From assembly GCA_016210115.1 (NCBI GenBank), contig JACQUW010000292.1, forward strand, positions 1 to 64,000: a DNA stretch of 64,000 nucleotides. Reading direction: 5' to 3'. This stretch comes from Deltaproteobacteria bacterium. Lineage in GTDB: Bacteria; Desulfobacterota; Binatia; UBA9968. The number at the start of each line of letters is the position of its first letter. The first letter of the stretch is position 1. Below, in pieces: positions 1 to 64,000 of the stretch. The position numbers and the translations under genes were made by a program. Below the pieces are notes generated by a model. It was given only the letters and a program-made list of their open reading frames with translations. It did no database searches and had not been told where the DNA came from.

Positions 1-900
1 AAGATTTTGCAGGATGAATACGGCGCCAAGCTCTACTGCCGGCTGGATAGCGGCGGAATCAGCCTGACAGAAGAGGGGCAGGCTTTCGTACGACACGTCA
101 ACGTCTTTCTCGCTGAGACCCCGTTCCTAAAAAAGAGGACCAATGATGGCAGCGTCGCGCAGCGCTCGAAGCCTCTGATCGTTGGAGCAAGCTACGGTCT
201 CTCATCGCCCCTTTTGCCTTCTCTTCTTGCGCTCTTCAAAAAGAGTCATCCTGATGTCCGGGTAACCCTTCGGACCCACTCGACCAGGCATCTTGAGCAG
301 CTGATTGTCAAGCGCCGGATTGACCTTGCAGTGATACCGAGAGCGCCGGTTTCCGCGCACATCATGGCCGAGCCTTACGTTGCCCTGGAGGTGGCATGTA
401 TCGCGGCCCCTGACTACCCGATAAAGCGGGATTTGAGCTTGCCCGATCTGGCAGCCACCCACTTGATCATAAGATCAGAGCAGGGAGCCTGGAGCACAAC
501 GGAGATCATTCTAAGGAAATTGAGAGAAGAGGGATATAAACCGAATATTGCGATGCGCTGTGATTCGCCCGAGGCGGTAAAGACGTCCGTTAGGAAAAGA
601 CTAGGAGTAGGAATTCTGTTCCGTGATGCCGTAAAGGCCTCTCTTAAGAGAGGTGATTTTAAGACACTCCGGATTCCCTGGCTTGAGCCGGCAAGAACAA
701 GCTTCATCATCTACTCAAAAGACAGGCTCTTATCGGCGAACGCAGAAGCTTTTCTAAACTTCCTTCGGCGCTCGAAGGAGAAGAAGGAGAGGATCAAATC
801 AGTGAGGAGTCTCCAAGCTCCCGCTGTCTCTTTCTTCCCGTTTGTCTTTCTTGGTCCAGTCGTCAAATTTCTGTCCATGAACGTCTGCTACGCTGCTTAA
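1..900 (+). CDS. LysR-family transcriptional regulator (5' truncated by window edge)
   Basis: Translation has LysR end-of-HTH pattern (LTEEGQAFVRHV) followed by a periplasmic-binding-like effector domain (LIVGASYGLSSPLLPSLLALFKKSHPDVRVTLRTHSTRHLEQLIVKRRIDLAVIP); frame open to the left edge. Confidence 0.8.
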   Translation, partial: KILQDEYGAKLYCRLDSGGISLTEEGQAFVRHVNVFLAETPFLKKRTNDGSVAQRSKPLIVGASYGLSSPLLPSLLALFKKSHPDVRVTLRTHSTRHLEQLIVKRRIDLAVIPRAPVSAHIMAEPYVALEVACIAAPDYPIKRDLSLPDLAATHLIIRSEQGAWSTTEIILRKLREEGYKPNIAMRCDSPEAVKTSVRKRLGVGILFRDAVKASLKRGDFKTLRIPWLEPARTSFIIYSKDRLLSANAEAFLNFLRRSKEKKERIKSVRSLQAPAVSFFPFVFLGPVVKFLSMNVCYAA

Positions 901-905
901 CTTTA

Positions 906-1619
906 TTGACGGGAGTTTGGCCTGTGCTTAATCGTTCTGCGCTACTGAGTCTAGCTCTCCTTTCAACCAACATCTTCGTCGGGGTAAGGATCTATCGGAT
1001 CTGGCAGGACGGGCCTTGGGAGTTGCCGTTGCCGAGCCAAGCAAAAACACAAACAGCGTCGGAAGAACGAGCTGTGGAGACAAAAAAGCTGAGTGAGCGG
1101 ACGCCTCAGCCGCTGCAGCTCGCAAGCACAAAGGCCATCATCGAAAAAAATCTCTTTGATCCCCAGCGACACACTGTGGAAAGCACAGAGAAGCAAAGAG
1201 AGGCTGAGGCGTTGGCCAAAGCCGCGCAGCGGATACGGAGCATGGTTCTTTTGGGAACGGCGATTCTCGGGGAGAATCGGTACGCGATCGTTGAAGATGG
1301 TGCGGATTCTCGCGCAGCAGGTCCGAGACCGCAGACCGGACAGCCGGTTCAAATTCGCCGGCTGAAGCTTGGAGAGATGGTGGACGGGTTTAAGATCTCC
1401 GAGATTGATGAGAGGAAAGTAGTTTTTACCAAGGGAACTTCTACGGTGGACCTTGCGCTCGATTATTTCAGGAAGTTCGATCAAACCAAAACAGGAGTTT
1501 CTGCCTCAGCTCCCGCCGGACCGCAAGTGAGGGCGAGTTCTGCGGCATCAGTTCCAGGAGCCACACAGCCCGGAACGCCGCTTATGCCGCGATATCCGAG
1601 AAGGGATATGCGGAATTGA
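906..1619 (+). CDS. GspC-like (type II secretion inner-membrane) protein
   Basis: N-terminal TM segment, then IIEKNLFDP and a repeat-like region RYAIVEDG...VQIRRLKLGEMVDGFKISEIDERKVVF typical of GspC/PilP-like domains. Confidence 0.55.
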   Translation: MTGVWPVLNRSALLSLALLSTNIFVGVRIYRIWQDGPWELPLPSQAKTQTASEERAVETKKLSERTPQPLQLASTKAIIEKNLFDPQRHTVESTEKQREAEALAKAAQRIRSMVLLGTAILGENRYAIVEDGADSRAAGPRPQTGQPVQIRRLKLGEMVDGFKISEIDERKVVFTKGTSTVDLALDYFRKFDQTKTGVSASAPAGPQVRASSAASVPGATQPGTPLMPRYPRRDMRN

Positions 1620-1790
1620 TCGGCGCGCATCTTCGATTTTGGGTTGACATGCAGTCCTTCTTTGTGCCGATCGCGACTCTGGCGCTTCAAGCGTTCTGTT
1701 AACCATGAACCCCTGTGAAGCAAATAAACAGTTAGGCAGCTATGGTCGGCGATGGCGAAAGGGCGGAAGCTTTAAAGCCGACCCCGGAGG

Positions 1791-2726
1791 TCAGTCGAGC
1801 AGCTCTAAGGCTTTGGCGGCGATGTTTTCTGCCGAAAGGCCGTATTTGCGGTATAAGCCTTCGGGATCCCCGGACTCCGCGTAATCCTCTACGGCAACGC
1901 GCCTGAGCCGGCCTTTCCCGATTTCCGCCAGAACTTCTGCGACAGCGCTCCCGAGACCCCCGGAGATCCCGTGATCTTCTACAGTGACGATTTTTCCGTG
2001 GCTGAGAGCCGCTTCGGTTATGAGTTCTTTGTCAATCGGCTTTATCGTGTGGATATTCGCGACCTGCGCTTCCACTCCCTTGCGAGCAAGAATCTCCGCT
2101 GCCCTCAGCGTGTTTTCAAGTACGCCCCCTGTTCCCATAAGGGCTACATCCTTGCCGGGCCTGAGGATTACTCCTTTACCGCACTGGAACTGATAATCGG
2201 GCGGATTAAGATCATTCACCTTCTGTCGCATCAAGCGGAAGAAAACGGGTCCCTGGTGGCGTACGACAAACTCCAGCGCTCTCTCGGTTTCGACGGCGTC
2301 CCCCGGCTGGATAACAACCATGCCGGGAAGGCTGCGCATCAGGGCGATATCCTCCAGCGCCATCTGGCTATAGCCGTCTTCGCCAATGCCTATCCCGGAA
2401 TGAGTGCCGACGATTTTCACATTCGCACGGCTATATCCGACCGACATCCGAATTTGCTCGAAGCGACCAACCAGGAAGCAGGCGAAGCTGCAAATAAACG
2501 GGATCTTCCCCGCAAGCGCCATTCCCGCGCCCGCGCCCACCAGGTTTCCCTCGGCTATCCCCATGTCGAAGAACCGATCCGGATACTCCTTGGCAAAATA
2601 TTCGGTCATGGTCGACTTGCTGAGGTCCGCGTCCAGAACAACAATATCCGGGTTCCCGGCGCCTAATTTTACCAGGGCCTCGCCGAAGGCCACGCGTGTC
2701 GCTTTAGCTGCCATTTCCTTGGTCAA
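1791..2726 (-). CDS. Transketolase, C-terminal subunit
   Basis: Transketolase Pyr + C domains (DADLSKSTMTEYFAKEYPDRFFDMGIAEGNLVGAGAGMALAGKIPF...GTHSGIGIGEDGYSQMALEDIALMRSLPGMVVIQPGD). Confidence 0.92.
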   Translation of the reverse strand: MTKEMAAKATRVAFGEALVKLGAGNPDIVVLDADLSKSTMTEYFAKEYPDRFFDMGIAEGNLVGAGAGMALAGKIPFICSFACFLVGRFEQIRMSVGYSRANVKIVGTHSGIGIGEDGYSQMALEDIALMRSLPGMVVIQPGDAVETERALEFVVRHQGPVFFRLMRQKVNDLNPPDYQFQCGKGVILRPGKDVALMGTGGVLENTLRAAEILARKGVEAQVANIHTIKPIDKELITEAALSHGKIVTVEDHGISGGLGSAVAEVLAEIGKGRLRRVAVEDYAESGDPEGLYRKYGLSAENIAAKALELLD

Positions 2727-2823
2727 TCGTTAAGAGTCAAGGGAAATTTCTTTGGCCCATAGTCATTCAATAATTATCCGGCTCCCAACTATTCACAATT
2801 GACGAATGACTATTGACCATTGA

Positions 2824-3642
2824 CTAAGCTCCCGCGAGGATTTCCTTTATGGCCCTTTCTCCCTCTTCGCGATTCGGAGCTTTTCCATGCCATTCCCATT
2901 TTCCTTCCATAAAAGAGACGCCTTTGCCCTTGGTAGTATGGCAGAGGATCATCGTCGGGTTCTGCTTTATCTTTTCGGCGGCTTCGAGCGCCTGGATTAT
3001 GGCGGCAAAATCGTGTCCAGCGATCTCCAGCGTGTGCCAGTTGAAGGCCCGCCACTTGTCGAGCAGAGGCTCCAAATCCATAATGTCTTTGATTTCTCCA
3101 CTGAGCTGGATCTTGTTGTAGTCGAGGAGGACGCACAGGTTATCGAGCTTGAATTTCGGCGCCGCCATCGCAGCTTCCCAAATCTGACCGGCCTGGCACT
3201 CGCCGTCGCTGTTGACACAGTAAACGCGATACTCTTTCTTCGAGACTTTTCCCGCCAGCGCCATTCCTAGCGCGACAGAAAGACCCTGTCCCAAAGAGCC
3301 GGTAGACGCCTCTATCCCCGGGAGGCGGTTTCGATCCGGGTGGCCTTGCAGACGGCTGTTAAGTTTTCGTAGGCTCAACAACTCTTCTCTGGAAAAGTAA
3401 CCGGCCTTGGCCAAAACTGCATAAAGAGCGGGAACACAGTGGCCTTTGGACAGGACGAGCCGATCCCGGTCCGCCCAGTTGGGGTCTGCGGGTCTATGCC
3501 GCATCTTGTGGAAAAAAAGCGTGACGAGCATGTCGATGCAGGAGAGCGAACCTCCGGGATGGCCGGAGCCGGCTTCGACAAGCATGCGAATGATATCGAC
3601 CCGTAGCTCGTTCGCAATCCCCCTGAGTTGAGAAATTTCCAT
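2824..3642 (-). CDS. Transketolase, N-terminal subunit
   Basis: TPP-binding N-terminal half (GSGHPGGSLSCIDMLVTLFF...SKGHCVPALYAVLAKAGYF...GSLGQGLSVALGMAL...NSDGECQAGQIWEAAMAA). Likely start MEISQLRG at 3642 rather than the ORF-track start 3726. Confidence 0.92.
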   Translation of the reverse strand: MEISQLRGIANELRVDIIRMLVEAGSGHPGGSLSCIDMLVTLFFHKMRHRPADPNWADRDRLVLSKGHCVPALYAVLAKAGYFSREELLSLRKLNSRLQGHPDRNRLPGIEASTGSLGQGLSVALGMALAGKVSKKEYRVYCVNSDGECQAGQIWEAAMAAPKFKLDNLCVLLDYNKIQLSGEIKDIMDLEPLLDKWRAFNWHTLEIAGHDFAAIIQALEAAEKIKQNPTMILCHTTKGKGVSFMEGKWEWHGKAPNREEGERAIKEILAGA

Positions 3643-3900
3643 CTTGCTTCTATCCGCTAAAACCACTGTGATCGAGATCAATCGCGAGGTTGGACGATAA
3701 GTACCTATTTTCTTCCGAAAACGCAAGCAGCGCCTGCGATTCTGGACCGTGGTTCCGGGATCATCGAGCCGAGAGACGGGTGCACGTTCCCTGCCTGTTC
3801 GGAAAATTGACAGGAGGCGCCGGATCGGGTAGTTTGGCCGTTTTGATATTGGACATTATCACAGTTTTTGACCTGGAAGAAAAAAGAAAGGGAAAGGATT

Positions 3901-4989
3901 ATGGCAGAACCAAAAATTTCCAATCAGCAGATCGCGGAGAAGAAAAGCTCCTATCGCAAGTGGGTTGAGGCCGAGGGAGTCCCCCTCATCGAAGGTTTTT
4001 TCGTCGACGATATCAACACGCTTCCGCTTAAGCCATGGGACCGAAAGGGCGGGCTCGGAACGCTGATCTGTTTGGAGGGGACCGGCGAAACGAACGATGC
4101 CTATGTGTGTGAAATTGCTCCCGGGAAAAGCTTAAAGGCGGAGAAGCATCTTTTTGAAGAGCTGATCTACATCGTGAGCGGCCGCGGGGCTACGACCATA
4201 TGGCCGGAGGGCGGTCCGAAGCAAACCTTTGAATGGCATGAAGGTTCGCTCTTTTCGCCGCCGTTAAATACCTGGCATCAGCTTTTCAACGGGAGCGGAC
4301 ATCAGCCGGCGCGCTACATCGCGGTGACCAGCGCGCCCATCATGATCAATTTGATCCATAACCTCGATTTTATTTTCAACTGCGATTATGTGTTCAAGGA
4401 CCGGTACAATTCGCAGGACGATTACTTCACCTCGGAGGGCACCTGGTACGCGGGCAGGGTCTGGGAAACGAATTTTGCCTCCGATGTAAAGAATCTCAAG
4501 CTGATCGAATGGAAAGAGAGAGGCGCCGGCGGATCTCAGGTGCGCTTTCAGATAGCGGAAAACACCATGTGCGGCCACGTCTCGCAATTCCCTGTGGGTA
4601 CCTATAAGAAGGCCCATTATCACGGGCCGGGGGCGCACGTCATTATTCTGAGCGGGCAGGGGTATTCTCTGATGTGGCCCAAGGGGCAAGCCATCCAGCG
4701 CTTCGATTGGAAACCCGGAAGCCTGGTCGTCCCTCCCGCGAATTGGTTTCATCAGCATTTTAACGCCGGCGCGGAGCCGGCGCGCTACCTCGCGCTGAGA
4801 TGGGGCAGCAAGAAGTATTACGGCATCATGGGTGAAGGGGGAGGAGAGACCGACGTGGATATCAAGCTTGGCGGGCACCAGATCGAATACGAAGACGAAG
4901 ACGCGATTGTGCGGCAAACGTTTGAAGAAGCCTGTGCCAAGGCAGGGATCAAAAACCAGATGGAGAAATACTACAAGAAGGCGGTGTAG
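3901..4989 (+). CDS. Bicupin (two-cupin-domain) protein
   Basis: Two tandem cupin repeats: EKHLFEELIYIVSGRGATTIWPEGG...PPLNTWHQLFNGSG and AHYHGPGAHVIILSGQGYSLMWPKG...PPANWFHQHFNAGAEPARYLALR. Confidence 0.8.
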   Translation: MAEPKISNQQIAEKKSSYRKWVEAEGVPLIEGFFVDDINTLPLKPWDRKGGLGTLICLEGTGETNDAYVCEIAPGKSLKAEKHLFEELIYIVSGRGATTIWPEGGPKQTFEWHEGSLFSPPLNTWHQLFNGSGHQPARYIAVTSAPIMINLIHNLDFIFNCDYVFKDRYNSQDDYFTSEGTWYAGRVWETNFASDVKNLKLIEWKERGAGGSQVRFQIAENTMCGHVSQFPVGTYKKAHYHGPGAHVIILSGQGYSLMWPKGQAIQRFDWKPGSLVVPPANWFHQHFNAGAEPARYLALRWGSKKYYGIMGEGGGETDVDIKLGGHQIEYEDEDAIVRQTFEEACAKAGIKNQMEKYYKKAV

Positions 4990-5036
4990 CAGTTACTAAC
5001 ATCCAGAAGTAAGACCCCGTGCCCATACCAGGCTTG

Positions 5037-5156
5037 GAAAGCCGCCGCCCACTCTCCGAGCCCGCGCAATGGGCCAGTGGTTATTCCCACCGCCGGTTAC
5101 CTGCCTGCCGGCAGGCAGGTCGGATGCGCGGGCTCTCCGACCGGACGGCGGCTTTC
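5037..5156. repeat. Imperfect inverted repeat enclosing a perfect 22-bp palindrome (5099-5120, ACCTGCCTGCCGGCAGGCAGGT)
   Basis: GAAAGCCGCCG (5037-5047) pairs with CGGCGGCTTTC (5146-5156); GAGCCCGCGCA (5058-5068) pairs with TGCGCGGGCTC (5125-5135); self-complementary 22-mer in the loop. Confidence 0.8.
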
Positions 5157-5409
5157 ATCTGGGCCGAGGGGCGGAAGGAAGAGGGTCGCGGCCCGACCCC
5201 TTGTGCTCGAGGCCTTCGACCAAGCAATGCGAGGTGCTTTCGGAGGAACGACGCCCGGTAACTGGGGATAAGGCTTGTCTTAGCTATCTGGGTCACACAA
5301 ACACCAGGGAAGAAACCTTTGGCGCTGAGTGCGATTCTACAAAACTCCGCTTGAACGCCACACATGAGCTATATATGTTGTATCAAAACGGGAATTTATC
5401 GCTGTAACG

Positions 5410-6678
5410 ATGAACATCACCGCCATCAAGGGATTCTCCGATATTCTTCCGGGTGAAATCGAGACCTGGCAGTTTGTCGAGGAAAAAGCACGCGAGGTAT
5501 TTGGCCTCTACAACTTTTCCGAGATTCGCATTCCCATCCTGGAGAAAACGGAGCTCTTCCGGCGCTCCATTGGAGAGACAACGGATATTGTCGAAAAGGA
5601 GATGTATACCTTCGCCGATCAAGATGCCGAAGGCACGTTGCTGACGTTGAGACCCGAAGGGACAGCCGGTGTCGTGCGCGCTTATCTGGAGAGGAAGCTA
5701 TATCAGGTCGAGCCCGTGCGGAAACTTTTTTATCTCGGTCCGATGTTTCGTCGGGAGAGACCTCAAAAAGGCCGGCTGCGCCAGTTCTATCAGATCGGCG
5801 CGGAAGTTCTGGGCCGGGCCGACCCTTACGTCGATGCCGAGATTCTACTGCTTCTGAGCGATTTCTTTGCAAAGGTAGGGCTCGAAGGTTTGCTTTTGGA
5901 GCTCAATACTCTCGGAGACCGGCAGTGCCGGCCCGGGTATCGGCAGAAGCTTCTCGCATTTCTTCGGGAAAGGCAGGATCAGCTGTGTCCGAATTGCCGG
6001 CGTCGTCTCGAACGAAACCCGTTGAGGGCTCTGGATTGCAAAGAGAAGGGCTGCATCAGCGCAACGAGCGATGCGCCGTCTATCGTGGGATATCTCTGCG
6101 AGCCTTGCCAGGGCCATTTTGGGACGGTCCAGCGGTTGTTGCGCGAGACGGGTTTGGACTACCAGCTTAATTCCCGCATGGTGCGGGGACTGGACTACTA
6201 TTGCCGGACGACTTTCGAGTGGACCAGCGACCGCCTCGGCTCTCAGAACGCTGTCGCGGCCGGAGGGCGCTACGATGGTCTTGTAGAAGAGCTGGGAGGC
6301 CCTCCCACGCCGGGCATTGGTTTCGCGTTGGGGATGGAGAGGATGGTTCTTCTTCTGAAGATGGCACGCACTCTGGAGCCGCCTCGTCCCGATCTCTACA
6401 TTGTCTGGATCGGAAATCAGGCGCGTTCCTGGGCATTTCCCATTGCTCGCCGGCTGCGTGGCAAAGGAATCAATGTTGAAATGGAAGGAGAGGAGAAGAG
6501 CCTTAAAAGCCAGATGAGGCGGGCGGATAAAATGCGGGCGAAACTTGTTTTGATTGTCGGCGAAGAAGAGCTGGTGCGCGGGAAAGCGATTCTACGGAAT
6601 ATGGATGACAAGGAACAAAGGGAGACGGCGCTCGACCGCGTCGAGGAGGAGTTGCTGGCAGGGAGGGGGAGTTTTTGA
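5410..6678 (+). CDS. hisS: Histidyl-tRNA synthetase
   Basis: Class II aaRS HisRS motifs (RPEGTAGVVRAYLE, FYLGPMFRRERPQKGRLRQFYQIGAEVLG, VRGLDYYCRTTFEW, GGRYDGLVEELGGPPTPGIGFALGMERM). Confidence 0.97.
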   Translation: MNITAIKGFSDILPGEIETWQFVEEKAREVFGLYNFSEIRIPILEKTELFRRSIGETTDIVEKEMYTFADQDAEGTLLTLRPEGTAGVVRAYLERKLYQVEPVRKLFYLGPMFRRERPQKGRLRQFYQIGAEVLGRADPYVDAEILLLLSDFFAKVGLEGLLLELNTLGDRQCRPGYRQKLLAFLRERQDQLCPNCRRRLERNPLRALDCKEKGCISATSDAPSIVGYLCEPCQGHFGTVQRLLRETGLDYQLNSRMVRGLDYYCRTTFEWTSDRLGSQNAVAAGGRYDGLVEELGGPPTPGIGFALGMERMVLLLKMARTLEPPRPDLYIVWIGNQARSWAFPIARRLRGKGINVEMEGEEKSLKSQMRRADKMRAKLVLIVGEEELVRGKAILRNMDDKEQRETALDRVEEELLAGRGSF

Positions 6679-6681
6679 GTT

Positions 6682-8472
6682 ATGGAAAGAGTCTTTAGCG
6701 ATCAGCTTGGCGACTGGAAAAGAAGTTGTTATTGCGGCGAGCCCCGCTCTGACTCTGTGGGTCGTGAGCTGGTTCTCATGGGGTGGGCCCAGCGGCGTCG
6801 CGATCACGGCGGGTTGATCTTCGTAGACCTGAGGGACCGAACTGGAATTATTCAGGTCGTTTTCAATCCGGAGATCAATCAGCCTGCTCATGAAAGGGCC
6901 AAGCAGATTCGCGCAGAGGACGTTCTGGCTGTGCGAGGCCGGCTGACTCCCAGGCCCGCAGAAACGCTCAATCCTAATCTTGCCACCGGTGAGGTAGAGC
7001 TCCAGGTTCACGATGTACGGCTTCTTAACGCGTCCGAGCCGCCTCCTTTTCCCATCGAAGACGAATCCGAGGCGAGCGAGAACACCCGCTTCAAGTACCG
7101 GTATCTGGACATGCGCCGGCCCCAGAGCCTGGGACCCCTTCACCTCCGGTATCGAATGACGAAGAGAATCCGGGATTATCTCGATAGCAAGGGTTTCATG
7201 GAGGTTGAAACCCCGATGTTGACGAAGAGCACCCCGGAGGGCGCGCGGGATTATCTTGTTCCGAGCCGGGTTTATCCGGGGAAATTTTACGCTCTGCCTC
7301 AATCACCGCAGCTCTTCAAACAGATCCTGATGGTCGGCGGCGTTGACCGATATTTCCAGATCGTGCGCTGTTTTCGAGACGAGGACCTCAGGGCCGACCG
7401 GCAACCCGAATTTACTCAGCTCGATATCGAAATGTCCTTTATTCAGCGTCAGGACCTCGTCGAGATTATCGAAGGAATGATCTACCTGCTATTTCAGGAA
7501 CTTAAAGGGATAGAACTAAATAAGCCCTTTAAGGTCCTCACGTGGCGCCAGGCAATGTCGCAGTACGGCACGGACAAGCCGGATCTGCGCTTTGGTCTCG
7601 AGCTCAAAGATTTTTCCTCAACGTTTCAGGAATCCCAGTTCAGGGTTTTCAGCAGTGCGCTGGAGCGAAAAGGGGTGGTGAAGGGAATCTCAATTTCCGG
7701 TGCGGATTTATCCCGCAAGGAACTGGATGATATGACTCCTTTCGTTGGAAATTACGGAGCGAAGGGGCTCGCCTGGGTGCGGATCACCGAGAGCGAATGG
7801 CAATCCCCCATAGCCAAATTTCTTTCTGACCAAGAGCGACAGGAGATTCTCAGGATCACTGCGGCGGGAGCCGGCGATCTCATTTTTTTTGTTGCTGATG
7901 AGGAAAAGATCGTAAACGAAGCTTTGGGCAATCTTCGCCTGCATTTGGGCGAGAGATTGGGCCTCATTCGAGAGGGGGATTACGCCATCGCGTGGGTGAT
8001 CGAGTTCCCGTTATTCGAGTACAGCCCGGAGGAGAAGCGCTACCAGTCAGTAAACCACCCGTTTACCGCTCCGATGGAGGAGGATCTGCCGCTGCTGGAT
8101 ACGGAGCCTCTGAAGGTTCGGGCTAAGGCTTATGATCTCGTGTTAAATGGAACGGAGATCGGCGGCGGGAGCATCCGTATTCATCAGCGGGCTTTGCAGC
8201 ACAAGATTTTTGAGCAACTCGGGATAAGTCAGAGCGAGGCGGAAGCGAAGTTCGGGTTTTTTCTGGAGGCACTTGGCTTCGGCGCTCCACCTCATGGTGG
8301 AATAGCCTTCGGAATTGACCGGCTCGCTATGATCCTGAGCGGCAGGACGTCAATCCGTGAAGTCATTGCCTTTCCGAAAAGTCAAAGGGCTGTATGTCTG
8401 CTCACCGACGCGCCTGCGCCTGTCGATCCAAAGCAGCTCAAGGAATTGGGAATCAAATTGGTTTTAGACTAG
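6682..8472 (+). CDS. aspS: Aspartyl-tRNA(Asp/Asn) synthetase
   Basis: AspRS signatures (GWAQRRRDHGGLIFVDLRDRTGIIQVVF, RYLDMRRPQ, FCFRDEDLRADRQPEFTQLDIEMSF-like, PPHGGIAFGIDRLAMIL). Confidence 0.97.
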   Translation: MERVFSDQLGDWKRSCYCGEPRSDSVGRELVLMGWAQRRRDHGGLIFVDLRDRTGIIQVVFNPEINQPAHERAKQIRAEDVLAVRGRLTPRPAETLNPNLATGEVELQVHDVRLLNASEPPPFPIEDESEASENTRFKYRYLDMRRPQSLGPLHLRYRMTKRIRDYLDSKGFMEVETPMLTKSTPEGARDYLVPSRVYPGKFYALPQSPQLFKQILMVGGVDRYFQIVRCFRDEDLRADRQPEFTQLDIEMSFIQRQDLVEIIEGMIYLLFQELKGIELNKPFKVLTWRQAMSQYGTDKPDLRFGLELKDFSSTFQESQFRVFSSALERKGVVKGISISGADLSRKELDDMTPFVGNYGAKGLAWVRITESEWQSPIAKFLSDQERQEILRITAAGAGDLIFFVADEEKIVNEALGNLRLHLGERLGLIREGDYAIAWVIEFPLFEYSPEEKRYQSVNHPFTAPMEEDLPLLDTEPLKVRAKAYDLVLNGTEIGGGSIRIHQRALQHKIFEQLGISQSEAEAKFGFFLEALGFGAPPHGGIAFGIDRLAMILSGRTSIREVIAFPKSQRAVCLLTDAPAPVDPKQLKELGIKLVLD

Positions 8473-8573
8473 CGAAGCTTCGCCATAAAATCACCAAGGT
8501 ATAAGCAGGTATAAGAGAGAAGAAAATTTGCGTCTTGGTGGCTTAGCGGCGAGAACGTTATTCTCGGTGCCGG

Positions 8574-9203
8574 TCATCGGATGCGCGAGCTCTTCGCTCG
8601 GGCGGCGGCTTTTACCTCAAGTCCGAGCGGCGCGGAGGAGAGGCCGCGGACGCCGCCGCTGTTGGTCGGCGGGGGCTCGCTGACACCGAAGCGTCGCGCG
8701 ACGCTTATCCAGAGACTTTCGTCCAGTTCGGGCGCTTTCTGTCCGGCCTTATTCATTTCTCTTCGGATAGAGTCCAGACAGGCCTTCGCATTACCGCGCG
8801 AAGCGCGGGGAAGCGCCAGTAACTCCTCTATCTCGCGACGAATTGCCGCAAACCAATCTGCGGCAAAGCCATGCTCGGTTGCAGCCTGTCCGGGCCGAAG
8901 GAACGTCTGGAGTCCGGCCAGGACGGCGGCCAAGATGCTCACCGTGCCGGCGATCAGGCGGACAGGGATGCTTAGCTTATCCTGGCCAATGTCCGCGAAG
9001 ATCGTGGTTCCGACGATGCTGGACAGAATAACCGTCGGTATTCCCAGATAATAGTAGTGCTGTCGCCGCAACCGTTCGGCCATAATGTAATAGGCGGATT
9101 GAGCGGCGTAAACTCTTTTGCGCCACTCCTCCAGGAGACGCTCGGCCTCTGTGGTCCAGCCGTCTCCGTTCGGCACGATGATTCTGTCAGTCTCTGCCTC
9201 CAT
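8574..9203 (-). CDS. SLATT/DUF4231-like two-TM membrane protein
   Basis: EEWRKRVYAAQSAYYIMAERLRRQHYYYLGIPTVILSSIVGTTIF...ILAAVLAGLQTFLRPGQAATEHGFAADWFAAIRREIEELL: the two-TM helix plus downstream helical segment characteristic of the SLATT clan. Confidence 0.65.
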   Translation of the reverse strand: MEAETDRIIVPNGDGWTTEAERLLEEWRKRVYAAQSAYYIMAERLRRQHYYYLGIPTVILSSIVGTTIFADIGQDKLSIPVRLIAGTVSILAAVLAGLQTFLRPGQAATEHGFAADWFAAIRREIEELLALPRASRGNAKACLDSIRREMNKAGQKAPELDESLWISVARRFGVSEPPPTNSGGVRGLSSAPLGLEVKAAARAKSSRIR

Positions 9204-9505
9204 GGTGTCCTCCCCTCAAAGTAATTCAATCAAGGGTAGGGCACGGCCACTGAAGACCCTGTAATCGCCTCAACGACCGCCCGCCAGAAAGAGTGACGTG
9301 CCCGAAACTTCGGCCACTAGACTATCCAATAAGCACCTCGTAGTCAATTCAGAGGCGCGGGCGGTTTCAAGGCAAAGATGGACTCTGCTCCCGCTCTGGG
9401 GTATCAACTCTGTCAAACTCACCGGCTCTGCAGGTGTCGCATTCTTAAGGGGGATTCGCTAACTCTTGTGGCACAGAAGCGGTTCTGTTAATCTCACGAA
9501 AATTT

Positions 9506-10171
9506 ATGCTGAATACGCTGAAAATACTATTCTTGGTTTTTCTGTTTTTCTCGTGCAGTCTGCCCAATACTTTTGACAGCAGGCATTCGGGTGACTTGGG
9601 AGCGAGGAAAATCAGACGGATCGCGGTTTTTCCTTTGGATCCTGTTTCGCAAGCGGAGAAGGACAAGATCGCCTATTCTGCTGCCCCTAGACCCGAAGAG
9701 AAGCCCCTCCAGGAGGGGGCGCCAGTGGTTGTTCAGAACCACCTGTATTTCACAATGTCGTCGCTGCCTCATTGGCAGATTATTTCAGAGCGGGAGGTGC
9801 GGGAGATTATTTCTGCTGTTCCTCCTGGACCGGAAGGCAATCGGGCCAAGAGGTTGGGCGAGCTTGTCTATGCCGATGCAGTCATTTTTACGCGACTCAT
9901 CCGGTACCGGGAAAGGGTTGGCGAAGAATGGGGAGCTAAGAGCCCCGCTTCAGTCGCCTTTGTCCTTGATTTGTGGGATGTCCGCAGGGGGGACCTGATT
10001 TGGTCCGGTCGTTTCGACGAGACGCAGAAATCCCTGAGCGAGAATATTTTTGCCATCGGGGACTACTTCCAAAGGGGCGTCAAGTGGCTGACGGCTGAGC
10101 AACTAGCTCTTGAGGGCATCAAGAAGGCGGTCAATAACCTGCAACAAACTCTCTATCGCGGAGCGAGCTAA
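9506..10171 (+). CDS. Putative lipoprotein (GNA1162/DUF799-like)
   Basis: Signal peptide with lipobox-like LFFSC, then RRIAVFPL...ISEREVREII...AKRLGELVYADAVIFTRLIRYRERVGEEWGAKSPASVAFVLDLWDVRRGDLIWSGRFDETQ. Confidence 0.5.
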   Translation: MLNTLKILFLVFLFFSCSLPNTFDSRHSGDLGARKIRRIAVFPLDPVSQAEKDKIAYSAAPRPEEKPLQEGAPVVVQNHLYFTMSSLPHWQIISEREVREIISAVPPGPEGNRAKRLGELVYADAVIFTRLIRYRERVGEEWGAKSPASVAFVLDLWDVRRGDLIWSGRFDETQKSLSENIFAIGDYFQRGVKWLTAEQLALEGIKKAVNNLQQTLYRGAS

Positions 10172-10208
10172 AGCGGTCCCCCTCTCCCTCGCGCCCCCTC
10201 GACCAGGC

Positions 10209-10688
10209 TCAGGGCACGCTTTCGGGTAAATGACGGGAGGCTTGTCTGCCGTTGTCCGAAGCGCGACAGTCGCTGAGCGCCAGGAAAGATTTCAACGTGA
10301 TGATGAGCGCTCGCAGCAATTCCTTATCCTGCGAATGGAGCAGAAAATTGCAGAGCCGCAGGGCCTCCAGTTGTTGCGGCGAGTAGCCTTCAACGGCTAT
10401 TTTCGGCTTTCGGCCGCGGCCAACAAACAACTGGTCGAGGATGCAGTTGCCGGAAACGCTCACCGGGCAGCGGTCCGTCTCTTCGAGTACTGCTCCTGAT
10501 TCAAAGAATGAGGTGACAGGCACCCCGAGCGCGCCGGCGACTTTCGACAGGGTGCGTACGGTAGGCGCGATGCGGTCATTCTCCAACCGAGAGAGATAAG
10601 AAACCGCCATTCCTGTTGCCGCTCCCAATTCGTGCTGGGTCTTTTTCGACTGCAAGCGCAGTTTGAGGAGTTTCTTCCCAACGCTCAT
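10209..10688 (-). CDS. XRE-family HTH transcriptional regulator
   Basis: N-terminal HTH_3: GKKLLKLRLQSKKTQHELGAATGMAVSYLSRLENDRIAPTVRTLSKVAGALGVPVTSFF. Confidence 0.85.
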   Translation of the reverse strand: MSVGKKLLKLRLQSKKTQHELGAATGMAVSYLSRLENDRIAPTVRTLSKVAGALGVPVTSFFESGAVLEETDRCPVSVSGNCILDQLFVGRGRKPKIAVEGYSPQQLEALRLCNFLLHSQDKELLRALIITLKSFLALSDCRASDNGRQASRHLPESVP

Positions 10689-10826
10689 ATCAGCCAGCCT
10701 CCTTCCGAGATGTTAACGTCAGGGCATCCTATTAACATAAAAGTCAATCCGCCGCACATATTTTCCTTGACTTTCCTGGTAGAGGGGTAGTCAAATCGCC
10801 TGTCTCTCTCCACGCGAGTCGGGCCC

Positions 10827-10869
10827 CCCTCCTTTTTCCTCCCCCGCAAGGGGGGAGGAAAAAGGAGGG
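10827..10869. repeat. Perfect 19-bp hairpin (CCCTCCTTTTTCCTCCCCC / GCAAG loop / GGGGGAGGAAAAAGGAGGG)
   Basis: Arms 10827-10845 and 10851-10869 are exact reverse complements, in the gap between divergent genes. Confidence 0.9.
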
Positions 10870-10926
10870 AACGGGGAAGGTAAGGCTGGGAGGACGGAAA
10901 TACCTGACGCAAAGGAGAAAGTTATC

Positions 10927-11607
10927 ATGATCGCAAAACTATCCGCATTGAGTTTCCTGGGTTTCTTTTTTCTGACTGCCAACGCGCCTCAGTCGGACGC
11001 TCAGCAGCCGCCGGCGCCGCCGGTGAAGATCAATGCAAAGTTTCGCTATTCGGTCAAGTTTGTCTGCGGCCACGCGCAGGAGCCCAAGCCATGCGAGCAA
11101 TTCCGGCAAGGCGGCGATAGCAGTGGCGAAGTCATCTGGATTTGTCCCGGCTCTACAGTGCCTGCAGGAGCCAATGGCGCTCAAGTTGTCAGCGGTCTTT
11201 ACGCTACGGCAATCAATGTGAGTAATCCGGGAGGGCCGAGACGAGGTGAAACGGGGACGGCCGTTTTTGCAAAAAAATTCGCCATCGCATTGCCATGGCA
11301 GAATTCGGGTCCGGTGTCTCGTTTTGAGAGGGCAATTCTCGAGGCCGATCATGCCTTCGAGATCGATTGCGAGGAGATTGCGGCAAAGTTCTCGCGGCCG
11401 TCCTCTGATAGCTCGACTCCCACGCCGTTCCCGGTCTTTCTCAAAGGGTTCCTTCTGATTGTGAGCCCGGTTGAGCTGGATATCACCGCCGTTTACACGG
11501 CGCGGGGATCGGGCGGAGTTTCGACCATGGACGTTGAAATCATTCAGCCGCGGAAGCAGGAGCAGGTTGTCATAGCGGAGATCCCCGCTGAGATACCGAC
11601 GGATTAG
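10927..11607 (+). CDS. Secreted hypothetical protein
   Basis: Signal peptide (LSALSFLGFFFLTANAPQSDAQQ) and intact 226-aa frame; no family recognised. Confidence 0.5.
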   Translation: MIAKLSALSFLGFFFLTANAPQSDAQQPPAPPVKINAKFRYSVKFVCGHAQEPKPCEQFRQGGDSSGEVIWICPGSTVPAGANGAQVVSGLYATAINVSNPGGPRRGETGTAVFAKKFAIALPWQNSGPVSRFERAILEADHAFEIDCEEIAAKFSRPSSDSSTPTPFPVFLKGFLLIVSPVELDITAVYTARGSGGVSTMDVEIIQPRKQEQVVIAEIPAEIPTD

Positions 11608-11658
11608 AAAACCGGAAAAACGGGAAATGGAGGAGTGGGGGGGACAGCCTGTCACCTC

Positions 11659-12660
11659 TCATTTTCCGTAGAGCTTCTGAATGAACCCTTCCCGCTCGAT
11701 CTCGTTCAGAAGAGTGAAATCCGTGAACTCCGCGATGTCCTTGTGTGGGACTCCAAGCTCTTCCAGGATGTTTTTCACCCCTTCCAGTTCCGCGCGGGGA
11801 ACGCGAGGCATCCGTTGGGAAAAGAAATCGTAGGTTGCTGCAATGGTCTCGGCATCACCGACCCGTAGATATCTTCTGAGAACGTTGATGGTTCCGGCTT
11901 TGTTGGTCTTGATGTAGTGAATGGCTTCGATCTGGGCCTTGATCATGTTCTTGGTTAGAGTCCGGTTTTGCTGCAGGTAGGGTCGGGTCATTATCAGAGA
12001 AGTATTCGTGTAGGCGCCGAAATCCCCGATATCTGCTAGAACATTCATCCCTAGCTTGCGAGCCTGGAAGATTTCCGGATAGGACTGCACGGTGGCATCG
12101 ATGCCCCCGCTCATCAAGGCTGCCATTCGCGCCGCGGTCCCGCCGGATTGGATAATCGTTACCTCGCGGGGATCGATCTTCCAGGTCTTGAGGGCCATCC
12201 TGACGGCAGTGTCGTTAGACCCTCCGAAGCGTACGATTCCGATTTTCTTTCCGCGAAGCTGCTGCGGGTCTTTGATTTCCGGGCGGGAAATCATTTGGAA
12301 AGGGATCTTATTGTCCGATGTCGCGACGATCACAGTCGGCGCCCCGCGCGATGAAGCCTGAATTGCTGCCGAGGCGGCTGTCTGAGTCATGTGGAGGCTT
12401 CCTCCGAGCAGCGCCTGGAGGTTGGCTGAGCCACCACCGATCAACAAGATTTCCAGATCGATGCCGTATTTCTTGTGGATTCCCGCTTCCTTATTAACCC
12501 AGAGAGGAAGTTGATACCCGGCGGTACCGCCATAGCTTACCCGAAGAGAGGCGGTGTCGGCGCCATACGCAAGCCTGAAGAGTGAGGCCACGGCCAAGAC
12601 AAAGAACACCACAGTCCGTTTGAAGCTGTTTGTTGCGTGCAGAAACACTCTCTCTGTCAC
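11659..12660 (-). CDS. NMT1/THI5/SsuA-like ABC transporter substrate-binding protein
   Basis: Signal peptide then LRVSYGGTAGYQLPLWVNKEAGIHKKYGIDLEILLIGGGSANLQALLGGSLHMTQTAASAAIQASSRGAPTVIVATS. Confidence 0.88.
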   Translation of the reverse strand: MTERVFLHATNSFKRTVVFFVLAVASLFRLAYGADTASLRVSYGGTAGYQLPLWVNKEAGIHKKYGIDLEILLIGGGSANLQALLGGSLHMTQTAASAAIQASSRGAPTVIVATSDNKIPFQMISRPEIKDPQQLRGKKIGIVRFGGSNDTAVRMALKTWKIDPREVTIIQSGGTAARMAALMSGGIDATVQSYPEIFQARKLGMNVLADIGDFGAYTNTSLIMTRPYLQQNRTLTKNMIKAQIEAIHYIKTNKAGTINVLRRYLRVGDAETIAATYDFFSQRMPRVPRAELEGVKNILEELGVPHKDIAEFTDFTLLNEIEREGFIQKLYGK

Positions 12661-12740
12661 CTGACAGCGCGTTACACTATAGCATCTATGATTCGATCGG
12701 CCAGATTGTCAAATGACCCGCCCCTCGTTCTCGTGCGATT

Positions 12741-13334
12741 TTACTGAGGCGCTTCCTCCGCGAGCTGCAAGGGCTTTCCTAAGACCTCGCCGAGATGCTT
12801 TGCCAGCGGCTCCAATCTCCTCTTGCTTCCACGATCGAGAAGGACGGTCTCGCCGTTTTTCACGACCAACCGCAGGGACGGCACAGGAAACCGTTCGGCA
12901 GCCGATGAGCCCGCCACGGCGAAACCGCTGTAGACGCGATCGATTCCCATCCTGATGGCAGACAACTCATCGTAATTCAGATGGAGTCTGGTTCTGCCAA
13001 AAATGCTTTGTCTTTGGAGCTCTACCCTTTGCTTCTTATGATCGAAGACGATCAGGCGCTTCAGCGAAAAGAGAAAAACGGAGATACCAAGGAGGATCAG
13101 ATTCATGACCGGAAAATACCACAGCGACGCAGCGGGACCTTCCAATCCTCTTTGCCGGATCGCCTCCACAATCGGCACGGAGATAAAAAGCAGAGCGGTC
13201 GCGACTCCAAAGCAGAGAAACGCTGGAAAACGGGCGCCTCTCCAAACAAGAACAAACCTCTCTGCATCCTCTGCGGCGACCCGAAATCCCAGCCGATTTC
13301 CTATCGCCTCGAAATCGGCTGGGTTGCCGTCCAT
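12741..13334 (-). CDS. Hypothetical membrane protein (two TM segments)
   Basis: Hydrophobic segments FPAFLCFGVATALLFISVPIV and LWYFPVMNLILLGISVFLFSL followed by a PH-like C-terminus (VELQRQSIFGRTRLHLNYDELSAIRMG). Confidence 0.5.
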   Translation of the reverse strand: MDGNPADFEAIGNRLGFRVAAEDAERFVLVWRGARFPAFLCFGVATALLFISVPIVEAIRQRGLEGPAASLWYFPVMNLILLGISVFLFSLKRLIVFDHKKQRVELQRQSIFGRTRLHLNYDELSAIRMGIDRVYSGFAVAGSSAAERFPVPSLRLVVKNGETVLLDRGSKRRLEPLAKHLGEVLGKPLQLAEEAPQ

Positions 13335-13343
13335 AGTAAAAAA

Positions 13344-13389
13344 CGGAAGTCAGAGATAGGAGGTCGGAAGTCGGAAGTCAGAGGTCAGG
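13344..13389. repeat. Heptad-periodic array, (CGGAAGT/CAGAGGT)n, about 6 units
   Basis: cggaagt-cagagat-aggaggt-cggaagt-cggaagt-cagaggt-cagg read in 7-nt steps. Confidence 0.75.
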
Positions 13390-13426
13390 AAATCTGAGCG
13401 GGAGACAGAATTTAGAATGTAGAGGG

Positions 13427-13457
13427 CAACCTCCGCCCTCCAACCTCAAACCTCCAA
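13427..13457. repeat. Heptad-periodic array, (CAACCTC)n, about 4.5 units
   Basis: caacctc-cgccctc-caacctc-aaacctc-caa, abutting the cofH stop codon. Confidence 0.75.
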
Positions 13458-14750
13458 CTATAGCCCGCTCTTTTTCCTGGCCTGATAAAAGTCCTTGAAA
13501 CGATAGTCCTTCTGCCGGATCAGCTCATGGTAGGAGCCAAATCGTTCCGCCGGGTTTGTCACTTTGTCCAGTGGGTCCGGTCCCTGATCGACTTCAAAAA
13601 CTCTGAGCGTTTTATAGGCGGTCGACCGCTCGGCTGGCGTTCGGCCCATCTCGCGGATCACGTGGCGCATTTCGGACGGTCTCATCAACTGGCCGTGAGC
13701 CGCCCCCGCCGCTGTGGAAATGCTCTCGTTCATCAACGTTCCGCCGAAATCGTTCGCTCCCGCCATCAGGCTGATCTGCGCAAATTTTGGTCCTTCTTTG
13801 ACCCAGGAAACCTGCAGGTTAGGAATCCAGTTGTTAAGCATGATCCGCGATACGGCGTACATCTTGATCACTTCCGCGCCGGTAGCTCCCGCTCGCAGAT
13901 CCAAGATTCTTTTTCTGAAATAAATGGGCGCCTCTTCAAAGACAAAACTTAAAGGAACGAATTCCGTGATCCCTCCCGTGCGCTTTTGAATCGCCCGCAG
14001 CAGCGCGAGATGCGTGGCTTTCTGATATGAATTTTCGATGTGGCCGTACATAATAGTGGAGGTCGTCGGAATACCCAGTTCATGCGCGGTCTCGATGATT
14101 TCCGTCCATTGAGCCGTTGAAATGCGCCCCGGTGAGATTCTCTCCCGAATTTCATCGACCAGGATTTCAGCAGACGTTCCGGGGAGACTGCCGACGCCGG
14201 CTTTCTTAAGCGCGCTGAGATAATCCCGCGCGGAAGCACCGGTTAGGTTACAGCCGTATAAGACTTCTTCCGGAGAAAAGCCATGGATATGAATATCGGG
14301 CAACGCGTTCTTTATGGCCTCACAGATTCGAACGTAATGCCACCCGTCCATGGCCGGAGCCAGTCCGGCCTGAACACACACCTCCGTGGCGCCCAGGTCC
14401 CATGCTTCCCGGGCGCGCCGCACGACTTCCTCGGTCGGCAGAAAATAGCCCTCCTCCCCCAGGTGTCCCCGGCTGAAGGCGCAGAAACCGCAGGCTTTCA
14501 CACAGACGTTCGTAAAATTGATATTCCGGTTGACCACATAGGTTACGAGATCCCCGACGGTCTTTTTGCGCAGATGATCGGCCGCAGCGACAATGCTCAT
14601 AAGGTCCTGTCCCTGCGCGTCAAATAGCGTGGCGCCCTCTTCGATTGAAATATCAGCTCCCCCAAGGGCGCGATCCAGAGCAAGCCCGACAGCCGGGCTC
14701 ACGCCGGAAAGAAGAGCATCAAAGGATTTTTGAAGATTCGTTGTATCCAT
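13458..14750 (-). CDS. cofH: FO synthase subunit 2 (CofH, radical SAM)
   Basis: Radical SAM CVKACGFC motif with CofH context (NRNINFTNVCVKACGFCAFSRG...IHIHGFSPEEVLYG...SLPGTSAEILVDEIRERISPGRIS...AGANDFGGTLMNESISTAAGAAHGQLM). Confidence 0.88.
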   Translation of the reverse strand: MDTTNLQKSFDALLSGVSPAVGLALDRALGGADISIEEGATLFDAQGQDLMSIVAAADHLRKKTVGDLVTYVVNRNINFTNVCVKACGFCAFSRGHLGEEGYFLPTEEVVRRAREAWDLGATEVCVQAGLAPAMDGWHYVRICEAIKNALPDIHIHGFSPEEVLYGCNLTGASARDYLSALKKAGVGSLPGTSAEILVDEIRERISPGRISTAQWTEIIETAHELGIPTTSTIMYGHIENSYQKATHLALLRAIQKRTGGITEFVPLSFVFEEAPIYFRKRILDLRAGATGAEVIKMYAVSRIMLNNWIPNLQVSWVKEGPKFAQISLMAGANDFGGTLMNESISTAAGAAHGQLMRPSEMRHVIREMGRTPAERSTAYKTLRVFEVDQGPDPLDKVTNPAERFGSYHELIRQKDYRFKDFYQARKKSGL

Positions 14751-14797
14751 ATGAACAAATCGTCCTTATTTCTGATTTCCCCAAAAGCGCTTTGTGA

Positions 14798-15331
14798 TTA
14801 CTTGTTCGTCCAGTAGCGCGCGAGTTCCAGCGTGTAGGTGAGGGTCAAAAGGTCTTTCATGCGATCCAGGTAAACGTTCCCTTGGAGATGATCCCACTCA
14901 TGTTGGATCACTCGCGCATGAAAGCCGGACGCCGCAAAATCTAAGTCCCGGCCGCTGCGGTCGACCGCCTGCACGCGGATATCTTTGTGCCGGGGTACCC
15001 GGCCCCGGAGATCGGGAATGCTAAGGCATCCCTCCCAGTCTTCCTCCATCTCATCGGAGACGGGAGTAATCTGCGGATTGATCAGGACCGTCAAAGGCAC
15101 ACTGGGTTTTTGCGGGTAGCGCGGGTTGTCCGCCACCTCCAAAACCGCGATTTGCTGGGATTCATGGACCTGTACGGCAGCGAGCCCGACCCCGTCGTAT
15201 TCTTTCATGGTCCCGATCATGTCGTCGATTAGCTTCTGGATTTCAGCAGCATGGATGCGATCTTTGGGCAAAATGCCGGCGGTTCGGCGCAAAACGGGAT
15301 GTCCCAGCCTTGCCACTTTGAGAATCGACAT
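14798..15331 (-). CDS. def: Peptide deformylase
   Basis: GVGLAAVQVH, EGCLSIPDLRG and QHEWDHLQGNVYLDRM motifs. Confidence 0.96.
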   Translation of the reverse strand: MSILKVARLGHPVLRRTAGILPKDRIHAAEIQKLIDDMIGTMKEYDGVGLAAVQVHESQQIAVLEVADNPRYPQKPSVPLTVLINPQITPVSDEMEEDWEGCLSIPDLRGRVPRHKDIRVQAVDRSGRDLDFAASGFHARVIQHEWDHLQGNVYLDRMKDLLTLTYTLELARYWTNK

Positions 15332-15501
15332 TGCACGTTTTTAGCATAGGTGGAAAGCTAGCGGAAGAGGTTCGTTCTCCGCGACGGATTTAAATTGCTC
15401 CGGCGCGAAACACTGAGACGCCGAGCGAGCGTCTCCCGACGCGAGGAGACATCGCCTGCTGAAGTGACTTCAGGGTAGCAAAGCCCAGAGCCGCATCTCG
15501 C

Positions 15502-15531
15502 TTGACAAAATGGACCTTTTAGGTCTATAAT
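15502..15531 (+). promoter_or_regulatory. Sigma70-type promoter for the SUF operon with internal dyad (15513-15525, GACCT-TTT-AGGTC)
   Basis: TTGACA (15502-15507), 18-bp spacer, TATAAT (15526-15531); inverted repeat GACCT(TTT)AGGTC lies within the spacer. Confidence 0.75.
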
Positions 15532-15576
15532 TTTTTTGAATTTATGAAAACCGGGAGAGTAGAGAGAAGCTCTCTA

Positions 15577-16098
15577 ATGAATGTGGGGCGGCGTGTCGAC
15601 TATGCGGTTCGCGCCCTTTCTTACCTGGCGGGGCAGCCGCAGGGAAAGATCGTGAGCAGGGCGGATATCGAGGAAAAGCAAGGCATACCTTCCTATTATC
15701 TTTCCAAGATTATGAAGGACCTTGTGGCTGGAGGACTCGTCCAGTCCCACGTGGGATCCAAAGGAGGCTTCACTCTGGCGAAGGCTCCGGACAAAATAAG
15801 CATCAAAGAGGTTTACGAAGTTGTTGAAAGACCTCTGGTGCTCATGGAATGTCTGGAGATGGGAAAGAGTTACTGCTCCTATTGCTCGGTCTGCACGCAA
15901 ATTTCGATTTGGGAACAGGCGCAAATCGTGCTGGCCAATTTCCTCGCAACCATTTTTATTGGAGACATTGCCGACCGCGATGGGCTGCAGGAGCGCCTGG
16001 TGAGGGAACGCCAAGAATCGAGGGGTGGCAGGAGCATTTTGGGGCGCCTTGCGGTTTCGGCGAGGGCGGCAAGCACAACGAGAATGCCAAAGGAGTGA
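15577..16098 (+). CDS. Rrf2-family transcriptional regulator (IscR/SUF-associated)
   Basis: MNVGRRVDYAVRALSYLAG...SRADIEEKQGIPSYYLSKIMKDLVAGGLVQSHVGSKGGFTLAK; Cys cluster CLEMGKSYCSYCSVC. ORF-track start 15544 is upstream. Confidence 0.88.
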   Translation: MNVGRRVDYAVRALSYLAGQPQGKIVSRADIEEKQGIPSYYLSKIMKDLVAGGLVQSHVGSKGGFTLAKAPDKISIKEVYEVVERPLVLMECLEMGKSYCSYCSVCTQISIWEQAQIVLANFLATIFIGDIADRDGLQERLVRERQESRGGRSILGRLAVSARAASTTRMPKE

Positions 16099-16100
16099 AG

Positions 16101-16871
16101 ATGCTGGAAATCAAGAACTTGCGGGCTGGAATCGGCGGGAAGGAGATCCTGCGAGGAATCCACCTGAAGGTGAATGCGGGAGAGGTCCATGCGGTCATGG
16201 GTCCGAACGGTTCGGGTAAAAGCACTCTGGCGCATGTTCTGTCGGGGCGGGAGAGCTATGATATAATCGGCGGAGAGATCATTTATAACGGCCGGGATCT
16301 CCTTGGAATGTCTCCCGAAGAAAGGGCGCGCGAGGGGATTTTTCTCGCTTTTCAATATCCGGTAGAGATTCCCGGCGTAAGCACCACATATTTCCTTAAG
16401 GCCGCTGTCAACGCTGTCAGAAAACACCGCGGGATGGAAGAGCTGGATGCCATGGAGTTTTTATCGCTGATCAGGGAAAAGATGAAGCTCGTGGAAATGG
16501 ATCAGGCTCTTCTGAACCGGCCGGTGAATGAAGGCTTTTCCGGAGGGGAAAAAAAGCGGAACGAGATTCTGCAAATGGCCGTGCTGGATCCGACGCTGGC
16601 CATTTTAGATGAGACCGATTCCGGCCTTGATATCGACGCCCTGAGGATCGTCGCTGGCGGCGTGAATGCGCTGAGAAGTCCCGAGCGCGCCATGATCGTA
16701 ATTACTCATTACCAGAGGCTGCTTAACTATGTCGTGCCGGACTTCGTTCACGTGCTTTTCGAGGGAAGGATCGTGAGATCGGGCGGTCGGGAGCTGGCTC
16801 TGGAACTCGAAGCGAGAGGATACGATTGGGTCAAGGAACAGGTTGCGGCTTCCGCGCCGGCAGCACCGTAA
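16101..16871 (+). CDS. sufC: Fe-S cluster assembly ATPase SufC
   Basis: MLEIKNLRAGIGGKEILRGIHLKVNAGEVHAVMGPNGSGKSTLAHVLSGRESYDIIGGEI...NEGFSGGEKKRNEILQMAVLDPTLAILDETDSGLDIDALRIVAGGVN. Confidence 0.97.
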   Translation: MLEIKNLRAGIGGKEILRGIHLKVNAGEVHAVMGPNGSGKSTLAHVLSGRESYDIIGGEIIYNGRDLLGMSPEERAREGIFLAFQYPVEIPGVSTTYFLKAAVNAVRKHRGMEELDAMEFLSLIREKMKLVEMDQALLNRPVNEGFSGGEKKRNEILQMAVLDPTLAILDETDSGLDIDALRIVAGGVNALRSPERAMIVITHYQRLLNYVVPDFVHVLFEGRIVRSGGRELALELEARGYDWVKEQVAASAPAAP

Positions 16872-16944
16872 GTTCGTTGAGCCCGTCGGTCGGCAGCGGC
16901 AAAGTTATGCCCGAATATCTTTTGAGGTGACCTCAGCAGCGGCC

Positions 16945-18282
16945 ATGGAACAGGAACTGGCAGAAAAGAAACATTATCTTTCGGCTTTTGACCAGTGCGC
17001 CAAGGCGCGGAGAGGAAGCCAGGCTCGTTGGCTCGAGTCCATCCGCCGGGAGGCTATGGATCGTTTTTCCGAACTGGGTTTTCCGACAATTCGGGATGAG
17101 GAATGGAGATTTACCAACCTGGCGTCTCTCAGAAAGATTCCTTTCCTTCCAAGCCCGCCAGAATTTGATGGCGCGACTCGGGAGCGAATCGCAAGCGCGA
17201 TTTCGGAAAGTCCGCAGGGGCATCGGTTGGTCTTCATCAATGGCCACTATTGCCCCGAGCTTTCGGCCGCTGCCTCCTCCGGCAAAGGTGTCCGGGCGGG
17301 AAGCCTTAAAGAGGTTTTGGGGAACGACCCGGAGAGTTTGCGGCCGCACCTGGCCCGCTATGCGGCGCACCGGGATCATGCGGTCATGGCGCTCAATACG
17401 GCTTTCATGGAGGATGGAGGGTTTTTGTACATTCCAGAGGGTCTGGTTCTGAAAGAGCCGATTGTCCTTCTCTTCGTCTCGACCGCTGGCAAGAACCCGA
17501 CCATGTCCTTCCCCAGAAATCTCATTGTGGCGGACCGCTCCAGTGAGGCGAACATCCTGGAGTGGTACACGGCTTTGGATTCTGAAGTTTACTTTACGAA
17601 TTCCGTAAGCGAAATCGTTGCGGGAGAAAACTCCGTGCTGCGCCATTATAAGCTGCAACAGGAGAGTCTTGGTGCTTTTCACATCGGCACGGTCCAGGCG
17701 CATCTTTCGAGCAACAGCTCGTTTTTGTCCTGCTCCATCGCTCTGGGGGGGGCGCTCGTGCGAAACGAAATCAACGGGGTGTTGGACGGAGAAGGGATCG
17801 AATGCGTCCTTAACGGCCTCTACATGATCGCGGGGCGACAGCATGTAGACAATCATACGCGAATCGATCATGTCCGGCCTCGTTGCAACAGCCGCGAGCT
17901 CTACAAGGGAATTCTGGATGGGCACGCCAGAGGCGTTTTCAACGGCAAAATCTACGTCCACAAAGATGCCCAGAAGACCGATGCCAGGCAAACCAATAAA
18001 AACCTACTCCTCTCACCGGACGCTCTGATCGATACCAAGCCTCAGCTGGAAATCCACGCCGATGATGTGAAGTGCTCCCATGGTTCCACGATCGGCCAGC
18101 TCGACCAGGATTCCCTATTTTATCTCCGGTCCCGCGGGATCGGTCTGGAGGATGCCCGCCGGCTGCTGACCTATGCTTTCGCCAGTGATATCATTGGCGG
18201 CGTCCAGATCGAGTCCGTTCGATGCCGGCTTGATCGTTTGCTCGTGAGTCGATTAGGAGAACAGTCCCAGGATAGTTTATGA
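16945..18282 (+). CDS. sufD: Fe-S cluster assembly protein SufD
   Basis: N-terminal SufD helical region ([26 protein letters not shown]) and beta-helix core ([89 protein letters not shown]). Start codon uncertain. Confidence 0.93.
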
Positions 18283-19550
18283 AAGTTGCGCGCGATACAG
18301 TTTTGGAGAATGCCTGGAGTCGAACTGAAAATCGGTTTGACGTCCGCAGAATCCGCGAGGATTTCCCGATTTTGAAACGGCGGGTGCATGGCAGGCCGCT
18401 GGTGTATCTCGACAACGCGGCCACCAGCCAGAAGCCTCAAGTCGTGATCGATGCCTTGACTCGGTATTACGCGGAGGAGAATTCGAACATCCATCGGGGA
18501 GTCCACTTCTTAAGCGAGCAGGCCACGAATGCTTATGAGAGCGCTCGCGCCAAGGCGCGCGATTTCATCAACGCAAAGGAGGCCCGGGAAATTATTTTCG
18601 TCCGCGGCACGACAGAAGGCATCAATCTCGTGGCCCAGAGCTATGGCGGAAAGTTTGTGAGAAAAGGGGATGAAATCGTCATCTCCGCTATGGAGCATCA
18701 CTCCAATATCGTTCCGTGGCAGATGCTGTGTGAGCAGGTGGGGGCCAAGCTTCGCGTCATCCCGATCAATCCCGAAGGCGAGCTTCTGGTGGATGAATAC
18801 AAGGCGGTCCTGAACAAGAGAACGAAACTGGTGTCCGTGGCCCACGTCTCTAACGCCCTGGGCACGATCAACCCGGTCAAAGAGATTATTGAGATCGCGC
18901 ATGCCTGGAATGTTCCCGTGTTAGTCGACGGCGCGCAGGCAGCGCCCCACCTGACGGTTGATGTCCAGGATCTCGATTGCGATTTTTATGCCTTTTCCGG
19001 TCACAAGCTCTACGGTCCGACGGGGATCGGAATTCTCTACGGGAAGGAGCGATGGTTGGAAGCCATGCCGCCATACCAGGGTGGGGGCGACATGATCAGC
19101 CTGGTCACTTTTGAAAAAACTCACTACAACGTTCTGCCGTTTAAGTTTGAGGCCGGGACCCCGCACATTGCGGGGGGCATTGGTCTGGGAAGCGCGATCG
19201 ATTATCTTCGCGCAATCGGCATGGACGCGATTGCCGCCCACGAGAGGGAGCTCCTGGCCTACGGCACGACGGCGCTTTCGGCGATCAAAGGTTTGAGGAT
19301 TATCGGAACAGCCAAAGAGAAGGCCGGCGTTATCTCCTTCGTGCTCGACGGCGCCCATCCCCACGACATCGGGACGATTCTGGATCAACAGGGCGTCGCG
19401 ATCCGGGCCGGGCATCACTGTGCCATGCCGGTGATGCAGCGTTTTGCGTTGCCGGCGACGGCCAGGGCTTCATTCGCCATGTACAATACGCAAGAAGAAA
19501 TCGATTTGCTGGTTGAGGCGATCGATAAGGTCATTGAGGTATTCGGCTGA
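18279..19550 (+). CDS. sufS: Cysteine desulfurase SufS
   Basis: [42 protein letters not shown]...[19 protein letters not shown]...[18 protein letters not shown]. Confidence 0.97.
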
Positions 19551-19999
19551 TGTCGGAACTGGACGATCTCTACCAGGAAGTTATTCTTGATCACAATCGC
19601 AGCCCGCGGAACTTCAGGAAACTGCAGGACGCCAACCGAACCGCGGATGGTTACAATCCTCTCTGCGGTGATCAGATCACCGTCTATTTGAAGCTCGAGG
19701 GGAATCTGATTAAGGATGTCACGTTTCAGGGTTCCGGGTGCGCGATATCCAAGGCGTCGGCGTCCATGATGACGAGCAGCCTGAAGGGAAAAAGCGTCGA
19801 TGAGGCGGAGGCGCTTTTCGAAAAAGTTCATAAGATGCTGAAGGGAGAGTTGGACGGGAAAGTCAATCCCGGGGACCTGGGAAAACTGGAGGTGCTGTCA
19901 GGAGTCTGTAATTTTCCGGCCCGGGTTAAATGCGCGAGTCTCTCCTGGCATACCCTTCACGCGGCGCTCCATGGGGAGGGCGTCACAACCACGGAGTAA
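19550..19999 (+). CDS. sufU: SufU/IscU-like scaffold or sulfurtransferase
   Basis: LYQEVILDHNRSPRNF...YNPLCGDQITVYLKLEGNLIKDVTFQGSGCAISKASASMMTSSLKGKS...VKCASLSWHTL. Confidence 0.95.
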   Translation: MSELDDLYQEVILDHNRSPRNFRKLQDANRTADGYNPLCGDQITVYLKLEGNLIKDVTFQGSGCAISKASASMMTSSLKGKSVDEAEALFEKVHKMLKGELDGKVNPGDLGKLEVLSGVCNFPARVKCASLSWHTLHAALHGEGVTTTE

Positions 20000-20005
20000 A
20001 CGCTC

Positions 20006-20581
20006 ATGAACACGACCAAGTCGGTAAAGCAGAGTGACCGCACGATAGCTCTTTTCCGCGAGTGCGAAGCCATACTCATTCCCACTGGAGAACGGGTCAG
20101 GCTTCCTGCGGGAAGCCGGGTGAGGGTGACTCAGTCTCTCGGAGGCAGTTTCACGGTTATGACCGATCGTGGTTCTGTGGCGCGGATTTCGGGCAGAGAT
20201 GCGGACGCCCTCGGCGTTCAGAATCCAGAAATGCCGCCGGGGCCCCCTCCGGCGCACGAAGACCTGAGCACGGTGGAAAGCCTCGTATGGGAAAAGCTAA
20301 AGACGTGCTTCGATCCCGAAATACCCGTGAACATAGTTGACCTGGGACTGGTTTATCGGTGCCAGGTCTCCGCGCTGCCAGATGGCGGATACCGGGCGGA
20401 GGTGCGCTTTACTTTGACCGCGCCCGGGTGTGGCATGGGAGATGTGTTGAGGGAGGATATTCGCAATCAAGTGGCGGCGGTGCCCGGGATCAGGGAGGTT
20501 GACGTGGAGATCGTGTGGGAGCCGCCCTGGGACCAGAGCCGGATCTCCTACGAGGCGAAGATCGAATTGGGGATCGTGTAG
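20006..20581 (+). CDS. sufT: SufT-like Fe-S assembly protein (N-terminal extension + DUF59)
   Basis: C-terminal DUF59 (VWEKLKTCFDPEIPVNIVDLGLVYRCQV...LTAPGCGMGDVLREDIRNQVAAVPGIREVDVEIVWEPPWDQSRIS) plus the SufT-type N-terminal domain. Confidence 0.88.
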   Translation: MNTTKSVKQSDRTIALFRECEAILIPTGERVRLPAGSRVRVTQSLGGSFTVMTDRGSVARISGRDADALGVQNPEMPPGPPPAHEDLSTVESLVWEKLKTCFDPEIPVNIVDLGLVYRCQVSALPDGGYRAEVRFTLTAPGCGMGDVLREDIRNQVAAVPGIREVDVEIVWEPPWDQSRISYEAKIELGIV

Positions 20582-20662
20582 TTCCCCGCCGAAGGCTTCG
20601 TTGTCCTACATTGGCGCAGTCGAGTCCAGCTTTCGTTAGAGCTTTGCTGGTAGAGTGGAGCC

Positions 20663-21010
20663 ATGCCCATGGCAGAGAACAAGAACCGTATGAACTCAAT
20701 TGATACGCTGGTTGTGGAATCACAGGTGGTCGATGCCTTGCGAACCTGCTTTGATCCGGAGATCCCGGTCAACGTTTATGATCTTGGTTTGATCTACGAG
20801 GTTAAGGTGGATGAGAAGGGATCAACTGAGATCCGGATGACTCTCACAACCCCTCATTGTCCGGCGGCGCAAATGCTGCCTTCTGAAGTGGAGGCGAAGG
20901 CCCGAACTGTTCCAGGAGTGAGCGACGTTCAGGTCGAGGTCGTCTGGGACCCGCCGTGGGACCCGAGCAAAATGTCGGAAGCTGCGAAGCTACAGCTGGG
21001 GATGTTGTAG
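20663..21010 (+). CDS. Second DUF59/MIP18-family protein
   Basis: VVDALRTCFDPEIPVNVYDLGLIYEVKVDEKGSTEIRMTLTTPHCPAAQMLPSEVEAKARTVPGVSDVQVEVVWDPPWDPSKMSEAAKLQLGM. Confidence 0.9.
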   Translation: MPMAENKNRMNSIDTLVVESQVVDALRTCFDPEIPVNVYDLGLIYEVKVDEKGSTEIRMTLTTPHCPAAQMLPSEVEAKARTVPGVSDVQVEVVWDPPWDPSKMSEAAKLQLGML

Positions 21011-21185
21011 CTCGGGCTTCTTCTGCTCAGCCAGTTTGCGATGTCCGCGGGGAAGTGTTTCCCTTCCACTTGCGGTAAGTCACCATGGGAGGTCATCCGG
21101 CTACGCAGACTTACTTCAGGCCCGTCGCGCCAACGATAACTCTCTTTCTCTTTTCTCCCGGACCGTTGACGTTGAGGTTGCAGAT

Positions 21186-21608
21186 ATGCCCGAGACACTT
21201 TTCGATCAGCTCGGTGGAGAAGCCAGACTTCGGGAAATTATTGACTCTTTCATCGACCGGGTATTTGATGATCCGATGATCGGCTTCTTTTTCCGGAAAG
21301 CTGATCGAAAGCGGCTTAAGGAGATGGAATATCAATTCACTGCCCGGTTTCTCGGCGCAGATGTGACTTATGCGGGGCGTCCCATGGATCAGGCTCACGC
21401 CCGGCATCCCATCATGGGCGGGCAATTTGCCCGCCGGCAAAAGATTCTCCGGGACACGCTCAAAGCGTACAACGTACCCGCGGAGATTCAGGAGGCCTGG
21501 ATGCAGCATACGGAGAGTCTCAGATCTTTGATTACGGGAGATGCGGGATCGGAGTGCGATCCCCAGAGAGCGCGCGAGCGCGTTGACGACATGTCCAAAA
21601 GATCATAA
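21186..21608 (+). CDS. Truncated hemoglobin (group 1-like)
   Basis: MPETLFDQLGGEARLREIIDSFIDRVFDDPMIGFFFRKADRKRLKEMEYQFTARFLG...HPIMGGQFARRQKILRDTLKAYNVPAEIQEAWMQHTESLRSLI. Confidence 0.85.
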   Translation: MPETLFDQLGGEARLREIIDSFIDRVFDDPMIGFFFRKADRKRLKEMEYQFTARFLGADVTYAGRPMDQAHARHPIMGGQFARRQKILRDTLKAYNVPAEIQEAWMQHTESLRSLITGDAGSECDPQRARERVDDMSKRS

Positions 21609-21678
21609 AGCCCGTTGCACGGGGCTGGCGTTGTGAGAGTGAAACAACCTGGAGTCCATCGAGAGGAGATTTGCTTCT

Positions 21679-22542
21679 GTGAGATTGCGTGATCTCTATG
21701 CCCGGCCTGGTTTGAAAGTGTCGTTCGAGTTCTTTCCCCCCAAGACTGAAAAGGGAGAAGAAACTCTGTTCAGTGAGGTCGAATTTCTAAAAGCGCTCAA
21801 GCCGGCTTTTTGTTCGGTGACCTATGGAGCTGCAGGCAGCACGCGAGACAAGACGGTGGAGCTGGTGGATCGGCTTCACCGAGACTGCGGCCTAGAAGTG
21901 ATGTGTCATCTGACCGTAGTTGGGCAATCCAAGGATGAGGTCAGAGGCGTTCTTCTCAGGCTAAAACAAAAAGGCATTGAAAACATCATTGCTCTCGGAG
22001 GCGATCCTCCCCAGGGCATTGTCGACTGGACTCCTCACCCCGATGGTTTTCATCATTCGGTGGAACTGGTCAGGGAGGCCGTGAGTTACGAGTGGTTCTC
22101 AATTGCCGTAGCGGGGTTCCCGGAGGTGCATCCCAGGGCGTTGAGCAGGGAACACGATCTAAATTATTTGAAGGAGAAGGTGGATGCGGGAGCGGACGTG
22201 GTGATCACGCAGCTTTTTTTTGACAACGAAGATTTCTATCGCTACGTGAAAGATCTGCGCGATTTGGGCGTCCGGGTGCCGATCGTCCCGGGCATTTTAC
22301 CCGTGCTTTCGGTCCCTCAGGTCCGACGTTTTGCGTCTCTCTGCGGAGCAAAAATCCCGCCTCGATTGGAGTCTCTGCTGGCGAAGGTGGAAAATGACGA
22401 GGAGGGAGCCGTACAGGTGGGCATCGACTATGCTACTGAACAATGCAAGGAACTTCTGCAATACGGCGTACCGGGAATCCATTTTTATTGCCTCAATAAG
22501 CGCCATTCCGTAAAAGCCATTCTCGAAAATCTCTCGCTTTAG
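21679..22542 (+). CDS. metF: Methylenetetrahydrofolate reductase
   Basis: VSFEFFPPKTEKGEETLF...FCSVTYGAAGSTRDKTVELVDRL...HLTVVGQSKDEV...NIIALGGDPP...ADVVITQLFFDNEDFYRYV; GTG start. Confidence 0.95.
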   Translation: MRLRDLYARPGLKVSFEFFPPKTEKGEETLFSEVEFLKALKPAFCSVTYGAAGSTRDKTVELVDRLHRDCGLEVMCHLTVVGQSKDEVRGVLLRLKQKGIENIIALGGDPPQGIVDWTPHPDGFHHSVELVREAVSYEWFSIAVAGFPEVHPRALSREHDLNYLKEKVDAGADVVITQLFFDNEDFYRYVKDLRDLGVRVPIVPGILPVLSVPQVRRFASLCGAKIPPRLESLLAKVENDEEGAVQVGIDYATEQCKELLQYGVPGIHFYCLNKRHSVKAILENLSL

Positions 22543-22673
22543 TATTCCTTTCAGACGCGCGTCTTCTTGAGTCCGTTTGCATTTCCGCGGATTTATCATT
22601 GCATTGAAATCCCGCACCGGGGATAGTAAGGTAATCGGCAATATGCCCTCTAGGCGACACCGAAGGATGGATC

Positions 22674-24155
22674 ATGGATGAAGTGACTCAGCAGATGGAG
22701 GTGCGGCGGCAAAAGCTCCAACGACTTCAGGAAAGCGGAGTTTCGCTCTATCCAAACGATTTCAAGCCTACCCATCTCACTTCGGAGATCATCGCCGGCT
22801 GCGGCGCCCTGGCGGCGGATCAACTCAAGGCCGAGCCGATCCGCTGTTCGCTTGCCGGCCGCATCATGACGCTTCGGTCCTTTGGCAAAGCGGCTTTCTT
22901 TCATTTGCAGGATCGGAAGGGACGCTTGCAGGTATATGTCCGCCAGGACGTCCTCGGGGAAGAAGCCTATCGCGTTTTTAAGGATCTGGACCTCGGCGAC
23001 ATAGTCGGTGTGTGGGGCCATCTGTTCCGAACCCGAACTAACGAGCTCACCCTGGAAGGGGAAGGACTCCGGCTCCTCTGCAAATGTTTGAGACCTTTGC
23101 CTGAGAAGTGGCATGGGCTGGCCGATGTCGAGGCGCGCTACAGGCAGCGCTACGTGGACTTGATGGTTAATCGGGAGGTGAGGGACGTCTTCGAAAAAAG
23201 ATCCCGAATCGTTCGAATCATCCGCCGGTTTTTCGAGGAGCGCGATTTCCTGGAAGTTGAAACGCCCATGATGCAGCCGATCCCGGGAGGGGCGGCGGCC
23301 AGGCCTTTTATCACGCATCACAATACGTTGAGCATGGATCTTTACTTGAGGGTAGCGCCTGAGCTTTTTCTGAAGCGGCTTCTGGTAGGAGGACTGGAGA
23401 GAGTTTTTGAGCTCAATCGTAATTTTCGGAATGAGGGCATCTCGGTCCGGCATAATCCGGAATTTACCATGCTCGAGTTTTACCAGGCTTTCGCCACATA
23501 CGAGGATCTCATGGGGCTCACCGAAGAGCTTTTCGTCACGGTTGCGACGGAAATCCTGGGAACTCTTGAGGTTCCGTGGGGCGATCACACAATTAATCTG
23601 CAATCGCCGTGGAGGCGGCTTTCGCTGGTAGAAGCAATTGAACGCTACGGCGACGCGAGCAAGAATGAGCTATCGAGCTTTGAGGGGCTTCGCGCCTTCG
23701 CTCAGAGGAAGAATTTAGGGGTGGATTTGGGACAACCTTACGGCGCCCTTCTGGTGGAAGTCTTCGAAGAAATCGTTGAGCCGCAACTTATCCAACCCAC
23801 TTTTATCGTGGGATATCCTCTGGAAGTCTCACCGTTGGCCAGGAAGAACGACGCCAACCCGCGCATGGTCGACCGATTCGAACTTTACATCGGGGGTCGG
23901 GAGCTCGCCAATGCCTTTTCGGAATTGAATGACCCTATGGATCAACAGGAGCGGTTTCTGCAGCAGGCCGAAGCCAGAAAGGCCGGGGACGAGCTTGCAA
24001 GCCCGATGGATGAAGACTTTGTGCGGGCGCTGGAGTACGGCATGCCGCCCGCAGCCGGGGAGGGTATCGGCATCGACCGGATGGTTATGCTTTTCACCTC
24101 CTGCTCCTCCATCAGGGATGTGATCCTCTTTCCGTTGCTCCGGCCGGAACGATGA
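22674..24155 (+). CDS. lysS: Lysyl-tRNA synthetase (class II)
   Basis: RYRQRYVDLMVNREVRDVFEKRSRIVRIIRRFFEERDFLEVETPMMQPIPGGAAARPFITHHN...GLERVFELNRNFRNEGISVRHNPEFTMLEFYQAFATY...GIGIDRMVMLF. Confidence 0.97.
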   Translation: MDEVTQQMEVRRQKLQRLQESGVSLYPNDFKPTHLTSEIIAGCGALAADQLKAEPIRCSLAGRIMTLRSFGKAAFFHLQDRKGRLQVYVRQDVLGEEAYRVFKDLDLGDIVGVWGHLFRTRTNELTLEGEGLRLLCKCLRPLPEKWHGLADVEARYRQRYVDLMVNREVRDVFEKRSRIVRIIRRFFEERDFLEVETPMMQPIPGGAAARPFITHHNTLSMDLYLRVAPELFLKRLLVGGLERVFELNRNFRNEGISVRHNPEFTMLEFYQAFATYEDLMGLTEELFVTVATEILGTLEVPWGDHTINLQSPWRRLSLVEAIERYGDASKNELSSFEGLRAFAQRKNLGVDLGQPYGALLVEVFEEIVEPQLIQPTFIVGYPLEVSPLARKNDANPRMVDRFELYIGGRELANAFSELNDPMDQQERFLQQAEARKAGDELASPMDEDFVRALEYGMPPAAGEGIGIDRMVMLFTSCSSIRDVILFPLLRPER

Positions 24156-24212
24156 GGCCGCTCTAGCGCAAGTTATTCATTCATACCTCTTGTCGTCCGC
24201 AGTGGATATTCT

Positions 24213-25463
24213 ATGAGATACGAGCTTTTCATCGGGCTGCGCTACCTTCAATCTCGGCGACGCGAGACGTTTATTTCTCTGATCACGGTCATCTCCGTTT
24301 TAGGAGTGATGATCGGAGTTATGACGCTTAACGTCGTGATGGCTGTCATGACCGGTTTTGAGGAAGTTCTCCGTGACCGGCTTCTGGGCTTCAATGCTCA
24401 TATTGCATTGGTCAAGCCGGGAGATCACATCGAAGAATATCGCGCGTTGCTCTCGCGGGTGATGCGGGACAAGGGAGTTTTAGCGGCGGCACCGTCTGTT
24501 TATGGACAAGTCATGGTCACTTTCGGGCGGCGTCTATCCGGGGTGGTGGTGCGAGGAATCGATCCCGACCTGGCCAATCGCGTAGTCGAAATCCAGCGGT
24601 ATCTAAAGGAAGGGACTTTGGCAGGGCTCAAGAGCCAGCAGGCCATTGAGGTTGAAGGGAGGCCCGTATCTCTTCCGGGCGTCATTCTAGGAATGCGGCT
24701 GGCTGCGCAGCTCGGCGCTACGATCGGCGACCCGGTTCAGATCATCTCGCCCGTCGGTACTCCGTCGGCGGTTGGCGTCCTGCCGCGGATCAAGCGATTT
24801 ATCGTTGTGGGGCTTTTCGAGTCCGGGATGCATGAATACGACAACACCTTGATTTACATGAACATTTCCGACGCCCAGCTTTTTTTCGAGTTGGGCGACG
24901 CGGTGAGCAACATTGAGATTCGGGTCCGGGACGTTTACCAGGCCCGAGACGTTGCCAAAAGGATCCAGCAGGAAGTAGGTTTACCGTACTGGGCGGAGGA
25001 CTGGTCTCGACTCTGGCCGAATCTTTTTTCCGCATTGAAGCTGGAAAAAACCGTCTATTTCCTGGTGCTCCTTCTCATGGTGCTGGTGGGGGCGTTCAAC
25101 ATCATATCGACTTTAATCATGGTCGTCATGGAAAAAAGAAAAGATATTGCGGTGCTTCAATCCATGGGCGCCACACGCCGGAGCATACGGGCCATTTTCA
25201 TGATCAAAGGCTGTATTATCGGAGCCCTCGGCACATCGCTCGGAATGTTGCTGGGCTACGGGATCTGCTTGCTGATAGCGCGTTATGAGTTCATCGAGCT
25301 GCCCAAGGATGTATTCCTCATTTCCACTGTCCCTGTGCGTATCTATCCGGGCAACTTTCTGCTGGTCTCAGTGGCTTCTTTTCTGATTTGCTTGGTTGCA
25401 AGTATTTATCCGGCCCGACACGCCGCCAAATTGGATCCGGTGGAGATCATTCGCTATGAATGA
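24213..25463 (+). CDS. lolC: Lipoprotein-releasing ABC transporter permease (LolC/LolE family)
   Basis: MRYELFIGLRYLQSRRRETFISLITVISVLGVMIGVMTLNVVMAVMTGFEEVLRDRLLGFNAHI; C-terminal FtsX-like TMs. Confidence 0.93.
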   Translation: MRYELFIGLRYLQSRRRETFISLITVISVLGVMIGVMTLNVVMAVMTGFEEVLRDRLLGFNAHIALVKPGDHIEEYRALLSRVMRDKGVLAAAPSVYGQVMVTFGRRLSGVVVRGIDPDLANRVVEIQRYLKEGTLAGLKSQQAIEVEGRPVSLPGVILGMRLAAQLGATIGDPVQIISPVGTPSAVGVLPRIKRFIVVGLFESGMHEYDNTLIYMNISDAQLFFELGDAVSNIEIRVRDVYQARDVAKRIQQEVGLPYWAEDWSRLWPNLFSALKLEKTVYFLVLLLMVLVGAFNIISTLIMVVMEKRKDIAVLQSMGATRRSIRAIFMIKGCIIGALGTSLGMLLGYGICLLIARYEFIELPKDVFLISTVPVRIYPGNFLLVSVASFLICLVASIYPARHAAKLDPVEIIRYE

Positions 25464-26148
25464 TCTCCTGCGGGTGGAGGACCTTCAGAAATCTTTCTAT
25501 GAGGGAGGCCGCGAGATCCGGGTCCTGCAAGGCCTCAGCTTAGAGCTTTCAGAAGGAGAGCGGCTGTCCGTTGTGGGGGAGTCGGGGGTAGGGAAAAGCA
25601 CGCTCCTCCATATTCTGGGAACCCTCGACCGGCCCACCAGCGGTCAGATGACCTACAAGGGCAAGGACCTGCTGGCTCTCACCCCTGAGGAGATCTGCCA
25701 ATTTCGGAATCGCGAGATCGGCTTTGTATTCCAGTTTCATTACCTGCTGCCTGATTTCAGTGCTCTCGAAAATGTCGTACTTCCCGCCTTGATACAGGGT
25801 TGGGAGTGGGAGAGGGCAAGGGAGGCGGCCGAGAGGCTCTTGGCTTTGGTGGGATTGAAGGATCGAATGGCCCACCGGCCGGGGAAGCTCTCCGGTGGTG
25901 AGCAGCAACGCGTGGCGGTGGCCCGATCGATGATTTTGGAGCCTCGGATAATTCTCGCGGACGAGCCGACCGGGGATTTGGACCCCGGTACGGGAGAGGA
26001 GGTGCAGAATCTCCTTTTTCAGTTGAATGAGGAAAGAAACGTGGCGCTCGTGGTCGCGACCCATAATCGTCGCTTCGCCGCCAGATTTGGACGGCAAATG
26101 GAGCTTCGGGCGGGTAAGCTATACCCGCTCCAACAGCCGGTTTTTTAG
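25456..26148 (+). CDS. lolD: Lipoprotein-releasing ABC transporter ATPase LolD
   Basis: [63 protein letters not shown]...[33 protein letters not shown]. Confidence 0.95.
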
Positions 26149-26210
26149 CTTTACAAGCAAAGGCGGATTTGTTAGAAAAAATAGCCGGCTGGCTGAGGGC
26201 CAACAAGTCA

Positions 26211-28601
26211 ATGAAATACAAAGGTCTTTTTTTGACCGGAGTTTTTTACCCGTTAACTCTCGTTTCTCTCCTGATGGGCCATTTCTCGCTGCTGCAAGCC
26301 CAACAACCCGTCATCATTAAGGAAATTAAAATCCAGGGCAATGCGAGAGTCGAGGTCGATGGCATCAAGCTGCATACCAAGGTTCGGGCTGGAGAGCCGT
26401 TGGACCCGGGCGTGGTCGATCAGGACGTGAAATCGATCTATCGCATGGGTTTCTTCGATGATGTGAAAGCGGAGCTTTCTCCGGAAGGGGTTCTGACCTA
26501 TACGGTGAAGGAAAAGCCCTATGTTCGCGAAGTTAAGATTCAGGGCAGCAAAGAGCTTGCCAAAGAGAAAATCCAGACGGCCTTTGGCATCAGCCCTCGA
26601 ACTATTCTGGACCGCGACAAGATCTCCGAGGGCGTCGAGAAAGTGAAAAAGCTTTACGCCGAGCAGGGATATGTCAACGCCCAGGTGGATTACGCGCTAT
26701 CCGTCATGGAAAACAATCAGGCGGAAATTCAGCTTTCCATCACCGAGGGCGCCCGTGTATTGATCCAGAAGATCAGCTTCAAAGGGAACAAAGCCTTTTC
26801 GGAAAGTGAGCTTAAGGGCTTGATGTCCACCAAAGAGCAATGGTTCCTGTCATTCATCACGAACCGAGGAGTTTTGGAGCAGGACACGCTCACGAACGAT
26901 GTCGCCACTCTATCCGCCCACTACTACGACCACGGGTACATCAACCACAAGATCGATGAGCCCGTGGTTGTGAAGCGCAGAGACGGAATCGAGGTTGTGA
27001 TTCGGGTTCACGAAGGGGAACAGTTCAGGGTAGGAAAGGTGGAGATCGGCGGTGACTTGATCGAGGATGGCGGGACGCTTCTCAAAAAGATCGAGATGAC
27101 GACCGGGCAGATATTTAGGGGCAGCCGGTTGCGGAACGACATCACGATGCTGAATGACTTATATTCCGATAAGGGTTTTGCTTTCGCCCAAATTGAGCCG
27201 GTCACGAAGGTAAACCAAGAAGATAAAAACGTCGATGTCGCCTTGGTCATCGCGCGCGGCCCGCCGGTTTTTTTCAATCACGTCCTTGTTGCGGGAAACA
27301 CAAAGACGCGGGACAGGGTCATCCGCAGGGAAGTTCTGGCGGGCGAGCAGACGCTCTTTTCCAGCAACAAAATCCGGCAGAGCCGGGACGCGCTGCAACG
27401 CACGGGTTATTTCGAGGACGTTCAGTTGACCACGAAAAAAACGGAGCAGCCGGATGCCGTGGATTTGCTGGTCGACGTTCGGGAAGGCCCGACCGGAGCG
27501 TTCAGCGTTGGAGCCGGGTATAGCAGCGGAGACCAATTTGTCTTCACGAGCTCCATCACTGAAAAAAACCTTTTTGGTCTTGGCCAAGCCATTAGCGCGA
27601 ATTTTGCCCTTGGCAGCAGCCGCCAGGACTTTGTCTTGAGTTTTACGGAGCCCTATCTCTACAATACACCTCTAAGCTTCGGATTCGATGCCTTTAATAC
27701 GCAGCGCGAGTTCAATGATTTTGACGACCGCAAAACGGGTTTTGGATTGCGCACCAGTTATCCACTCAGGCGTTTGGGCCTCCCTTTCTTAAGGACTCCG
27801 GTTCCCAATCCGGCCTCGGACACACCCGACTGGGCATATCATCCCTTCATCGCCTACACGCGCGTGGGAGCAGGATATGACCTGGTTCGGGAAAAAGTCA
27901 GCGACATCAACGAAAGCGCCCCGGATTCGATTAAGAACTCGGAGGGAAGTTCCTGGACCAGCGCGATGACGCCGAATTTCACTTATGACAGCAGGGATCA
28001 TTTTTTCAATCCCACGCGAGGCACGTCTTCCGGTCTTGCGTTTAAATTTGCCGGTTTGGGGGGCGACAATAAGTTCATCAAATCCGACCTCCGGACGCGG
28101 TGGCATTATTCCGTGCTCAAGGATCCAAACTGGGGCGGCACGTATACGATAGCTCTCGGCGGCGCGTTCGGCTATGGTGTTCCACTGGGTGCCCAACCAA
28201 GCGGCGATAAGCACCTCCCTCTTTTTGAAAGATACTTTCCAGGCGGCATCAACTCTATCAGGGGCTTCAAGGATCGTAGTTTGGGGCCCCGGGACGGCGA
28301 TGATGTCGTCGGGGGGGATAAGCAGATTGTTTTTAACGCTGAACTGTTGTTCCCGCTTCTGGAGAAATACGGCGTGCGCGGCGTTACGTTTTTCGACATG
28401 GGCCAGGCTTTCGGCGACGTAGGGCAGAACAGCGATGAACTCAAGAACATCTCGTTTAGCGAGTTTCGTATGTCCGCAGGCCTGGGCGTACGCTGGTTAT
28501 CGCCTTTCGGTCCCCTTCGAGTAGAGTTGGGTTTTCCGATTAAGAAGAAATCGGGCGACGATACCTCCGTGCTGGGCTTCTCCGTCGGCAATCTGCCTTA
28601 A
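26211..28601 (+). CDS. bamA: Outer membrane protein assembly factor BamA
   Basis: Five POTRA-like repeats (IKEIKIQGNARVEVDGI...) and C-terminal beta-barrel (YFPGGINSIRGFKDRSLGPRD; LGVRWLSPFGPLRVELGFPI). Confidence 0.96.
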   Translation: MKYKGLFLTGVFYPLTLVSLLMGHFSLLQAQQPVIIKEIKIQGNARVEVDGIKLHTKVRAGEPLDPGVVDQDVKSIYRMGFFDDVKAELSPEGVLTYTVKEKPYVREVKIQGSKELAKEKIQTAFGISPRTILDRDKISEGVEKVKKLYAEQGYVNAQVDYALSVMENNQAEIQLSITEGARVLIQKISFKGNKAFSESELKGLMSTKEQWFLSFITNRGVLEQDTLTNDVATLSAHYYDHGYINHKIDEPVVVKRRDGIEVVIRVHEGEQFRVGKVEIGGDLIEDGGTLLKKIEMTTGQIFRGSRLRNDITMLNDLYSDKGFAFAQIEPVTKVNQEDKNVDVALVIARGPPVFFNHVLVAGNTKTRDRVIRREVLAGEQTLFSSNKIRQSRDALQRTGYFEDVQLTTKKTEQPDAVDLLVDVREGPTGAFSVGAGYSSGDQFVFTSSITEKNLFGLGQAISANFALGSSRQDFVLSFTEPYLYNTPLSFGFDAFNTQREFNDFDDRKTGFGLRTSYPLRRLGLPFLRTPVPNPASDTPDWAYHPFIAYTRVGAGYDLVREKVSDINESAPDSIKNSEGSSWTSAMTPNFTYDSRDHFFNPTRGTSSGLAFKFAGLGGDNKFIKSDLRTRWHYSVLKDPNWGGTYTIALGGAFGYGVPLGAQPSGDKHLPLFERYFPGGINSIRGFKDRSLGPRDGDDVVGGDKQIVFNAELLFPLLEKYGVRGVTFFDMGQAFGDVGQNSDELKNISFSEFRMSAGLGVRWLSPFGPLRVELGFPIKKKSGDDTSVLGFSVGNLP

Positions 28602-28643
28602 CGCAAGAACTATCATCTTCTAAACTCAGTGTCGGAGGTTACT

Positions 28644-29171
28644 GTGAAACGGAATATTCTTACTTTGTTCATTCTTTTTCTGGCCTGGCCCTCCTGGGCT
28701 CAGGAAAAGGTGAAGATCGGCTTTGTTGATATTCAGCGAGCCATTAACGAATCGCAGGCAGGCAAAAAGGCGAAAGAGAGATTTCAGAGTCAGGTGCAAA
28801 AAATGGAAGGTGAGCTCCTGAAGGAAAAGAGCGAAGTGGAGCGGCTCAAGGCGGATTTTGATAAGAAGAGCGCCCTTTTGAAGGAAGAAGAGCGCAGAAA
28901 CATGGAGAAGGAATTTCAACGGCGCTACCTGGGTTATCAGCGCACGATGCGCGACTCCCAGGAAGAGCTGCGCCAGCGAGAAGGCGAGATGACTGCGGAG
29001 ATTCTGAAAGATCTGGAAAAAATCGTTGTCGAAATCGGCAAGAGCGAAAAATTCACGCTGATTCTCGAGCGCTCCCAGATGCTCTACAGTGATCAGGGCG
29101 TGGATATCACCAACAAAGTCATCGAACTTTACAATAGCCGGACCGCGGGAAAGGCACCCAAGGGAAAGTGA
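28644..29171 (+). CDS. skp: OmpH/Skp family periplasmic chaperone
   Basis: Signal peptide then [49 protein letters not shown] coiled coil; position after bamA. Confidence 0.9.
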
Positions 29172-30244
29172 CCGCCGCAGCCAGAACGCTCTCGGAGCTG
29201 GCCCATCTCGTTGGCGGCGAGGTGGTTGGTGATGGCGGGGTGCGGATTTGGAAGGCTGCTTCGATTGATGAGGCGGGCCCCGGCGACATTACTTTTTTAG
29301 CTCACCCCCGTTACAATTCTCTTCTCAAGGGTTGCAAGGCAAGCGCGGTTATTCTCAGCTCTGGAACAGACTATGCAGAGCTGATGAAGGCCGGGAGAAG
29401 CGTTCTCGTGGCCGCGCAGCCCTATCTTGCTTTCGCGAAGATACTGCAGTTGCTTACCGAGCCGCCGCGCTACGACGGCGTGGTGAGCGATCGCGCGACC
29501 GTCGATCCGACCGCAACTCTGGGAGACGGGGTGACCGTTTTCCCTTATGTTTATATCGGGAAGAGGGTCAAAGTGGGCGCCCGCGCGGTTTTATTTCCAG
29601 GAGTGTTTTTGGGGGACGAGGTTCAGGTGGGAGACGATTGCATTCTCCATCCGAACGTTGCGGTGCGTGAGGGTTGCCGGCTCGGCCAGCGTGTCATTCT
29701 TCACGCGGGCGTGGTGATTGGCGCGGACGGCTTCGGCTATGCGGGGGAGGGCGGCGGGCGGATCAAGATACCTCAGGTGGGGATTGTGGAAATCGAGGAT
29801 GATGTAGAGATCGGGGCCAACACGACCGTGGACCGCGCCACCTTGGGCCGAACCGTTATCGGCCGCGGGACGAAAATAGACAATCTGGTTCAGATTGCTC
29901 ACAACGTGGTGGTGGGTGAGCATGCGGTTATCGCGGCGCAAGCAGGAATCGCCGGAAGCACCCGCATCGGCAGAGAGGTCGTCCTCGCCGGACAGGTTGG
30001 TATCGTCAACCATATTGAGATCGGCGACCGGAGCATGATCGGGCCTCAGTCCGGGGTTGCTCGTTCTGTGTCTCCGGGCTCTTTGCTTTCCGGAGGGCTG
30101 GAAGCTGCGCCCCATAGGGAATGGCTCAGAGTTATGACGTTGATTCCTCAACTTCCAAAAATCTGGCGCAAAGTGCGGCTTCTCGAAAGAAAAATTTCCA
30201 CCCTGAGGCGAAAAGCCGGAAAAGGAGTCAAGGATCATGCTTGA
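29168..30244 (+). CDS. lpxD: UDP-3-O-(acyl)glucosamine N-acyltransferase
   Basis: Left-handed beta-helix hexapeptide repeats; [46 protein letters not shown]...[28 protein letters not shown]. Confidence 0.96.
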
Positions 30245-30674
30245 CGTTAGAGAGATCTTCAAGTCCATACCCCACCGCTATCCTTTTCTTCTGGTTGATA
30301 AAATACTCGAAGTCGACGGCGATCAGAAAATCATCGGAATTAAGAATGTCACCATTAACGAAAGTTTTTTTCAGGGCCATTTTCCTAACAGGCCGCTTAT
30401 GCCCGGGGTCCTGATCTGCGAAGCTATGGCTCAAGTCGGGGCTATTTTCGCATATAGTGCCAGAGGCGGGACGAACGGCGAAAAGGTCTTCCTTTTGACA
30501 GGCCTGGATCGAGTGAAGTTCAAACGCCCCGTGGAACCCGGGGATCAGTTGCGTTTGGAGCTGACCTCCCTCAGGCGGCGGGGCACTTTCTGGAAAATGA
30601 AAGGGGTGGCGACTGTGGACGGAAAGCTCGTTGCCCAGGCCGAAATATCCGCGATGGAAGTGTCCGTGAGCTGA
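30237..30674 (+). CDS. fabZ: (3R)-hydroxyacyl-ACP dehydratase
   Basis: [27 protein letters not shown]...[39 protein letters not shown]. Confidence 0.96.
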
Positions 30675-30693
30675 GGGACGAATACACGCTGAA

Positions 30694-31470
30694 ATGGCCA
30701 AAATTCATAAAACAGCGCTGGTGGACCCGCGGGCTGAATTGGATGCCGATGTCGCAGTCGGGGCCTACTGTGTGATCGGCCCCCAGGTTAAAATTGGTAA
30801 AGGGACGGAAATGAGGTCGCACGTGGTTATTGAGGGAAATACCACGTTGGGCGCGGACAACGTCGTGTTCCAGTTCGCTAGTGTGGGTTCCCGTCCGCAA
30901 GACCTGAAATACAAAGGTGAAGAAAGTCGATTGATTATCGGCGATCACAACACCATTCGCGAGTTTGTGTCGATCAATCCGGGCACGGCAGGAGGGGGGA
31001 TGGTGACCCAAATCGGGAATCACAATCTCCTGATGATGTATTGCCATATCGCCCATGACTGCATTCTGGGTAACTGTAACATCATCGCCAACGGGGCGAC
31101 CCTCGGAGGTCATGTCCAGATCGAGGACTATGTTATTGTTGGCGGGCTTGTCGGTATCCACCAGTTCGTCAAAGTGGGAACGGGGGCGATTTTGGGCGCG
31201 GGCTCCATGGTCTCCAAAGATATTCCCCCTTATTGCAACGCGACGGGCGATCGAGCCAAGCTCAGGGGACTCAACCTTGAAGGTCTCAGAAGGAGAGGTT
31301 TCACGAGGGAGCAAATCGACGCGCTCAAAAGAGCTTACCGGATCATTTTCCGCTCGGGTCTAAAGACCAAAGAAGCGCTCACAAAAGTGTGCCGGGAAAT
31401 TCCCAACTCCGCGGAGGTGCAGTATCTGGCACGGTTCATCGAGAACTGCCAGAGAGGGATCTGCCGGTAA
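30694..31470 (+). CDS. lpxA: UDP-N-acetylglucosamine acyltransferase
   Basis: MAKIHKTALVDPRAELDADVAVGAYCVIGPQVKIGKGTEMRSHVVIEGNTTLGADNVVFQFASVGSRPQDLKYKGEESRLIIGDHNTIREFVSINPGT. Confidence 0.97.
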   Translation: MAKIHKTALVDPRAELDADVAVGAYCVIGPQVKIGKGTEMRSHVVIEGNTTLGADNVVFQFASVGSRPQDLKYKGEESRLIIGDHNTIREFVSINPGTAGGGMVTQIGNHNLLMMYCHIAHDCILGNCNIIANGATLGGHVQIEDYVIVGGLVGIHQFVKVGTGAILGAGSMVSKDIPPYCNATGDRAKLRGLNLEGLRRRGFTREQIDALKRAYRIIFRSGLKTKEALTKVCREIPNSAEVQYLARFIENCQRGICR

Positions 31471-31480
31471 AACCAATCAC

Positions 31481-31560
31481 AGCGTTCAAGCAGTTCAAAT
31501 GTTCAAACGGTTCGAAGGCTCCGTCCTTGAACATCTTGAACGTTTAAGCGATTGAACGCT
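31481..31560. repeat. Imperfect inverted repeat built of GTTCAA / TTGAAC units
   Basis: Left arm agcgttcaagcagttcaaatgttcaaacggttcgaagg (31481-31518), loop ctccgt, right arm ccttgaacatcttgaacgtttaagcgattgaacgct (31525-31560). Confidence 0.8.
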
Positions 31561-31565
31561 TCTTT

Positions 31566-31593
31566 ATTTGTTGAATGCGATTTGTTGAATGCG
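31566..31593 (+). repeat. Exact 14-bp tandem duplication (ATTTGTTGAATGCG x2) across the lpxI start codon
   Basis: Two exact copies, 31566-31579 and 31580-31593; each contains an ATG (31575 and 31589). Confidence 0.95.
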
Positions 31594-32395
31594 CAAACTC
31601 GGGCTTATCGCGGGAAACGGCAAGTTTCCATTGATCTTTGCCGAGCAGGCCAGGCGGGAAGGAGTCTCCCTGGTTGCTGTAGCTCATCGCGGCGAGACTC
31701 CAGAAGAGATCGAACGATGGCTCGACGCGGTGACCTGGGTTTACGTGGGTCAGTTGGGCAAGATTATTCGGACCTTTCATCGGGCCGGGGTGAAGGAAGC
31801 GGTGATGGCGGGGGGCATCCGCAAGGCTAAACTCTTCTCCAATTTCCGGCCGGATTTCCGAGGCGCCGCTTTCTTGGCTCGCGTCAAGAGTCGAGAGGAT
31901 GATCAACTCCTGAGAGGAGTGGCCGAAGAGTTGGAGCGCGAAGGGATCAGGGTTTTGGAATCGACTCTTTTTCTTTCGCATATTGTCGCGCCCGGCGGCG
32001 TTCTATCCCGGCGCGCGCCAACGCCCGCTCAGTGGGAGGACATCCGGCTTGGATTTCGCGTCGCAAAGGAAATGGGCCGGCTGGGAATCGGGCAGAGCAT
32101 TGTCGTTAAGCATGGCGTTGTTCTCGCTGTTGAAGCGGTAGAGGGAACGGACGCGGCGATTCGCCGGGGCGGCGACCTGGGAAAACAAGGTTTTCTTGTG
32201 GTTAAGGTGAGCAAGCCGCAGCAAGACTTGCGCTTTGACGTGCCGGCCATCGGGGTCGATACCATTCGGCTGTTGCATGAATTGAGGGGTGCTGGAGTCG
32301 CGGTTGAGGCGGGAAAAACGATTCTGCTGGAGAAAGAACAACTGCTTGAAGAGGCGGACCGCTGGGGCATCGTGGTAACTGGAATCAGCGCGTGA
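31589..32395 (+). CDS. lpxI: UDP-2,3-diacylglucosamine pyrophosphatase LpxI (DUF1009)
   Basis: LGLIAGNGKFPLIFAEQARREGVSLVAVAHRGETPEEIE...AGVKEAVMAGGIRKAKLF...MGRLGIGQSIVVKHGVVLAVEAVEGTDAAIRRGG. Confidence 0.94.
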   Translation: MRKLGLIAGNGKFPLIFAEQARREGVSLVAVAHRGETPEEIERWLDAVTWVYVGQLGKIIRTFHRAGVKEAVMAGGIRKAKLFSNFRPDFRGAAFLARVKSREDDQLLRGVAEELEREGIRVLESTLFLSHIVAPGGVLSRRAPTPAQWEDIRLGFRVAKEMGRLGIGQSIVVKHGVVLAVEAVEGTDAAIRRGGDLGKQGFLVVKVSKPQQDLRFDVPAIGVDTIRLLHELRGAGVAVEAGKTILLEKEQLLEEADRWGIVVTGISA

Positions 32396-33348
32396 GAGAA
32401 CAGCAGGAAAGCAAAATGGGAGTTCGAGAAAGAGTTTCGGTCGCCGTCGTCGGCGTCGGCTACGTGGGGCGGTTTCATGCGGAAAAATATGCCGCCTCCC
32501 ACAACGCTCGTTTGGTCGCTGTCGCGGATATTGACCAAAGTCGCGCAACGGAAGTCGGCGGGCGGTTGGGCGTGGGCGCCTTCACCGATTACCGGGAGCT
32601 GTATGGGCGGGTTCAATGCGTGAGCGTTGCCGTTCCGACGCGGCTTCACTACCAGGTCGCCAGGGATTTTCTAACGGCGGGGCTGGACGTTCTCGTGGAA
32701 AAGCCGATGGCGGCGACGCTGGAAGAAGCCAGGGAATTGGCCGCGGTGGCGAGCGAAAAAAATCTCATCCTGCAGATCGGGCACCTGGAGAGATTTAATC
32801 CGGCCATTCGGAGACTGGAAGGAGTGGTTCGAGAGCCGAAATTCGTCGAGTGTCACCGTCTGGCTCCGTTTATAGAGCGAGGGACGGACGTTGACGTCGT
32901 TTTCGATCTTATGATCCATGATCTCGACGTCATCGGCAGCCTGGTTCGTTCCCCGGTCCAGAGAGTCGAAGCCGTGGGGGTTGCCGTTTTAACCGACAAG
33001 CCGGATATTGCGAACGCTCGCATCGCATTTTCGAACGGCTGCATCGCCAACATAACGTCGAGTCGGGTCTCAATGAAGCGCGAGCGTAAAATTCGGATCT
33101 TTCAGCCTGATGCCTACATCTCGATTGACTACGACCGGAGGAGCGCTCAGATCTATCGCAGGCCGGAAAAAGGCGCAAAGTGGGAACAGATTCGAGGAGA
33201 AACAATTGAGATCCCGGAGGGAGACGCGCTTTCTGACGAAATAGAGTCGTTCTTGACAGCCGTTCAGCAGCGCAGCCGTCCTCTTGTAAGCGGCGAGGAT
33301 GGGCTGAGAGCGCTGGAAATTGCGGCGATGATCAGCGACCAATTGTGA
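32392..33348 (+). CDS. Gfo/Idh/MocA-family oxidoreductase
   Basis: VSVAVVGVGYVGRFHAEKYAASHNARLVAVADID...VSVAVPTRLHYQVARDFLTAGLDVLVEKPMAATLEEARELAAVA...LQIGHLERFNPAIRRLE. Confidence 0.92.
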   Translation: MREQQESKMGVRERVSVAVVGVGYVGRFHAEKYAASHNARLVAVADIDQSRATEVGGRLGVGAFTDYRELYGRVQCVSVAVPTRLHYQVARDFLTAGLDVLVEKPMAATLEEARELAAVASEKNLILQIGHLERFNPAIRRLEGVVREPKFVECHRLAPFIERGTDVDVVFDLMIHDLDVIGSLVRSPVQRVEAVGVAVLTDKPDIANARIAFSNGCIANITSSRVSMKRERKIRIFQPDAYISIDYDRRSAQIYRRPEKGAKWEQIRGETIEIPEGDALSDEIESFLTAVQQRSRPLVSGEDGLRALEIAAMISDQL

Positions 33349-34514
33349 CCAGTGTGAGGCAGATTCCAGGAGATCGCAGGGGCGGAGCCAGACGGATCAT
33401 GCTTGTTGTCGGCGAGGCCTCCGGAGACCTGCACGGAGCGCACCTCGTCAGATCGCTTTACGAAAGGGATCCAACGCTCGAGCTATTCGGGGTCGCAGGA
33501 GAACACCTCAAAGAGGCCGGGATCCGAGTCGTGCTGGAGGTGAGCTCGCTGACCGGAATGGGATTGGCGGAGCTGGCCGGTAACGTAAGAGCTCTGTGGA
33601 GCGCCTACCGGCTGCTGCAAAGCGTCTTGCGTGAACAGAGGCCGGATCTGCTGATTCTGATCGATTTCCCTGAATTTAACCTGCGCCTGGCCCGTTCAGC
33701 CAAGAACATGCGGATCCCGGTACTTTACTACATTAGCCCTCAAGTTTGGGCATGGCGAAAGCGGCGCATTCGAAAGATCGCTCAACGGGTTGATCATATG
33801 GCCGTGGTTTTTCCTTTTGAAGCCCAACTCTACGAGAAAGCGAAGCTGAGGGTGACTTTCGTCGGCCATCCTTTGTTGGATGTGGTCCGTGCGACGTTGC
33901 CGCGCGAAACCGCTTTGATGCAGTTGGGTCTGGATCCATCCAAGCAGACGATCGCCCTCCTGCCAGGCAGCCGGGAGCGGGAGGTTCATTATCATCTTGG
34001 GGCCATGTTAGAGGCGGCGCGCCGCCTGCAGCTCTCCGGCGGGTTTCAGTTTGTGCTGGTTCGCGCCACCACGGTGGACCGTCTCCTGCTGGAAAAGACG
34101 CTTGCGCAGGCCGCGTTGCGGATCCCGATTTCGGACGGGAACGCTTATAATGTGATCAACGCCTGCGAGCTGGTATGGACTGCCTCCGGAACGGCGACCC
34201 TGGAAACGGCTCTATTGTTGCGTCCCATGGTGATTGTCTATCGTCTGGCATGGTTGACCTATGGGCTCGCGAGACTTTTGGTGAGGGTGAGTCACATCGG
34301 GATAGTGAACATTATCGCCGGGGAGAGGGTAGTCCCGGAATTGATTCAGTCCCAGGTGACTCCCGGCAGAATCGTTTCCGAGAGCGAGCGGATTCTGCGG
34401 GAGCCAAACAGGCGCCGCCGCATGGTGGAAAAGCTGTCGCTGGTTCGGGACAAGCTGGGTCTCCCCGGCGCGGCCGGCCGGGTCGCGGACATCGCTCTGG
34501 CGATGATGAGATAG
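33345..34514 (+). CDS. lpxB: Lipid-A-disaccharide synthase
   Basis: MLVVGEASGDLHGAHLVRSLYERDPTLELFGVAGEHLKEAGIRVV...PDLLILIDFPEFNLRLARSAK...VLYYISPQVWAWRKRRIRKIAQRVDHMAVVFPFEAQLYE. Confidence 0.97.
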   Translation: MTSVRQIPGDRRGGARRIMLVVGEASGDLHGAHLVRSLYERDPTLELFGVAGEHLKEAGIRVVLEVSSLTGMGLAELAGNVRALWSAYRLLQSVLREQRPDLLILIDFPEFNLRLARSAKNMRIPVLYYISPQVWAWRKRRIRKIAQRVDHMAVVFPFEAQLYEKAKLRVTFVGHPLLDVVRATLPRETALMQLGLDPSKQTIALLPGSREREVHYHLGAMLEAARRLQLSGGFQFVLVRATTVDRLLLEKTLAQAALRIPISDGNAYNVINACELVWTASGTATLETALLLRPMVIVYRLAWLTYGLARLLVRVSHIGIVNIIAGERVVPELIQSQVTPGRIVSESERILREPNRRRRMVEKLSLVRDKLGLPGAAGRVADIALAMMR

Positions 34515-34538
34515 AATCTCGGACTGAGGAAAAAAGGG

Positions 34539-36293
34539 TTGAAGCTCTATCGACGTCTGCTCCAATTTCTTAGGCCGTATATCTGGCCATATTTTTCGTT
34601 AGGGATGCTCTGCATGCTTGGTTACAGCGCCACGAGCGGCGCGATTCCATTTCTCGTGCAAAGCATCTTCGACGACGTTTTCGCCCGGAAGGACCGGGAG
34701 ATCCTCGTCTATCTTCCCGTGGTCATCGTGGCGGTTTTTGGGTTTCGCGGCCTTACGAATTTCGGGCAAACCTATTTCACGGATTATGTCGGGCTTCGGA
34801 TCATCAATGATATCCGAAATGCTTTGAACCGGCATCTCCAGTATCTCTCGCTTTCATTTTTTCAGAGGCATCCAACAGGAACCCTGATTTCCCGTGTTAG
34901 TAGCGACGTGACATTGGTTCGCTCCGCTCTGACGGATTCCGTGGCCTCTCTGATGCGCGACACTACCTCGTTGATCGCCTTGATTGCGGTTGCCTTTGCG
35001 AAAGATTGGGTCCTGGCGACCATCGCTTTTCTCGTTTTTCCCGCATCGGTTTTGCCGGTGACCCGGATGAGTCGAAGAGTAAAACGATTTACAAAGAGAG
35101 GGCAGGTAACAACGGGCACGCTCACCAGCCTGCTGCAGGAAAGCATTCAAGGCAACCGGATCGTCAAGGCCTTCGGCATGGAAAAATACGAAGGCGAGAG
35201 ATTCGCTCACGAAAACCAGAGACTTTTCAAACAATCGATCCGGGCGACCCGCATGCGGGCGTTGGTCACCCCGGCGATGGAACTTTTGTCTTCTCTGGCG
35301 ATCGGGGCCGTTGTCTGGTATGGCGGCTCCGCTGTTATCGAAGGAGGGCGCACGCAGGGCGAATTTATGGCGTTCATGGCGGCCATGTTTCTCATGTACC
35401 AGCCTTTCAGACAGTTGGCTAAGACCTATACGATGCTTCATCAGGGCATGGCCGGGGCGGAACGGATCTTCGAAATCTTGGACACAGAGCCGGAAATCAG
35501 GGATCGTCCAGGCGCAGTGCCGGCGCCCGCGTTTTCCCGGGCGATTGAGTTTCACAATGTCAGCTTCGGTTATGGCCACAGATTGGTTTTGAAAGATATC
35601 GGCCTTAAGATCAGGGCCGGAGAGGTAGTGGCTCTGGTGGGCGTAAGCGGCGTCGGTAAGAGCACTCTCGCCGATTTGATTCCAAGATTTTATGACGTCA
35701 CTTCTGGAAAAATCACGATCGATGATGTGGATATCAGGGACGTGACGGTGGAGTCGCTGCGGTCGCAAATCGGCATCGTCACCCAGCACACCTTTTTATT
35801 TAACGATACGGTGAAGAACAACATCGCGTATGGAGATCCGTCCCAGGACATGGGCCGGGTGGTGGAAGCCGCGAAGGCGGCCCACGCTCATGATTTTATT
35901 CTCGCTATGCCCCAGGGCTATGATACGATGGTTGGCGAGATGGGGATGAAGCTTTCGGGCGGCCAGCGTCAGAGGTTGGCCATTGCCCGGGCCTTGTTGA
36001 AGAACGCTCCGATTCTCATCCTGGACGAAGCAACGTCATCTTTGGATGCGGATTCCGAGCGCCTCGTGCAGGAGGCACTGGAACGTCTGATGATGAAGCG
36101 GACGACGCTGGTGATCGCGCATCGCCTGTCAACAATCCGCAAGGCCCACCGGATCGTGGTGGTGGTCGGTGGATCCATCGTCGAAGAGGGCACGCACGAA
36201 GAGTTGCTGGCGCGAAAAGCGGAATACAGCCGGCTTTACACGTTGCAACTTCTTGAGGGCGTTGGGAGCGCCCGGGGAAAGACTTTACACTGA
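34539..36293 (+). CDS. msbA: Lipid A export ABC transporter permease/ATPase (MsbA-like)
   Basis: Six-TM exporter domain plus ABC NBD ([27 protein letters not shown]...GGQRQRLAIARALLKNAPILILDEATSSLD); TTG start; position after lpxB. Confidence 0.93.
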   Translation: MKLYRRLLQFLRPYIWPYFSLGMLCMLGYSATSGAIPFLVQSIFDDVFARKDREILVYLPVVIVAVFGFRGLTNFGQTYFTDYVGLRIINDIRNALNRHLQYLSLSFFQRHPTGTLISRVSSDVTLVRSALTDSVASLMRDTTSLIALIAVAFAKDWVLATIAFLVFPASVLPVTRMSRRVKRFTKRGQVTTGTLTSLLQESIQGNRIVKAFGMEKYEGERFAHENQRLFKQSIRATRMRALVTPAMELLSSLAIGAVVWYGGSAVIEGGRTQGEFMAFMAAMFLMYQPFRQLAKTYTMLHQGMAGAERIFEILDTEPEIRDRPGAVPAPAFSRAIEFHNVSFGYGHRLVLKDIGLKIRAGEVVALVGVSGVGKSTLADLIPRFYDVTSGKITIDDVDIRDVTVESLRSQIGIVTQHTFLFNDTVKNNIAYGDPSQDMGRVVEAAKAAHAHDFILAMPQGYDTMVGEMGMKLSGGQRQRLAIARALLKNAPILILDEATSSLDADSERLVQEALERLMMKRTTLVIAHRLSTIRKAHRIVVVVGGSIVEEGTHEELLARKAEYSRLYTLQLLEGVGSARGKTLH

Positions 36294-36309
36294 GTGTCAT
36301 CAGCCGCAC

Positions 36310-37605
36310 ATGCTGTACTGGATTTACAATTGCGTTCTCGTTTTATTCGTGGTCGTCAGCCTTCCGCTCCTCCCCATTTTTCCGTTTTTGTCCAAGCGCT
36401 TTCGGGAAGGCTTTTTCCAGCGGCTGGGTTTCTACCCGCGTAACATCAGGAAAATCGTGGGAGGATCCCGTCCCGTCTGGATTCATGCGGCCTCAGTGGG
36501 TGAAGTTCTGGCTGCAAGGGTGCTGGCCGGGAGCATCAAAGAGCGCTTCCGCGAACGCAAAATCATCGTATCCACTTTCACCTCGACAGGATTGGACATG
36601 GCGCGGCGCACCATTGAGACGGCCGACGCGTGCATTTTTTTGCCGCTGGACTTCTTTTGGGTTGTGCGGCGCGCGTTGCGGTTTTTTGATCCGTGCTTGT
36701 TGCTGTTCGTTGAAACCGAGATTTGGCCTAATTTGTTGCAAGTGGCGCACCGCAGGGGTGTCCCCACACTCTTGCTGAGCGGCCGTCTTTCGGCAAAAGC
36801 TTTTCGCCATTACCGTTTTTTTCGCGTCTTTTTCTCTCGAGTCCTGCGCCACTTTACTGCGATTGGCATGCAAAGCCGGGAGGACGCCGAGAGGCTGATG
36901 CGCCTGGGCGCGGCGCCGGAAAAGATCTCGCTTACCGGAAACCTGAAGTACGCGCTGGCAGGAGCCTCCGATTCCGGAGCCAAATCGACCCTGGAGCGCA
37001 GCATCGCAGACCACGGAAAAAAGAGAAGACCTGTTGTTGTGGTGGGGAGCAGTCACAGGGGAGAGGAAGAAGTTCTACTGGATGTTCTTGAGTTGCTCAA
37101 GACGCCTTTTCCGGAGCTCTTGATGGTGCTCGCGCCGCGGCATCCGCAACGCTTTTCTGAAGTGGAAAGGCTGGTCAAGAAAAGGAAATTCCGCTACGAG
37201 AAAAAGAGTCAGATGAATGGCCGGGTGGCAGGGCAAACCGATGTGATTTTGCTGGACACGATGGGAGATCTCTCGCTCTTTTATTCGATGGCGGACGTCG
37301 CCTTTGTGGGGGGGAGCCTTGTGGATGCCGGGGGACATAATCTTGTTGAGCCGGCTCGTTTTCGGAAGCCGGTCCTTTTCGGGCCTTACGTGGAAAATTG
37401 CGCCGCTGTGGCAAAAGCAATGAAACAAAGAGGCGGCGGAATCGAGGTGCATGGCAAGGAGGATCTGGTTCGAGAGATCAGAGGACTCCTGAGCGACCGG
37501 GAAAAGGCCGAGAGGATGGGGGAGATGGCACACGGGGTTGTTGAGGGAGACCGACCCGCGGTGCAGCGAACGATGGATCTTGTTTCGCTTTATTTGCAGC
37601 CATAG
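36310..37605 (+). CDS. kdtA: 3-deoxy-D-manno-octulosonic acid transferase
   Basis: VWIHAASVGEVLAARVLAGSIKERFRERKIIVSTFTSTGLDMARRT...PRHPQRFSEVERLVKKRKFRYEKKSQ...DLSLFYSMADVAFVGGSLVDAGGHNLVEPARFRKPVLFGPYVENC. Confidence 0.96.
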   Translation: MLYWIYNCVLVLFVVVSLPLLPIFPFLSKRFREGFFQRLGFYPRNIRKIVGGSRPVWIHAASVGEVLAARVLAGSIKERFRERKIIVSTFTSTGLDMARRTIETADACIFLPLDFFWVVRRALRFFDPCLLLFVETEIWPNLLQVAHRRGVPTLLLSGRLSAKAFRHYRFFRVFFSRVLRHFTAIGMQSREDAERLMRLGAAPEKISLTGNLKYALAGASDSGAKSTLERSIADHGKKRRPVVVVGSSHRGEEEVLLDVLELLKTPFPELLMVLAPRHPQRFSEVERLVKKRKFRYEKKSQMNGRVAGQTDVILLDTMGDLSLFYSMADVAFVGGSLVDAGGHNLVEPARFRKPVLFGPYVENCAAVAKAMKQRGGGIEVHGKEDLVREIRGLLSDREKAERMGEMAHGVVEGDRPAVQRTMDLVSLYLQP

Positions 37606-37689
37606 CGTTTCGGTCACGATCGAGCCTTCCCTTCCGGTCCATCGACCCTGGCCGCTTTCTTGGCGACAGGGCCTTCTCGCTAACGCTTA

Positions 37690-38775
37690 ATGAACGAATT
37701 TTTGATTCGCAGGGTCTGGAAAAGAGGCGGTTTTTGTGCGCGCCTTGTCTGGACTTTGACTTTACCTCTGTCTTTCCTCTATTGCGGCGGTGTTCTCGTC
37801 CGCAATCTCCTCTATGCCCGGCGCTGGCTGCCGAGAAGGAGCCTTCCGGTGCCGGTCGTCAGCGTAGGAAATCTAGTGGTCGGAGGAACCGGGAAAACCC
37901 CGACGACTTTGTGGCTCGCGCGAGAGCTGGCGAAGCGCGGTCACAAAGTGGCGGTTCTCAGTCGAGGTTATAAGGGCGTTCGAAACGGACCTGCTGTCTT
38001 GCAACCGGCATTCGCAATGGATTTGGTGGCAAAGAACGGCGCCTGTCTGGAGGCAGGGGACGAGCCGGCGATGATGGCCGGACTTTTCAACGTGCGGGTT
38101 GGAGTGGGGCGAAACCGCTACCAGACTGGGAGCCTTCTGCTGCGCAAAAATGAGGCGGATGTCTTTCTTCTGGATGACGGTTTTCAGCACCGGCAATTAA
38201 ACCGCGACCTGGATCTTGTCCTTCTGGGCTCAGATTGGGAGGGGTGGTTGCTCCCCGCCGGGCCATTCCGTGAACCGAGGCGCTCGCTCCGGCGGGCACA
38301 GTATTTTTTGATCACCGGGGCGCGTAAAAAGTGGGCGTCCTATTTGGGGCACTTTTCGCAGGAGACGGTTTTTATCGGCGCCCTCGAGCCCAGATGCCTG
38401 CTCAGCCTGGACGGCAATCAATGGAAGGAATCTCCTCTCAGCATCCTGGATAGAAGCAAGATTCTGGCAGTTTCCGCCATTGCGAACCCGCGGCGCTTCT
38501 ATCGCCTCATTCACGATTGGGGAGGGGAGATTGTCCGCGCCATTGAGTTTCCCGATCATTACACCTATTCGGTCAAGGACTGGCAGAGAATCAATCGGGC
38601 GGGTCGTGACGTGGATTTTATCGTTACGACGGAAAAAGATATCGTGAAGCTGGTGCAATTTCCATTTGCGCGCGACAAGCTCCTGGTTCTGCGAGTAGAA
38701 ATGGTAATCGAAAACGGAGACTTGTTGATCCGAGCGATTGAAGATGCGATTCAAAAAAAAGCCCCCCGGGCCTGA
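37690..38775 (+). CDS. lpxK: Tetraacyldisaccharide 4'-kinase
   Basis: VPVVSVGNLVVGGTGKTPTTLWLARELAKRGHKVAVLSRGYKGV...LLDDGFQHRQLNRDLDLVLLGS...LLPAGPFREPRRSLRRA. Confidence 0.96.
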   Translation: MNEFLIRRVWKRGGFCARLVWTLTLPLSFLYCGGVLVRNLLYARRWLPRRSLPVPVVSVGNLVVGGTGKTPTTLWLARELAKRGHKVAVLSRGYKGVRNGPAVLQPAFAMDLVAKNGACLEAGDEPAMMAGLFNVRVGVGRNRYQTGSLLLRKNEADVFLLDDGFQHRQLNRDLDLVLLGSDWEGWLLPAGPFREPRRSLRRAQYFLITGARKKWASYLGHFSQETVFIGALEPRCLLSLDGNQWKESPLSILDRSKILAVSAIANPRRFYRLIHDWGGEIVRAIEFPDHYTYSVKDWQRINRAGRDVDFIVTTEKDIVKLVQFPFARDKLLVLRVEMVIENGDLLIRAIEDAIQKKAPRA

Positions 38776-38803
38776 GAAGGCCGCTATCGACATAAGAACT
38801 AGA

Positions 38804-39376
38804 ATGCCCGGGGTTTTCGTCGATAGAGACGGGACCTTAATCCGAGACGTCGGCTATTTGAGGCGCGTGGAACAACTAGAGGTGCTTCCCCGGGTTCCGG
38901 AAGCCCTTCAGCTTTTGCATCGCCATAGGCTGAAGGTGGCGGTCATTACCAATCAGTCGGCCGTTGCGCGGGGATTTCTGAGCGAGAGAGAGTTGCAAGA
39001 GATTCACGATCATCTGAAGGAACAACTCGGGAGACAGGGGGGCTCTGTGGATGGGATCTATTACTGCCCGCACCATCCCACTGAAGGCGCGGAGTCTTAT
39101 CGGATCTCCTGTGAATGCCGAAAACCGAAAGTGGGACTAATCGAACGCGCCGCTCTGGAGTTGGAGCTGGATCCCGCGCGGTCCTACATGGTGGGCGACC
39201 AGGCAATCGATATGGAAGTTGCGGAAAGGGTAGGCGCGAAGGGGATTCGCATTGACAAAATGCAAGCTGATTCGAATGATCGAGAGACGAAGGGCGCTAT
39301 CCCGGTGGTCAAAGATCTATGGGAGGCGGCTCAATGGATCATTGGAGATCTCGAAAGAACCCTGAAGGCGGTGTAG
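38804..39376 (+). CDS. gmhB: D-glycero-D-manno-heptose 1,7-bisphosphate phosphatase (HAD)
   Basis: MPGVFVDRDGTLIRDVGYLRRVEQLEVLPRVPEALQLL...VITNQSAVARGFLSERELQEIHDHL...YYCPHHPTEG...CECRKPKVGLIERAA. Confidence 0.93.
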   Translation: MPGVFVDRDGTLIRDVGYLRRVEQLEVLPRVPEALQLLHRHRLKVAVITNQSAVARGFLSERELQEIHDHLKEQLGRQGGSVDGIYYCPHHPTEGAESYRISCECRKPKVGLIERAALELELDPARSYMVGDQAIDMEVAERVGAKGIRIDKMQADSNDRETKGAIPVVKDLWEAAQWIIGDLERTLKAV

Positions 39377-40110
39377 GCGGAATTTCGAGGCGGCGCTATA
39401 TTTTGCTTTCCCCGGCCAGCTCCATTGAAGGCAAGGTTATTCATGTGAGGCGGCTGGGTCCGCAACCGGCGGACCAGCCCGCTGAATGGACCGCCGTGCG
39501 TGAAATTTGTTGCCGGACCGGAAATGACGGAAAGCCGGTTGCGGGCGAGCGCTGGAATTTTTTCGCAAGGCTGTGGATTGAGCCTTATGAAAAGATTTGT
39601 CCGGGATGGACCTACATTGCTGAAGGCGACGGGGCCATTGTCGGGTATCTGACGGGGTGCCCGGATACCCGGGCTTTTGCCAGGAAGAAACTTTGGCGGT
39701 TCACTTTTCCGCTGCTCTGGAATATCGCCCGGGGTGCTTATCCCGATAATAAAGACGCGGGCAGGTTTCTGAGGCAGTTTTTCTATCTTGATAGGGAGAC
39801 GGAGCGGGGTTTCCCGCGGCGGTTTCGTTCCGAACTCAAGCGCTTCTACCCGGCGCATCTTCATATCAATGTGCAAGCGGAGTGGCGCGGGCTGGGAATC
39901 GGTAAGCGGTTGGTGGATCACTTTCGGGAAAACCTGAAATCCGTGGGGGTTGCCGGTGTTCATCTCTACTGCGGCGAGCGCCCTGTCAAGTTTTATTTGA
40001 AGATCGGATTTTCAGAGCTGGCCAGGGTCGAGTTTCACGGCCGGCCGGTCTTTGCGTTGAGTTGGCGCCCTGGAGACCCCACCCTTGACCGCCCCCCATC
40101 GCTTGTTTAA
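39319..40110 (+). CDS. GNAT-family N-acetyltransferase (start uncertain)
   Basis: C-terminal acetyl-CoA site: LHINVQAEWRGLGIGKRLVDHFRENLKSVGVAGVHLYCGERPVKFYLKIGFSELARV. True start probably downstream of 39376. Confidence 0.75.
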   Translation: MGGGSMDHWRSRKNPEGGVGGISRRRYILLSPASSIEGKVIHVRRLGPQPADQPAEWTAVREICCRTGNDGKPVAGERWNFFARLWIEPYEKICPGWTYIAEGDGAIVGYLTGCPDTRAFARKKLWRFTFPLLWNIARGAYPDNKDAGRFLRQFFYLDRETERGFPRRFRSELKRFYPAHLHINVQAEWRGLGIGKRLVDHFRENLKSVGVAGVHLYCGERPVKFYLKIGFSELARVEFHGRPVFALSWRPGDPTLDRPPSLV

Positions 40111-40148
40111 ACTCATCCCTGACCTCGTGTCTGAAAAGTTCGTTGAAT

Positions 40149-41516
40149 ATGCGTCTTTCGCTTAAAGTCAAACTCAGTCTGTTGATTACGTCCCTGCTCG
40201 TGCTCACGGTGCTATTGGTGAGCGCTTTTCTTCTGCGCCAGCAGCAGAGCAGCCTGACAGCCGAAATGATCAAGCGTGGCCTTACCATTGCCCAGGATAT
40301 GGCGGCCAGCGCCAAGAATCCTCTCCTGACCAATGACGAGCTTACCCTGAACCTTCTGGTTCAGGATAGCATGAAGGATGAGGATGTGGCCTACGTCGTG
40401 ATCACGGATCAGGATGAGAAGATTCTCGCGCATCGAGACGTCACCCTGATCGGGAGGCCGCTCGAGCGAGCGAAAGAACTTAAGCCCGTCAATTCCACCA
40501 CTGTCGTGCAAACGTACACCGATCCCAAGGAGGGCAAGCTTATCGATTTCGGCGTTCCCCTCGAGTTCAGGAAAGTTCGTCTTGGCGCGATCTATCTGGG
40601 GTTCAGCCAGAAATCAATCGAGCGAAAGCTCTCCCGGTCGAGGAATCAGACGATTCTGATTACCTTGGCGATGATTCTCGTCGGAATTGGAGGCGCGGTG
40701 GGCCTTTCCGCGTTCCTCTCGCGGCCTATTCTTCGGCTTCTGGAGGGGACCCAGGCCATCGGCAGGGGCAATTTTCAGGTCGCTCTCTCGATCCCGTCGA
40801 GGGATGAAATCGGCGATCTGACGGCCTCTTTCAATCAGATGGCGAAGAGTCTTAGGGAAAAAGAAATGATCAAACTGGCGTTCAGCCGGTACGTGGCGCG
40901 AGAGGTCGTGGATGAGATCCTCAAGAATCCCGAGCACACCGCTCTTACCGGAGAGAGAAGGGATGTCACTGTCCTGTTTTGCGATATGCGCGGTTTTACG
41001 CCGCTATGCGAGCGCCTTCCGCCGGAAGAGGTTTTGCACCTCCTTAATGAATTCTATACACTCATGATCGACACAACGTTCGCCAATGAAGGAACACTGG
41101 ACAAATTCCTCGGTGATGCCGTCATGGCTATTTTCGGGGCTCCTATCGCGTACCCGGACCATTCCATGAGGGCAATCCGGACGGCCGTCGCAATGAAAAC
41201 CGGCATCGAGCAACTGAGTCGAAAGAGAGTGGAGCAAGGCAAGGAGCCCATAGCCGTCGGGATCGGCGTCAGCGCAGGAGAGGCGATCGCGGGAACCGTG
41301 GGGACTGAGAATCGAATGGAGTATACGGTCATCGGCGACAGAGTGAATCTGGCCGCGCGATTGGAGTCAAACGCGGCCGCCGGTCAGATATTGATCAGCC
41401 AGTGGACGTACGATAAGGTAGCATCGCAAGTGGATGTGCGATCACTCGGCACCGTGAGAGTAAAAGGCAAGGAAGAGAACGTGGAGGTCTATGAGGTTCT
41501 GGGGCTCGTTCCATGA
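40149..41516 (+). CDS. Membrane adenylate/guanylate cyclase (sensor-HAMP-class III cyclase)
   Basis: N-terminal TM + extracytoplasmic sensor, second TM + HAMP (LSRPILRLLEGTQAIGRGNFQVALSIPSRDEIGDLTASFNQMAKSL), catalytic VTVLFCDMRGFTPLCERL...GTLDKFLGDAVMAIFGAPI. Confidence 0.94.
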   Translation: MRLSLKVKLSLLITSLLVLTVLLVSAFLLRQQQSSLTAEMIKRGLTIAQDMAASAKNPLLTNDELTLNLLVQDSMKDEDVAYVVITDQDEKILAHRDVTLIGRPLERAKELKPVNSTTVVQTYTDPKEGKLIDFGVPLEFRKVRLGAIYLGFSQKSIERKLSRSRNQTILITLAMILVGIGGAVGLSAFLSRPILRLLEGTQAIGRGNFQVALSIPSRDEIGDLTASFNQMAKSLREKEMIKLAFSRYVAREVVDEILKNPEHTALTGERRDVTVLFCDMRGFTPLCERLPPEEVLHLLNEFYTLMIDTTFANEGTLDKFLGDAVMAIFGAPIAYPDHSMRAIRTAVAMKTGIEQLSRKRVEQGKEPIAVGIGVSAGEAIAGTVGTENRMEYTVIGDRVNLAARLESNAAAGQILISQWTYDKVASQVDVRSLGTVRVKGKEENVEVYEVLGLVP

Positions 41517-41535
41517 CGATCGTTCGAGGGAAACT

Positions 41536-42561
41536 GTGCTGGCACGTCTTCTGAGCGTATTATTTTTGTCGACCGTGATCGCCGGCTGCGCGACTACGGC
41601 GCCTATGAGTCCGACGTCCGAGGAGCTTTCACAGGCCGTAAAGCCCCCCGCGGTGCCGGATGTGTTCGAATCGGAAGAATTTATCGTCGTGATGGCAAAG
41701 CCCGGGGACAACCCGCAGAGCCTCGCCGCCAGATTCCTGGGTGCTGCGGGAAAAAGCTGGATGATCGAAGAGTATAATGGAGCCGCAAGCTTCTCGCCTG
41801 GTCAGCAGGTTGTGATCCCCAGGCGCTACTGGAAGCTGGCCGGCGTTGACCCCACTGGGTACCAACTGGTTCCTGTTCTCTGTTATCATAACATCGCGCC
41901 CCAGGCGAAGGGGCGGTTAACGATCGCCGTCAAGACTTTCGAAGAGCAGATGCGGTATCTCAAAAACGAGGGATATCGCGTTTTGAACTTTGCTGAATTT
42001 TACGAGTTTTTATCTCTCAAGAGGCAGCTCCCGCAAAGAGCCGTACTCCTCACCTTCGATGACGGCTACAAATCTTTTCTTCAATATGCTTACCCCATCC
42101 TCAAAGAATTTGGCTTTACGGCGACCCTTTTTGTCTATACGGATTACGTTGGAACGGGGCGAAACGCGCTGAGCTGGCCCGAGCTAAAAAAACTTGCCCA
42201 AGAGGGGTTTCAGATCGAGGCTCACACGAAAAGCCACTCTGATCTCAGGCGAGCCTCGGGAGAATCGGAGAACGACTATCTCCGCAGGATGAAGGCCGAA
42301 CTGGACCAGCCCAGGAGTCTCTTTGAGCGAAACCTGGGAAGCGTTCCGCGGATGCTTGCCTATCCGTTTGGGGCGCAAGACGACGAGGTCGCGCGCCGTG
42401 TTAGAGACACGGGATATTCGGCGGCCTTTACGGTCCGTCGTCAGGGCAATGCTTCTTTCGTGGACCCTTTTCGCATCCACCGCAGCCAGATCTATTCCGA
42501 CATGAGCCTCGATGACTTCCTCAGGAATCTTACTCTCTTCAGCCGGGAAGACCTGAAATGA
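41536..42561 (+). CDS. Polysaccharide deacetylase lipoprotein with LysM-like segment
   Basis: Lipobox LSTVIAGC after GTG start; LysM-like region (VVMAKPGDNPQSLAARFLGAAGKSWMIEEYNGAASFSPGQQVVIP); NodB-type LLTFDDGYKSF...IEAHTKSHSDL...LAYPFG. Confidence 0.88.
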   Translation: MLARLLSVLFLSTVIAGCATTAPMSPTSEELSQAVKPPAVPDVFESEEFIVVMAKPGDNPQSLAARFLGAAGKSWMIEEYNGAASFSPGQQVVIPRRYWKLAGVDPTGYQLVPVLCYHNIAPQAKGRLTIAVKTFEEQMRYLKNEGYRVLNFAEFYEFLSLKRQLPQRAVLLTFDDGYKSFLQYAYPILKEFGFTATLFVYTDYVGTGRNALSWPELKKLAQEGFQIEAHTKSHSDLRRASGESENDYLRRMKAELDQPRSLFERNLGSVPRMLAYPFGAQDDEVARRVRDTGYSAAFTVRRQGNASFVDPFRIHRSQIYSDMSLDDFLRNLTLFSREDLK

Positions 42562-43709
42562 GCTGGCGCACGCAATACTACGGGCTCCCGGCCTCTATGG
42601 CGTTGTGGCTGTCGGCTTGCGCCACAGTGCCGGCGCCTGAGGTCGGTCCTCCCTTATCAAAGCCATCCGTGCGAGCGCCTGTCGTGTCTCCGTTCGAGCC
42701 TCTGGTCGCGCCGCACAGAGAAAAAGCCGAAGCGCTGGAGCGGGAGGGTCATCTCAGGGGAGCGCTTAACGAATGGAAGGTCGCCCTCACCATTCATCCC
42801 GGAGACCCAGTGGCGCTGGCCGAGAAGACGAAACTGGAGCGTCGGATCGAGCAAGTCATTGCGGATCGTCTCAAGCAAGGAAGAGACGCGTTGGGACGCG
42901 GCAACCACCCGGAAGCGCGGCGCCATTTTCTGGCCGTCCTTGCCGTGGATCCAGCAAACGATGCAGCGTTTCAAGCCCTGCGGAGCGAAACGAGAGAAGT
43001 CCGGTTTGTTAATCATAAAGTGCGCAAGGGAGAAACGCTGGCCTCCATCGCCGAGTTTTATTATGGCGAGCGCTCGCGCTCGGAGGTGATTTGGGAGACC
43101 AATCAACTCCCGCCGAATCCACGGCTGGCGGCGGGTTCGGTGCTTAAGATACCGGAAATTCCGGGAGTGCCTTTCCTCCGTCCCGATGTTTCTCGAGAGA
43201 CGCGAGCGCGAGAAACTCCGCCGCCTGTCTCCAAAGCAGAAGACGGGAAGGAGGAGCAGATCTACGCCAATCCCACCCTTGTCGAGGCAAAAGAGGCGCT
43301 TGAAAGAGGAGAATTTGCGATTGCTCTGGCCGACGTGGATAGATTTCTCGCGACCGATCCGCGCAATGCTGAAGGGGTGGACCTAAAAAAGGCGGTTCTT
43401 TACCAGCAGGGTCGGCTGTTTCTAAAGGAAAAAAACTACGCGCAATCCTACCGCGCTCTCAGTCAACTGGCAAAGCTCGCCCCTAATTATCAGGATGCCG
43501 GTTCACTCATGGGTCAGGCGCGGACGCGTTTGATCCAGGATCACTACAATCAGGGAATCCGGCTGTACCGGGACGAAAAGCTCGAGGCCGCCATTGAGCA
43601 ATGGAGGATGGTTCTGGAGTATGATCCCGCGCACGGGGCGGCGCAGCGGAATATTCAACAGGCGGAGCGGCTGCTCAAGGGTCTCCAGCAGCGGCAGAAG
43701 AGAAAGTAG
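42558..43709 (+). CDS. LysM/TPR lipoprotein
   Basis: Lipobox LSAC; TPR-like repeats flanking LysM (HKVRKGETLASIAEFYYGERSRSEVIWETNQLPPNPRLAAGSVLKIPE); overlaps upstream stop as ATGA. Confidence 0.85.
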   Translation: MSWRTQYYGLPASMALWLSACATVPAPEVGPPLSKPSVRAPVVSPFEPLVAPHREKAEALEREGHLRGALNEWKVALTIHPGDPVALAEKTKLERRIEQVIADRLKQGRDALGRGNHPEARRHFLAVLAVDPANDAAFQALRSETREVRFVNHKVRKGETLASIAEFYYGERSRSEVIWETNQLPPNPRLAAGSVLKIPEIPGVPFLRPDVSRETRARETPPPVSKAEDGKEEQIYANPTLVEAKEALERGEFAIALADVDRFLATDPRNAEGVDLKKAVLYQQGRLFLKEKNYAQSYRALSQLAKLAPNYQDAGSLMGQARTRLIQDHYNQGIRLYRDEKLEAAIEQWRMVLEYDPAHGAAQRNIQQAERLLKGLQQRQKRK

Positions 43710-43715
43710 TCACTC

Positions 43716-44672
43716 ATGACGAGCAGCCCGCACGAATACTCATCATCCGCTCGGCCACGGCCCGAAAACTCCCGCCCTGAGGAACCGCCCGTCGAGGAGG
43801 CTCAGGACATGGTTTTGCAGGAATACTCTGAAGAGGATGTGGGGAATATCCTCCTGTTGGAGCACGTCAACCTCGGAGTTCCCGACCAGGGTACTGCAAC
43901 TCTTTTTTATGTCGTCGGCCTCGGCCTAACCCGCGACCCGTATCTGTCGGTGAGTGTCGAGAACATGTGGATCAACGCAGGGGAGCAGCAATTTCATCTT
44001 CCAACCCGGGCCGCGCAGGTGGTTCCGGGCCATATTGGAGTGGTGGTTCCCAGCCTCAAACTCCTGGAGGCCCGACTCGAGTCCGTGCGGGAGCGACTCT
44101 CAGGAACCGGTTTCGGCTGGACCGTAAAGGCAGACCACCTGGAAATCTCATGTCCCTGGGGAAACCAACTGCGGTGTTATGAGCCGAGTCCCGAATTCGG
44201 GAGCGCGATTTTGGGAATTCCGTACGTGGAGCTTCGCGTGAGACCGGGGAGCGCTGATGGCATTGCGCGTTTCTACCTGGAAGCCCTGAAAGCCCCTGCG
44301 ACGGTTTATTCTGAAGGCGGCGCGCGTGTGGCTCGGGTCTCCGTTGGATGCAACCAGTGGCTCTCGTTCCGTGAATGGCATGGCGAAATACCGCCATACG
44401 ACGGGCATCATATTGCAATATACATCGCTGATTTTTCCGGTCCATACGGTTTCCTTAAGCGGCGCGCGAAGATTACGGAGGTCAGGCGGCATCAGTTTAG
44501 GTTTCAGGAGGTGCTGGATCCACGAAGCGAAGAAACGCTGCTCATTTTAGAGCACGAGGTGAGGAGCCTGCGTCATCCGATGTACCGTCGTTTTCTGATC
44601 AATCGAGAGCCGACCCAAATTCAGCGAAACTACAGGCGCGGAAGGGATTCCCTGAACCCTTTCGGGTTCTGA
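43716..44672 (+). CDS. VOC-family (glyoxalase-like) protein
   Basis: LLLEHVNLGVPDQGTATLFYVVGLGLTRDPYLS... and second half LGIPYVELRVRPGSADGIARFYLEALKAPATVY; two betaalphabetabetabeta-like modules. Confidence 0.65.
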   Translation: MTSSPHEYSSSARPRPENSRPEEPPVEEAQDMVLQEYSEEDVGNILLLEHVNLGVPDQGTATLFYVVGLGLTRDPYLSVSVENMWINAGEQQFHLPTRAAQVVPGHIGVVVPSLKLLEARLESVRERLSGTGFGWTVKADHLEISCPWGNQLRCYEPSPEFGSAILGIPYVELRVRPGSADGIARFYLEALKAPATVYSEGGARVARVSVGCNQWLSFREWHGEIPPYDGHHIAIYIADFSGPYGFLKRRAKITEVRRHQFRFQEVLDPRSEETLLILEHEVRSLRHPMYRRFLINREPTQIQRNYRRGRDSLNPFGF

Positions 44673-44821
44673 TCGATTTCTAACGGCTCTCTACCCGCCT
44701 ACGACCGTTTAAAAAGGCTTGCCCGAGGGAACTGTCAGCCGTGAACAATCCGGGATAGAATAGGCTATTTCGTCCGATGAAAGAATAAGTTCAAGTGCCT
44801 GCTTGTAGCGGAGGTGAAACG

Positions 44822-44989
44822 ATGGCCCTGAGTCAGGACTTATTGGATATTTTGGCTTGTCCCAAATGCAAAGGAGACATCCATCTCAACGAAGGTGGCG
44901 ACGGACTCATTTGCGATGCGTGTCACTTAATGTATCCGATCCGGGATGACATTCCCATCATGTTAATCGACGAGGCGATCAAAATATAG
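44822..44989 (+). CDS. Trm112/YcaR-family small zinc-ribbon protein
   Basis: MALSQDLLDILACPKCKGDIHLNEGGDGLICDACHLMYPIRDDIPIMLIDEAIKI; CxxC...CxxC. Confidence 0.92.
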   Translation: MALSQDLLDILACPKCKGDIHLNEGGDGLICDACHLMYPIRDDIPIMLIDEAIKI

Positions 44990-45007
44990 GATCGTGCAGG
45001 AAGCGGC

Positions 45008-46150
45008 TTGCCAGCGGCCAGCCGAACGGGAGGAGCTAAGGCCGGAATCCTGATGCCCCAATTTTTTGCAGGGGAAAAGATCCTCGTGGTTCAGACGAGC
45101 TTTCTGGGGGACGTGGTTTTGACGACGCCCGTTTTCTCGGAGATCCGAAGTCGTTTTCCAAAAGCATGGCTGGCTGTTCTCTGCAAGCCGGAAGCCAAAC
45201 CTTTGCTGGAGGGGAATCCCGACATCAATGAAATCATCGTTGATGACAAGAGAGGGACCGCGAAGGGACTGAGAGGACTCTGGCGGAAGGCCGCAGATCT
45301 CAGGCAGCGCGGTTTTTCGGTGGCTCTTTCTCCCCACAAATCGTTTCGGACGGCTTTGCTTCTTTTCGCGGCGCGGATTCCGTTCCGCGTCGGGTTTCGC
45401 CAAAGCGCAGGTTGGTTTTTATATCATTCGTTGGCCGAACGGGATCCGGATCTGCACGATGTCGAACGAAATCTCTCGATCTTGAAGCCGCTCGGTGTGG
45501 GAACGCAGTCCTGTCATGGAGCGCTCCGAGTCGAGGTGCTTCCAGGCGCGCGCGAAAGTGTGGATCGTCTGTTCGCTTCTCTGGGAATCGGAGACGGCCG
45601 GATCACTTTCGGCTTGAATCCCGGCTCCGTGTGGCCCACGAAAAGATGGCTTCCGGAAGGTTACGCGGAGTTGATGGTCTCTTTGAAACGGAAATATTCC
45701 TGTGACCTCTGTCTTTTTGGTGGTCCGGGTGATCAGGAAATCACGGATAGAATACAACGGCTTTCCGGTAATCTCGGGATCAATCTGGCGGGCAAGTTGT
45801 CTCTCGCCGAACTCGCCTGCGCCTTCGAGAAATGTGATCTCCTTATCACCAACGACAGCGGACCTATGCACATCGCTGTCGCCAGGCAGGTCCCGGTGGT
45901 CGCTATTTTTTGCGCGACTACACCGTCTCTGGGATTTTATCCTTACTCTTCCGCGGCTGTTGTCGTCGAAAAAAATCTGCCCTGCCGTCCATGCAGTTCG
46001 CATGGAGGACGTCGTTGCCCCCTCGGCACGGGGGATTGCATGCGTTTAATAAAGGCGGAGGATGTGCTTAAAGCCGTTGATCGGCTTTTGAACGGAAGCA
46101 GGAGAGGCGCTCAAAAAGAATCCCGGCTGCCGGAATTCCTCGTTCTCTAG
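45008..46150 (+). CDS. waaF: ADP-heptose:LPS heptosyltransferase II (WaaF-like)
   Basis: ILVVQTSFLGDVVLTTPVFSEIRSRFPKAWLAVL...FGLNPGSVWPTKRWLPEGYAELM...LLITNDSGPMHIAVARQVPVVAIF. Confidence 0.92.
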   Translation: MPAASRTGGAKAGILMPQFFAGEKILVVQTSFLGDVVLTTPVFSEIRSRFPKAWLAVLCKPEAKPLLEGNPDINEIIVDDKRGTAKGLRGLWRKAADLRQRGFSVALSPHKSFRTALLLFAARIPFRVGFRQSAGWFLYHSLAERDPDLHDVERNLSILKPLGVGTQSCHGALRVEVLPGARESVDRLFASLGIGDGRITFGLNPGSVWPTKRWLPEGYAELMVSLKRKYSCDLCLFGGPGDQEITDRIQRLSGNLGINLAGKLSLAELACAFEKCDLLITNDSGPMHIAVARQVPVVAIFCATTPSLGFYPYSSAAVVVEKNLPCRPCSSHGGRRCPLGTGDCMRLIKAEDVLKAVDRLLNGSRRGAQKESRLPEFLVL

Positions 46151-46159
46151 CCAGTCTCC

Positions 46160-46936
46160 ATGCCCACCCTTGGCGTTGTCATTCTAACTTTGAATGGAAT
46201 GAAGCACGTTGCGCAGTGCGTGGAAAGCGTCAAGTGGGCAGATCGAATCATGGTGCTGCACGTCGGAGACGGCGCCCCCGCCATACTTGCGGGAGAATGC
46301 TCTTGTCTTGTTTATCGCCGGGTTGGATCCACAGAAACCCTCGATGGGCTGCCTCAAGAAATGAACACAGACTGGATTTTGAATCTTTGGGGCGAGGAGA
46401 CGGTCGATGCGGCGCTCAGGGATGAACTGGCAGCTCTTTGCCGGAAGCCAGTCCAGAGGGACCTGGATTCGTATCGAATTCCCATTCGTTCCTTGTTGAT
46501 GGGCCGGTGGGTGGACGGTAGTGTGTGGGAACCCAGCCCTGCGACTCGTCTGGGCCGCCAGTTCAGCCTTTTTCCGGCCGGCTGGCGCAGCGGGTTGGGC
46601 AACGGCAAAAGGAGGATCCCTCTGCTGGGACGAGGGTCGATTTGCGACCACACCTTATCCGAGCTTGATTATGGACTGCGGCAGATTCAAAACGTGTCGG
46701 ATCTTTGGGCAAGGCTGTCGCAAGGCCGGAGTCCCGGCTCATTCGCGATGATCGGTTCTCCCCTCCGCACATTCTTTCGACTTGTGTTCCGGAACCGCGC
46801 TTTGTCAAACGGAATAGCGGGCTTGACCGTTGCCACGCTGGCTGCCTACGCGACCTTCTTGAGCATGGCCAAACTGTGGGAGGCGCAAAAAGGCAAGGAG
46901 GGGAAAGACCACAAGGATCGCGGCTGTGATCTCTAG
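46160..46936 (+). CDS. Degenerate WaaE/KdtX-like GT2-family protein (likely catalytically inactive)
   Basis: VVILTLNGMKHVAQCVESVKWADRIMVLHVGDG... aligns along its length with the intact GT2 at 53459 but lacks NEE, DSxSTD and DADE motifs; conserved C-terminal hydrophobic tail. Confidence 0.6.
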   Translation: MPTLGVVILTLNGMKHVAQCVESVKWADRIMVLHVGDGAPAILAGECSCLVYRRVGSTETLDGLPQEMNTDWILNLWGEETVDAALRDELAALCRKPVQRDLDSYRIPIRSLLMGRWVDGSVWEPSPATRLGRQFSLFPAGWRSGLGNGKRRIPLLGRGSICDHTLSELDYGLRQIQNVSDLWARLSQGRSPGSFAMIGSPLRTFFRLVFRNRALSNGIAGLTVATLAAYATFLSMAKLWEAQKGKEGKDHKDRGCDL

Positions 46937-47195
46937 CTGCCCTAACCGCGTTATTCACGGCGCCCGGCGCCTGAGAGGCGAGCCTTTCCGGTCGAGAGCA
47001 AAAGGCCTTTGCCTTGAAGCGGTCTTCGTAGCTTCAGATCTGGAGCGAACGCTTGAGAGAAATGGCCAAGTACCAGAGAAGTCATCGAAGCTGCACGGTC
47101 CCTTCGACTCTGCTGCTCAGGACAGGCCTGTGCCCTCTCTCTTCAAGGCTTACCCTCAGGCTTCACCGTTACGGCTTTTCCTCGGTCGGTGAATA

Positions 47196-47972
47196 ATGTG
47201 GGTTAGCTGTGTTTGGGGTGAAACGCCGGCGGGTTTTGAGAGGGTCTGCGCCGGTTCGAAACGGCTAATGGTGGTCAGGCGAGGACTGGAGGGCTACCTG
47301 GACTTAGAAGCTCTTATAAGCCAGAGAGAAACAGCTCAACCGGCGAGTCCGTTTCACGGGCGAAGTCGCCTCTCATTTCTCCGGCTTGGCAATGGCGAGA
47401 CGGCTCTGGCGCGCGCGTATCATCATGGAGGCGTCTTGCGCCATCTCACCGGCGACCTTTTTTTTACGTGGCCGCCGCGGCCTTTCAGGGAATTGGCTAT
47501 TACCGAGGAGGCGCGTCATCGAGGGGTATCGACGGTGGAGGTTTTGGGGGCGGGTGTGCAAAGATTATGGGGGCCTCTTTACCAGGGCTGGCTCTTTACC
47601 CGAGAGCTCACGGGAGCCAGAGATCTCTGGGCCGCGGTGCAGAGCGGGTTTGCCCTGCCGGCGATGGATCCTGTCTTGAAAGCAGTGGCCCAAAGTGTTT
47701 GCGCCATGCATCGCAAGGGGATCTATCATCGGGACCTGAATCTTAAGAACATTCTCGTGCGTTGGGAAGAAGACCGGATCAGAAGCTACTTGATCGATTT
47801 CGATAAAGCGAGGCTTTTCCCCGGGGAAATCCCGGCATCAAAGGCCCGTCACAACCTGAGGCGGCTGCAGCGTTCGGCCCATAAACTGGATCCCGAGAGC
47901 CGTTTTTTCGGCCCCTCGGAATGGGATCGTTTTTTCCGGTTCTATCAGGAAGCCCGTGGAGATGAAGATTAA
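47196..47972 (+). CDS. LPS-core kinase (WaaP/KdkA/InaA-like), copy 1
   Basis: GIYHRDLNLKNILVRWEEDRIRSYLIDFDKARLF: kinase catalytic loop HRDxNxxN and metal-binding DFD. Confidence 0.85.
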   Translation: MWVSCVWGETPAGFERVCAGSKRLMVVRRGLEGYLDLEALISQRETAQPASPFHGRSRLSFLRLGNGETALARAYHHGGVLRHLTGDLFFTWPPRPFRELAITEEARHRGVSTVEVLGAGVQRLWGPLYQGWLFTRELTGARDLWAAVQSGFALPAMDPVLKAVAQSVCAMHRKGIYHRDLNLKNILVRWEEDRIRSYLIDFDKARLFPGEIPASKARHNLRRLQRSAHKLDPESRFFGPSEWDRFFRFYQEARGDED

Positions 47973-49008
47973 GCCCAGCAAAATCCTCATCGTCCTTCAT
48001 GGCTCTATCGGGGATGTGACGCGGGCCATTCCTTTGGCGAATTTGATCAAGCGCGCTTACCCAAAGGCCGTTCTGGCATGGGCTGTAGAGCCATTGGCGT
48101 TTCCGCTTCTCCAGAATCTCCCGGCTATAGACGAGATCATCCTGTTTGACCGGCGCTGCTGGTGGAGGAGTGCAATCCCTTTCTTGCGTGAGATCCGTTC
48201 AAAGGGTTTTGAAATGGTCCTCGACCTGCAAAGACATTTCAAGAGCGGTCTCGTCAGTTGGTGCTCAGGGGCCCCTTATCGTTTGGGTTTTCATCGCCGG
48301 GATGCGAAGGAATTCAACTGGCTCTTCAACAACCTCCATATTCCGGCGTCCGATCATGAGATCTCAAAGTTTGACCACTACTTGAGATTTGCGGCGTTTC
48401 TGGACATTGAGCCGCGGCCGATCGAATGGGGATTTGAGTTGACGATCGAAGAGGAGAAGAGCGTGCGGGGCCTTTTGCGGGGAGTGAACGCTCCGTTCGC
48501 TGCGATTTTCGTCGGAAGCAGTTGGAAGAGCAAACAATGGTTTCCCGGGCAGACCGCCAAAACCGCCGCGCTGCTTCATGACCGCTTTGGGTTGGACATT
48601 GTTCTTCTGGGTGGAGAAGGAGATGTGAGTTTTGCCGGCGAAGTAGCGGGTTTTGTCTCCGCGGGGCTTCGAAACCTTGTTGGGCGAACCTCCCTCCGCG
48701 AAGCCATCGGGGTTCTTCGACGAGCGGAGCTCGCCGTAGGACCCGATACCGGTCTCATGCATCTTTCCGCGGCCGTGGGAACGCCTGTCGTGTCCTTGTG
48801 GGGCGCGACCAGCCCCGTCCGTACAGGCCCTTATGGCAACGAACAGTACGCGATACGGGGAAAGGCTGATTGCTCCCCGTGTTACCTTCGGGATTGTCCT
48901 ATTGGCCGGATCTGTATGCAATCGATCGGGATAGACGAGGTGGCGACGAAAGTCGAAAAAATCCTCTTTCAGAAAACTAGAGTCTATGGGAGCCAGAAGC
49001 AGGTTTGA
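47956..49008 (+). CDS. Heptosyltransferase (WaaC/WaaF family, GT9)
   Basis: ILIVLHGSIGDVTRAIPLANLIKRAYPKAVLAWAVEPLAFPLLQ...LAVGPDTGLMHLSAAVGTPVVSLWGATSPVRTGPYG. Confidence 0.92.
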   Translation: MEMKIKPSKILIVLHGSIGDVTRAIPLANLIKRAYPKAVLAWAVEPLAFPLLQNLPAIDEIILFDRRCWWRSAIPFLREIRSKGFEMVLDLQRHFKSGLVSWCSGAPYRLGFHRRDAKEFNWLFNNLHIPASDHEISKFDHYLRFAAFLDIEPRPIEWGFELTIEEEKSVRGLLRGVNAPFAAIFVGSSWKSKQWFPGQTAKTAALLHDRFGLDIVLLGGEGDVSFAGEVAGFVSAGLRNLVGRTSLREAIGVLRRAELAVGPDTGLMHLSAAVGTPVVSLWGATSPVRTGPYGNEQYAIRGKADCSPCYLRDCPIGRICMQSIGIDEVATKVEKILFQKTRVYGSQKQV

Positions 49009-49888
49009 GTTCCGGCGGGAAGGGTCATGGAATCTCCTGGTCTCTCCGGAAAGCTGGAGTCAGGATCTTTGGGAGGAAGTCCTCAGTCAAATCAAAAGAA
49101 TTGCCCCCTCCGGCCATCCGCAAACGACGCGATTCCGGCTTGATCAGGTCGTCTCCGCCGAGGAATATTACCTCAAGGTCTATCATGACTTGGACCTCTG
49201 GACGGGTCTCAAGGACGCGCTCCGAGACTCCAAAGCCTTGCGTGCGTTGAAGCAGGGCGAGGCTTTGAGATGTCGAGGATTTGATGTTCCACTCGCCGTT
49301 GCTGCAGGGGAGAAGAGGCAATTCGGGTGGCTTCAAAAAGCTTTTTTGTTGACCCGCGCCGTAAAGGCATTGCCGCTGCCTGATTTTCTGCGGGAGCAGG
49401 CGTGCATGCCGGCCCGAGTGATCGGGATGCGAATCAAGAGGGAGCGCGTCAAAAAGCTTGCGCTGGAAGTTCGTCGCCTCCACCAGGACGGCTTTGTTCA
49501 TGGCGATTTGATTCCAAGCAATATTATGGTGCAAACTGACGCTGGGAGATTTATCTTTTACATCATCGATCACGACCGCACTCGCCGCTATCCGCGTTGG
49601 GTTCCCCACCAGCTGTGGAAGAGAAATCTGGTCCAGTTGAACCGTATGGTTTTACCGGGAATCTCCCTGCAGGACCGGATGTGGTTTCTTAAGTGTTATC
49701 TCGGGAAAAAGTCCTGGGAGAAACGGGACCGCCGGCTGATCCGCTGGCTGGAATGGAAGACGCGTAAGCGACGGCAGGAATGTGAACGCATCCAGGCTCA
49801 GGTGAGTTTCAGAGAGTTAATGCGGTGGAACGGCCCGTTCAGCGGGTCGGCGCCGCAAAAGGATAACAGGTTGATCCAGTGGCATTGA
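48986..49888 (+). CDS. LPS-core kinase (WaaP/InaA-like), copy 2
   Basis: GFVHGDLIPSNIMVQTDAGRFIFYIIDHDRTRRY; N-lobe YYLKVYHDLDLWTGLKDALRDSKALRALKQGEALRCRGFDVPLAVAAGE. Confidence 0.82.
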   Translation: MGARSRFEFRREGSWNLLVSPESWSQDLWEEVLSQIKRIAPSGHPQTTRFRLDQVVSAEEYYLKVYHDLDLWTGLKDALRDSKALRALKQGEALRCRGFDVPLAVAAGEKRQFGWLQKAFLLTRAVKALPLPDFLREQACMPARVIGMRIKRERVKKLALEVRRLHQDGFVHGDLIPSNIMVQTDAGRFIFYIIDHDRTRRYPRWVPHQLWKRNLVQLNRMVLPGISLQDRMWFLKCYLGKKSWEKRDRRLIRWLEWKTRKRRQECERIQAQVSFRELMRWNGPFSGSAPQKDNRLIQWH

Positions 49889-50634
49889 TGATTAAACAGG
49901 GCGGCAAGCGCGTTGACCTATTTTCGTTTATGACGCCCGGCAAGATTTTGGATTTTCCCGCCGGGGAGGGAAAGGAGTCTAACGATCTACTTGAAATGGG
50001 CTTCCGGGTAATTGCCGCGGATCTTTTTCGGCCAAAAGAGAATGCGCGACCGGAGTACGTTCTCGCCGATGGCAACACTGTTTTTCCCTTCCGGGCCGTG
50101 GCCTTTGATTATGTTCTCTCCAGAGAAGGAATCGAGCACCTGGAAAACCAGGCGCAGTTTCTGAGGGAGTGCGCCCGGGTGCTCAAGACGGGAGGAAAAC
50201 TGGTTCTTACGACTCCGAACGTGCTTCACCTGAATGGCCGCGTGAGCTGGCTGCTTACGGGCCAGAGGATACTCAAACGGGGGCTGATTAATGAGGTGCA
50301 GACCGTCAGGAAAATCGACAACGGCAAGATCTACCATGGTCACGCTTTTCTGATTGATTACTTTCGTTTGCGCTACTTGTTACGGCTCTCAGGATTTGAC
50401 GGCATAGAGGTCTATACCGACCGGTACAGCCTGTCGTCCATAATCTTTCTTTGGTTGGTGCCGCTTCTGTTCACGGCTGCGCTGCTGTCCGTGAGGATGT
50501 CAATGACAAAGGATCGTAAAAAGCGGAAATTCTATGCCTACAAACCGCCTTTTAAAGAGATCTTGACGCACGTTTTTTCTCCAGCATTGCTTTTTGGCAA
50601 GAGAATGATGGTGGTGGCGGAAAAGAGGACATGA
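49888..50634 (+). CDS. Class I SAM-dependent methyltransferase
   Basis: ILDFPAGEGKESNDLLEMGFRVIAADLF...FDYVLSREGIEHLENQAQFLRECARVLKTGGKLVLTTPN. Confidence 0.85.
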   Translation: MIKQGGKRVDLFSFMTPGKILDFPAGEGKESNDLLEMGFRVIAADLFRPKENARPEYVLADGNTVFPFRAVAFDYVLSREGIEHLENQAQFLRECARVLKTGGKLVLTTPNVLHLNGRVSWLLTGQRILKRGLINEVQTVRKIDNGKIYHGHAFLIDYFRLRYLLRLSGFDGIEVYTDRYSLSSIIFLWLVPLLFTAALLSVRMSMTKDRKKRKFYAYKPPFKEILTHVFSPALLFGKRMMVVAEKRT

Positions 50635-51776
50635 AAATTGCCTTGGCCCATAAGCGCCTCGACCTTAGGGGAGGTACGGAAAGGGTTCTCTTTCGTACGG
50701 CGGAAGGTCTCAGGGACCGGGGTCACGAGGTGCACCTCTTTTGCGGAGAATTCCGCCTGCCGCCGCCGGCAGGAGTTATCGCCCATGAGGTTCCTTATCT
50801 GCCGTGGCCGCGAACCGCGCGCCTGCTGAGTTTTGCTCTGTGGGCTCCAAAGATCATTGCCCGCCATTCCTGCGACGTGGTGATGAGTTTTGACAAGATG
50901 GCGCGGCAGGATGTTTTTCGCAGTGGCGGAGGACCTCATCGACTCTTCCTGGAGAAGATGAAGAAACAAAGCAGTTGGTGGCGGGCACTCGGGTATCGGT
51001 TGAGCCCCTACCATCGCTCCGTTCTCCGCATCGAAAGGAGACAACTCGGACCAGCCGGAACTCGAAAGATTATTGCTGTTTGCGACCAGGTGAAGCGGGA
51101 CTTGATGGAGGCTTACGGCCTGTCCGATGAGAAGATTAGGGTTATCCATAACGGGGTGGACCTTGAACGGTTTCACCCTAAGCGCCGCTGTGAGATTGGG
51201 ACAAAACTGCGGGATGATTTGGGAATGCTTCCCGGCCGGCCCGTCGTCTTGTTTGTCGGGACCGGTTTCCGTCGCAAAGGGCTGGACCGGCTTCTCTCTC
51301 TCTGGGACCGGGATGACTTTCGGGAAACTTATCTGTGGGTTGTCGGCAATGATGCCCACCTTCCTCGTTACCGCCATCGGTGGGGACGTAAAGAAATCCT
51401 TTTCCTGGGAGCGCAATCTCGGGTGGAAGACTATTATGCCGCAGCGGACCTGCTCGTCCTGCCCTCTGTTCAGGAAGCTTTTGGAAATGTCGTGTTGGAG
51501 GCGCTTGCATCGGGCCTTCCCATAGTTACGATCCGGGGAGTAGGAGCGACCGATCAGATGGATGGGCCCCTAAGAGAGGGTATTCTCAAAGATTCTGAGA
51601 ACCCGGAGGAGTTAAGGGGAACAATCCTGAAGCTGCTCGACCCTAGCCAGTGGCCTTTCCTTTCCCGGGAGGCGAGGCGGATAGCGGAAAAATTTTCGTG
51701 GGAAAAATATCTCAACCAAGTCGAGTGGGCTCTGCGCGAAGTTTCGAGCGGCTCGCCTTCTTATGAGCCTCTCTGA
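50631..51776 (+). CDS. Glycosyltransferase family 4 (WaaG-like)
   Basis: KRLDLRGGTERVLFRTAEGLRDRGHEVHLFC...VIHNGVDLERFHPKRR...YAAADLLVLPSVQEAFGNVVLEALASGLPIVT. Confidence 0.9.
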   Translation: MKIALAHKRLDLRGGTERVLFRTAEGLRDRGHEVHLFCGEFRLPPPAGVIAHEVPYLPWPRTARLLSFALWAPKIIARHSCDVVMSFDKMARQDVFRSGGGPHRLFLEKMKKQSSWWRALGYRLSPYHRSVLRIERRQLGPAGTRKIIAVCDQVKRDLMEAYGLSDEKIRVIHNGVDLERFHPKRRCEIGTKLRDDLGMLPGRPVVLFVGTGFRRKGLDRLLSLWDRDDFRETYLWVVGNDAHLPRYRHRWGRKEILFLGAQSRVEDYYAAADLLVLPSVQEAFGNVVLEALASGLPIVTIRGVGATDQMDGPLREGILKDSENPEELRGTILKLLDPSQWPFLSREARRIAEKFSWEKYLNQVEWALREVSSGSPSYEPL

Positions 51777-52587
51777 AACCGTTTGCGATCTCGAATTCGC
51801 CTATTTGAATCGGTCTTTAATGGATCAACTTCAAATTGACGTTTCGACCGTCGCGGAGGCTTTCCGCGAAGAGGCAGACAATTGCATCGCGAAAACGGGG
51901 CAAAAAACCTTGGTGCGGCTCATTTCTCTTGGCTCCCAAAGGCTCTTTTTGAAGTTCTACACCGCGCGCGGCCCGTCTCGCTGGATCCGCGGCTCGGCGC
52001 GAAGGCGTGTTTTGCGCGCCTACGCCAATGCCTGTCGGCTGAACGTTCTGGGAATCAAGACGGCGCCTATCCTGGCAGTGATTCTGCGGGATGTGGAGAG
52101 GACAGGCGGCTGCAGCGGGCTCGTGACGCTCTCCTTGTCTCCGGCCAAGACTCTCACGCTTTTTTTTATGGAACAGCTTCCGGTTCCGGGTCATGAGGCG
52201 GCGCGACGTGTCCTTATCAAGCGGCTCAGCGACTTTCTTTGCGGACTGCACGATCGTGGAGTATACCCAAAGGACTTTAAAGACACGAACGTCCTGGTTC
52301 GTCAGTGCGGCGATGACCACCGGTTCTATATCGTGGATTGCGACGGCCTCTTGTTTTTGCGATCTCTCTCGCGGAGGCGGCGGATGAAAAATCTCGCTCA
52401 GATCGGCATCACGCTCGGAGAGGCTTTATCGCCGGCTGAGCGTCTTCTGTTCTTGAGCGCCTATGCCAATCGCTATCCCGAGCTAAAGATGGATCTCGAA
52501 CGAGTGGAACTGGGCTGGAAAAAAGCGATCGAGCGGCGCCAACTCCAGAGGGATCGTTTGACCACCATTCGCTCCAGGGGGCTGTAA
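51763..52587 (+). CDS. LPS-core kinase-like protein (WaaP/InaA-like), copy 3, altered catalytic loop
   Basis: GVYPKDFKDTNVLVRQCGDDHRFYIVDCDGLLF occupies the catalytic loop/metal site, with HRD replaced by PKD; N-lobe LFLKFYTARGPSRWIRGSARRRVLRAYANACRLNVLGIKTAPILAV. Start could be 51820. Confidence 0.75.
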   Translation: MSLSETVCDLEFAYLNRSLMDQLQIDVSTVAEAFREEADNCIAKTGQKTLVRLISLGSQRLFLKFYTARGPSRWIRGSARRRVLRAYANACRLNVLGIKTAPILAVILRDVERTGGCSGLVTLSLSPAKTLTLFFMEQLPVPGHEAARRVLIKRLSDFLCGLHDRGVYPKDFKDTNVLVRQCGDDHRFYIVDCDGLLFLRSLSRRRRMKNLAQIGITLGEALSPAERLLFLSAYANRYPELKMDLERVELGWKKAIERRQLQRDRLTTIRSRGL

Positions 52588-52632
52588 CGGGGTCGCAAGT
52601 GTCGGGCACCCCCTGCGATTCTGAGAAAAGTT

Positions 52633-53400
52633 GTGGAAGAGATCAGGTCCTACTCGCACCGAACTACCAACCAGAAGATTTTCCGGCTTCTGGCCAGCGG
52701 TGACCTGGCGCGCCAGAAAATCGTGGACGTCGGCGCCGGCGAGGGATATTTCACCGGGATCTTGGGTGAGTATTTGAAGGAGACCTACGCCATCCGGCCG
52801 GCCGATGTATTGAGAGCGTGCGACCTGTATCCGGAGCATTTCAAGTATCGAGAGGTTCCCTGCGATCGCATCGATCTGGCAATGAATCTGCCCTATGAAG
52901 ATAACATCTTCGATTCCGTCTGCTCCATAGAAGTGATCGAACACATAGAGGACCAGTTCCGTCTGATCAGGGAACTTTACCGGATCGCCAGGCCAGGCGG
53001 AAAGGTGATCGTAACGACGCCTAACATTATGAACGTCAATTCGAGAATTCGATTCATGCACTCGGGTTTTGGCCTCCTGTACAATCCTCTTCCCCTGCGC
53101 ACGAAAGATCCGGTTCGGCTTTCCGGGCACATCCATCCCATCGGATTTTACTATCTTGCGTATATGTTTTATCGTTGCGGATTCAGAGAGGTGCGAGTCC
53201 ACTTTGACAAACGGAAAAGGTCGGGAGTCTTGTGGGCGCTATTCCTGTATGGGATTATTTTGCCGGCTCATTGGAGCTTTCTCTGGCACATGAAGCAAAA
53301 AAACCGTTCGTTGTTTGAGGAAAACCGGCCCTTGCTGGAACAAATCAACCGCTTCGATATGCTGACTTCTAGAAGTTTGATTGTCGAGGGCGTGAAATGA
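52633..53400 (+). CDS. Class I SAM-dependent methyltransferase
   Basis: KIVDVGAGEGYFTGILGEYLKE...DNIFDSVCSIEVIEHIEDQFRLIRELYRIARPGGKVIVTTPNIMNVNSRIRF. Confidence 0.87.
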   Translation: MEEIRSYSHRTTNQKIFRLLASGDLARQKIVDVGAGEGYFTGILGEYLKETYAIRPADVLRACDLYPEHFKYREVPCDRIDLAMNLPYEDNIFDSVCSIEVIEHIEDQFRLIRELYRIARPGGKVIVTTPNIMNVNSRIRFMHSGFGLLYNPLPLRTKDPVRLSGHIHPIGFYYLAYMFYRCGFREVRVHFDKRKRSGVLWALFLYGIILPAHWSFLWHMKQKNRSLFEENRPLLEQINRFDMLTSRSLIVEGVK

Positions 53401-53458
53401 TAATGAGTCGAGGTGTTCTCCGACGGGTTTGTTACGCAGATGGCGATAGGGTAAGGCG

Positions 53459-54259
53459 TTGACGAAGAGTCTCGAACTTCCGGCGAAATCGGAAATCTCC
53501 GCGATCGTGGTTTGCTTCAACGAAGAAGATAACATCCGGGAGTGTCTGGAGAGCCTGAAGTGGTGCAACGAAATCGTGGTCGTGGACTCCTTCAGCACCG
53601 ACCGGACCTTGGAAATTTGCCGGCGCTATACGGATCGGGTGTTCCAGCGACCGTGGGCGGGCTATCGTGATCAAAAATCTTTTGCGCATTCGCAGGCAAC
53701 GAAGGATTGGGTTTTCCTGGTGGATGCGGATGAGCGTGTGACGCGCGAGCTCAGAGCTGAAATTCAGGCTGCGCTAAGCCGGTTCGGGAACCGGGTGGCC
53801 GCCTTCTCTGTGCCGCGTCTCGTCTACTATTTAGGCCGGTGGTGGTGGAGAGGCGGGTGGTACCCGGATTACGACATCCGTTTGTTCCGTCGCGATCGCG
53901 CCCGATGGGGAGGCCTGGATCCCCACGAAAAAATCCTGGTGGATGGAGAAATTCGACGCTTGAGCCATCCGCTGCATCACTTTTCCTACAGAAATATTCG
54001 GGACCATATCGAGCGGATCAATCACTTTACCACCGTTTCATCCAAAGAGCTGAAGCTCCAGGGAAGGCGATGGCGGTGGTCCGATAATCTGCTCAGGCCG
54101 CCTTTCCGCTTTTTCAGGTCTTATCTCTGGAAGAGAGGTTTTCTCGAGGGGTTTCCGGGTTTCTTTGTCGCCGTGACAGGTGCGGTGTACGTCTTTCTCA
54201 AGTATGTGAAGCTCCGCGAGCTGGAGCTAAGAGAGCGGGAGCAAGAAGGACGTGCGTGA
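53459..54259 (+). CDS. Glycosyltransferase family 2 (WaaE/KdtX-like LPS core)
   Basis: EISAIVVCFNEEDNIRECLESLKWCNEIVVVDSFSTDRTLEICRRYTDRVFQRPWAGYRDQKSFAHSQATKDWVFLVDADERVTRELRAEI; TTG start. Confidence 0.93.
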   Translation: MTKSLELPAKSEISAIVVCFNEEDNIRECLESLKWCNEIVVVDSFSTDRTLEICRRYTDRVFQRPWAGYRDQKSFAHSQATKDWVFLVDADERVTRELRAEIQAALSRFGNRVAAFSVPRLVYYLGRWWWRGGWYPDYDIRLFRRDRARWGGLDPHEKILVDGEIRRLSHPLHHFSYRNIRDHIERINHFTTVSSKELKLQGRRWRWSDNLLRPPFRFFRSYLWKRGFLEGFPGFFVAVTGAVYVFLKYVKLRELELREREQEGRA

Positions 54260-55349
54260 TAAACGGCGCCTCAAGATCCTGCATATCGATCCGGAAAAGG
54301 GATGGGGGGGTGGAGAGAGTCAGGTTGTCGGGCTGGTGGACCATCTTTTCTCTTGGGGACATCACAACGATATCGGTTGCGATCCCGAAGGGCGGTTGTT
54401 TGAAGAGACCGTGAAGAGAGGACTGGCCCCGTTTCCGATGCCGATTCGAAACGAGCTGGATCTGAGACCGGTTTGTTCGCTAAGAGAAAGGATACGCCGG
54501 GAGACGTATGATGTGGTTCATTTCCATACCAAGAGAGCTCATGCACTCGCTCTCTGGTTGGGCCGGAGGCGCCCCGGAACTCGATATGTGGTGACCCGGA
54601 GGATGGACTATCGGCTGAATCGAAACTGGTATAACGATCGTCTCTATAATCGGAGAGTGGACGGAGTGGTCGCGATCTCTGAAATAATCGCGCGTTTGCT
54701 GGTGGAAGGCGGCGTGCGGCGCGAGAAGATCCGTGTCATCCACAGCGGCGTGGACTTGGCTCGCTTTCAAACGGGTTCGCCCCTCGAGGTAAAGGACGGC
54801 CCGCCGGTGATTGGCACTGTGGCCGTTCTGGAAGAAAGAAAGGGCCACCATTTTTTGCTTGAGGCGGCTCACCTTCTGAAGGAGCGGGGCCATCATCCAA
54901 TTTATCGTTTTGCCGGAGATGGTTCTCAAAGAGGCCGGTTGGAGCAGATGATCAAGCGCATGGGGTTGGCGGACGATGTGGTTTTAACCGGGTTTGTCGC
55001 AGATATCCCGACGTTCCTTTCCACTGTGGATATTTTCGTGCTGCCTTCGATCAAGGAGGGTTTGGGGGTGGCGGTTCTTGAGGCTATGGCGGCCGGGAAA
55101 CCGGTCATAGCGACTCAAGTCGGAGGTATTCCGGAGCTGGTTCTTGATGGGATCACAGGGCTTCTGATCCCGCCTGAAGACCCGCGGTCACTCGCGGACG
55201 CTATTTCTTGCCTTCTCAAGCGGGCAGACCAGGGAAGGGAAATGGGCCGGAAGGGTCGGGAGATCGTTGAGCGCAATTTCACAATGGAGGCCATGGCGAG
55301 AAAGAATGAAGCTTATTACTATGATTTGTTGCAGGATAATTCGTTGTAA
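54252..55349 (+). CDS. Glycosyltransferase family 4
   Basis: ILHIDPEKGWGGGESQVVGLVDHLF...VIHSGVDLARFQTGSPLEVKDGPPVIGTVAVLEERKGHHFLLEAAHLL...DIFVLPSIKEGLGVAVLEAMAAGKPVIATQVGGIPELV. Confidence 0.93.
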   Translation: MRDKRRLKILHIDPEKGWGGGESQVVGLVDHLFSWGHHNDIGCDPEGRLFEETVKRGLAPFPMPIRNELDLRPVCSLRERIRRETYDVVHFHTKRAHALALWLGRRRPGTRYVVTRRMDYRLNRNWYNDRLYNRRVDGVVAISEIIARLLVEGGVRREKIRVIHSGVDLARFQTGSPLEVKDGPPVIGTVAVLEERKGHHFLLEAAHLLKERGHHPIYRFAGDGSQRGRLEQMIKRMGLADDVVLTGFVADIPTFLSTVDIFVLPSIKEGLGVAVLEAMAAGKPVIATQVGGIPELVLDGITGLLIPPEDPRSLADAISCLLKRADQGREMGRKGREIVERNFTMEAMARKNEAYYYDLLQDNSL

Positions 55350-55365
55350 AGAGGGGTGAAGGTTA

Positions 55366-56364
55366 TTGCCATCGGGTACATTGAAACGATTTCTGGCGCT
55401 CACCGGGAAATTCCGACGCAGGCACCTTCTGGTCGTCGGCGATTTGATGCTGGATCGGTTTATTTGGGGCGATGTGGAGCGGATCTCGCCGGAGGCGCCG
55501 GTGCCGGTGCTCAGAGTGACGTCGGAAAGTTACCGGCTGGGCGGCGCCGCCAACGTCATCCACAACATCAGATCTCTGGGTGGCGCCGTAACCGCGTGCG
55601 GTGTTATAGGGAAGGACGAATCCGGAAGGAGACTGCTGCAGCAGCTCCGACGGATCGGGATCTCGACGTCTGGCGTTTTTCTTCAAAGGGGATTCCAGAC
55701 AACGCAGAAGAGCCGCATTATTGCCCGGCCCCGGCATCAGCAGATCGTGCGGCTGGATCGAGAGAACCACGAAGAGATCGACAGGAAAGTGTTGCAGGAC
55801 ATCCGTCGCTATGTGGCGCGATTCGCCGTGAAGTGTGACGGCGTTGTTATCTCCGATTACGGAAAAGGAGTTATTCACCCCGAACTTCTCGAGACGGTCT
55901 CTGAGCTGGCTGAGCGCCAAAACATCCTCTGCGTGGCCGACCCAAAAAAAAAGAATTATCAGAGATACCGGAACGTCACGTTGCTCACGCCCAATAAAGA
56001 GGAGGCGAGCCAGGCTTCGGGTGTAGAGATCCGGGATGAGGAAACACTGAAAGAGGCGGGAAGACGGCTCCTTCAGATGTGGAGAGCCAAGGCGGTGCTG
56101 ATTACCAGGGGCCCCGATGGTATGAGTCTTTTCCGGCCCGGCCGGGAGGTCAGCCATTTCTCCACAGAGGCCCGCGACCTGTTCGACGTTACGGGCGCGG
56201 GAGACACGGTCGTCGCCGTTTGTGCTCTTGCCCTGGCCAGTGGCGCCAGTTATGACGAGGCTGCGGTAATGGCCAACCTTGCGGCGGGGCTGGTCGGCGA
56301 CGAAGTGGGGACCGTTGCCGTTCCCGCGGACCAACTCAAAGAAGCGATTCGAGAACGACGATGA
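55366..56364 (+). CDS. D-glycero-beta-D-manno-heptose-7-phosphate kinase (HldE kinase domain, PfkB)
   Basis: HLLVVGDLMLDRFIWGDVERISPEAPVPVLRVTSESYRLGGAANVIHNIRSLGG...LFDVTGAGDTVVAVCALALASG; TTG start. Confidence 0.94.
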   Translation: MPSGTLKRFLALTGKFRRRHLLVVGDLMLDRFIWGDVERISPEAPVPVLRVTSESYRLGGAANVIHNIRSLGGAVTACGVIGKDESGRRLLQQLRRIGISTSGVFLQRGFQTTQKSRIIARPRHQQIVRLDRENHEEIDRKVLQDIRRYVARFAVKCDGVVISDYGKGVIHPELLETVSELAERQNILCVADPKKKNYQRYRNVTLLTPNKEEASQASGVEIRDEETLKEAGRRLLQMWRAKAVLITRGPDGMSLFRPGREVSHFSTEARDLFDVTGAGDTVVAVCALALASGASYDEAAVMANLAAGLVGDEVGTVAVPADQLKEAIRERR

Positions 56365-57227
56365 AAAGCATGACCGGTTATGGGGAGGCTGAGGCTCATG
56401 GAGCAAGGGCGAAAATCGCCGTCCAGGTGCGCACGTTGAACCACCGCCATCTGGATATCCAGCTGAGGGTTCCGCGGGAATATCTTTCGATAGAAGAAGA
56501 CTTTCGGAAAATGATCCGCCAGAGAATCTCGCGAGGCCGGGTCGAGCTGTTTATCAACCGCTCGGCTCTGGCCCAGACCCAGGATCGCAAGCTCGAGCTG
56601 GATGAACGGCTGCTGCGGCAATACTTGCGCTCGCTGCGGTCAGCGAGAAAACGATTTGGTTTAAAAGGGGAGGTTGAGATCTCGCTCCTCTGCAGTCTTC
56701 CCGAGCTCTTTCACGTCCGGGAGGGAGAACCGAAAGAGGGCGAAGAAAAAGGCTTGGTCCTTCGGATGTTAGGCGCGGCTCTCAAGAATCTCGAAGCATC
56801 CAGAGAACGGGAGGGGCGGCAACTCAAAATTGATATCGAGCGCCAGGTCGGACAGCTGAAAAAAATCTCTTCCCGTTTACACGCAGAGACCCGCAAAGTT
56901 GCCCGTCAGGCCAAAGAATCTCTGATTTTTGCGGAGCGGGGAAATTCATTGGAGACCTCGCCGGGAGAGGGCGAAACGGGGGTCCGAATTTTCAAGGGAG
57001 ACGTCAATGAGGAATTGGTGCGCCTGGAAAGCCATGTCAAGGAGTTGGCGCGTCTAAGCCGGGAGCGTGTCCCCACCGGAAAAAGAATCGATTTCCTTCT
57101 CCAGGAAGTGCAGCGCGAACTTAACACGATAAGCTCCAAAGCCCCACAGCTCGAAATCGTGCGCCTGGTGCTGGCGGGGAAGGAGAGCGTCGAAAAGATC
57201 AGGGAACAGGCGCAGAATATAGAGTAA
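56361..57227 (+). CDS. YicC-family protein
   Basis: MKSMTGYGEAEAHGARAKIAVQVRTLNHRHLDIQLRVPREYLSIEEDFRKMIRQRISRGRVELFI...GKRIDFLLQEVQRELNTISSKA. Confidence 0.95.
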   Translation: MKSMTGYGEAEAHGARAKIAVQVRTLNHRHLDIQLRVPREYLSIEEDFRKMIRQRISRGRVELFINRSALAQTQDRKLELDERLLRQYLRSLRSARKRFGLKGEVEISLLCSLPELFHVREGEPKEGEEKGLVLRMLGAALKNLEASREREGRQLKIDIERQVGQLKKISSRLHAETRKVARQAKESLIFAERGNSLETSPGEGETGVRIFKGDVNEELVRLESHVKELARLSRERVPTGKRIDFLLQEVQRELNTISSKAPQLEIVRLVLAGKESVEKIREQAQNIE

Positions 57228-57886
57228 TGACACCGAGCCAAGCGCCTACGAAGCGTGAAGGGATCATTTTTATCCTGTCCGCTCCTTCGGGGGCCGGGAA
57301 GACGACGCTGACTCGCGGTCTCATGCAGATTTTTCCGGAGATCGCGCTTTCGGTCTCCTGCACGACGCGACCGCGCAGGCCTGGGGAAGTCTCTGGACAG
57401 GACTACCGATTTGTGAGCCAAAGCGCGTTTACTGAAATGCAGGCCCGAGGAGATTTTGCCGAATGGGCCAACGTGCACGGGTTTCTCTACGGCACGCCCC
57501 GCGCGCCCCTCGAGCGAAAGATTAAGAAAGGGACAGACGTTCTCCTGGATATCGACGTTCAGGGAGCGAAAAAGATCAAGCCGCAATACAGGCAGGCAGT
57601 CTCGATCTTCCTGATTCCTCCGACCTGGAAAGACCTGGAAACGCGCCTGGCTCTTCGGGGGACCGATGGCCGCGAAGCGATTCGCCAGCGGTTGGCGAAC
57701 GCCCGGCGTGAAATGCGCGAGATCGTGAGGTATGATTATTACGTAGTCAATCGCGAAGTCCAGGAGGCGCTGGCCTCTTTGAAGGCGATTGTGGTGGCGG
57801 AGCGGTTGAAGATTTCCCGCGTCAAGGAGTGGCGGGTTCCCTCTCTGCGAAAGCTAGAGCTGGGATCGGCCAAAATGCATGAGTAG
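57227..57886 (+). CDS. gmk: Guanylate kinase
   Basis: IIFILSAPSGAGKTTLTRGLMQIFPEIALSVSCTTRPRRPGEVSGQDYRFVSQSAFTEM. Confidence 0.97.
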   Translation: MTPSQAPTKREGIIFILSAPSGAGKTTLTRGLMQIFPEIALSVSCTTRPRRPGEVSGQDYRFVSQSAFTEMQARGDFAEWANVHGFLYGTPRAPLERKIKKGTDVLLDIDVQGAKKIKPQYRQAVSIFLIPPTWKDLETRLALRGTDGREAIRQRLANARREMREIVRYDYYVVNREVQEALASLKAIVVAERLKISRVKEWRVPSLRKLELGSAKMHE

Positions 57887-60041
57887 AGAGCCCAGAATCA
57901 ATGAGCTGACCGAAAAGGTGCAGTCCTATTATCCGTCGGCGGATGTCGAGCTAATCCGGCGCGCCTACGAGTTCTCCGCCAAAGTCCACAAGGGACAAAA
58001 AAGGGCATCCGGAGAGCCCTATTTGATCCATCCTATGGCGGTGGCCGACGTGATTGCCGACCTCAAGCTCGATGTGCCAAGCATCGTCGGCGGCCTCTTG
58101 CACGATACCGTCGAGGATACGCTCACGACTCTCGACGAAGTGAAGAATCTCTTCGGCGGCGAAATCGCATCCCTCGTGGACGGGGTGACCAAACTGAGCC
58201 AGGTCAACTTCAGAAGCCGTGAGGAGAAACAGGCGGAGAACTTCCGGAAGATGATTTTGGCGATGGCCAAGGATATTCGCGTGATTCTGATCAAACTGGC
58301 TGACCGTGTCCACAACATGCGAACCCTGGCTCATCTTCCCATAGACAAGCAGATCCTTACGGCTCAAGAGACATTGGATATTTATGCTCCCTTATCCCAC
58401 CGGCTGGGGATCGCGTGGATCAAGTGCGAGTTGGAGGACTTGGCGCTCAAGTACCTTCATCCTGAGATCTACTACCAGCTCAAGAGGAACGTCGCCAAGA
58501 GAAAAGTTGACCGGGAAAAATACATCAATGAGGTCATTTCCATTATCAGCAAGAAGCTTGAGGAGGAGGGCATCGATGCCGATGTGACGGGTCGGCCCAA
58601 GCACTTTTTCAGCATCTATCAAAAGATGGAGAGCCAGAATCTTCTTTATGACCAGATTTATGACCTGGTGGCTTTTCGCATCCTGGTGGACACCATGCGT
58701 GAGTGTTACGAGGCTCTGGGGGTCGTGCATGCTCACTGGAAGCCGGTTCCCGGCCGATTCAAGGACTATATCGCTTTACCCAAACCTAATATGTACCAGT
58801 CTCTTCACACCACTGTAATCGGCCCTTACGGCGAGCGGATGGAAATACAGATCCGGACGCAGGAGATGCATCGGGTTGCGGAGGAGGGCATTGCGGCGCA
58901 CTGGCGATACAAAGACGGCAAGGACTTTCAATTCAATGATATCCAGAGGTTCGCCTGGTTGCGCCAGCTTCTGGAGTGGCAGCAGAATCTCAAGGACCCG
59001 CAGGAATTTCTTCATAGCATCAAGGAGGATCTTTTTTCCGACGAGGTTTACGTTTTTACGCCGAAGGGCGATCTGCTGAGCTTCCCGAAAGGCTCGACCA
59101 TTATTGATTTCGCCTATCGAATTCATTCGGAAGTGGGCCACCACTGCACCGGCGCCCGCGTCAATGGCCAGTTGTTGCCCTTGAAATATCTCCTGCGCAG
59201 CGGCGATACGGTCGAAATCATTACGACCCGCCAGCAGACTCCAAGCCGCGATTGGCTTAAGCTGGCCAAGACGCCGCGGGCCAAATCAAAGATCCGCAAC
59301 TGGATCAAATCCCAGCAGAGAGAGAGAAGCGTGGCTCTCGGGCGAGAGATCCTGGAAGGCGACCTGGGTCGCTATCATCTCGATTACCCGACGCTTCACC
59401 GCCAGGAGAAGATCGAGGCGATCGCCAAAGAACTGGGGATGAAGGACGAAGAGACGCTGCTCGCGAGCATCGGCTACGGAAAAATTACGCCGCGCCAGGT
59501 TTTATCCAAACTCGTGCCCCCGGAAAAGCTTGACGGTGAAAAGAAGCCGGCAGAAGGAGCGCTGGAGCGCATTTTTCGCCTGGTCTCCGGCCAAAAGCGG
59601 GATTTGAGCGTCAAGGTGAACGGAGTCGAGGATGTCCTGGTCCGCTTCGCCCGTTGCTGCCATCCTCTTCCGGGTGAGAACATCATTGGCTTCATCACGC
59701 GGGGGAGAGGAGTTACCGTTCACGTGAGTAGTTGCGCTACGGTCCTGGAAAGCGATCCGCAGCGAAAGGTTGACGTGAGTTGGCAGGATAACGGACAGGC
59801 CCCCAGGCCGATCAAAATCGAAGTTTCCTGCATCGACCGCCCGGGACTCCTGGCGGCGATCAGCGCGGCCATCACCAGCGCCGATGTCAACATCGCCCGG
59901 GCCCAGGTCCGGACCTTTCCGGATCAGAAGGCCCTCAACACATTTGAAGTGATGATTACCAATTCAGATCAACTCAAGAAAGTCTTGAGGAATGTCTCTC
60001 GCGTCAAAGGGGTCTATAAAGCCATGAGAGCAAAGGGGTAA
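57879..60041 (+). CDS. RelA/SpoT bifunctional (p)ppGpp synthase/hydrolase
   Basis: HD domain (GGLLHDTVEDT), synthetase domain (FRILVDTMRECYEALGVVHAHWKPVPGRFKDYIALPKPNMYQSLHTTV), TGS and ACT domains. Confidence 0.96.
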   Translation: MSREPRINELTEKVQSYYPSADVELIRRAYEFSAKVHKGQKRASGEPYLIHPMAVADVIADLKLDVPSIVGGLLHDTVEDTLTTLDEVKNLFGGEIASLVDGVTKLSQVNFRSREEKQAENFRKMILAMAKDIRVILIKLADRVHNMRTLAHLPIDKQILTAQETLDIYAPLSHRLGIAWIKCELEDLALKYLHPEIYYQLKRNVAKRKVDREKYINEVISIISKKLEEEGIDADVTGRPKHFFSIYQKMESQNLLYDQIYDLVAFRILVDTMRECYEALGVVHAHWKPVPGRFKDYIALPKPNMYQSLHTTVIGPYGERMEIQIRTQEMHRVAEEGIAAHWRYKDGKDFQFNDIQRFAWLRQLLEWQQNLKDPQEFLHSIKEDLFSDEVYVFTPKGDLLSFPKGSTIIDFAYRIHSEVGHHCTGARVNGQLLPLKYLLRSGDTVEIITTRQQTPSRDWLKLAKTPRAKSKIRNWIKSQQRERSVALGREILEGDLGRYHLDYPTLHRQEKIEAIAKELGMKDEETLLASIGYGKITPRQVLSKLVPPEKLDGEKKPAEGALERIFRLVSGQKRDLSVKVNGVEDVLVRFARCCHPLPGENIIGFITRGRGVTVHVSSCATVLESDPQRKVDVSWQDNGQAPRPIKIEVSCIDRPGLLAAISAAITSADVNIARAQVRTFPDQKALNTFEVMITNSDQLKKVLRNVSRVKGVYKAMRAKG

Positions 60042-60101
60042 AAACAGAGGGGAACTGGCTCGCGGAATACGCTGGCCTGAATCTCTAAAAGCTGTGGCGC
60101 C

Positions 60102-60293
60102 TCACGCGACTTTTTCGATACGGCCGGAGTGGATGCAATCGGTGCAAACGAGAACCCGTCTTACGCTCCCCTCGACTCTGGCCCGCACCTTTTGCAAATT
60201 GGGTTGCCAGGTTCTTTTGGTTTTGTTATTGGCGTGACTGATGTTGTGCCCTACCGAACGCTTTTTTCCACAGATTGAACACATTCTTGCCAT
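60102..60293 (-). CDS. rpmB: 50S ribosomal protein L28 (zinc-binding C+ form)
   Basis: [63 protein letters not shown]. Confidence 0.95.
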
Positions 60294-60769
60294 GATGACT
60301 TCCCGCGCATCCTTTCGATAATCTGAGTAGTCGAGTAACCTTCGAGATAGGGAATCGTCGCCACGACGCCCCCGTCGCCTCTGACGATATCGGCGCCTAC
60401 GATTCTGTTCCTGTCCCAGTCGCCGCCCTTGACGAGCACATCCGGCCTTACGGCTTTGATCAGATTATATGGATCGGTCTCGTCAAAGACGGTGACGCAG
60501 TCTACCATTTCCAGCGCCGCAATCAAACTGGCGCGGTCTGTTTCTGGAAAGATGGGGCGGTCGGATCCCTTGATCTTCCGCACTGAGTTGTCGCTGTTGA
60601 GAGCGACAACCAGTAGATCCCCGAGCTTTTTTGCCTCCTCCAGAAGGTGCAGGTGCCCCCGGTGAAGCACGTCAAAGCAGCCGTTCGTGAAAACAACGCG
60701 CTTGCCGTCATGTTTGGCCTTTTCGACGGCCTCTTTCAAGTCTGTACCTTGCTTGATTTTGCCCTGCAC
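60251..60769 (-). CDS. D-glycero-beta-D-manno-heptose 1-phosphate adenylyltransferase (HldE C-terminal domain, stand-alone)
   Basis: [51 protein letters not shown]...DVLVKGGDW; 43-nt overlap with rpmB. Confidence 0.93.
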
Positions 60770-60917
60770 GTTGAATGGTTAGCATGTCACTGGCGCTGAT
60801 TCAATCCTATAACCCGGGTAAACGTCGCCTCTATCAGCGGAATCGCTTCGCGGAGCCAGTCGCCGATCCGTATAGAGCCCTTGATTCCGTTAGACCTAAA
60901 CGCTAGGAAAGAGAGCG

Positions 60918-61769
60918 ATGGCGCCCCTGGTAAGTGTGATCATCCCCACCTGCAACCGCTGGCCTATGGTGGCCGAGGCCGTAGAGTCTGTGCTGGGGCA
61001 GAGCTTCAAGCGATTCGAGCTCATTGTGGTAGATGATGGCTCAGAAGATGGAACCGCTATGAATCTTCGCCAATATGGCTCGCGGCTGCGTGTGATTTTT
61101 CAGCCGAGGCGGGGTGTTGCCGCGGCCCGGAACGTGGGTGTTCGCGCTTCCGCCGGCGAATATCTCGCTTTCCTCGACTCGGATGACCTATGGAAAAGGC
61201 GAAAGCTGGAGATTCAGCTCGATTTCATGCAGGCGCATCGGGAGATTCAGATTTGCCAGACAGACGAGATTTGGATACGCAGAGGGATTCGAGTCAATCC
61301 CAAGTTAAAACACCGCAAACCCTCGGGAGACATTTTTCGGGCCAGCCTGGATCTATGCCTGGTCAGTCCCTCGGCCGTCATGATAGCCCGCGAGCTGTTC
61401 GCGAGAGCCGGCGGTTTCGACGAGACCCTGCCAGTATGCGAGGACTATGATCTCTGGCTGCGAATCGCAGTGGATACGCCGGTTCTGCTCATCCCCATGC
61501 CCCTTGTCATCAAAAGGGGAGGCCACGAAGATCAGCTCTCCCGGTCCACCTGGGGGTTTGATCGCTTTCGAGCGCTGGCCCTTCGCAAGTTGCTCGATTC
61601 GGGCCTGGCAGGCGAAAAAAGACGCTGGGTGCTTGAAGCTTTAGGCAGAAAAGTCGCAGTTCTCGCTCAGGGGGCGAGAAGACGCGGCAGAGAGGCGGAA
61701 GCCAGGAGTTATGAGGCGCTTGCGGAACCGCGGAGCGATTTTGTCGCTCCCGGCGAAAGGGCGGACTGA
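60918..61769 (+). CDS. Glycosyltransferase family 2
   Basis: VSVIIPTCNRWPMVAEAVESVLGQSFKRFELIVVDDGSEDGTAMNLRQYG...RNVGVRASAGEYLAFLDSDDLWKRRKLEIQL. Confidence 0.94.
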   Translation: MAPLVSVIIPTCNRWPMVAEAVESVLGQSFKRFELIVVDDGSEDGTAMNLRQYGSRLRVIFQPRRGVAAARNVGVRASAGEYLAFLDSDDLWKRRKLEIQLDFMQAHREIQICQTDEIWIRRGIRVNPKLKHRKPSGDIFRASLDLCLVSPSAVMIARELFARAGGFDETLPVCEDYDLWLRIAVDTPVLLIPMPLVIKRGGHEDQLSRSTWGFDRFRALALRKLLDSGLAGEKRRWVLEALGRKVAVLAQGARRRGREAEARSYEALAEPRSDFVAPGERAD

Positions 61770-61778
61770 AAATCTGAT

Positions 61779-62324
61779 ATGCTGGAACGGGCTATACGGG
61801 AATACGCCGGAGAGAAGGGTTTTCGACAAGAGACATTGGACCGGTGGGTGCGTTTAAAAGAGGATGAGGCTCAGGCACTGCTGGAGCTCGCCCGCGAATT
61901 TAAGCTCGGCGAGAATCATTTCCGGGATTTTATGGATTGGCTCGAGGAAATTGCGCTCCGAGACGGCAAAAGCCTGCGCGAAGTCCTGCAGGCAGAGCCC
62001 ATTGCGAGCATAAGGACGGATCCCCGTCTCGGCCGAAACGATAAATTAAAGCGCGTGAAGGAAGAGGTGCGCCGCCGGCGCTTTCCCCGCCTGGCCCGCA
62101 TTCAGGACGAAATTCAAAAACGCATCCGGGAGCTGAAGCTCAATCCGAAACTCCAGATTTCGGTTTCGGCTTCTCTTGAAGGAAGCGATGTCACGATTCA
62201 ATTCAAGGCTGTCACGCTCGACGAGCTGAGGCGGCGGATACGGGAATTGGAGGAGATTGTGGAGAAGGAAGCCACGAAAGAGATCTTTACGCTTCTCAGA
62301 GGTGAGGGAGATGCGGGAATTTAA
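61779..62324 (+). CDS. Conserved-looking hypothetical protein, partner of SPL-family radical SAM
   Basis: Intact 181-aa charged, helix-rich frame whose end overlaps the start of the downstream gene; no family recognised. Confidence 0.6.
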   Translation: MLERAIREYAGEKGFRQETLDRWVRLKEDEAQALLELAREFKLGENHFRDFMDWLEEIALRDGKSLREVLQAEPIASIRTDPRLGRNDKLKRVKEEVRRRRFPRLARIQDEIQKRIRELKLNPKLQISVSASLEGSDVTIQFKAVTLDELRRRIRELEEIVEKEATKEIFTLLRGEGDAGI

Positions 62325-63402
62325 GCCGCTCGAAATCATCGTTGAGCGGGGCTCCGAAGAGAGCCCTGCCTTTAAAAATCTCTGGCGGGCTTTTCCTGAG
62401 GTCCCTTTTGTCCTGGTAGAACCGGAACGGGTGGCCGGGTTTCTATTTTCCTCTTTCGACGATCCCTTGGGAGAGGGAAAAAAGCGCCTTGTGCTCATGC
62501 GCCACAAAGGGGAATTCTTGAAAAAGTGTCCGGGCAGCGACGGACAGGTCTGCTGCAATTATTTTGTGATTAATTTCGCGAGCAACTGTCCGATGGAATG
62601 CAGCTATTGTTACCTCCAGGACTATCTGGCCAGTAATCCCGCGCTTAAATTGTTCAGCAACGTGGGCGATCTCATCGATGAGGCGCAGGCGCTTCTCAGC
62701 CGCCACCGTAAATCGTTCTTTCGCATCGGCACCGGTGAGATTACGGACAGCCTCGCTCTCGATCCTTACGTCGGCACCAGCGCCGATTTGATCCCGTTCT
62801 TTGCGGAGCAGCCCAATGCGCTGCTGGAGCTGAAGACAAAGAGTGACCGAGTGGAGGGCCTTCTGGCGCTGGACCCGAAGGGACGCGTGGTAGTTTCCTG
62901 GTCCATGAACCCGCCTGGAGTCATAGAGCAAGAGGAGCATCTGACCGCCTCTTTCGAGGAGCGGCTTGCGGCGGCGCGCCGCTGCCAGGAGACGGGTTAC
63001 AAGTTGGGGTTCCACTTTGACCCGATCGTAGAGTATCCTGGTTGGGAAGAGGATTACCGGACGATGGTGGAAACTATCTTTGCGGTCATCGACCACCGCA
63101 GGGTAGCCTGGGTGAGCATGGGTGTCCTCCGCAATACGCCCGCTCTGAAAAGAATCATGCGGCAAAGATTTCCGTCATCGAGACTCATATGCGGGGAACA
63201 GATCCTTTGCCCGGATGGCAAGATGCGCTATTTCCAACCGTTGCGCGTGAGCATGTATCGGAAAATGCTCGGGTGGATTCGCGCGGCCTCGCCAACGGTG
63301 TTCGTCTATCTTTGCATGGAATCGAAAGACGTCTGGAACCAAGTGTTCGGTTTTTTCCCGAGCTGCGAGAAAGAACTGGGCAGGCAAATGGTTTTGGAAT
63401 AA
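62311..63402 (+). CDS. Spore photoproduct lyase (SPL)-family radical SAM protein
   Basis: YFVINFASNCPMECSYCYLQDYLASNPALKLFSNVGDLIDEAQALLSRHRKSFFRIGTGEITDSLALDPYVGTSADLIPFF: radical SAM CxxxCxxC in SPL-type context. Confidence 0.87.
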   Translation: MREFKPLEIIVERGSEESPAFKNLWRAFPEVPFVLVEPERVAGFLFSSFDDPLGEGKKRLVLMRHKGEFLKKCPGSDGQVCCNYFVINFASNCPMECSYCYLQDYLASNPALKLFSNVGDLIDEAQALLSRHRKSFFRIGTGEITDSLALDPYVGTSADLIPFFAEQPNALLELKTKSDRVEGLLALDPKGRVVVSWSMNPPGVIEQEEHLTASFEERLAAARRCQETGYKLGFHFDPIVEYPGWEEDYRTMVETIFAVIDHRRVAWVSMGVLRNTPALKRIMRQRFPSSRLICGEQILCPDGKMRYFQPLRVSMYRKMLGWIRAASPTVFVYLCMESKDVWNQVFGFFPSCEKELGRQMVLE

Positions 63403-63432
63403 ACGTGAACCAAATTTCATGAGCCATCACGC

Positions 63433-64000
63433 ATGAGCAGAGCAAAGAGTACGGCACGCGTCGACGGACGCGCTTTGACGCACGAGCTTGCGAGCCGGGA
63501 AAGCGCCATAGGTGTTTTCGATTCCGGTATCGGCGGCCTTACGGTTTTGCAGAGGATCATTGAAGCCCTGCCCAGAGAGAATACGATTTATCTTGGAGAT
63601 ACCGCCCGCTCTCCTTATGGCACGAAGTCGGTTGAGACCGTATTGCGGTATTCGTTTGAAAACGCCGAGTTTTTGCTGGAAAAAGGCGTCAAGCTCGTGG
63701 TGGTTGCCTGTAATACTTCGACGGCCGTGGCTCTGGAAGCCCTCGCAGAAAATCTTTCGGTCCCGGTGATCGGGGTTATCGAACCCGGAGTTCGAAGAGC
63801 TCTTGAAGCGACCAGGAACAGAAAGATCGGCGTGATAGGCACCGAAGCGACGATCCAGAGTGGGGCTTATACCCGGGCGTTGAAAATGCATGACGCCAAA
63901 ATCGAGGTATACAGTCGCTCCTGCCCCTTATTTGTTCCTCTCGTGGAAGAAGGCTGGGTGGATAACGTGGTGGCCGAGACGACCGCAGAGGCGTATCTGG
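63433..64000 (+). CDS. murI: Glutamate racemase (3' truncated by window edge)
   Basis: SAIGVFDSGIGGLTVLQRIIEALPRENTIYLGDTARSPYGTKSVETVLRYSFENAEFLLEKGVKLVVVACNTSTAVALEAL; frame open at window end. Confidence 0.95.
   Translation, partial: MSRAKSTARVDGRALTHELASRESAIGVFDSGIGGLTVLQRIIEALPRENTIYLGDTARSPYGTKSVETVLRYSFENAEFLLEKGVKLVVVACNTSTAVALEALAENLSVPVIGVIEPGVRRALEATRNRKIGVIGTEATIQSGAYTRALKMHDAKIEVYSRSCPLFVPLVEEGWVDNVVAETTAEAYL

What the first reader, a model, noticed from the sequence alone, without database searches (positions are those of the whole stretch)
46160..46936. Intact WaaE/KdtX-family glycosyltransferase that has lost all catalytic signatures
Seen: this ORF aligns over most of its length with the normal GT2 at 53459-54259 (VESVKWADRIMVL vs LESLKWCNEIVVV; YRIPIRSLLMGRW vs FSVPRLVYYLGRW; the C-terminal LRTFFRLVFRNRALSNGIAGLTVATLAAYATFLSMAKLWE tail vs FRFFRSYLWKRGFLEGFPGFFVAVTGAVYVFLKYVKLRE). 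N-E-E is N-G-M, DSFSTD is HVGDGA and VDADE is LWGEE. Established: GT2 enzymes need the nucleotide-sugar/metal-binding DxD-type residues. Inference: a pseudo-glycosyltransferase kept in the LPS-core cluster 10 bp after waaF, perhaps a scaffold, chaperone or regulator of another core transferase.
Basis: partly seen in the sequence, partly recalled or inferred. Interest (0 to 1): 0.72.

Follow-up and report, generated by a model that had tools for sequence, protein, structure and literature searches.

The report
Dead glycosyltransferase paired with LPS kinase
This gene encodes a relative of a sugar-adding enzyme that lost its catalytic residues long ago but has been kept for ages next to an endotoxin-core kinase gene, shrinking to a short tail in one bacterial family and fused to that kinase in another, so it probably works as the kinase's partner or membrane anchor rather than as an enzyme.

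Summary
The ORF at 46160-46936 (258 aa) is an intact GT2/WaaE-type homolog whose donor-site residues are gone. It is not recent decay: 11 relatives carry orthologs, intact and without the motifs, between waaF and a Kdo/WaaP-family kinase gene (KdoK1). A sister clade lacks the gene at exactly that spot.

The important part lies outside the window. The waaF-[X]-KdoK1 slot also exists in four other families of the class, and X is always a descendant of this lineage: full-length pseudo-GT (f1, f2, f10), eroded 214-231 aa (f7), only the ~85-105 aa C-terminal tail (f6, 14 genomes), or fused in frame to KdoK1 (f8, 6 of 6 genomes checked). A tree of the tails separates all slot proteins from the canonical GT2s with 100/97 support. 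The tail is under purifying selection even where no GT domain remains.

Best explanation: a glycosyltransferase-derived, non-catalytic accessory subunit, probably a membrane/acceptor docking module, of the adjacent core kinase. Its suggested client (another transferase) is probably wrong: the fusions and a joint loss point to the kinase. Interaction and membrane function are inferred, not shown. The host taxon is not named by the tools.

The parts
46160..46936 (+). pseudoGT: catalytically empty GT2/WaaE-type protein, 258 aa, the finding itself
   Evidence: AlphaFold2 pLDDT 87, pTM 0.85; Foldseek PDB hits are GT2/GT-A enzymes such as SunS, WrtF, TarS and SpsA, prob 1.0
46193..46201 (+). N12-G13-M14, replaces the NEE motif of the first loop; G13 and M14 are 91% conserved in the orthologs
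46259..46261 (+). His34, invariant in 11 orthologs, in place of the nucleotide-binding Asp43 of the canonical GT2
46388..46399 (+). W77-G78-E79-E80, replaces the metal-binding D-A-D-E; E80 invariant, W77 in 10 of 11
46646..46648 (+). Asp163, invariant in 11 orthologs, in place of a canonical invariant His (H174); the DPHE motif upstream is gone
46739..46882 (+). C-terminal helical tail (residues 194-241, ending AKLWE): the only part kept in every slot protein, and the whole protein in family f6
45008..46150 (+). waaF1, heptosyltransferase II, upstream gene of the conserved slot
   Evidence: TIGR02195 above cutoff; adjacent in all 12 pseudoGT genomes
47196..47972 (+). KdoK1, Kdo/WaaP-family kinase with HRDLN and DFD motifs present; proposed partner, fused to the pseudoGT in family f8
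   Evidence: PF06293 E=1.5e-28; alignment; fusions
47956..49008 (+). hepT2, second heptosyltransferase of the conserved block
48986..49888 (+). KdoK2, second Kdo/WaaP-family kinase
53459..54259 (+). canonical GT2 (WaaE/KdtX-like) with all motifs intact; active paralog present in 24 of 26 family genomes

Best explanation
The protein descends from a WaaE/KdtX-type GT2 but is no longer a transferase. It is a non-catalytic accessory subunit of the LPS-core kinase encoded next to it (KdoK1, Kdo/WaaP family). Its C-terminal amphipathic/hydrophobic tail, which in the parent enzyme probably docks the catalytic domain on the membrane and lipid-linked core acceptor, now docks the kinase at the site where waaF1 and the rest of the core machinery work. 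The inert GT-A domain, which keeps part of the non-donor side of the fold (W117, R130-L131), may hold the core acceptor or the kinase. Shown by sequence: GT2 descent, loss of the donor/metal residues, one ancient lineage at a fixed slot, purifying selection, retention of the tail alone in one family, in-frame fusion to the kinase in another, and joint absence with the kinase in one genome. Inferred: physical interaction with the kinase, membrane tethering, stimulation or targeting of kinase activity, and absence of any residual catalysis.
For: Fusion: in all six family-f8 genomes checked, the slot protein and KdoK1 are one ORF of 462-494 aa with kinase motifs intact. Slot: waaF1-[X]-KdoK1 is conserved across f1, f2, f6, f7, f8 and f10. 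X is full length but motif-less in f10 (A4 vs canonical A6 E=6e-15), eroded in f7, and tail-only in 14 f6 genomes (A1 vs A3 E=3e-12). A tree of tails puts all 28 slot proteins on one side of a branch against 18 canonical GT2s, support 100/97. Tail-only genes have dN/dS 0.11-0.55, and the f8 pseudo-domain 0.30-0.36. The tail is among the best-conserved 48-residue segments in f8 and f7. G046 (98% complete), of family f7, lacks both KdoK1 and the slot protein. The canonical GT2 copy is itself in one ORF with another WaaP-like kinase in f6 and f10, so this GT2 type associates with core kinases more than once. The tail is hydrophobic and basic (KD19 1.63, net +6).
Against: Twelve relatives keep waaF1 and KdoK1 without the gene, so the kinase does not need it everywhere. 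No interaction, expression or LPS structure was measured. The f6 tail is only mildly hydrophobic (KD19 0.94), so membrane insertion is doubtful there. Adjacency to waaF1 is as constant as adjacency to KdoK1, so waaF1 could also be the client; only the fusions and the G046 joint loss discriminate. The pseudoGT evolves 1.3-3 times faster (dN/dS) than waaF1.
Confidence: 0.55

Rival explanations
1. It is still a glycosyltransferase that works without a canonical DxD, using new residues (His34, Glu80, Arg110, Asp163 are invariant) and a different donor.
For: Metal-independent GT-A enzymes exist: the bacterial GT6 clade has NXN and GT14 has no DXD at all (PMC3961637). Some invariant polar residues sit at former active-site columns in the window's clade.
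Against: Beyond DxD, the nucleotide-binding Asp43, Asp48, NEE and DPHE are lost as well. The replacement residues are not shared between families (f10 keeps the first Asp but loses the rest), and f6 keeps no GT domain at all at the same slot.
Confidence: 0.13
2. It is a scaffold or partner of the heptosyltransferase waaF1 (or of the whole core complex) rather than of the kinase.
For: waaF1 lies immediately upstream (about 10 nt) in nearly all f1/f2 genomes and is the constant upstream neighbour in f6, f7, f8 and f10. Analogies: inactive partners of transferases such as EryCII (PMC3391682, abstract) and IRX9 (PMC4132061).
Against: No fusion to waaF1 was seen in any genome, whereas fusion to KdoK1 occurs in 6 of 6 f8 genomes checked. 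G046 keeps waaF1 but lacks both KdoK1 and the slot protein.
Confidence: 0.15
3. It is a core-oligosaccharide-binding (lectin-like) acceptor sensor or presenter that keeps acceptor binding but not donor binding.
For: Residues away from the donor site (W117, P125, R130-L131) are shared with the canonical enzymes.
Against: The GT domain is dispensable in f6 and heavily eroded in f7 and f8.
Confidence: 0.1
4. It is a decaying duplicate without function, kept by chance.
For: Relaxed rates relative to neighbours (dN/dS 0.15-0.43 against 0.03-0.18 for waaF1, GT2 and RelA); clean loss in one clade.
Against: No stop codons or frameshifts in the intact copies of 11 genomes (one more is cut by a contig end) at 38-48% identity; tail-only genes and f8 fusions also under purifying selection.
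Confidence: 0.07

Closest known systems
WaaE/KdtX-type GT2 core glycosyltransferases (PF00535)
   Same: Homologous over the full length (hhalign E=2e-25), same predicted fold, same C-terminal tail, same LPS-core neighbourhood.
   Different: NEE, DxD, nucleotide Asp and DPHE are gone; below detection by Pfam and NCBIfam; sits beside KdoK1 at a separate locus from the canonical copy.
Kdo kinase KdkA / heptose kinase WaaP (PF06293)
   Same: The family of its neighbour and, in family f8, its fusion partner.
   Different: The pseudoGT itself is not a kinase; no accessory subunit of a Kdo/WaaP kinase turned up in the open-access searches.
EryCII, inactive P450 homolog that activates the transferase EryCIII (PMC3391682)
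   Same: A dead enzyme homolog kept as an activator of a working enzyme.
   Different: Different fold; its client is a transferase and the complex was shown by crystal structure.
IRX9 of plant xylan synthesis (PMC4132061)
   Same: A GT-fold protein whose catalytic residues are dispensable and whose role is structural.
   Different: Another GT family (GT43); it supports a transferase, not a kinase; experimentally shown.
MurE-MurF fusion and MurG scaffold (PMC6420597)
   Same: A fused pair from one cell-envelope operon used as evidence for a cytoplasmic enzyme complex.
   Different: All partners there are active enzymes.

Membership tests
WaaE/KdtX-type GT2 glycosyltransferase (as an enzyme) | GT-A fold and sequence homology over the full length | tested here: met
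WaaE/KdtX-type GT2 glycosyltransferase (as an enzyme) | Nucleotide-sugar and metal residues (NEE, D in DSFSTD, DxD) | tested here: not met
   E22, D43, D48, D89, D91 lost in 11 of 11 orthologs (Glu at the second DxD Asp in 10 of 11)
WaaE/KdtX-type GT2 glycosyltransferase (as an enzyme) | DPHE/His motifs of the acceptor/catalytic side | tested here: not met
   D154, P155, H156, E157, H174, H183 lost
WaaE/KdtX-type GT2 glycosyltransferase (as an enzyme) | Curated family score (Pfam/NCBIfam) | tested here: not met
   no hit
WaaE/KdtX-type GT2 glycosyltransferase (as an enzyme) | Transferase activity | not testable with these tools
   needs biochemistry
Retained pseudoenzyme | Orthologs intact, motif-less, under purifying selection | tested here: met
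Retained pseudoenzyme | Active paralog in the same genomes | tested here: met
   all 12 pseudoGT genomes also carry a canonical copy
Kinase accessory subunit | Constant genomic pairing with KdoK1, including fusion | tested here: met
Kinase accessory subunit | Physical interaction and effect on kinase | not testable with these tools
   needs pull-down or LPS analysis
Membrane-docking module | Amphipathic/hydrophobic C-terminal tail | tested here: inconclusive
   KD19 1.63 in the window protein, 1.38 in f8, 0.94 in f6

The most novel reading that the evidence does not exclude
A glycosyltransferase has been turned, step by step and still visibly in living families, into a non-enzymatic targeting subunit of an LPS-core kinase: dead full-length protein, then eroded domain, then bare membrane tail or kinase fusion. 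The C-terminal tail of WaaE-type GT2s would then be a separable docking module.
Probability: 0.4. Interest if true: 0.75.

Novelty: new variant of a known kind. Interest (0 to 1): 0.6.

Why it matters
Dead relatives of glycosyltransferases are known as helpers of transferases, mostly in eukaryotes or natural-product pathways. One that serves an LPS kinase, with a graded series of domain loss at one locus, would show how core-oligosaccharide enzymes are held together at the membrane. It would also identify the GT2 C-terminal tail as a functional part that can act alone. It warns annotators too: a short hypothetical ORF between waaF and a Kdo kinase in these bacteria is probably a real gene. The series makes a testable prediction, that the tail alone binds or targets the kinase.

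Tried and rejected
Recent decay: rejected by intact orthologs and dN/dS. Independent origin of the f6 tail-only gene from that family's own canonical GT2: rejected by the tail tree. Origin from the window's own canonical GT2 by recent duplication: rejected, since the slot lineage is separated by a very long branch and is shared by several families. Wider spread: a profile search of 396 phylum genomes found only canonical GT2s beyond the class in the best hits read. Hits in families f11, f3, f12, f14 and f5: waaF1 is not recognisable there, so the slot could not be read. Naming the organism: genome contigs failed three times and was then capped, so families are given only as the tool's anonymous codes. 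The first AlphaFold2 model with 11 sequences was weak (pLDDT 71); the one with 31 sequences is good. A mixed alignment of fusions with stand-alone pseudoGTs misplaced the latter and was used only to read the kinase motifs.

Full report
What is there. The ORF at 46160-46936 (+) is real: 258 aa, ATG start, 9 nt after the waaF stop. It aligns with the window's normal GT2 at 53459-54259 at 22% identity, E = 4e-12 for the single comparison. Profile against profile the relation is beyond doubt: E = 2e-25 over residues 2-247. An AlphaFold2 model from 31 sequences has mean pLDDT 87 and pTM 0.85. Its PDB matches are GT2/GT-A enzymes such as SunS, WrtF, TarS and SpsA, at probability 1.0 although with modest TM-scores (0.4-0.5), perhaps because of the tail. 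No Pfam or NCBIfam family recognises it, and no Pfam family recognises any of its orthologs.

What is lost. Against 38 canonical relatives, 44 columns conserved at 90% or more are lost in the 11 orthologs. They include Glu22 of NEE, Asp43 and Asp48 of DSFSTD, both Asp of DxD, the DPHE stretch, His174 and His183. The Glu after DxD is kept in all, and the second Asp is Glu in 10 of 11, so an acidic pair survives. The clade has fixed residues of its own at the old active-site columns (H34, E80, R110, D163).

It is not recent decay. Of 60 genomes searched (the window's own among them), 11 relatives carry an ortholog (10 complete, one cut by a contig end) at 38-48% identity, without stops and with the same motif loss; all of them also carry a canonical copy. 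A profile search of 151 class genomes gives the 12 members at E < 1e-42; the next hits, at 1e-29, are canonical GT2s. dN/dS is 0.15-0.43, above the neighbours' but far below 1. In trees of RelA and of waaF1, carriers and non-carriers fall on opposite sides of one branch with 100% support. The gene always lies between waaF1 and a Kdo/WaaP-family kinase gene (KdoK1), where the contig allows this to be read. In 12 relatives without it, waaF1 and KdoK1 abut (at most about 135 bp from the waaF1 stop to the KdoK1 match in 11, overlapping frames in the other) with no remnant between them.

The slot across the class. In family f6, the same slot holds a short ORF that matches only the pseudoGT's C-terminal residues ~175-246. 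It is found in 14 genomes, shows dN/dS 0.11-0.55, and matches both the pseudoGT tail (E = 3e-12) and the canonical tail (E = 1e-13). In f10 the slot holds a full-length protein of 239-247 aa without NEE or DxD but with the first Asp kept; its profile matches the canonical GT2 at E = 6e-15. In f7 it is eroded to 214-231 aa. In f8 the slot protein and KdoK1 form one ORF of 462-494 aa in all six genomes examined. A tree of the tails alone puts all 28 slot proteins against all 18 canonical GT2s on one branch, support 100/97. The simplest reading is one ancient paralog at one locus, with several outcomes: dead full length, eroded, tail only, kinase fusion, and loss in one clade of f1.

Why the kinase. 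Fusion of two genes that are neighbours elsewhere is a standard sign of functional association; the same argument is used for MurE-MurF (PMC6420597). G046, a 98% complete genome of family f7, has waaF1 followed directly by hldE and lacks both KdoK1 and the slot protein, while its relatives have both. The canonical GT2 is itself in one ORF with another WaaP-like kinase in f6 and f10. No fusion with waaF1 was seen. The kinase keeps its HRDLN and DFD motifs, so a dead transferase is paired with a kinase that looks alive.

Proposed mechanism. The tail, with a basic amphipathic helix and a hydrophobic helix ending in AKLWE, would dock on the inner membrane or on the lipid-linked core acceptor and bring KdoK1 there. 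The inert GT-A domain would be an optional holder. The sequence history is shown; interaction, membrane docking and effect on phosphorylation are inference. The f6 tail is only weakly hydrophobic, which weakens the membrane step there.

Rivals. An atypical but active transferase is possible in principle, because metal-independent GT-A enzymes exist (PMC3961637); but far more than DxD is lost, the replacement residues differ between families, and one family keeps no GT domain. A waaF1 partner remains possible from adjacency alone. An acceptor-binding lectin-like role is not excluded for the full-length forms. Neutral decay is disfavoured by selection in three families.

Limits. Families are anonymous codes because the tool hides names and the named collection did not answer. 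Many genomes are draft and some slots are cut by contig ends (G008, G020, G026). KdoK1 downstream of the tail-only gene was read in six of the 14 f6 genomes. hhalign E-values are for single comparisons. No interaction test was possible.

Noticed in passing
L016-L018, L022 (family f6) and L013, L019 (family f10): The canonical GT2 lies in one open frame of about 570-650 aa or more behind a WaaP/Kdo-type kinase domain, so kinase-GT2 fusion also happened with the active copy, in the opposite domain order.
   Followed up: partly
window 46937-47195: A 259-bp gap separates the pseudoGT from KdoK1 in the window, while orthologs have only a few to about 100 bp or overlapping frames; its origin is unexplained.
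   Followed up: no
window 47196-52587: Three divergent Kdo/WaaP-family kinase genes (47196-47972, 48986-49888, 51763-52587) lie in one core-LPS cluster.
   Followed up: partly
L218, L223, L224, L225 (family f10): The f10 pseudoGTs keep the first nucleotide-binding Asp (LDPA) but lose NEE and DxD, so the active site was lost in different orders in different families.
   Followed up: partly
L236 (genome G046, family f7): waaF1 is followed directly by hldE; KdoK1 and the slot protein are both missing from a 98% complete genome.
   Followed up: yes
window 43716-44672: A 318-aa ORF upstream of waaF1 with no Pfam match above cutoff; by eye it resembles a glyoxalase/VOC-type protein.
   Followed up: no
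G000 (the window's assembly): The assembly is 8.3 Mb in 431 contigs with 8.9% contamination, larger than the other genomes of its family, so parts of it may be foreign; the slot itself is confirmed by its relatives.
   Followed up: no
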